A DNA stretch of 26,851 nucleotides from a virus, in IMG/VR virus record IMGVR_UViG_3300029309_000284, positions 422 to 27,272 of that record; one strand, 5' to 3'. The translations under genes and the position numbers were made by a program. The notes under the pieces are model-generated. The model saw nothing but the letters and a program-made list of their open reading frames with translations, was not told where the DNA came from and searched no databases. Shown here in pieces: positions 1-26,851 of this stretch (its first letter is position 1; each line of letters begins with the position of its first letter).

Positions 1-392
1 AACATTAAATCTGCAATACTTTGATTATAAATCAAATCCATATAGCGTATTTTTATGTCATCCAAACACATAACTGGTTCATCAACTGGAAGTTTGTATT
101 TACCTAATAAATAGTTAATACGTACTTCTTCCATTGCTTCAATAGCATCCTTACGTATGCCTTTAAGTTTACCAATGGTAGCTGGTGACCATTTTGCGTG
201 ACCTAATTCGTGTCTACGAATCATTCTACTGTGGTCAATACCGCATCTATTACATTCTGCATCCATAGGAACATACATTTGTTTATTTAAATTGTCTGTC
301 TTAGGTGTTTCATCTAATGATGTAGTATTGTAAACAGTCCAGTCATCCCCAGTAACTATCTGTGGATATGGATATCTTTTATTACCGTGCAT
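1..392 (-). CDS. HExxH metallopeptidase-like protein, partial (CobT/VWA-type partner of the AAA+ ATPase)
   Basis: Partial gene, running leftward out of the window; about 130 N-terminal residues are visible. Its ATG shares one base with the stop codon of the upstream AAA+ gene (TAATG), so the two are probably translationally coupled. Visible motifs are a CxxC pair (C47, C50), then HELGH at residues 61-65 and an EAMEEVRI segment near residues 85-92. HExxH followed about 25 residues later by an acidic E-(E/D)-x-R helix is the pattern of gluzincin-type zinc peptidase domains found in CobT/VWA-like proteins that partner MoxR/CobS ATPases. A zinc-binding or peptidase-like role is inferred from the motif. 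Whether a VWA domain follows cannot be seen. It could instead be a stand-alone metallopeptidase. Confidence 0.72.
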   Translation of the reverse strand, partial: MHGNKRYPYPQIVTGDDWTVYNTTSLDETPKTDNLNKQMYVPMDAECNRCGIDHSRMIRRHELGHAKWSPATIGKLKGIRKDAIEAMEEVRINYLLGKYKLPVDEPVMCLDDIKIRYMDLIYNQSIADLM

Positions 393-1111
393 TAATCGAC
401 CTGGCTTAAGTGTATAGCGTCCAACAAATCTGTTGCTTTGTCTGCAAATATTAGCTTACCTGCTACATCTATAGAAAAGCCTTTGTTTTGTAATTCAAAG
501 AATTCGTTCCAAGCACGAACAGATATACGTTCTTCCGGGTCATCTATCAATGTAGTGTCCTGGATTGTTGTATGCCATTCTGCTGGGAATTTGTCCATTG
601 CTTTTGGATGTATTTTATCGATATTAATTTTTACAGGAAATCTATCCTTTAATGCAAGTGGCAATGATTCTGGCGGACTATTAGTTGTAGCAATAACTTG
701 AAAGCCTTCTGCTGGTCTAACAGTTTCCTTATTATCATTGTTTAACGTCAACATTGCAATATCTTGGTCATCCAATATAGCGTGTAGGAATGTCATTGCA
801 TCTGGTGAAGCGTGGTCGATTTCGTTAATAACTAATCTACCGCCATTACGCCAAGATTGTATAGCAATACCGTCATTCCATTTAAATGAACCATCTGCAC
901 TAGGCATATAAAAGCCTTCCAAGTTTGCAGAAGCTGTATCTTCTGTCATTGTTACTTGGTATACATTTGGTTTTCCGTCCATATCTAGTGGTGCATTTGT
1001 TTTAACTGCACTATATGTTTTACCTGTACCTGGTGGTCCGTATAATAAAATTCTACGTGACTTACCTAATACAGCGTTGGCTAGCTTCCAACAGTCTAAT
1101 TGTTTTTCCAT
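392..1111 (-). CDS. MoxR/CobS-like AAA+ ATPase
   Basis: A 239-residue AAA+ ATPase. Walker A is GPPGTGKT (25-32), Walker B is LVINEIDH (93-100), the sensor-1 Asn is in ATTNSPP (about 144), and a likely arginine finger lies in LKDRF (153-158). The sequence matches the MoxR/CobS class, whose members act as ATP-driven remodelling chaperones, usually with a VWA or metallopeptidase partner. Here that partner is the HExxH gene that starts on this gene's stop codon. The protein is short for CobS (usually over 300 aa) but the ATPase core looks complete. A Shine-Dalgarno AAGGAAGG lies upstream of the ATG. Proteins of this type are often named cobS in phages, but nothing here indicates cobalt chelation. 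The target in the infected cell is unknown. Confidence 0.88.
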   Translation of the reverse strand: MEKQLDCWKLANAVLGKSRRILLYGPPGTGKTYSAVKTNAPLDMDGKPNVYQVTMTEDTASANLEGFYMPSADGSFKWNDGIAIQSWRNGGRLVINEIDHASPDAMTFLHAILDDQDIAMLTLNNDNKETVRPAEGFQVIATTNSPPESLPLALKDRFPVKINIDKIHPKAMDKFPAEWHTTIQDTTLIDDPEERISVRAWNEFFELQNKGFSIDVAGKLIFADKATDLLDAIHLSQVD

Positions 1112-1126
1112 AGTATTCCTTCCTTA

Positions 1127-1438
1127 CTATTCTTCTTCTTGTGATGATGTAACAAATTGACAATAAATATCAATTTTATTAGTATCATCATTCTTTCTTT
1201 GTACAATAGAAAATCTGCCAACATCTATAAGATGTTTTATATTATTTTGTTGCATACTTTCTATATTCTTTTTTACTCCGCTTATCCAGTTGTCTGTTAC
1301 GCCAATGCGAAACCATACATTAGGATTTGCTAGTAAAACTTTAACTACGTTGTCATTCAACAATACTGGTTTACGACCTTTATTAGAGTTATTAACTCTT
1401 GGTGGTTCTTGTTGAACAATGTCTGTGCTATTCATCAT
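1127..1438 (-). CDS. hypothetical protein, 103 aa
   Basis: Unrecognised 103-residue protein with a polar N-terminus, a KGRKPVLL segment (about 21-28) and a mixed alpha/beta-looking core containing VWFRIGV and NWISGVKKN. There are no cysteines of note, no signal peptide and no membrane segment. Its start overlaps the end of the upstream gene by 11 bases, and it sits between that gene and the AAA+ ATPase in one leftward operon. Two Met codons in tandem leave the exact start uncertain by one codon. The KGRKP segment could contact nucleic acid, but that is a guess. Confidence 0.75.
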   Translation of the reverse strand: MMNSTDIVQQEPPRVNNSNKGRKPVLLNDNVVKVLLANPNVWFRIGVTDNWISGVKKNIESMQQNNIKHLIDVGRFSIVQRKNDDTNKIDIYCQFVTSSQEEE

Positions 1439-1910
1439 CTGTTATTTCCTTTAAATATTCTTCTGCTTCATCACTAGTACGTTCAATAATTTGTTCTATA
1501 TTATTTGCAGTCATACCCATCAAAGCTTCTTCGTCATCTTCTAAATGAATTTGTATCGAAGTAGGTTCTATTAACATCCAAGCTTGATATACACCTCTTT
1601 CTCTAGTGTCATCAACAATTGCTTTGATATCATCATGTGTTAATGATTCTTTACCTATATAATCTGGATGTTCATCTGGTATCATACACATATCAATAGC
1701 ACGTTCTATATTCACAATACGCATAGCTTGTGCTAAAGCAGTTTCTATTGTAGGTGCGTGTACTCTAATTTTAAATACAGTACCATCATTACCCCAACTT
1801 TTTTTATCTTTGTGTGAGTCTTGTGGAATATAAGCTACTTGGCATATGTATAGCTTATTGTCTGGTTCTTGTGAATATATATTATGCCAATCACCTATTT
1901 CTATTTTCAT
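1428..1910 (-). CDS. hypothetical acidic protein, 160 aa
   Basis: Unrecognised, strongly acidic 160-residue protein. The N-terminal half looks like a beta-rich fold (IGDWHNIYS, LYICQVAYI, TVFKIRVHA) followed by a helix (TIETALAQAMRIVNIERAI). The C-terminal third is very acidic (LEDDEEALMGM, then TSDEAEEYLKEITDDE). The fold outline suggests a small cytoplasmic protein with an acidic tail. DNA mimicry or an antirestriction role is conceivable but unsupported. It is the first gene of the module that contains the AAA+ ATPase and starts 16 bases after the conserved element at 1926-1956. An AAAGGAAGG ribosome-binding site lies just upstream of the ATG. Confidence 0.78.
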   Translation of the reverse strand: MKIEIGDWHNIYSQEPDNKLYICQVAYIPQDSHKDKKSWGNDGTVFKIRVHAPTIETALAQAMRIVNIERAIDMCMIPDEHPDYIGKESLTHDDIKAIVDDTRERGVYQAWMLIEPTSIQIHLEDDEEALMGMTANNIEQIIERTSDEAEEYLKEITDDE

Positions 1911-1925
1911 TATTACCTTCCTTTA

Positions 1926-1956
1926 TCGTTTATTATTTTTACATAAATCCGTGACC
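1926..1956 (-). promoter_or_regulatory. Conserved left-arm element, copy A
   Basis: Read on the minus strand: GGTCAC, 19 bases, AAACGA. It shares GTCACGGATTT and the AAACGA end with the copy at 3217-3247, at the same spacing. It directly abuts the U-tract of the terminator at 1957-2003 and precedes the operon that starts at 1910. It does not have sigma-70 -35/-10 hexamers. It may be a phage-specific promoter; an RNA-level signal is also possible. Confidence 0.6.
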
Positions 1957-2003
1957 AAAAAAAAACTTTCTCTTGTGGTCTGTGAGAGTAGAACACAAGA
2001 GAA
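1957..2003 (-). terminator. Rho-independent terminator of the YubB-like gene operon
   Basis: On the minus strand a perfect 10-bp stem (968-977 of this kilobase pairs with 1994-2003: TTCTCTTGTG/CACAAGAGAA) is followed by AG and nine T residues. It lies about 80 bases after the stop codon of the gene at 2082-2705. The plus strand has no T-tract, so it acts leftward only. Stem arms: 1968-1977 and 1994-2003. Confidence 0.9.
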
Positions 2004-2005
2004 GA

Positions 2006-2053
2006 ACCTAGCCATCCGTATACAACAGGGAATTAGTACCGTACTAACTAGGT
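2006..2053 (-). repeat. Nested hairpin just before the terminator
   Basis: An outer 6-bp stem (2006-2011 with 2048-2053, ACCTAG/CTAGGT) encloses a 7-bp inverted repeat with a 1-base centre (2033-2039 with 2041-2047, TTAGTAC/GTACTAA). It sits in the 3' untranslated region immediately before the terminator hairpin. It has no T-tract of its own, so it may protect the transcript 3' end or form part of a larger structure. Confidence 0.55.
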
Positions 2054-2081
2054 CCTTCATCTTATTTTGCGTTTCAATTGC

Positions 2082-2705
2082 TTATGCAGTTGAATCTCTA
2101 TCCATAAACATCTTTTTGACACTTAGTTTCATTTCTTCGTGTTGTTCAACAAAATGTTCATATGTTTCTTGCGTATGTTCATCCGTCCAAGGATATTTAG
2201 TTACACCATCACCGTTACCTAATTCTATATCCCAAGTATTTGTAATACTTAAATTATACTTTCGTGATATATCATTTAATAACATAAAAGGTTCACCCCA
2301 AGCAGAATCAAAACGCATTTCAAGTTCTTTGATACTATCATTTGTAGTGTTTTTAGATACAATTACTGTATCGCAATCACCCCATTTAGTCCCCCAGTTA
2401 CGATATTGCCAGTCAACTGGGTCACAAGTACCATATTTATCTGTAATTTCTAATGCATTAATTTCAAGTAATGGTCTAACACCTTCACTATCTTCAAACC
2501 ATTGTGTATATTTAACACCATCTATATTTCTTGCACCAGTGTGCATTGAATCAAATATATCTGGTAGTGGATTTATTTTAGTTAAATCATAACTAATAGA
2601 AACATCATTTGGTTCTGCTTCTAATACTGTTACATCATTAATAAATCTATCAACATCTTCTGGTTTACCAGTAATTTCTAAGTAATTAGCTGTCCAATTA
2701 GGCAT
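2082..2705 (-). CDS. YubB/Api92-like ferredoxin-fold domain protein
   Basis: A 207-residue protein starting MPNW followed by N-Y-LEITG, the N-terminal signature of the YubB/Api92-like family (DUF1281-related, ferredoxin-like fold). That family is widespread in phages and plasmids. The central DWQYRNWGTKWGDCDT motif (about residues 118-133) also fits the family's conserved W-x-nWGtKW segment. The biochemical function of the family is not established. The protein looks cytoplasmic and acidic. Its ATG overlaps the last base of the preceding gene's stop, so the two are probably coupled. It is the last gene of its module and is followed by two hairpins and a strong terminator. Confidence 0.78.
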   Translation of the reverse strand: MPNWTANYLEITGKPEDVDRFINDVTVLEAEPNDVSISYDLTKINPLPDIFDSMHTGARNIDGVKYTQWFEDSEGVRPLLEINALEITDKYGTCDPVDWQYRNWGTKWGDCDTVIVSKNTTNDSIKELEMRFDSAWGEPFMLLNDISRKYNLSITNTWDIELGNGDGVTKYPWTDEHTQETYEHFVEQHEEMKLSVKKMFMDRDSTA

Positions 2706-2992
2706 TATTCCTCCTCTTTATTAGCAAATTGTTCGTTGATTTCCATCATTGTTGTAATAAGGTCATCACCGTGTTCTATATCTTTGTGATTTTGATTAAG
2801 AAATTCTGTAAATTGATTACGTAAATCATCATTATGTAATGTTCCCATAATAAACATATTTCTAAATTCACTATCACGTTCACCTAGATATTCTGTCATT
2901 ACACTAGTAATATCTGCTAATAACTTTATTCTATTATCTAGATTTGCTAGCATTGCAGATGTTTTCTTCATCATATCTAACATTTCGTCCAT
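2705..2992 (-). CDS. hypothetical helical protein, 95 aa
   Basis: Unrecognised 95-residue protein, almost entirely predicted helix from composition (MLDMMKKTSAMLANLDNRIKLLA at the N-terminus, charged and amide-rich C-terminus). It has no cysteines, signal peptide or membrane span. A heptad-like pattern near residues 3-35 suggests a coiled coil and oligomerisation. Start and stop codons overlap by one base with both neighbours (positions 2992 and 2705), so it is the middle gene of a tightly coupled trio in the leftward module starting at 3207. Confidence 0.72.
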   Translation of the reverse strand: MDEMLDMMKKTSAMLANLDNRIKLLADITSVMTEYLGERDSEFRNMFIMGTLHNDDLRNQFTEFLNQNHKDIEHGDDLITTMMEINEQFANKEEE

Positions 2993-3207
2993 TATTCCTC
3001 CTCTATAGTATTATTTCTTTTAATTTCCTTATCGACTTGATATTCAACAGCTTCAAGTAACATTGCACACCATCCCTTAACTTTTTCGTCTAAGTTTGCA
3101 TAATTAGATGAATTAGCTGCATTGTTCAAGTCATTTATAATCCATAGTAATACTGTAATTAAACTACGTACAGATAAACTATGTATTTTTTCTATTAGGT
3201 TTTGCAT
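2992..3207 (-). CDS. hypothetical protein, 71 aa
   Basis: Unrecognised 71-residue protein with a helix-rich, partly hydrophobic centre (SLITVLLWIINDLNNAA, about 15-31) and a charged C-terminus. The hydrophobic stretch is short and amphipathic; it may be a core helix rather than a membrane span. It is the first gene of its module. The AAACGA end of element B runs straight into its GAAAGG ribosome-binding site, leaving almost no leader. Its stop overlaps the next start by one base. Confidence 0.7.
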   Translation of the reverse strand: MQNLIEKIHSLSVRSLITVLLWIINDLNNAANSSNYANLDEKVKGWCAMLLEAVEYQVDKEIKRNNTIEEE

Positions 3208-3216
3208 AGTTGCCTT

Positions 3217-3247
3217 TCGTTTGACATTTTTGTAAAAATCCGTGACT
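3217..3247 (-). promoter_or_regulatory. Conserved left-arm element, copy B
   Basis: Minus strand: AGTCAC, 19 bases, AAACGA. It is the closest match to copy A, with the shared core GTCACGGATTT at the same spacing. It begins 4 bases after the U-tract of the terminator at 3252-3298. Its AAACGA end overlaps the GAAAGG ribosome-binding site of the gene starting at 3207. If it is a promoter, transcription must start inside the element, giving a very short leader. Confidence 0.6.
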
Positions 3248-3251
3248 TAAT

Positions 3252-3298
3252 AAAAAAAATAGATAACTACGTAGCTATTACTAACTACGCAGTATCTA
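3252..3298 (-). terminator. Rho-independent terminator after the 96-aa gene
   Basis: Minus-strand hairpin with a 6-bp outer stem (260-265 of this kilobase with 293-298, TAGATA/TATCTA), an internal loop and a 5-bp inner stem (3270-3274 with 3285-3289), followed by an eight-T tract (complement of 3252-3259). It lies directly downstream of the gene ending at 3315 and just before conserved element B. Confidence 0.75.
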
Positions 3299-3314
3299 CA
3301 ATTAACAGAGAAGG

Positions 3315-3605
3315 CTATATGCTAACTTCTTCATCAACTAAATCATCCATATTTACTTGATTATTATCTACCTGTTGGGTATCTTGATTACCTTTTTTAG
3401 CTATATAAGTAGGACTTTGTCTATGTAAAGCACGAACTGCTTCAATATCCAAATACAAAGGAATAACTTCCTTTTTACCTTTTACATATGTTGATATCCA
3501 AGTACGTTGTCCCCATTCTAAGGGTTTACCTGTAATACCGCAGATAGGTAACTCATATTGTTTTGTTTCTGTAGAGTCAACAGAAGTAGTATTATCATTT
3601 TCCAT
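3315..3605 (-). CDS. hypothetical protein, 96 aa
   Basis: Unrecognised 96-residue protein. A polar, Thr/Ser-rich N-terminus leads to LPICGITGKPLEWGQRTWIS (about 19-38), which resembles the start of a small zinc-ribbon or treble-clef domain but has only one cysteine, so metal binding is doubtful. A YLDIEAVRALHR helix follows, then an acidic, Asn/Gln-rich tail. A GGAAAGG ribosome-binding site precedes the ATG. It is the last gene of the module that begins at 4159 and is followed by a terminator. Confidence 0.72.
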   Translation of the reverse strand: MENDNTTSVDSTETKQYELPICGITGKPLEWGQRTWISTYVKGKKEVIPLYLDIEAVRALHRQSPTYIAKKGNQDTQQVDNNQVNMDDLVDEEVSI

Positions 3606-3622
3606 AATAATATCCTTTCCGA

Positions 3623-3802
3623 TTATCCAACTTCTAGATAATCTAAATCGTCTTTTAATCTAGCTTCATATTTGTTTAAGCTATGTGCTTTTACACTAGT
3701 AGCTACAATTTCTTTTACAGTATTTGCATTATCTTCGTTAACTTCTTCAACAAAATTAACTACAAGATTAATTGCATTTTTTAGTTCTTCATTTACTTTC
3801 AT
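3623..3802 (-). CDS. hypothetical acidic helical protein, 59 aa
   Basis: A 59-residue reading frame from ATG (3802) to TAA (3623). It is acidic and helix-prone: MKVNEELKNAINLVVNFVEE at the N-terminus, a central NTVKEIVATSVKAH helix, and an acidic DDLDYLEVG end. No family is recognised. It fills the gap between the genes at 3860-4159 and 3315-3605 in the same direction, and has a GGAG Shine-Dalgarno about 10 bases before the ATG. That Shine-Dalgarno directly follows the A-tract of the hairpin at 3817-3855, which could control its exposure. Confidence 0.72.
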   Translation of the reverse strand: MKVNEELKNAINLVVNFVEEVNEDNANTVKEIVATSVKAHSLNKYEARLKDDLDYLEVG

Positions 3803-3816
3803 AAATAAAACACTCC

Positions 3817-3855
3817 TTTTTTTTTATAGATTGCGAAGGCAAGATAGAAAAAAAA
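3817..3855 (-). repeat. U-tract/A-tract leader hairpin, copy 1
   Basis: A 39-base imperfect palindrome with plus-strand order T9, ATAGA, TTGC, GAAG, GCAA, GATAG, A8. The T and A tracts can pair, flanking a TTGC/GCAA stem with a few mismatches. In the leftward transcript the A-tract runs directly into the GGAG ribosome-binding site of the gene at 3623-3802. A similar hairpin stands in the same place before the gene at 4489-4635. It is not a normal terminator, because no U-tract follows a G+C stem. Confidence 0.6.
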
Positions 3856-3859
3856 TACA

Positions 3860-4159
3860 TTAGTATTGTTCTTTTATCTTATCCATTATTTCCGATTCAC
3901 AACTATCGCAGAATCGAAACTTATTATTGAATCTAGCTTTGATTTCTTCTTCTATATGTTCACGATATACAGAATCATCGGTATCGTTATACCAGTCAAA
4001 GTAATAAGTAATTCCTTTACCTAGACTACAACTGCATAATGTATCTACGTATGCACAACCAGAACGATTATAATATTTAGCTGGGTCATAATCTTCTGGA
4101 TTATTAACTGGAATACCAGTATGATGTATTGCGTATCTTAATGATTTTAATTCACTCAC
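3860..4159 (-). CDS. hypothetical Cys-rich protein, 99 aa (GTG start)
   Basis: Unrecognised 99-residue protein with CAYVDTLCSC near residues 35-44 and CDSC (85-88) close to the C-terminus, suggesting a metal-binding or disulphide fold. The reading frame is open to an upstream ATG at 4177, but that has no ribosome-binding site. The GTG at 4159 has GAAAGG 10 bases upstream, like other genes in this arm, so GTG is preferred. The stretch between the two candidate starts lies inside conserved element C. It is the first gene of its module. Confidence 0.7.
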   Translation of the reverse strand: MSELKSLRYAIHHTGIPVNNPEDYDPAKYYNRSGCAYVDTLCSCSLGKGITYYFDWYNDTDDSVYREHIEEEIKARFNNKFRFCDSCESEIMDKIKEQY

Positions 4160-4188
4160 GTTTATTATTCCTTTCATAGTTAGTGACT
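4158..4188 (-). promoter_or_regulatory. Conserved left-arm element, copy C
   Basis: Minus strand: AGTCAC, 19 bases, AAACGT, with the same spacing as copies A and B but a more divergent centre. It includes the GAAAGG ribosome-binding site and touches the GTG start codon of the gene at 3860-4159. It follows the short U-tract of the terminator at 4191-4230. Confidence 0.5.
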
Positions 4189-4190
4189 TT

Positions 4191-4230
4191 AAAAGCTAAC
4201 TAGGTAGATAAGGGAAACTACCTAGTCAAC
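4191..4230 (-). terminator. Rho-independent terminator after the 83-aa zinc-ribbon gene
   Basis: On the minus strand, 4218-4230 pairs with 4195-4207 over 13 bp (GTTGACTAGGTAG with CTACCTAGTTAGC, including G-T wobbles), with a 10-base loop, followed by four T residues. The U-tract is short but the stem is strong. It starts a few bases after the stop codon of the gene at 4235-4486. Confidence 0.8.
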
Positions 4231-4234
4231 TAGT

Positions 4235-4486
4235 TTATAGAGATAACTTAAGCTGTTCGGCTTTAGTTGTTGCTTCTTTAGCTAACTTATCTTCTATAGC
4301 TTTTGTATTTAGTTTACCTCTGCGATGTACGTTCCAGATTTGGTTACTTTCACCTATTTCGTGTAACTTAACACCGCAATGGTTATGTATATATAGCGGA
4401 TACCATTTAGCTTTTTGTCTATGCCAATACCTATTATTTGGTTCAACATCATTACCGCAGTGTCCGCAGATAATTGTTTTACTCAT
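4235..4486 (-). CDS. small zinc-ribbon-like protein, 83 aa
   Basis: An 83-residue basic protein with CGHC (7-10) and HNHC (34-37), a Cx2C...Hx2C pattern that fits a single zinc site in a small zinc-ribbon. The linker carries a WHRQKAKWYP basic/aromatic segment. The C-terminus is Lys/Ala-rich helix. A role in nucleic acid binding or host takeover is plausible for an early phage zinc protein but is inference. The GAAAGG ribosome-binding site lies at the 3' end of the upstream gene (4489-4635), so translation is probably coupled. A terminator follows. Confidence 0.75.
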   Translation of the reverse strand: MSKTIICGHCGNDVEPNNRYWHRQKAKWYPLYIHNHCGVKLHEIGESNQIWNVHRRGKLNTKAIEDKLAKEATTKAEQLKLSL

Positions 4487-4488
4487 AT

Positions 4489-4635
4489 TTACCTTTCAAT
4501 TAAATGTTTATATTTACCTAATCTTATGCCATTAATCACAAATAATTCGCTATATATACTATACAAATTACCTCTATTCTTAATAGCTACATATATAGGT
4601 ATCCATATCCAATACTCAAACCAATTTATTTTCAT
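4489..4635 (-). CDS. hypothetical small protein, 48 aa
   Basis: A 48-residue reading frame from ATG (4635) to TAA (4489), rich in aromatic residues: MKINWFEYWIWIPIYVAIKN at the N-terminus, then a basic end (RLGKYKHLIER). The first half is hydrophobic and aromatic enough to insert in or lie on a membrane. No family is recognised. It is the first gene of its module and has an AAGGA ribosome-binding site next to the A-tract of the hairpin at 4645-4685. Its 3' end contains the ribosome-binding site of the next gene, which supports it as a real, coupled gene. Confidence 0.68.
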   Translation of the reverse strand: MKINWFEYWIWIPIYVAIKNRGNLYSIYSELFVINGIRLGKYKHLIER

Positions 4636-4644
4636 ATAAAATCC

Positions 4645-4685
4645 TTTTTTTTTATTACGAATGCGAATGCAGGCGGAAGAAAAAA
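4645..4685 (-). repeat. U-tract/A-tract leader hairpin, copy 2
   Basis: A 41-base imperfect palindrome, plus-strand order T9, ATTACGAA, TGC, GAAT, GCA, GGCGGAAG, A6. Pairs include T/A tract pairing, TT/AA, GC/CG and TGC/GCA, with regularly placed mismatches. It starts 5 bases after element D in the leftward direction and ends directly at the AAGGA ribosome-binding site of the gene at 4489-4635. Layout matches copy 1 at 3817-3855. Confidence 0.6.
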
Positions 4686-4690
4686 ATACT

Positions 4691-4723
4691 ATCGTTTGAC
4701 ATTTAGACTACAGATAAAGCGAC
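4691..4723 (-). promoter_or_regulatory. Conserved left-arm element, copy D
   Basis: Minus strand: AGTCGC, 21 bases, AAACGA, sharing the AAATGTCAAACGA end with copy B but with two extra bases in the middle. It directly follows the eight-T tract of the terminator at 4724-4776 and precedes the leader hairpin at 4645-4685. Confidence 0.55.
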
Positions 4724-4776
4724 TAAAAAAAATACCTGGCTAACTAAGATAAAATTAATTACCCTAGTTAACCAAG
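4724..4776 (-). terminator. Rho-independent terminator after the first leftward gene
   Basis: A 13-bp minus-strand stem (4764-4776 with 4733-4745: ACTTGGTTAACTA with TAGTTAGCCAGGT, two G-T wobbles) is followed by eight T residues. It lies just downstream of the 88-aa zinc-ribbon gene, the first gene served by the leftward sigma-70-like promoter. Confidence 0.88.
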
Positions 4777-4788
4777 TAAATTGGATAT

Positions 4789-5055
4789 TTAGTTGTTAAT
4801 ATAACCGAATGCTTCTTTAGCTTTAGATTCACCGCAAGGTTTACACCAGTTCCAAACTATAAATATATTATCTACATAAGTACCATTATCAAATTTGGCC
4901 TTAGGTCGAATCCATCTAAAGTTATTACCTTTCTTAAAAGTTTTATTACAACCTTTACATTCATAGATACTAGACTTAGTTTCTTCAACTACTTCTTCGG
5001 TTACTTCAACTTTATCTACAGTTTCTTCTGTAGACTTTTTATTTAATATAGCCAT
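4789..5055 (-). CDS. zinc-ribbon protein, 88 aa, first leftward gene
   Basis: An 88-residue protein with a Glu/Val/Thr-rich, probably disordered N-terminus (1-30), then CKGC (33-36) and CKPC (71-74), the two knuckles of a four-cysteine zinc ribbon. Between them are basic and aromatic residues (KKGNNFRWIRPKAKF) suited to nucleic acid contact. It is the first gene of the leftward arm, with a GAAAGG ribosome-binding site and a terminator right after it, so it may be expressed alone at the earliest stage. A role as early regulator is inferred from position and zinc motif only. Confidence 0.78.
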   Translation of the reverse strand: MAILNKKSTEETVDKVEVTEEVVEETKSSIYECKGCNKTFKKGNNFRWIRPKAKFDNGTYVDNIFIVWNWCKPCGESKAKEAFGYINN

Positions 5056-5106
5056 TACTATCCTTTCACTATATATAACTAAAAGAAATCAAAACTATAG
5101 ATTTAG

Positions 5107-5130
5107 TTCGGATTCCCAAAGGAAGACGAA
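5107..5130. repeat. Small hairpin in the leftward leader
   Basis: Symmetric hairpin: TTCG (5107-5110) with CGAA (5127-5130), a 2x2 GA/GA internal loop, TTCC (5113-5116) with GGAA (5121-5124), and a 4-base loop. It falls in the predicted 5' leader between the leftward promoter and the 88-aa gene. Function unknown. Confidence 0.5.
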
Positions 5131-5201
5131 GAAAATATTAACATCTAAATATATATATTACTTAAGTTCATATAGGTATCAATTTAAACTATATAGGGGT
5201 A

Positions 5202-5230
5202 TATTTAATTAACTAGGGTATGTAAGTCAA
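5202..5230 (-). promoter_or_regulatory. Leftward sigma-70-like promoter
   Basis: Minus strand: TTGACT (5230-5225), 17-base spacer, TAAATA (5207-5202). Spacing is ideal and the -35 is near consensus. It would give a leader of about 140 bases before the ATG at 5055 and is the only sigma-70-like promoter found for the left arm. Confidence 0.6.
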
Positions 5231-5581
5231 CCATATAAATATGTATTTCTGTATATCTATATTGTCTATAAATTTAAAGTATCTAAGTAGTCGGATATAC
5301 AGAAATTCATATACAAGATGTTTGACTAACAGGTTTTAATCTAGCCTGTCACTTTATTATACGTAAGGTCTAGAAAATATGTTGGTAATTCTGTAGACCG
5401 TATTGTCAGTAAACACAGCCTTTTTGAGCATTAGCGGGCATATTATGTCAGTATGCTGACTAAACCTTTTCTTGTGTCCTTGGGTACTGCCTTTGTCTTT
5501 CTAGTGTACTGTCTTGCCAGTCAGCAGCTTTTCGACTCCCGATGCCATCTTTACCTGTAACAAATTACTTGTGTTTAGTGT
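5231..5581. other. Non-coding central region between the two arms
   Basis: No credible gene lies between 5056 and 5648. The left part is very A+T rich and carries the inverted repeat at 5245-5306. The right part (5401-5560) is G+C richer, 69 of 160 bases by my count, and has several small inverted repeats: ACAGG/CCTGT (5329-5349), GGTCTA/TAGACC (5367-5399) and GTCAG/CTGAC (near 5447-5460). Divergent transcription starts on both sides. This is a reasonable place for a replication origin, operators or a small RNA, but none is proven. Confidence 0.6.
5245..5306. repeat. 13-bp perfect inverted repeat with 36-base loop
   Basis: ATTTCTGTATATC (5245-5257) is exactly complementary to 5294-5306. After one mismatch, five more bases pair outside (ATATG with CATAT). 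The A+T-rich loop is 36 bases. It could be a cruciform or hairpin at an origin, or two operator half-sites. It lies just upstream of the leftward promoter. Confidence 0.75.
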
Positions 5582-5610
5582 TTGTAATTAAGTTGACTAT
5601 AGCATATAAT
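5582..5610 (+). promoter_or_regulatory. Rightward sigma-70-like promoter of the late arm
   Basis: TTGTAA (5582-5587), 17-base spacer, perfect TATAAT (5605-5610). Transcription would start near 5617, about 30 bases before the terminase ATG. A TTGACT at 5593-5598 is too close to the -10 to serve as its -35. Confidence 0.68.
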
Positions 5611-5648
5611 TCTCACTATACAAACATCTAATGAAAGATAGTTAATTA

Positions 5649-7571
5649 ATGGTAGATACACCCGTAAATGTAATCTGTATAGCAGAGGGTTGCAGGAAAA
5701 AATTAAAAGGTAAACAACGTAAATTCTGTTCTCCTAAGTGTCAGAAACGACAATTTGCACGTGATAATATATATAACAAGCAAGATGACATAAAACCTAT
5801 TAATATAGAACGTAAGTCTGACGAGGGCGACTACGCTTCCGTTAGGCGCGGACAGTATTACCGAGCTTTCGTAAGCGAAGGAATAGCTGAACAAGTGGCC
5901 ACTGGCGATATGACAGTAGTTGACGCAGCTTCCCTCCTTGGTTGCACTTCAGCTACTGTCAGTCGCATGCTTGCTGCCTACAAAATAGATACTAGAAACG
6001 AAGTAGCTGCAGAAGATTGGGAACTATCACAAGATGCAAAAGACTCATTAGAAAATTTTTCGAGCTTCCGACAACGCTATTTTAGAACTGAACTAGGAGA
6101 AGTATATGACACCGCGGATTTTCATAAGAACTGGATTAATAACATTATTGACAGTATAGAAAATGGTAAAGAGTTATTAATACTGTCACCCCCACGACAT
6201 GGAAAGACTGAACTGTTAATACACTTTGCTGTATATCAAATATGCAAAAACCCTAACGTAAGAATTATGTGGGTGGGTGGTAATGAAGACATTGCTAAGA
6301 ATGCATTATCTGCTGTACTTGATGTATTAGATACTAATGAAGAATTGAGAGATGACTTTTGTATGCCTGGTACAAGTTTTAAACCAGATAACAGGTCAGG
6401 TAAGAACTGGTCACAAAATCAATTTACTGTAGGTACTAGAACTGTTGCAGGTATTAAGTCACCTACTATGGTTGCTGTAGGTAAAGGTGGAAAGATATTA
6501 TCTCGTGACTGCGATATTATTATTGCTGACGACATTGAAGACCATCAAACTACTATGCAACCTGGTGCAAGAGAAAGTACAAGACAATGGTGGACTACAA
6601 CATTATCAAGTCGTAAAGAGGAACATACTGCTGTAGTAGTAATTGGGTCAAGACAGCACCCTGATGATTTATATAATCATTTACTTGAATCAGATAACTT
6701 TACAAGCATAGTAGAAACAGCACATGCTATGGAGTGTCAAATACCAGAACATTTAGAAGATGAACATATTGATTGTATGTTATGGCCAGGTAAAAGAACT
6801 TACAAATGGTTAATGTCTAGGTTGCACTCTGCTGAGTCAACAGGTGGTAGACAAACTTTCGAAATGGTTTATTACAATCAAGCATATGTAGAAGGTACAC
6901 AAATATTTACTATGAATATTATTGACCAATGTTTTAGACCAGACTTAGTACTAGGTCAAGTATATAAAAATTTGTATTTAGTTGCTGGACTAGACCCTGC
7001 ATCAAGTGGCTACCAAGCAAGTGTATTGTGGGGTATAGACCAGTACAGAGGTGAGTTGTACCTTGTAGACCTTGAAAATAAGCGAGGTGGAGGTATTAGA
7101 GCAGCATTAGACCAAATGGCCGTATGGTTACACGATTACGATTGTAGACATTGGATAGTAGAAGAAAACGGATTTCAAACTGCTATACGACAAGATTCAC
7201 AAATAAAAGAATTTACATTACGTACTGGTATAACTGTACAAGGTCATATGACAGGTAAAAACAAACATGACCCATTGTATGGTGTTGGAGCTATGGCTGA
7301 TTTGTTTGAAGATAGAAGAATACATCTACCTACTGGTGATGGAGAATCTAACGCTAAAGTACAGAAATATAGGCAACAACTGTTATACTTTGATGGAAAA
7401 CCTGTTTCTAAAAGAAACAAAGAGAAGACTGACATAGTTATGGCTAGTTGGTTTCCAATGAAAGTTTTTAGGCGTATGCAAAAAGAGCATGCTGCTGATT
7501 TAGGATTAGATTATAATCCTAGTTATGGAGATTATAAAATGACAGATATGAACGAAGCACCATGGGCATAG
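5649..7571 (+). CDS. terL: terminase large subunit with N-terminal zinc finger and HTH
   Basis: The 640-residue DNA-packaging ATPase/nuclease. The ATPase shows Walker A SPPRHGKTE (180-188), Walker B DIIIADDIE (289-297) and motif III around VVVIGSRQHPDD (329-340). The RNase H-like nuclease shows LDP (D449), an EE pair in HWIVEENG (E505/E506) and a third acidic residue near D551 or D555. The N-terminal 120 residues are not part of a normal TerL: C10, C15, C27 and C31 form a small zinc finger ending in FCSPKCQKRQ, and residues 88-111 (TVVDAASLLGCTSATVSRML) read as a helix-turn-helix. No separate small terminase gene is seen nearby, so this extension may do the DNA-recognition job. It is the first late gene; a weak GAAAGA ribosome-binding site lies upstream. 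It overlaps the portal gene by 10 bases. Confidence 0.93.
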   Translation: MVDTPVNVICIAEGCRKKLKGKQRKFCSPKCQKRQFARDNIYNKQDDIKPINIERKSDEGDYASVRRGQYYRAFVSEGIAEQVATGDMTVVDAASLLGCTSATVSRMLAAYKIDTRNEVAAEDWELSQDAKDSLENFSSFRQRYFRTELGEVYDTADFHKNWINNIIDSIENGKELLILSPPRHGKTELLIHFAVYQICKNPNVRIMWVGGNEDIAKNALSAVLDVLDTNEELRDDFCMPGTSFKPDNRSGKNWSQNQFTVGTRTVAGIKSPTMVAVGKGGKILSRDCDIIIADDIEDHQTTMQPGARESTRQWWTTTLSSRKEEHTAVVVIGSRQHPDDLYNHLLESDNFTSIVETAHAMECQIPEHLEDEHIDCMLWPGKRTYKWLMSRLHSAESTGGRQTFEMVYYNQAYVEGTQIFTMNIIDQCFRPDLVLGQVYKNLYLVAGLDPASSGYQASVLWGIDQYRGELYLVDLENKRGGGIRAALDQMAVWLHDYDCRHWIVEENGFQTAIRQDSQIKEFTLRTGITVQGHMTGKNKHDPLYGVGAMADLFEDRRIHLPTGDGESNAKVQKYRQQLLYFDGKPVSKRNKEKTDIVMASWFPMKVFRRMQKEHAADLGLDYNPSYGDYKMTDMNEAPWA

Positions 7572-9343
7572 AAAATTTAGATGTTAAAACCTATCAAGAG
7601 ATAGTAAAGAATGCTGCTGAACTTACATCTGGTAAATTAGTACAAGAACGACAAGTACAGAAAGCTAGAATAAAAGCAATTCTCAATGGTGGGTCAGATG
7701 GTATTAAAGCTTTACTAGGTAACACAATGGAAACTAGTGATGCTGATTTATTACCAGCTCCTAACATGTTGCAATCTGGTATAGATAGACTTGCACAAAA
7801 AATATCTGGAATACCTCAAGTTAGAGTAGATGTACCTAACGATAATGATTCAAATAGAAGTAAAGTACGTGCAGAAAAACTAGAACGTATTGTTACTAAC
7901 TTAGATGACAAACAAAACCTTTCTTTACAATTAGCACAAGCAGCTAGGTGGTTACCTGGCTATGGTTTTTGTGCATTTGTAATAACTACTAAAAGAGATA
8001 AGAACGGTTATTTTTATCCTAGTGCTGAACTACGTGACCCTTATGATACTTTCCCAGGTAACTTTGGTCCTGACCAACAACCAAGAGAAATGGCTGTTAT
8101 TAGAAGAATACCTAGATATAAACTTGCACAGATATATCCTGAGTTTGCAGACCAAATTTTAAAACAAGATGATGATGAAGGTGATACACAAACTGATACT
8201 GCTACACCTTTTCTTTCATATGAAAACAATAGAGAACAAAACTGGGAAGATAATACATACTCTGGTGTAAGAATTATTGAATACTATGACATGGGTGGTA
8301 CTTATGTAGTGTTTCCAGAACGAAACATGATACTTGATTTTATACCTAACGTATTGTCTACTCCTCCATTTGTATTTATGAAAAGAGTTTCTTTCGACCA
8401 ACTTAAAGGTCAATATGACCACGTTATAGGACTAATGGCTATGATGGCAAAAATTAACATAATGTCTGCAATTGCAATGGAAGATTCTGTGTTTACAGAA
8501 ACTAACATATCAGGAGAGATAGAATCCGGACAATACAGAAAAGGCAGATTTGCGGTTAATTATCTAGCTCCTGGTACACAAGTTTCTAAACCAATGAATA
8601 ATATGCCGTATCAATTGTTCCAACAAATAGATAGGTTGGAAAGACAGTTGCGTATGGTAGGTGGTTACCCTGTTACAGATGACTCACAGTCACCTAACTC
8701 TTTTGTTACTGGTGCAGGTTTGTCTGAACTTAACAGCACTATGTCATTAATGATTAATGAATATAGAGAAATAATCAAACACGGTTTAGTAGATATGGAT
8801 GCTAAAAGATTAGAACTAGATGTAGTTATGTCTTATACACAAGGAATAACTAAAAAACCTATGGCAGGTTATTTAAATGGTTCTGCATTTTCTGAAAACT
8901 ATAACGTGTTACAAGATATAGGCGGTGACTTTACTACAAGACGTATTTACGGTGTTATGGCTGGTTTTGATGAACCACAAAAAATTGTAACTGGGTTGCA
9001 ATTATTACAAGCAGGTGTTATAGACGTAGAAACTTTACAAGATAACATTGATGGTTTAGAAAATATAGCAAAAGTACAAGAACGTATAAGAAAAAACAAA
9101 GCTGAACAAGTATTGTTTGACAGTATATTAGCAAGGTCTGCACAAGGTGACCCTGCAGCTACAATGGCTGCAATAGCTATTTACGAGTATCCTTCTTCAA
9201 TTACAGATATTATGAAGCAGTTCTATACTCCACAAGAGCCACAGATGTCACCTGAAGAAGAAGCTATGATACAACAACAAATGATGCAACAGCAGATGGG
9301 TGGTGGCGGTGTTCCTGGAATGGCACAAGCTTTTGGATTATAA
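7562..9343 (+). CDS. portal protein
   Basis: A 593-residue protein directly after and overlapping TerL, the usual place and size for a portal, the dodecameric ring at the capsid vertex through which DNA enters and leaves. Segments typical of portals include LLPAPNMLQSGIDRLAQKIS (about 60-79), RDPYDTFPGNFGP (about 157-169) and a long helical region after residue 350. The C-terminus (about 555-593) is Gln/Met/Gly-rich, low complexity. No catalytic motif is expected. The call rests on context and sequence character. Confidence 0.85.
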   Translation: MGIENLDVKTYQEIVKNAAELTSGKLVQERQVQKARIKAILNGGSDGIKALLGNTMETSDADLLPAPNMLQSGIDRLAQKISGIPQVRVDVPNDNDSNRSKVRAEKLERIVTNLDDKQNLSLQLAQAARWLPGYGFCAFVITTKRDKNGYFYPSAELRDPYDTFPGNFGPDQQPREMAVIRRIPRYKLAQIYPEFADQILKQDDDEGDTQTDTATPFLSYENNREQNWEDNTYSGVRIIEYYDMGGTYVVFPERNMILDFIPNVLSTPPFVFMKRVSFDQLKGQYDHVIGLMAMMAKINIMSAIAMEDSVFTETNISGEIESGQYRKGRFAVNYLAPGTQVSKPMNNMPYQLFQQIDRLERQLRMVGGYPVTDDSQSPNSFVTGAGLSELNSTMSLMINEYREIIKHGLVDMDAKRLELDVVMSYTQGITKKPMAGYLNGSAFSENYNVLQDIGGDFTTRRIYGVMAGFDEPQKIVTGLQLLQAGVIDVETLQDNIDGLENIAKVQERIRKNKAEQVLFDSILARSAQGDPAATMAAIAIYEYPSSITDIMKQFYTPQEPQMSPEEEAMIQQQMMQQQMGGGGVPGMAQAFGL

Positions 9344-9344
9344 G

Positions 9345-9503
9345 ATGCAAGAACATTATGATACAAGTTTTTGGGATATGGTGTATCAAGAATTCGGTGT
9401 AACAGATGAATTAGATATATTATCTGAAGGTGTAGAAGAAATTATTACACCTATGCGAGGTATTATAGTAATTATTACTAGGGAGTTTTATGGTAAAGAA
9501 TAG
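9345..9503 (+). CDS. hypothetical small acidic protein, 52 aa
   Basis: A 52-residue frame starting at ATG 9345, one base after the portal stop codon. An in-frame ATG at 9300 inside the portal gene would add 15 residues and is less likely. The protein has a DTSFWDMVYQEFGV segment, an acidic middle and a hydrophobic GIIVIITREFYG end. No family is recognised. It overlaps the following gene by 14 bases, and its 3' end carries that gene's ribosome-binding site (GGGAG). Coupled translation with the portal is likely. Confidence 0.65.
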   Translation: MQEHYDTSFWDMVYQEFGVTDELDILSEGVEEIITPMRGIIVIITREFYGKE

Positions 9504-9888
9504 ACGTGGTGGATATAGACAACCTAAAAATCCTGCACCTGTAGGTGGTAACAGAACAGATGGTGGTCCAGCAAGTAAAAAACAACCTTTAAGACGTATA
9601 CCAGGACAAGAATACGGTGAAGGTAAACAATTAATGGACCAGCAAAAAGCTGCACCTTTACCTGTACAACAAGGATTATCACCTCAATCAGTACAACCTA
9701 CTGGTGTTAGACCTAATGTATTTGCACCTACTGATAGACCAGGTGAACCAGTAACTGAAGGTGTACCTATTGGAGAAGGTAGTTTTCCTGTAGAAGGCAA
9801 TAGTGACGTTAATGTATTTTTAGCAGCTTTGTATTCTATAAATCCGCATCCAGCTATTGCTGAATTACTAAATTCTGGTAATGAATAG
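9490..9888 (+). CDS. Pro/Gly-rich virion-associated protein, 132 aa
   Basis: A 132-residue protein, basic and disordered at the N-terminus (NRRGGYRQPKNPAPVGG), with PGQEYGEGKQLMDQQKAAPLP (about 38-58), VFAPTDRPGEPVTEGVP (about 76-92) and a short ordered C-terminal helix (VNVFLAALYSINPHPAIAELL). The YGE...L..QQ..AP and FAPTxRPxEPVTxG motifs recall a small protein found after the portal in many actinobacteriophages. This resemblance is from memory. A virion or head-assembly accessory role is inferred from position. A GGGAG ribosome-binding site lies 5 bases before ATG. Its TAG stop shares a base with the GTG start of the giant gene. Confidence 0.72.
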   Translation: MVKNRRGGYRQPKNPAPVGGNRTDGGPASKKQPLRRIPGQEYGEGKQLMDQQKAAPLPVQQGLSPQSVQPTGVRPNVFAPTDRPGEPVTEGVPIGEGSFPVEGNSDVNVFLAALYSINPHPAIAELLNSGNE

Positions 9889-12800
9889 TGTTTGCAGATT
9901 ATTTTTTTGAAAAAGATTTTACATCTATTAAATCTAGACAAAATAGGTTATTTAAAACATATAAAGCACAACTAGCTAACGACCCTGAGTTACAAAACTT
10001 AGTTATTGGAATAACAGAAGAAAACCCTATGTTACCTAAAGGGGTAGTTATGTCTGCTGCTATGTTACGTGAAGACCCTAATTCAGATAGATTAAAAGAA
10101 ATTAATTCTCAAATGTATGAAACATTTAGCAAAAAAGAAGCTGAAATATGGGAGCACATGACTGAAAAGTATCAAAGTGAAGAATACGTTGATGATATGA
10201 CTTTTACACTAGGTAACTTACTTAAAGGTGATACACAATACGGAGTATGGTTTATGGAAGCATTAAGTGCTGGTATAGAAAATATTAAAAAATATAACCC
10301 ATTACCTGACGCAGCAGGGTTATTTCCTTTAGAAGTAATTACTACAGAAGATGGAAGAAAAATAAATACTATTACAACATCTGTTTCATCAGGTAGAGTT
10401 TGGCGATATATGCAATCTTTGTGGGCATACGACAAATTAATAAGAGAAGGTGTAGACCCAACTGAAGCAAGAGGTAATCTAGCTATTGATGTTAGCCCAA
10501 CAGAAATAGAATCTATTAGAAATTTTGGTAAAGATGTTGGTCCAGGTGGTTTTATATCTAAATATATAGATATATTCAAAGAATCTAGAGAAATGGGTGG
10601 AGAAACAATATATAGTGCTATGCGTAAAAAGTCTGCAGCTGGCGAACCTATTAACTATGACCGTAGTAATGGTTTTATTTTTAAAACAATTGATGTAGAA
10701 AATATGCCTCAATACCATGATTTAACAAATATTTATGGTTATACAGACGCTCAGGCTAAAGAATTAATATATAAATACATTGGTGACCCTATTGCACCTG
10801 AAGATAAACCTGGTGAGATAAATTATTTAAGTTCAGAAAAACCAAACAAAATTAACTTTTTTGCTGAACGTAGGAAAAAAGGATACGTTTATTCATCAGA
10901 AGATGTATTAAGAACTGAAGAAGGTTTAAATATGCTGCAACCTTATTCACCTGGTAGATATCAAGCAGCAACTGTATATGCACCTGGTACAAAAGCTTAT
11001 AATAATTTAAGTGGAAGTATAGACTTTGTTTATTCATTAATACCTGAATTATTTGCTGATAAAGGTGTTAAAGCAGGAATGAATCAATTTAAAAATTTAA
11101 GACGTGTTAATAAACTTCTTGACCAAAAAACAGGTGAGATTATATCTACAGGCAAACGCGTTGAGTTAAATGAAAAAGCTATTAGAAAACAAATTTATAG
11201 ACAATTCGAAAAAGATAAATTAGAGGATGGTTTAGAAGCTGCAAAATTAACTAAAAATGCATCATTAAAAGAATTACAAAATACAAAAGTAGTTTATAAA
11301 GCTACTAACAAACAAATTAAAGAATATGGTTTTTTTGGTGAACGTGTACCTAAATTCTTTAGACAAACAAAAGATGAGTTTTTAAGTACACCGTTTATGG
11401 AACAATTGTATGTATCTATTGCACAAGAAACTAATAGATTTGTATTAAAAGCTAATCCATTTTTTAGAGGTATTAACGGTAGAGTTATAGAAAAATTAGT
11501 TAAAGAAAAAAATCCAGCAAAAATTAAAGAAATGTTTGGACAGTTACTTGATGAAGGTATACAGATAGGTAATCAATTTGACCAACTTTCTGAAATGCCT
11601 AAAGTAGCATCTTTTGCTTTAAATAAGTTTTTAATTGGTACTGCTAAAACTGGTAAAAAATTACAAGCATCTGACAATGTTGCTAAGCAATTATTAGGTA
11701 AAGGTATATCTGCAGTAGGTAATGAAAATGCTGCATTTAGAAGTGCTAGAAGTTATTTGGGTCAAGGTTTAAATATTGGATTAACACCGTTAAGAAAAAA
11801 CAACAATATAAAAATATTAAACGTATTAAAACCTTTAGGACGTAATGCAAAAATGATTGATGGTACTTCTGCTTGGGGAGATTATTTTCCTAAAAAAGAA
11901 GCAATTATAGAAAGTATTATAACTGCAAAATCTAATGTACAAGAAGTAATAAACGTTACAGATAAAAAATATGAAAAGTTATTAGGTTTTAACTCTGTAT
12001 TTAACGCAGGTAGAACTCCATCACAAATGAGAATGATGGGATTAATACCTGATATGGGATTACCATTAAGAAACTTTGAAGCAGCGTATGACCAGTTGTT
12101 TGCACATTTACAAGCTACTGGTTACAAAGAAGAATACGCTGATGCAATATTAGAACAATTTGCTAAATTAAAATATTCTGACCATAGAGAAGTACGTAAA
12201 TTTGCATACGAACAAAGAGTAAGAGATTACGTACATGTACATGAAATGGGTGGTAAGCACGAATTAATTGCAAAATCACTAGAAAATTATACAAAACGTG
12301 AAGAAAAACGTTTCATAATGTTTATTGATGAAATGGGTGAAAATATGTCATTTGCAGGTAACTTACCAGAAGGTTTAGAAAAAATGACTTACAAAGGTAT
12401 TGATGGTGTAGATAGAACTGTAATTATACCTTCTGCACATTTAATGTCAGAAATGGCTGATACAGCTGTACAATTAACAGATTACAATTTAATGAAACGT
12501 GCTATGTCACCATTGTTTACACATTATGATGATATGACATCTATGACTGAAACTTTTACTAGACCTTTAAAAGATACTAAAAATTTTGTAACTAAATATA
12601 TAAATCCATTTAGTAGTGAATATGCAAAAAAAGGTGGACAAAATCCTTTTTATGAAATACTAGAAGATGGTACAACTAAATTAAAGACATTACCTGTAGA
12701 TGATTTAGCTGAAGATGCTATAACTATGGTACTTGATTTTTACAATCGTAGCATATTTAAACCTGCTGTATTACTTAGAGCAGCTTTCTTTACACGTGTA

Positions 12801-15689
12801 TTTTTAGAAGAACAAATGAGATTTGCTGCAGGACATTTAGATTCGTTTTTTACACATCCTGTACATTATTTACAATGGGCAACACTAGGACAAGAAGGTA
12901 AATTAGCTAAAGTTGTTAGACGTGGTGGTATTGATGAAAACAAATTATTAGATTCTTATCAACATTTAGCAGCAAAACAACAAACATTTTCACTTGCTGG
13001 CTTACAAGGTAGAAGCAGTTTAAAAAACAAAAACATTAAATACGTTATGCGTACAAAAAATGAAATAGGAAAAGGCGACCTTGTAACAAATATGAACGAT
13101 TATGCAGAAGCTGTAAGGTTTGAGTTAATGCTATTAAGAAGTGATGCTATAGCAAGAAAAGTATCTGAATTTGGATATGGTAGTGATAATTTAAATAAAT
13201 GGATTGTGTCTAAAGAAGGTGCTGCAGCTAGAAAAGAATTAGTTGAAATGGGTGGTGGTAGATTTAAAAAAATATTAAATGATGATGATTTTATAGACCA
13301 ATACTTACAATCAGTTGAAGCACGTATACGTATTAAAACTGGTGGCAAAGTAGAAAAAGGTACTGAGTATTTTTATGATGAAGCTACTAAACAATACAGA
13401 TACAATTTATCTAAAGCTAATGCTGACACTGGTAACAAAAACCTAAGAGATGCTATTACAACAGGCAAACTATACAGATATGATGATGTTGGACAAACAG
13501 GTGAAGGTATTAGTTTCTTAGAAGATTTAAATAAAAGAATTGCTAAAAAATATAGTCCTACTGGAAAAACTACATTATCTGACATAGATAGCGAATTAGT
13601 TAAGTATGTTAACAAAAAAGGTTTAGATTTAGATTTAGGTGCTGTAAAAGTATCTGAAGATATTATAAAAAGAAAAGATATGAAAGTTTTAGCTAGATGG
13701 GGAGAATCTATGGATGAAGTAATAAACATAGGTTTTGAATATTTAATGAGAAAACCTAATGCATATCTATCTAGGTCTGTAGCTTTTAAACAATTTAGAA
13801 TGGCACACATAATTGAAAACTTTGAGAATTATTCTTTTAAAGTAAGAGATGAATTTATTAGAGAAGCAGAAAATTTAGGTGTACCTAAAAAAGTAATTGC
13901 AGATATGAGAGATGCTAGAAATGCAACAGCATCTGGAAAAATAGATAATTTTAGAGTAGCTGATGTAAATGCAAGAGCATATGGATTAGCTGGTACTAAA
14001 AACTTATTGTATGATACATCTAGACGACATATGTTATCTGATGTAACTAGAAACATATTTCCTTTCCCTGAAGTATGGTTTGAACTTGCAACTACATGGA
14101 GTAAGTTACTTGCTAACAATCCTTATTTAATTAGAAAAGGTTATTTAACAGTTAAAGGAGCTAGAGGATTAGATAGCGGAGAATTTCAAAATGATGCATT
14201 TTTTGCACCTGACCCTACTAATCCTGATAATGAATTGTTTGTACATCCATTTAGTGGATTTTTAGGTTCATTAATTTATGGTAAAGATAGAAAAACAGAG
14301 GTTAGAGCTAAAAGTTATGTTACTGGTATTAACTTATTAGGACAAGGATTTGTACCTGGACCTAACCCATATGTTGCTTTTGCATTAGATAAAGTGTTAC
14401 CTAAGTATGGATATGGTAGAGAACTTAGAGAAACATTTTTTGGTGAGTTTTCACCTCCTACTATAAAAGATGTAATTATTCCTAAAGCACCTTGGATGAA
14501 AAAATTTGGTGCATACATACAAGGTTTAGGAGATGATATAGATGATTTTGGTACAGATATATACAAAAGCGAATTAGCACAAATGCGTGCATCTACAACT
14601 ATTGATATATATAGATATGGTATGTTAACAGGCGAAAATATGAGATTACATAAAGCTGGTAAATTAGACAAGTTTTATGAAGAAAAATATGGTAAAGATT
14701 ATAATCCATCATTACTTACTAAATCAGATATTGATGAAGCTTTTCTAGAATACTCTAATAAAAAAGCAACTGCTTTGTTTGGTTTTAGAGCATTAGCACA
14801 ATTTATTGGACCTGTAGGTTTTAAACCTATATATTACGCAGAAGATGAACAAGGTAAGTTATGGTCTTCACAAATACTTGCTGATGAATATAGAAAAATT
14901 AGAGAAGAATTAAATCAAAATGACGTAGCAGCTGCAGAACAATTTTTAAGAGATTTTGGATATGACCACGGTTGGTTAACTTCTGGTAAATCTGTATCTA
15001 TTGCAGGTAGACGTTCTATTACAGAAAGAGTACAAGAATGGCAAAAAGAAAATGCAGACAAACTAGAACCTTACACTTTAAGTGGATTCTTTTTATTACC
15101 AGATAACCCATTAGACGATAGAAGTTATTCTGATTTATATAATGAATCAATTATGTTAAATCCAGACCAATATCGTAGAAGTGTCAATGATACTGTTGCA
15201 TATTATAGATATGCTGCATTTAGCGAAAAAGTAGAAGCAAATGAAAGTTTTGATAGTGACCAAAAAGTATTAATGAAAAGATTAATGAGAAATCAATTAA
15301 TTATGGATTATCCAGGTTTTCAAAGTCAAACATATGGTATTACTACAGCTGTAAAAGCAAAAGATATTATAGCTGAAATGGAAAAAGAATGGTTAAAAGA
15401 AGGTAGTTTTGCTTTAACTACTGATGCTGGTAAAGGATTTGCAATGTTTTGGCCTATATGGCAAGGATTTGAAGCAGAATCAATGAAACGTTCAACAAAT
15501 GCTAACCCTGATTGGTGGTTGTCATCTACACAAGATGAAGCACGATATATGAGAATTATTGCACATCAAATGGCTATGCAAGTAGCAGAAGAACATCCTG
15601 ATTTTTACTATGTCTGGCTCGGAGTTATGTTAAGATTGTTTAGAGATGATAGTGAAGCACTTGCATTTGGTGCTAGTTTAGGAAAATAA
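9888..15689 (+). CDS. giant 1933-aa internal virion/ejection-type protein
   Basis: The largest gene in the window, starting at GTG (TAGTG overlap with the previous stop). The protein is mostly charged helix with a few hydrophobic patches (for example FKPAVLLRAAFFTRVF near residue 950 and LFGFRALAQFIGPVGF near 1630). Around residues 1290-1400 comes a segment rich in R and aromatic residues, ending RNIFPFPEVWFELATTW; similar FPF-x-W patterns occur in large internal or 'polyvalent' virion proteins. No lysozyme, transglycosylase or T7-type RNA polymerase motif was found. Most likely it is an injected internal protein that forms or supports a conduit for DNA; a tape-measure role is the alternative. 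It overlaps the next start (TAATG). Confidence 0.75.
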   Translation: MFADYFFEKDFTSIKSRQNRLFKTYKAQLANDPELQNLVIGITEENPMLPKGVVMSAAMLREDPNSDRLKEINSQMYETFSKKEAEIWEHMTEKYQSEEYVDDMTFTLGNLLKGDTQYGVWFMEALSAGIENIKKYNPLPDAAGLFPLEVITTEDGRKINTITTSVSSGRVWRYMQSLWAYDKLIREGVDPTEARGNLAIDVSPTEIESIRNFGKDVGPGGFISKYIDIFKESREMGGETIYSAMRKKSAAGEPINYDRSNGFIFKTIDVENMPQYHDLTNIYGYTDAQAKELIYKYIGDPIAPEDKPGEINYLSSEKPNKINFFAERRKKGYVYSSEDVLRTEEGLNMLQPYSPGRYQAATVYAPGTKAYNNLSGSIDFVYSLIPELFADKGVKAGMNQFKNLRRVNKLLDQKTGEIISTGKRVELNEKAIRKQIYRQFEKDKLEDGLEAAKLTKNASLKELQNTKVVYKATNKQIKEYGFFGERVPKFFRQTKDEFLSTPFMEQLYVSIAQETNRFVLKANPFFRGINGRVIEKLVKEKNPAKIKEMFGQLLDEGIQIGNQFDQLSEMPKVASFALNKFLIGTAKTGKKLQASDNVAKQLLGKGISAVGNENAAFRSARSYLGQGLNIGLTPLRKNNNIKILNVLKPLGRNAKMIDGTSAWGDYFPKKEAIIESIITAKSNVQEVINVTDKKYEKLLGFNSVFNAGRTPSQMRMMGLIPDMGLPLRNFEAAYDQLFAHLQATGYKEEYADAILEQFAKLKYSDHREVRKFAYEQRVRDYVHVHEMGGKHELIAKSLENYTKREEKRFIMFIDEMGENMSFAGNLPEGLEKMTYKGIDGVDRTVIIPSAHLMSEMADTAVQLTDYNLMKRAMSPLFTHYDDMTSMTETFTRPLKDTKNFVTKYINPFSSEYAKKGGQNPFYEILEDGTTKLKTLPVDDLAEDAITMVLDFYNRSIFKPAVLLRAAFFTRVFLEEQMRFAAGHLDSFFTHPVHYLQWATLGQEGKLAKVVRRGGIDENKLLDSYQHLAAKQQTFSLAGLQGRSSLKNKNIKYVMRTKNEIGKGDLVTNMNDYAEAVRFELMLLRSDAIARKVSEFGYGSDNLNKWIVSKEGAAARKELVEMGGGRFKKILNDDDFIDQYLQSVEARIRIKTGGKVEKGTEYFYDEATKQYRYNLSKANADTGNKNLRDAITTGKLYRYDDVGQTGEGISFLEDLNKRIAKKYSPTGKTTLSDIDSELVKYVNKKGLDLDLGAVKVSEDIIKRKDMKVLARWGESMDEVINIGFEYLMRKPNAYLSRSVAFKQFRMAHIIENFENYSFKVRDEFIREAENLGVPKKVIADMRDARNATASGKIDNFRVADVNARAYGLAGTKNLLYDTSRRHMLSDVTRNIFPFPEVWFELATTWSKLLANNPYLIRKGYLTVKGARGLDSGEFQNDAFFAPDPTNPDNELFVHPFSGFLGSLIYGKDRKTEVRAKSYVTGINLLGQGFVPGPNPYVAFALDKVLPKYGYGRELRETFFGEFSPPTIKDVIIPKAPWMKKFGAYIQGLGDDIDDFGTDIYKSELAQMRASTTIDIYRYGMLTGENMRLHKAGKLDKFYEEKYGKDYNPSLLTKSDIDEAFLEYSNKKATALFGFRALAQFIGPVGFKPIYYAEDEQGKLWSSQILADEYRKIREELNQNDVAAAEQFLRDFGYDHGWLTSGKSVSIAGRRSITERVQEWQKENADKLEPYTLSGFFLLPDNPLDDRSYSDLYNESIMLNPDQYRRSVNDTVAYYRYAAFSEKVEANESFDSDQKVLMKRLMRNQLIMDYPGFQSQTYGITTAVKAKDIIAEMEKEWLKEGSFALTTDAGKGFAMFWPIWQGFEAESMKRSTNANPDWWLSSTQDEARYMRIIAHQMAMQVAEEHPDFYYVWLGVMLRLFRDDSEALAFGASLGK

Positions 15690-16831
15690 TGGTAACAGGA
15701 AATTTAAAAAAATCAGAAAATATAACTGACGAAAACGCTCCATCAGAAGAAGACGTATTATTTAATCAATTAAATCCTCAACAACAAGCAAACATTATGC
15801 AATATATGGAATTGTTAGATTCAACTAGTGCTGAGAAGTTTAAAAATGATATGACTACTGATTTCTTAGAAAATAACGGTGTAAATGTAATGATGATTCT
15901 TGGAGAATATTTACCACTTATGATTGGTTCTGGTAGTGACGATGGTAGAAAAGTTACAAGTTATGATGAAAATGGTAATTCAGTTGGTTTTGAAAACTTT
16001 GAAACACATTTTGCTGATTTTCCAATATCAGGAATTATAGATGATGCAAATTCTGTAGATGAAATAATAGCATTTCAAGCATACTTAGAAAATTCTGGTG
16101 TAGTTCCTAAAGGAACATTTGATAATACTAGAGGACAATATAGCGATTTACTTATGGGTGTTGTACAAGAAATTATGGATTACACAGATGCTAATTTTAG
16201 TGTTACACCTAATAGTCCTGAATATAAAGATTTAGAAAAAAAACCTCCACTTAAATTTTTCTTATCTCAAGAAGATGATGAATACGATATGCAACGTAAA
16301 ATTTTTAACTTTGGTGTAGAACAATATGTTAAAGATACTGAGTTTTTAAAAGAAAAAGAAACTGAAGCTAAGAAAAAACAAATTGAGGGTGAGTTATTTC
16401 AACAAGCTATTAAAAATTATCCAACTGATGATGAGTTTGTTCAATTAATGGAAGATGCATTAGAAGGTAGTGGTATAAGAGTTACAGATGAAATACTTGA
16501 TGCAGCATCTACTGCTTTTGCTATTAAACATTCAAAAGAATTTGACGATAATTTAACTAAATTAACTAATTTTCAAGATAGTGACATATACGCTATGTAT
16601 GTAGAAGGAACAAACGTAAAACGTGAAGATGTTTTATTTGGTGGTAATATATCAACAGAAAAAAGATTAAATCAAGATTGGTTTAAAGAACCTATGTCAG
16701 CTGAAAGTTTTGTTGAAGAATATACTGATGACAAATTTGGTGTACAAAAAACAGCTGCTGAATTAGGTCAAGAAAAAATAGATATACAAAATAAAATATT
16801 GCCACATGTAATGAGGTATTTATCACCATGA
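15689..16831 (+). CDS. probable internal virion protein, 380 aa
   Basis: Unrecognised 380-residue acidic protein, mainly helix by composition. Notable stretches are the Gln-rich LNPQQQANIMQYMELLD near the N-terminus, a charged helix KDTEFLKEKETEAKKKQIEGELF (about 215-237) that looks like a coiled coil, and an ALEGSGIRVTDEILDAASTAFAIKH segment. No membrane span. It starts inside the stop of the giant gene and overlaps the next gene by four bases (ATGA), so it is part of a strictly coupled block between portal and scaffold. A virion or ejection role is inferred from this block. Confidence 0.68.
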   Translation: MVTGNLKKSENITDENAPSEEDVLFNQLNPQQQANIMQYMELLDSTSAEKFKNDMTTDFLENNGVNVMMILGEYLPLMIGSGSDDGRKVTSYDENGNSVGFENFETHFADFPISGIIDDANSVDEIIAFQAYLENSGVVPKGTFDNTRGQYSDLLMGVVQEIMDYTDANFSVTPNSPEYKDLEKKPPLKFFLSQEDDEYDMQRKIFNFGVEQYVKDTEFLKEKETEAKKKQIEGELFQQAIKNYPTDDEFVQLMEDALEGSGIRVTDEILDAASTAFAIKHSKEFDDNLTKLTNFQDSDIYAMYVEGTNVKREDVLFGGNISTEKRLNQDWFKEPMSAESFVEEYTDDKFGVQKTAAELGQEKIDIQNKILPHVMRYLSP

Positions 16832-17595
16832 GTTTAGAAGAAGATTATAAAAGATTAGCAGAAGAATTTTTAGCTAAATACAAAGAACTTGATTATGTTG
16901 CTAGTGGTGATAAAGCTACTGATGAATTAAATAAAACAGACCCTATGCGTATAAACCCATACCCATCAGAAATTTTTGGCAATCCTGATGCAGAATTAGC
17001 ATTAAATGATTTACGTGCTGAATATGAAGCAAAAGGTATTGATACTTATCAAGTGCAAAAAGGAAATTTTACAGCTCCTGTAAACTTTAGAAATCAAAAA
17101 TTTCCTATGCGACCAGAATCTATAGACCCTAATATTTCTAATTCATTAGCAAAAAATATGAACGTAGAACCAGGTGTTATGAAAAAAATATTAGGTGTTG
17201 GTATGAGATTGTTACCTTTTATTGATGAAGAAATACTTATATCAGGGCCAGCAACACTTGCATCTAAAGCATTAAAAAAAGGTGGTTTTGTTAAAACAGC
17301 TGCAGGACTAACAACAGGCGCTGCTGCAATAGGTACTTATGAAACTTATTGGATGATAGCTAATTTAGGTATGGCTGCTATGAATCAAATACGTAGTGAA
17401 GCAAAAGAACCAGGTGGTGTACCTGAAATGTTATTTAGTGAAGATGTATCAACTGATAATAAAGAACAATTTTTTAATGATTTAGATAGATATTTAAAAG
17501 GTTCAATAGCAATGAATGTATGGAAATACGGTATATCTAGACCTATGGGATATGATGAACCAATAGATGTTATAAGGAGAATAGTAGGTAAATGA
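16828..17595 (+). CDS. probable membrane-interacting internal virion protein, 255 aa
   Basis: A 255-residue protein with an acidic, helical N-terminus (1-75) and a hydrophobic middle. Residues 119-146 (around ILGVGMRLLPFIDEEILISG) and 153-186 (FVKTAAGLTTGAAAIGT, then YWMIANLGMAAM) are Gly/Ala-rich and could insert in a membrane. The combination of giant helical protein and small membrane-active protein is known from podovirus ejection complexes. Assignment here is by analogy only; no homology to gp14 or similar is claimed. ATGA overlaps join it to the genes on both sides. Confidence 0.65.
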   Translation: MSLEEDYKRLAEEFLAKYKELDYVASGDKATDELNKTDPMRINPYPSEIFGNPDAELALNDLRAEYEAKGIDTYQVQKGNFTAPVNFRNQKFPMRPESIDPNISNSLAKNMNVEPGVMKKILGVGMRLLPFIDEEILISGPATLASKALKKGGFVKTAAGLTTGAAAIGTYETYWMIANLGMAAMNQIRSEAKEPGGVPEMLFSEDVSTDNKEQFFNDLDRYLKGSIAMNVWKYGISRPMGYDEPIDVIRRIVGK

Positions 17596-18821
17596 GTCAA
17601 GTAATTTATGGACCTGAAGGTTCACAAATAATACAAATAGAGGGAACTAATACGTATTATATTGCTGTAGATGTTGGCGATACTATGTATTTTTACGAAG
17701 TACCAGATAATTTTTCTTTAAAAGAAATGACAGATATTACATCAGATATTATTGATGACCCTCAACTTTATGAAAATTATGTTAAAGGTTTAAAAGACAC
17801 TGGTGATTTAATAGTTATTGATGATGATACTTTTAAAGCAAAAGTATATCAGGATGACCGTATTGTTGTAGTTGGTAAAGATGTATTACAGTTACAAGAA
17901 GATTATGACGATGTAGATAGTATTACAGCAATGTTAACTGGATTAGAAGATTTAAAAACTAATGCAGAATATTGGACAAATGATATATATCTAGATGCAT
18001 TAAATGATTATGTAATGAAATATGGTATAGATAAAATAGATGATTTTTATGATTCTAAAGAACTTAGAACAGCTTTAGATATGATGAATTACAGTGTTGC
18101 AAGATATAATGGCGAAACTAGAAAAGTAAGAGATAGAGATGGTTGGGAAGCAGATGTTGCTGATTATACTGCAACATTAAAAGATTATGTATTATTTGAT
18201 TTACAAGCTGAATTACCAGAAGCTGCTATTGCTTATGCAGCAGAACAATGGGCTACAGGTTGGAGTGAAGACAAAGCTAAAAGACAACTTAGAAAATTAG
18301 TAGATAAAGGTTATAAGATAGGTGGTTCTGTAGACTCAGTTCTTTCAAGTATTGCAGAAGGTGGAACAGTTAAAGCCTCTATGGTAGGACATGAAGATGT
18401 TCAAGATTTAATGGATATGTATTTAACACCTGAAGCACACTCTAGTTTTGATAAAGAAGGAGAAGCAAGTAAATTACGTAATACTCCTAGTTATCAGACT
18501 ACATTAATTAAAAAATTACAAAAATTAAATCATACTTATTATCCAGATTTAGCTGAAGATATACAAATTGGACAATTAATTAACTCAAAAATAAATCATT
18601 TTGAAAGTATTAGTGGAATGTTATTAGATAAAGATGATAAAAAAGATTGGGGTGTTATTGATAAAATGTTAAAAGCTAAAGATTATGATGAAGCGTCTAA
18701 AATAGCACGTTCTATAGCATATACAAGAGGTTCTGATTTATTTAACAAAGATGTAGCTAATGCGTTTGCTGCATTTGGTAGTACTACTATAGGTGCGCAA
18801 CAATATGTGGAGCGTGGATAA
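17592..18821 (+). CDS. probable internal virion protein, 409 aa
   Basis: Unrecognised 409-residue acidic protein. The first 120 residues look like beta strands (IIQIEGTNTYYIAVDVGDTMYFYEV), followed by helices rich in Asp, Leu and Ala. No enzyme motif or membrane span is visible. It is tied to its neighbours by an ATGA overlap at the start and a TAATG overlap at the end. The position within the portal-to-scaffold block suggests a virion component, possibly part of the ejected set. Confidence 0.68.
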   Translation: MSQVIYGPEGSQIIQIEGTNTYYIAVDVGDTMYFYEVPDNFSLKEMTDITSDIIDDPQLYENYVKGLKDTGDLIVIDDDTFKAKVYQDDRIVVVGKDVLQLQEDYDDVDSITAMLTGLEDLKTNAEYWTNDIYLDALNDYVMKYGIDKIDDFYDSKELRTALDMMNYSVARYNGETRKVRDRDGWEADVADYTATLKDYVLFDLQAELPEAAIAYAAEQWATGWSEDKAKRQLRKLVDKGYKIGGSVDSVLSSIAEGGTVKASMVGHEDVQDLMDMYLTPEAHSSFDKEGEASKLRNTPSYQTTLIKKLQKLNHTYYPDLAEDIQIGQLINSKINHFESISGMLLDKDDKKDWGVIDKMLKAKDYDEASKIARSIAYTRGSDLFNKDVANAFAAFGSTTIGAQQYVERG

Positions 18822-19840
18822 TGGCAGTTACTAATGAGTTTTTAACAGAACGATATATAAATAGAGGCATGCGTGATGCTGATGGAAATATATACGTTTA
18901 TAACAATGGTGAGTATTTTATGGCTTCTACAGATGCTGAAGCTATGGCTGCATTAGACGGTGGTGGAGTTGCAATATCTTCTAGTGCATATACAAATGAA
19001 TCTTATGGTGGTACTAGTGGTTCAGAAAATGCTGCAGATACTGCAGCTACAAGAACAGAAGCAGAAAATATTGCTGCAGCAACTTATAGTTATTTACCTC
19101 AAGGTGTTAGAGATGAGTTTATTAAACAATATATAGAAACTGGAGATGCAGGTATTGCACTAGGTTTAACTAGAAAATCACAAGTTTGGATGGATAACTT
19201 TAGTCATTTATTAAATGAAGATGGTACGTTAGCAATGACAGAACAAACTTCATTAGAAATAATAAATACTTACAAACAAACATTATCTGAAGTAGGAATT
19301 ACAGATTTTACAGAATTTGAAGATGATTTTAAAGAAATGGTAACAAGTGTATCTGGTTTAGAATTTCAAGACAGAATTGACATAGTATACGAAGGTGTAA
19401 TAAATCAAATACCTGAAGTTCAAGAATTATTTGCTAGAGAATTAGGTATAGAAGCAGATGCACCAACAATACTTGCAGCATTAATTAATCCAAAAATAGA
19501 AGATAAATTCTTAAAAGGACAAATAAAAACAGTACAGTTAGGTGCTAAAGCTAAATCTCAAGGATTTAATTTTACATTTGATAAATTTGATACATTAAGA
19601 AAACAAGGTTTAACTTTACAACAAGCAGATGCTTTGTATAAAACTGCTGGTGGAATAATTGACCAAGCAAAAAGTATAGGCAGAGAACTTGACATTAGTA
19701 CTCTAGAAAGTGCGACATTAGGTCAACAAAATGCTAGAGATACACTTGCTAGAATACAAGCAGAATTAGCATCAACACAAGGAATTAACATAGGTGCTGT
19801 ACAAAAAGATGGAAATATAGTTGGACTACTAGAAAATTAG
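18821..19840 (+). CDS. probable virion protein with helical C-terminal domain, 339 aa
   Basis: A 339-residue protein with a Gly/Ala/Ser-rich, low-complexity stretch (residues 47-85) and a helical C-terminal domain (about 230-335) with regular Ala, Gln and Leu (QGLTLQQADALYKTAGGIID, then LAR-Q-ELAS). Similar helical ends occur in virion proteins encoded before the scaffold in actinobacteriophages, from general recollection. It is the last gene of the coupled block. Its final codons contain the -35 region of the capsid-unit promoter, so the two transcription units overlap. Confidence 0.68.
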   Translation: MAVTNEFLTERYINRGMRDADGNIYVYNNGEYFMASTDAEAMAALDGGGVAISSSAYTNESYGGTSGSENAADTAATRTEAENIAAATYSYLPQGVRDEFIKQYIETGDAGIALGLTRKSQVWMDNFSHLLNEDGTLAMTEQTSLEIINTYKQTLSEVGITDFTEFEDDFKEMVTSVSGLEFQDRIDIVYEGVINQIPEVQELFARELGIEADAPTILAALINPKIEDKFLKGQIKTVQLGAKAKSQGFNFTFDKFDTLRKQGLTLQQADALYKTAGGIIDQAKSIGRELDISTLESATLGQQNARDTLARIQAELASTQGINIGAVQKDGNIVGLLEN

Positions 19841-19848
19841 TGTATAAT
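19821..19848 (+). promoter_or_regulatory. Promoter of the capsid unit
   Basis: TTGGAC (19821-19826), 16-base spacer, perfect TATAAT (19843-19848). The -35 lies in the last codons of the preceding gene and the -10 just after its stop codon. Transcription would start near 19855 and read a roughly 190-base structured leader, then scaffold and major capsid genes. Confidence 0.75.
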
Positions 19849-19854
19849 AAGTTT

Positions 19855-20046
19855 AAGCGTTGCGTGGTCCGCTAATAGACCTGCAAATCAGCTTTCGAAG
19901 CCTACGTTGAAAGCTCGTATTAAAACCGTAGAGTAATGGACTTATAGCTTGTAGCTACCAGAGAAATAAGTCAAGTGTTTAAGGTAGCACCCCGGCAAGA
20001 TGCCTATGGTCTTGTCTGACAGGTTAACACATAGTGGAGGTACAAA
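19855..20046 (+). ncRNA. Structured leader RNA before the scaffold gene
   Basis: About 190 bases without an open frame, 45% G+C (81 of 180 bases at 19861-20040), well above the flanking genes. Structures read by eye: (1) hairpin TTGC-GGTC/GACC-GCAA (19860-19886); (2) H-type pseudoknot, GCTTTC (19891-19896) with GAAAGC (19909-19914) and CTACG (19902-19906) with CGTAG (19927-19931); (3) GACTTAT (19939-19945) with ATAAGTC (19966-19972), enclosing AGCT-TGT-AGCT; (4) GTGTT-AA (19975-19982) with TTAACAC (20024-20030), enclosing a 7-bp stem GGCAAGA/TCTTGTC (19994-20000 with 20010-20016) whose loop CTAT pairs with ATAG (20031-20034) beside the GGAGG ribosome-binding site. It does not match any riboswitch, ribozyme or tmRNA consensus that I can recall. 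Confidence 0.78.
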
Positions 20047-20511
20047 ATGGAAGAATTTGATGCACCGCAAGAACATGGTGTAAAACAAATGAGAGAAACA
20101 ATTGATAGAAAAGATGATGCTATCAAAAAACTTGAGGCAGAACTAGCTTCTTATAAAGATAAGGAAATAGATAATGTCTTTGGTAATTTAGGATTATCTA
20201 CTGACAAAGGTTTCGGTAAGGCGTTAAAACAAGTGTATGATGGGCCTGTTGATACAGAGTCTATCGCAAAGTTTGCTAAAGACGAGTATGGTTGGGAATC
20301 TAAAGGATTAGCCGAGGAATTAACACAACCTCTAGCTGAACCAATAGTTCAGGACGATGCACGTGCTAGAGTAGCTGCACTTGATGCAAATTCTAGTTCA
20401 GACGTACCTTTAAGTGCCAATGAGGAATTAGTTGCTGCTTTAAAAGGGGCTTCAGTAAAAGATTCTCTTAAAGCTAAATTAACCATCATGGACAACGAAA
20501 AACAAAAATAA
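20047..20511 (+). CDS. capsid scaffolding protein
   Basis: A 154-residue acidic protein immediately before the major capsid gene, the standard place for the scaffold that guides procapsid assembly. Residues 14-40 form a charged coiled coil (ETIDRKDDAIKKLEAELASY). Residues 48-78 carry LGLSTDKGFGKALKQVYDGP then KFAKDEYGWE, a pattern remembered from actinobacteriophage scaffolds (a 'kGlGKA..k.YdG' helix followed by 'A..EyGw'). The C-terminus is basic (KAKLTIMDNEKQK), as expected for a capsid-binding end. A strong GGAGG ribosome-binding site, 6 bases before ATG, is joined directly to the structured leader RNA. Confidence 0.85.
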   Translation: MEEFDAPQEHGVKQMRETIDRKDDAIKKLEAELASYKDKEIDNVFGNLGLSTDKGFGKALKQVYDGPVDTESIAKFAKDEYGWESKGLAEELTQPLAEPIVQDDARARVAALDANSSSDVPLSANEELVAALKGASVKDSLKAKLTIMDNEKQK

Positions 20512-20548
20512 GTAAAAGAATTTAATACGACATATACGGAGGTAAATC

Positions 20549-21685
20549 ATGGCAGCAATAACGCTGACTGGTGACACACTTTTCTCCCAAAAGATTAATA
20601 ACTTTTCGGGAGAGCTATTCCGTGTAGGTGGTCAAAGAACTCCTTTCTTATCTGCAACAGGTGGCTTGAACGGAGGTAAGGTTTTACAATCTACCTTCTG
20701 GCAAATCCAAGCTGCTGACGGGCACACTGTATCTTCTGAACCTACTAAAGGTCAAGAAGGTGCTGCACCAACTGAATATCTTGGAAGAGATAGAGTTGCG
20801 TACACAGGTGTGACACAGATATTTCATAAAGGTGTCAAGATGACTTACACAGCTATGGCAACATATCAACATCAAAACTCATTTAACATTAATGCAGCTG
20901 GAGGAGGAATTAATCCTGTAGTTTCATCTGATGGTGATGGTACAACAAGTGCCGCAGCACTATTAGGATTAGCTGGTTCTAATCCAATTGTTGATGAGTT
21001 TGCAGAGCAAATGTCTTTAGCTCTTGAAAAAGTAGCTAGAGAAGTAGAATGGTTCGCATTCAATGGTACTTATGCAGATGGAGCTCACGCTACACCTGGT
21101 TCAGGTACTAGAGAAATGCGTGGTCTTTCTGAGTACGTTGCTCTTAATGCAAATGCAAACAACTCAGTTGCACCTACATTTGTAGGCGGAAACGTATACT
21201 GGAACGGTACAACTGGTAACGGTGCTACAGGTGATGCTCAAGTATTATCTTGGGATGCTATCGCTAACTCTCTTAAGAGATTGTATGATGCACATGCTCC
21301 AATGATACAGCCTGTACTTTGCGTAACTCCAAAACAACTTTTGGATTTAAACAAAGAATTACTAGCTGGTTCTGTTGGAATTACAGGTGCTATCTTACCT
21401 AGAGATAGAAACCTTGCTGGTATTGATATTGATGTAATTGTTACTCCATTCGGACAGATTGGAATGATGGTTATTGACCCTAATATCATGCCTGCTAATG
21501 AAGCATTTATTTTAGACTTTGCTTTTATACAGCCAGTCTTTACAAATATCCCTGGATACGGAACAGTATTCGTAAGAGATATTGACCAAAATGCTGATGC
21601 TAAAGTTGCTAAAGGTATTTATATGGAAATGGCTTACGACTTCGGTCCACCGTCATACCATTTAAAGATAGATAAAGTAGCTTAA
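20549..21685 (+). CDS. major capsid protein (SU10/DUF5309-like HK97 fold)
   Basis: A 378-residue protein of the SU10-like major capsid family (DUF5309), which forms the icosahedral shell with an HK97-type fold. Family-like segments are the N-terminal TPFLSATGGLNGG, the EFAEQMSLALEKVAREVEWFAFNG helix (about 150-173), AGIDIDVIVTPFGQIGMMVID (about 290-311) and a C-terminal GIYMEMAYDFGPPSYHLKI. It has a strong GGAGG ribosome-binding site and codons richer in G and C than its neighbours, both fitting very high expression. It follows the scaffold by 37 bases and is followed by a terminator. Confidence 0.92.
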   Translation: MAAITLTGDTLFSQKINNFSGELFRVGGQRTPFLSATGGLNGGKVLQSTFWQIQAADGHTVSSEPTKGQEGAAPTEYLGRDRVAYTGVTQIFHKGVKMTYTAMATYQHQNSFNINAAGGGINPVVSSDGDGTTSAAALLGLAGSNPIVDEFAEQMSLALEKVAREVEWFAFNGTYADGAHATPGSGTREMRGLSEYVALNANANNSVAPTFVGGNVYWNGTTGNGATGDAQVLSWDAIANSLKRLYDAHAPMIQPVLCVTPKQLLDLNKELLAGSVGITGAILPRDRNLAGIDIDVIVTPFGQIGMMVIDPNIMPANEAFILDFAFIQPVFTNIPGYGTVFVRDIDQNADAKVAKGIYMEMAYDFGPPSYHLKIDKVA

Positions 21686-21699
21686 TAAATTTGAAGATT

Positions 21700-21731
21700 A
21701 GGGTGGGAATCCACCTCTCACCCTTTTCTTC
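21700..21731 (+). terminator. Rho-independent terminator after the major capsid gene
   Basis: AGGGTG (21700-21705) pairs with CACCCT (21719-21724), followed by a T-rich tract (TTTCTTCT). An alternative inner hairpin, GGTGG/CCACC, overlaps it. It closes the promoter-leader-scaffold-capsid unit. Confidence 0.75.
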
Positions 21732-21749
21732 TGTTATAGTAAGGAAGAT

Positions 21750-22082
21750 ATGCAATTACAAAAAGAAGTTTTAATCGACATTTCAGATAACGCAACTACA
21801 TCATCTGCAGCACAATGTGATGGTTTATTACTATCTGGTATTGTATTTCCAGCAGCAATGACTGGGGCTACAATAACATTTGATTTTTCATTTGATGGTA
21901 CAACTTTTTATGATGTAGTAGAAACTGATGGAACAGAAGTATCATACTCAGTTTCAGCAGGAAATGTAGTAAGAGTTGACCCTAGTGGTTGGGCTTTTGC
22001 TTCTCCTGGATTTTTAAGAGTTACATCTGCTAGTTCTGAAGCAGCCGATAGAACAATAAATTTAATATTTAAACAAAGTTAG
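21750..22082 (+). CDS. head decoration-like protein, 110 aa
   Basis: A 110-residue, beta-rich protein (LQKEVLIDIS, ATITFDFSFDGTTFYDV, EVSYSVSAG, FLRVTSASS, INLIFKQS). It is small, has no cysteine-rich or catalytic motifs, and lies just after the major capsid gene, which fits an outer-capsid decoration or stabilising protein. Similar small beta proteins are common at this site in marine phages. It has an AAGGAAG ribosome-binding site and lies after the capsid terminator, so it needs read-through or a promoter that I could not identify. Confidence 0.68.
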   Translation: MQLQKEVLIDISDNATTSSAAQCDGLLLSGIVFPAAMTGATITFDFSFDGTTFYDVVETDGTEVSYSVSAGNVVRVDPSGWAFASPGFLRVTSASSEAADRTINLIFKQS

Positions 22083-22090
22083 GGGGCCTT

Positions 22091-23098
22091 GTGAGTAGCA
22101 CAGTAGGCGACCTAGTCGATAGGGTATATAGAGAATACCTTGAACCTGTAGATAAAGTAGAATCTTATTCTTATATTACTGGTGGTATTAATGATTCTGT
22201 AACAACTATAGCTTATGATGATAATTTATTTTCTGTAGAAGAAGAAGATGCATTAGAAGCTGGAGCTATTGTTGAAATAGGCCAGGAATTAATGTACACA
22301 ACTGCTGTTAATACAGTACAAAATAGTATTACAGTAAAACGTGGACAACGTGGTACTACTGCAGCTGCACATAGTGCAGGAGAAATGATTAAAATAGCTC
22401 CTGCATTTCCTCGTAAAAATGTATATGAAGCTGTAACTGACCAAATTAAAAACTTATATCCTACATTATTTGCTGTAGAAACTATAGAACTTACTGCTGG
22501 TACTGGTTATAAATTACTAGGAACACATGGTAGTAATGTAGATACTAATAATTATTTAGTAGCACCATTAAAAGCTATATCACAATATACAGATTGGCAA
22601 ACAGGTTCTGACCAAACAGGATTAAAATATAATGGTGTAGCTATAGAAATGATTGATTTACCAAATCCATTTGTTTATACAGATGACACCTCAACAGAAA
22701 GAACTAAAACATATACGACAGGACCTGATGTAGTACACGCTGTACAATTTGTAGGTATATCAGCAGGCCATACTGTTTTTGTAACTTTTAAAAAGAAATT
22801 TATAGCTCCTACTGCAGAAGCCAATACATTAGCTTCAATAGGATTAGAAGAAGAATATGAACCAATTGTTATGACTGGTGTAGCTGCACAGTTAGTTGCA
22901 GGTAAAGACATATCTAAACTTAACACTTCATACATAACAGAACAATTAGAAGCATCTACAAATCCTGTAGGAAGTTCAAGCAATATAGGAAACAGTTTAT
23001 TAAGATATCAACAGTTATTAATACAACAAGCTAGAAGTAATTTAAGGTCTAAATACCCAGAACCAGTACAACTTAACAGCATACTTTATCCAACATAA
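22091..23098 (+). CDS. head-tail connector/adaptor protein, 335 aa
   Basis: A 335-residue protein starting at GTG with a GGGGG ribosome-binding site. It begins with an alpha-helical GDLVDRVYREYLEPVD, continues with a beta-rich domain (IEIGQELMYT, NSITVKRGQRGTTAAAHSAGE, about 60-100), and ends with helices (SLLRYQQLLIQQARSNLRSKYP). This combination and its position between capsid and tail genes fit a head-to-tail adaptor ring protein. The GTTAAAHSAGE-like segment is often seen in tail and connector proteins of marine phages. Homology to a named family was not tested. Confidence 0.7.
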   Translation: MSSTVGDLVDRVYREYLEPVDKVESYSYITGGINDSVTTIAYDDNLFSVEEEDALEAGAIVEIGQELMYTTAVNTVQNSITVKRGQRGTTAAAHSAGEMIKIAPAFPRKNVYEAVTDQIKNLYPTLFAVETIELTAGTGYKLLGTHGSNVDTNNYLVAPLKAISQYTDWQTGSDQTGLKYNGVAIEMIDLPNPFVYTDDTSTERTKTYTTGPDVVHAVQFVGISAGHTVFVTFKKKFIAPTAEANTLASIGLEEEYEPIVMTGVAAQLVAGKDISKLNTSYITEQLEASTNPVGSSSNIGNSLLRYQQLLIQQARSNLRSKYPEPVQLNSILYPT

Positions 23099-23238
23099 TG
23101 CCAGGTCCTTACAGTAAACCCAAAAGCATAGCTCATATTATGCCTGTATGGCAGGATAGAAATCGTAAAAATATGGGAACAAAATTAGATGCACCTGTAC
23201 ATAAAGGACATCCTTTGAAAGTAGTTAAAGATGCCTAG
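23098..23238 (+). CDS. small basic protein, 46 aa
   Basis: A 46-residue basic frame from ATG 23098 (sharing one base with the previous stop, TAATG) to TAG at 23238, overlapping the next gene by 8 bases. It is Pro, Lys and His-rich: MPGPYSKPKSIAHIMPVWQD, then basic residues. The frame fits the pattern of overlapping coupled genes exactly, which is the main support. Function unknown; a small virion or connector accessory is possible. Confidence 0.7.
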   Translation: MPGPYSKPKSIAHIMPVWQDRNRKNMGTKLDAPVHKGHPLKVVKDA

Positions 23239-25195
23239 AGTTGCAGATACTACAACAATACGTAATCCTAAAAGATATGGATATGATTTAAAAGTAGATA
23301 ATTTATTATTACGTACAGCTGTATCACCTGATAGACAAATGACTATACAATCTTCTGATGTACAAGCAGGTCAAGCTGTTAATGTTAAACAAAACCCTGA
23401 AGACTTTACATCTAACTTAGGTCGTATATATTCAAGAAATAATTTTAGTGCAGGGCAAGGATTAGATACAGCACATAGAGCTGATGGAAAACCTGATGAT
23501 GTAAATAGATTTTGGGATAGTAAAGGTGTAGATGTATTTCATGGTGATGATGAAACTTCTTATAATTTGCATTTACTTTATACAACACTTGTACAAAATA
23601 AATCTTTTAGCAGTACTAATAATTTTATAACACAAACTACTAATGGACATATTTACGTAACTGATACTACAAATATACACAAATATGATGGTACAAGTTG
23701 GTCAACTATAGCTGCTGGTACATCTGGTGCTACATATAACTTTACAGGTATAGCTGCATTTGGTAATGGATTTTATGCTACTACTGCAAATGGTACATCT
23801 AATTCACAATTAATTAAATATGATGGTAATTCGTATAGTACATTAACTACTGCACAATCTAGTTCTGGTGGATTAACAGGTGTATGGTATGTAAAAAATA
23901 GACTATGGATTACAGGTAATGATGGTACAGCTGAATACATTTGGGAAAAAAGTCCATTTGATGCATGGAATACAGGTTGGTTAGCTGATGGAGATAGCAT
24001 AGTAGAAGTAGAACCTACACATAGTTTTACAGGTATTGTTGATGGTGGTGCTGCAGTATTAGCTTCAAGCACAGATGGTACTGTATATTCTTTTAAATTA
24101 AGTTCTACTGTATTTGTTAATCAAGGACAAACAAAAATACCTTTTGAAGAAGTACATTCAATAGCTGCTGCAGAAGGAATAATATTTATAGGTACTAAAG
24201 AAATATCTAGAAATGTAGGACGTTTATATAGATTAGAGTTAGTTACTGCAGATAATCTTTATGTATTAGCTAATAGACAATTAATAAAAGAATGGGTAAC
24301 AGCTGTAGATACTACACCTAAAGCAATGTTTGTATCTAGAGATAGCGTATATATTGGAGTAAAAGAAGATACTAATAAAGTAAATTTGTGGCGATATTAT
24401 TTACCAACTGGTGGTATAGCTAGAGATTTACAAACAGTAGGTAATGGTTTTGTAACTGGAATTGTACAAAATAATGGTAAATTTGTTATATGTGTAGCAG
24501 GTTCTGATGTATATATAGAAACATCTACATATGAATCAGAAGGTTATTTAATATTATCTGCTGCAGATTTTTTTACTGCTGAATCTAAACAGTTTGTAGG
24601 TGCAGAAATGTCAACAATTGATTTATCTTCTAATACTTCTGTAGATTTAAAATATACAACAAAGTTTGAAGATTTAGATAATCCTGAAACAGCTACATTT
24701 ACTACTGCAATTACACAAACATCTGGTACTGGTGATGTTGAAAAACAAATAGCAGAAGTATCTAGATATATAATTGGCAAAATTATTTTAAAATCAAGTG
24801 ATGGTGTTAATACACCTAAAGTAAAATCAGTACAGTTTCGTGCATTAGCTAGACCTGAACTTGTAGTTGCACAAATACCTGTAAATATAAGTGATAGAGT
24901 AGAAAGACCTGGTAGAACTCCTATAACAGTTAATGGTTTAGGAGATGCATTATATTCTGCATTACGTGATAAAGAAGGCGATTCTGTTACATTAGAGTTA
25001 TTTCAACCTAAAGAAATTATACGTGGTGTTATTGAACAAATAACTTATCCTGTTATTTCTAATAATAATATAGGAAGTGATACGACTTTTGCTATAATAA
25101 CTGTGCGTGGTACTAGACAGAGTACACTTACTGATGTAACGTCTATACATGTACCAGGTATTGCAGCATTTGGTATAATGAGATACGGAGCATAA
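23231..25195 (+). CDS. propeller-like tail protein, 654 aa
   Basis: A 654-residue protein with repeated short blocks between about residues 137 and 430: NGHIYVTDTTNIHKYDGTSWS, GNGFYATT...LIKYDGNSYS, KNRLWITGNDGTAEYIWEK, each a strand pair around a 'KYDG-SxS' or Trp turn, typical of a beta-propeller blade. The N-terminus (1-130) and the C-terminal 170 residues (beta strands ending ITVRGTR) are separate domains. A tail hub or nozzle-type protein is likely. Its start overlaps the 46-aa gene, and its stop overlaps the fibre start (TAATG). Exact family not identified. Confidence 0.72.
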   Translation: MPRVADTTTIRNPKRYGYDLKVDNLLLRTAVSPDRQMTIQSSDVQAGQAVNVKQNPEDFTSNLGRIYSRNNFSAGQGLDTAHRADGKPDDVNRFWDSKGVDVFHGDDETSYNLHLLYTTLVQNKSFSSTNNFITQTTNGHIYVTDTTNIHKYDGTSWSTIAAGTSGATYNFTGIAAFGNGFYATTANGTSNSQLIKYDGNSYSTLTTAQSSSGGLTGVWYVKNRLWITGNDGTAEYIWEKSPFDAWNTGWLADGDSIVEVEPTHSFTGIVDGGAAVLASSTDGTVYSFKLSSTVFVNQGQTKIPFEEVHSIAAAEGIIFIGTKEISRNVGRLYRLELVTADNLYVLANRQLIKEWVTAVDTTPKAMFVSRDSVYIGVKEDTNKVNLWRYYLPTGGIARDLQTVGNGFVTGIVQNNGKFVICVAGSDVYIETSTYESEGYLILSAADFFTAESKQFVGAEMSTIDLSSNTSVDLKYTTKFEDLDNPETATFTTAITQTSGTGDVEKQIAEVSRYIIGKIILKSSDGVNTPKVKSVQFRALARPELVVAQIPVNISDRVERPGRTPITVNGLGDALYSALRDKEGDSVTLELFQPKEIIRGVIEQITYPVISNNNIGSDTTFAIITVRGTRQSTLTDVTSIHVPGIAAFGIMRYGA

Positions 25196-26124
25196 TGGCA
25201 AATAGACAAACAAAAATAGTTAACTTTTATGAAAGTACATTAGCTGCATTATTAGCTAGTGGTAGTGAAACAACAACATTAACAGCGGCACCTACAACTG
25301 ATGGTACAACAACTATATCTGCTACTGAAGGTAATAGCAGTACACATTATTTTTTAGTAATAGACCCTGACCAAGCATCAAACAGAGAAGTTGTATTAAT
25401 TAAAGCTTCTTCTGGTACAGGCATTACTAAAATGGACAGAGATGTAGAAGGTAGATATAGTGCATCTTCTCCACCTGACCATCAAATTGGAACAACTGTT
25501 CGTATGGCTGTATTAGCAGACCATATAAAAGACCAAAATGATAGAATTACTGCTGCTGAAACATCTTTAAGTGATGCTTCTAATATTGGAGATGGCTCTG
25601 TTAGTAATGCTGAATTTCAAAGATTAGATGGTGTATCTTCTGATATACAAACACAAATAGATAATATATCAGCAGGTGCAGTAACACTTACTGTACCTAT
25701 AACAGTTAAAGTAGCTGATGATGGTTCAGGTTCGCAAAATGTATTTTACTTTTTATCAGGAACAGATACAGGAGCAGGAACTAGGTCAACTAATTTTATT
25801 TTTAAGATAGGTTTTAAATATAAGTTTGATACATCTGACAGTTCATTATCAGGACATAACTTAAAATTTTCATTAACACAAGACGGTTCGCATAACAGTG
25901 GTTCAGAATTTACAACTAACGTTACAACTGCAGGTACACCAGGTAGTGCAGGTGCTTCTACAACAATAGAAATTACACCTGAAACTTTAGGTATAGCAGG
26001 AGCTACATCAACACTTTACTATTACTGTTCTAACCATAGCGGTATGGGTGGAAAAGGTGCTATAAACTTATATTCATCAGGTGGTGGTGGAGATATTCAC
26101 AGTTTCTTATTAATGGGAGCATAA
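25195..26124 (+). CDS. tail fibre protein with cupredoxin-like C-terminal domain
   Basis: A 309-residue fibre protein in three parts. Residues 1-110 are a beta domain with DPDQASNREVVLIKAS and a VLADHIKDQNDRI end. Residues 110-160 are a heptad/trimerisation segment containing SNAEFQRLDGVSSDIQTQID, common in phage fibres. Residues 165-309 are a beta-sandwich with H221 in SGHNLKFS and C278, H281, M284 in LYYYCSNHSGMGG. The H...C-x2-H-x2-M layout matches that of type-1 copper sites (cupredoxins), though spacing varies in that family, and the domain recurs in marine phage structural proteins. Copper binding is not shown here. It ends LLMGA and overlaps the next start (TAATG). Confidence 0.75.
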   Translation: MANRQTKIVNFYESTLAALLASGSETTTLTAAPTTDGTTTISATEGNSSTHYFLVIDPDQASNREVVLIKASSGTGITKMDRDVEGRYSASSPPDHQIGTTVRMAVLADHIKDQNDRITAAETSLSDASNIGDGSVSNAEFQRLDGVSSDIQTQIDNISAGAVTLTVPITVKVADDGSGSQNVFYFLSGTDTGAGTRSTNFIFKIGFKYKFDTSDSSLSGHNLKFSLTQDGSHNSGSEFTTNVTTAGTPGSAGASTTIEITPETLGIAGATSTLYYYCSNHSGMGGKGAINLYSSGGGGDIHSFLLMGA

Positions 26125-26324
26125 TGAGTATATTAATTATGATGAAAGAAGGTGGTAGTTTAGGTATAGATACTATTGGTAACTTACCTATAGACGAAGA
26201 TATAGATTTACTACCTGATGCAGGTGCAGCAATAAATGTAGATTTACAATTAATGTTGTGGTCTGATACAGGTTTCGCATTACAGTACCTAGATGTGGAT
26301 GAAATGTTATTATTAGGTGCATAA
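26124..26324 (+). CDS. small acidic protein, 66 aa
   Basis: A 66-residue acidic protein with a beta-like pattern (SLGIDTIGNLPIDEDIDLLPDAGAAINVDLQLMLW) and no cysteines. Its ATG lies in the TAATG overlap with the fibre gene. It ends EMLLLGA, similar to the LLMGA end of the fibre protein just before it. No family is recognised. A chaperone or accessory of the fibre is one guess based on position. Confidence 0.68.
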   Translation: MSILIMMKEGGSLGIDTIGNLPIDEDIDLLPDAGAAINVDLQLMLWSDTGFALQYLDVDEMLLLGA

Positions 26325-26351
26325 GAAAATATATGATAATATAGGAGAACT

Positions 26352-26678
26352 ATGGCAAACGTATATAAAATACTAGGACAAGTAGCAGACGCATCAGCTA
26401 ATGATGTAGAATTGTACAGACAAACTGGTGTTGAAACTATTGTCTCCAGCATTGTCGTGTGTAATAGAGAAAACGCAGCAAATACATTCCGTATTGCAAC
26501 TAAAACTGATGACAGTGCAGTAGCAAATACAGACTATCTTGCTTACGATACATCTATTGCAGCTAACGATACTGTTACATTAACATTAGGAATAACACTA
26601 GAAGCAGGTGCTGAAATATCTGTTGGTGCTTCTGATGCTAATGTCACATTCAATGCTTTTGGTACACAAATTTCATAA
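26352..26678 (+). CDS. small beta-rich tail-associated protein, 108 aa
   Basis: A 108-residue protein beginning MANVYKILGQVADASANDVEL and continuing with SSIVVCNRENAANTFRIAT, YLAYDTSIAANDTVTLTLGI and ending FNAFGTQIS. This pattern (SSIVVCN..., FRIA..., YLAYD, FNAFG) is shared by small structural proteins next to the tail fibre in many marine phages. Its exact role is not established; a fibre or baseplate component is likely. It has an AGGAG ribosome-binding site and lies 27 bases after the previous gene. Confidence 0.72.
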   Translation: MANVYKILGQVADASANDVELYRQTGVETIVSSIVVCNRENAANTFRIATKTDDSAVANTDYLAYDTSIAANDTVTLTLGITLEAGAEISVGASDANVTFNAFGTQIS

Positions 26679-26694
26679 TTAAATAGGAGTTAAT

Positions 26695-26851
26695 ATGGGT
26701 TTTAAAAGACTTGCATTAAATGATGGTACAACTTCACATATAAGTAGAGGTGAAGACCTCAATGCAAAAGCTATGACACTTGTTCAAACAAACAATAGTA
26801 ATGGCTCATTTGCACCTGAAAGCAATAACACCAAATATCAAGTGTTTGCTG
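26695..26851 (+). CDS. hypothetical protein, partial (right window edge)
   Basis: Frame from ATG 26695 running off the right edge with 52 codons visible (MGFKRLALNDGTTSHISRGE, then KAMTLVQTNNSN). It has a good AGGAG ribosome-binding site 5 bases upstream. The Asn/Ser/Thr-rich composition suggests another tail or fibre protein. Family not recognised from this fragment. Confidence 0.65.
   Translation, partial: MGFKRLALNDGTTSHISRGEDLNAKAMTLVQTNNSNGSFAPESNNTKYQVFA

Follow-up and report, generated by a model that had tools for sequence, protein, structure and literature searches.

In the left arm of an uncultured phage, intrinsic terminators are followed by a short repeated element, the core of which lies about 30 nt from the end of the T-tract and is shared between the copies of one genome. 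We infer that the solid unit consists of an intrinsic terminator and a compact transcription re-start element, i.e. a promoter, a reading which we give about an even chance.

The window, the whole stretch of 26,851 nt that was analysed, covers most of a 27,272-base IMG/VR virus record (IMGVR_UViG_3300029309_000284, positions 422 to 27,272). Based on simple ORF calls, as used throughout, the rightward genes from position 5649 encode a terminase, a portal and other structural proteins. The leftward genes below 5055 encode mostly small proteins without assigned function, a DUF1281-type protein and a MoxR-like AAA ATPase. A megablast search of the window against 50,697 phage records gave no matches, and the terminase showed less than 60% identity to every named phage matched. 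More than 200 IMG/VR relatives were found for the terminase and more than 200 for the AAA ATPase, among them a near-identical record of 32.7 kb (IMGVR_UViG_3300030372_003259, designated G001) with a left arm that reaches further than the window. A scan of GTDB genomes with TerL matched one Actinomycetota MAG (73-77%) and one Gammaproteobacteria MAG (70%), both of which may be binning errors.

The repeated unit in the left arm

An earlier note on this DNA had described four terminator-plus-element units, with the element drawn as AGTCRC, 19 or 21 bases and AAACGA. These sequences were present at the places given: the window contains two exact matches to the pattern, where 0.01 would be expected. 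When one mismatch was tolerated, the N19 version matched at 1926-1956, 3217-3247 and 4158-4188 (0.14 expected per window), confirming the identical spacing reported for three copies, and the N21 version at 4692-4724 (0.07 expected per window). The repeat is thus real, but it had been misdrawn, as the AGTCRC half is not conserved and one of the four copies is doubtful. AGTCRC reads GGTCAC in the copy at 1926-1956, the AGTCAC of the copy at 4158-4188 reads AATCAT in the close relative L084, and the half is missing from the copies of L085 and L012 and from an extra copy in G001. The signal sits in the core AATRWYAAACG, which has five matches in the window against 0.19 expected, four of them at the noted sites. 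The conserved part is AATRWYAAACGA, with its CG located 28-32 nt beyond the T-tract in the lineage of the window.

A stable hairpin directly followed by a T-tract, indicative of an intrinsic terminator, was found at three of the four sites, all on the minus strand. The hairpin of terminator A (4733-4778, -26.4 kcal/mol) is followed by a T8 tract (4725-4732) which adjoins element A (AGTCGCTTTATCTGTAGTCTAAATGTCAAACGA, 4692-4724). Its core AATGTCAAACG at 4693-4703 is kept in L084, L012, L085 and L024. Behind element A lies a 5' leader hairpin (4645-4686), the T-tract/A-tract stem of which ends in the Shine-Dalgarno sequence AAAAAAAAAGGA, as it does in L085 and L012. Terminator C (3266-3293, -21.6 kcal/mol) with its T8 tract (3252-3259) precedes element C (AGTCACGGATTTTTACAAAAATGTCAAACGA, 3217-3247), of which the core is located at 3218-3228 and which is conserved in L084. 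Terminator D (1966-2003, -15.8 kcal/mol) and a T9 tract (1957-1965) precede element D (GGTCACGGATTTATGTAAAAATAATAAACGA, 1926-1956, core at 1927-1937), kept in L084 with two changes, both outside the core.

The terminator claimed for the fourth site did not hold. Hairpin B (4192-4232, minus strand, -19.2 kcal/mol) has only the weak U tail UUAGCUUUU, and copy B (4158-4188, minus strand), which contains a Shine-Dalgarno sequence, leads into a GTG start codon. The corresponding place is without element in the phages L085 and L024. Because of the tail, the internal Shine-Dalgarno sequence and the lack of conservation in relatives, copy B was considered doubtful, which brings the count in the window to three solid copies (A, C and D) and one doubtful copy. 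An extra solid copy was located in G001 at position 18073, beyond the edge of the window. Here a T9 tract and the spacing are kept, although no terminator hairpin adjoins the tract, and a T8 tract with AATATCAAACTAG comes next at equal spacing.

Cores and spacing in related phages

From the relatives, 26 non-redundant terminator sites with an ORF behind them were collected, and two kinds could be distinguished. At the first, the T-tract is immediately followed by a Shine-Dalgarno sequence and ATG, at the second approximately 30 nt separate the T-tract from a core. Six IMG/VR lineages display an identical architecture but different cores: AAATRTCAAACGAKAG in the window phage, L085 and L012, TATTAAGTAGCGMTA in L093, TATTAACAAACACKTGATAAGT in L115, AACTATATANACAATTAATGACGA or TGATRACGAGA in L146, L152 and L154, GGTAGCGAAAGG in L027, L089 and L099, and a core of looser form in L148. 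Within each genome the copies have their core in common, mostly with p<=0.01 against shuffles, and a match between the syntenic first copies of different lineages was usually absent. A collection-wide scan for T6-N22-32-TRTCAAACGAKAG yielded 24 stretches, of which we regard those outside the family as chance matches, their contexts being unrelated.

Measured at 21 sites of differing sequence, 27-32 nt (mean 29.3, sd 1.24) lie between the T-tract end and the core CG, the CG anchor having been picked after viewing the alignments and the sites coming from only six to eight lineages, few and related. Lineage V (L143, L054) departs from this rule, having a small hairpin after the T-tract and a spacing of 35-36 nt. 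The core lies anywhere from 0 to about 95 nt ahead of the start codon, and the element is therefore tied to the T-tract and not to the start codon. At none of the 16 sites scored does the Shine-Dalgarno sequence start ahead of the core CG; it follows at 0 to 53 nt. AGGAAGG was seen upstream of the core in copy C of L085. In L085, a core also runs directly into ATG (AAACGATG), which would suit a leaderless start. A leader hairpin begins just past the core in the phages L093, L115 and L121.

The core could alternatively act in translation, tuning how well ribosomes load on readthrough transcripts or how stable these are, in the manner of the Start-Associated Sequences (SAS) of cluster K mycobacteriophages. 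The Shine-Dalgarno sequence indeed starts 0-3 nt past the core in 11 of the 16 sites, a closeness also seen for SAS (PMC3203893). However, one would expect a translation element to keep its place relative to the start codon, whereas five lineages have a 35-60 nt hairpin between core and Shine-Dalgarno sequence in their first copies, with the T-tract distance fixed. Moreover, left-arm genes other than the element-bearing ones have good Shine-Dalgarno sequences without a core. We consider this explanation unlikely; the spacing and Shine-Dalgarno rules fit better with a promoter starting transcription at the core than with a translation signal.

Putative promoters and candidate factors

The elements scored no better than shuffled sequences as sigma-70 promoters (7.05 versus 7.36, for -35/-10 hexamers at 15-19 bp spacing), in agreement with the earlier remark that they do not look like this class. 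The -35-like blocks GGAAC/GGATT present in some elements were rejected, their spacing to the core not being fixed. Between the two arms, a sigma-70-like promoter on the plus strand (TTGTAA-17-TATAAT, 5582-5610), present family-wide, is predicted to serve the terminase/structural arm, overlapping with one on the minus strand (TTGTAT-16-TATAGT, 5596-5623) predicted to serve the left arm. Both divergent promoters are kept in 26 aligned relatives, and transcription of either arm very probably opens from a host sigma-70-type promoter. The first leftward gene lacks the element and lies behind the minus-strand promoter, as had been observed before. The post-terminator elements would then represent a second class, limited to the left arm, and such a two-class promoter scheme is plausible. 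Every copy is oriented with its arm. Intergenic copies were looked for in the structural arm and not found, and the element is thus not a late promoter.

In the promoter reading, host RNA polymerase would transcribe the first leftward gene from the promoter at 5596-5623 and stop at the first U-tract. The next module would be restarted from the approximately 30 bp that separate T-tract and genome-specific core, and its RNA would begin at the A of ...CGA or very close to it. The short leader would open either directly with a Shine-Dalgarno sequence or with a 5' hairpin that precedes one. Both the absence of Shine-Dalgarno sequences before the CG and the L085 core running into ATG follow if the RNA starts at about this point. 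A lineage-specific factor, phage-encoded or from the host, would read the core together with host RNA polymerase, as the occurrence of a separate core per lineage suggests. The promoter insulated by a terminator, one of the options raised earlier, is in this way the best-fitting reading, given the fixed T-tract distance, the downstream Shine-Dalgarno sequences, the 5' hairpins just past the core and the motif shared within genomes.

The phage-specific RNA polymerase or sigma factor proposed along with it was not recovered. In T7-like phages each genome carries several short, conserved promoters, which vary from phage to phage, and the elements resemble these in being short, several per genome and phage-specific. 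Unlike in T7-like phages, no single-subunit RNA polymerase (PF00940) was detected in 19 long relatives, none of them a record rated complete, while the same search was positive in phage T7. Sigma-70 region 4 was equally absent from these 19 relatives, again with no record rated complete, and its controls were positive. As far as these records reach, neither is supported as a reader of the element. Scans of the G001 and G006 proteins revealed an exonuclease, a single-strand annealing protein, a lysozyme-like protein and an AAA ATPase, and no polymerase was found among them. Of the two-step cascade suggested earlier, the conserved divergent sigma-70-like promoter and the first gene without element stand, but the phage polymerase or sigma factor does not.

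A possible trans factor is zn88, the product of the first leftward gene (4789-5055, minus strand), a zinc-ribbon-like protein of 88 aa with invariant residues C, G, N, R, F, C, P and C. Its AlphaFold model had a mean pLDDT of 59. The protein was found in the lineages with multi-copy elements (W, K, Q, R, T and Y), and on a MoxR tree of 55 AAA ATPase rows it falls in three separate groups. The link between zn88 and the element is not clean, since one element-like site each occurs in lineages P and V, which lack zn88, and genomes lacking zn88 also carry repeated intergenic motifs. As a trans factor, zn88 therefore offers a lead only.

Several points count against the promoter, namely the lack of -35/-10 hexamers better than those of shuffled sequence, the failure to find a polymerase or sigma factor in the relatives, the late choice of the CG anchor and the few lineages, the wider spacing in lineage V, the AGGAAGG of L085 copy C and some of the relatives' terminators, with immediate Shine-Dalgarno sequence and ATG. 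Such terminators leave no room for a promoter, and readthrough must thus be possible there. These same sites favour a processing or antitermination site, by which the arm would be a single transcript with phage-controlled readthrough of the terminators, the RNA being cut or the elongation complex modified at the element. The hairpin in front of the Shine-Dalgarno sequence of almost every left-arm gene would agree with this. Antitermination sites are, however, normally located upstream of the terminators they overcome, and the element lies downstream. No RNA fold common to the elements was found, the opening 6 kb of the window and the 560-nt gap of G001 gave no Rfam family, and neither the T-tract spacing nor the Shine-Dalgarno rule would be accounted for, all of which makes this explanation quite unlikely.

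Stoperators of cluster A phages are short asymmetric sites in a single orientation, common to the copies of one genome but varying from lineage to lineage. The element has all of these properties, and an operator, or a site like the cluster A stoperators (which are mentioned in PMC3203893), at which a phage regulator silences or blocks the early modules behind the terminators, was considered. A silencing site explains neither the fixed T-tract distance nor the Shine-Dalgarno sequence always being downstream, and the scans of left-arm and G006 proteins showed no repressor or integrase family, with one HTH_39 protein only, although a repressor of another kind may be present. We hold such a site to be distinctly improbable. 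A duplicated terminator-leader cassette, similar by descent and without present function, is very improbable: elements C and D do match across 30 bases, but L084, L012 and L085 retain the core while the flanks change, and unrelated lineages hold the spacing with other cores. Insertion of the moron type was rejected, as elements C and D precede genes found across the family.

Comparison with known repeats

Among the closest comparisons are cluster K mycobacteriophages such as TM4 and Adephagia, where SAS and extended SAS (ESAS) occur at the starts of non-structural genes (PMC3203893). In Adephagia, ESAS were read as holding SigA-like putative promoters, with copy P91 just past a putative terminator (PMC11373665). 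As in the present phages, a short asymmetric motif is repeated in one orientation at non-structural gene starts, and the longer upstream part varies between cluster K subclusters. The sequences do not match, however. SAS is a 13-bp motif which contains the Shine-Dalgarno sequence AGGAG and lies 3-8 nt from the start codon, whereas the core described here is without Shine-Dalgarno sequence, which follows it, and lies 0 to about 95 nt from the start. ESAS contains 17-bp inverted repeats and SigA-like -35/-10 boxes; the aligned elements showed no shared inverted repeat and no such boxes above chance. A T-tract spacing rule has not been reported for SAS/ESAS.

In Microbacterium phages of clusters EC, EF and EI, 5-12 copies of an asymmetric motif occur in small gaps, mostly between non-structural genes and at or upstream of the ribosome binding site, with no assigned function (PMC7302621). 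These repeats are similar in being asymmetric, intergenic and near non-structural gene starts, but differ in sequence, and placement behind terminators was not described. Cluster EI encodes a sigma factor, whereas none was found in the relatives studied here. By analogy, the element appears to work like these actinobacteriophage repeats, but it fails the sequence definitions of both groups.

Bacterial RNA polymerase is reported to recycle after intrinsic termination in vitro (PMC6978380, PMC6978322). Such recycling would give a rationale for a promoter working well approximately 30 bp behind an intrinsic terminator, and offers a mechanism for the close packing of terminator and element, although it is a general behaviour of the polymerase and not a sequence element. 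Taken further, the unit might be a novel class of promoter with the U-tract (T8-9) of the preceding terminator as its upstream part and approximately 30 bp to a lineage-specific start core, at which host polymerase, redirected by a small phage protein (e.g. zn88), would be recycled from the terminator into the next module. This we hold to be quite unlikely.

The spacing rule provides a testable claim on early transcript starts in a large family of uncultured phages (more than 200 contigs). If the promoter reading is true, these phages would use simple stop-and-restart modules with an own start signal per lineage, and this would help in interpreting the similar unexplained repeats of actinobacteriophages.

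Region between the two arms

Overlapping divergent sigma-70-like promoters, one on each strand, were located at 5582–5623, between the leftward left arm and the rightward terminase and structural genes. They are enclosed by an inverted repeat, GTTTGTA...TACAAAC, and this arrangement of promoters and repeat is kept family-wide. A non-coding block of about 126 nt (5433–5558), adjoining the terminase gene, is strongly conserved throughout the family. As its consensus fold is weak (−13 kcal/mol), the block is just as likely to be a packaging site or a leader as a structured RNA.

Two relatives of the terminase (L174 and L176, 73–77%) lie on one 54-kb contig, PBPX01000048.1, assigned by binning to an Actinomycetota MAG. 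This is possibly a hint to the host, or possibly a binning error.

Non-coding sequences of the left arm

A gap of 560 nt lies at 12141–12700 of L083, which corresponds to 17575–18134 of G001 (IMGVR_UViG_3300030372_003259), a near-identical phage with a longer left arm. Bounded by the gene after the MoxR-like AAA ATPase and by an 81-aa gene, it contains many apparent stems, and a search of the gap against Rfam matched no family. In other lineages (L113, L125, L127 and L130), a distinct intergenic motif, TAGCGTGCTGTGRATAGGT, is repeated, with two copies in the left arm.

Hairpins and terminators upstream of genes

Across the family, a hairpin directly adjoins the Shine-Dalgarno sequence of most left-arm genes, as at 3817–3855 and 4645–4686 (both minus strand) and, in the relative L085, at 4018 and 3122. 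In the lineage of the window, it consists of a T-tract/A-tract stem and a TTCGC-like loop. These hairpins possibly act as mRNA stabilisers or processing sites.

In the relatives L138, L050/L112, L061/L148 and L027/L087, T7–T9 terminators are followed within 1–20 nt by a Shine-Dalgarno sequence and ATG. This spacing leaves no room for a promoter, so these terminators are likely passed by regulated readthrough.
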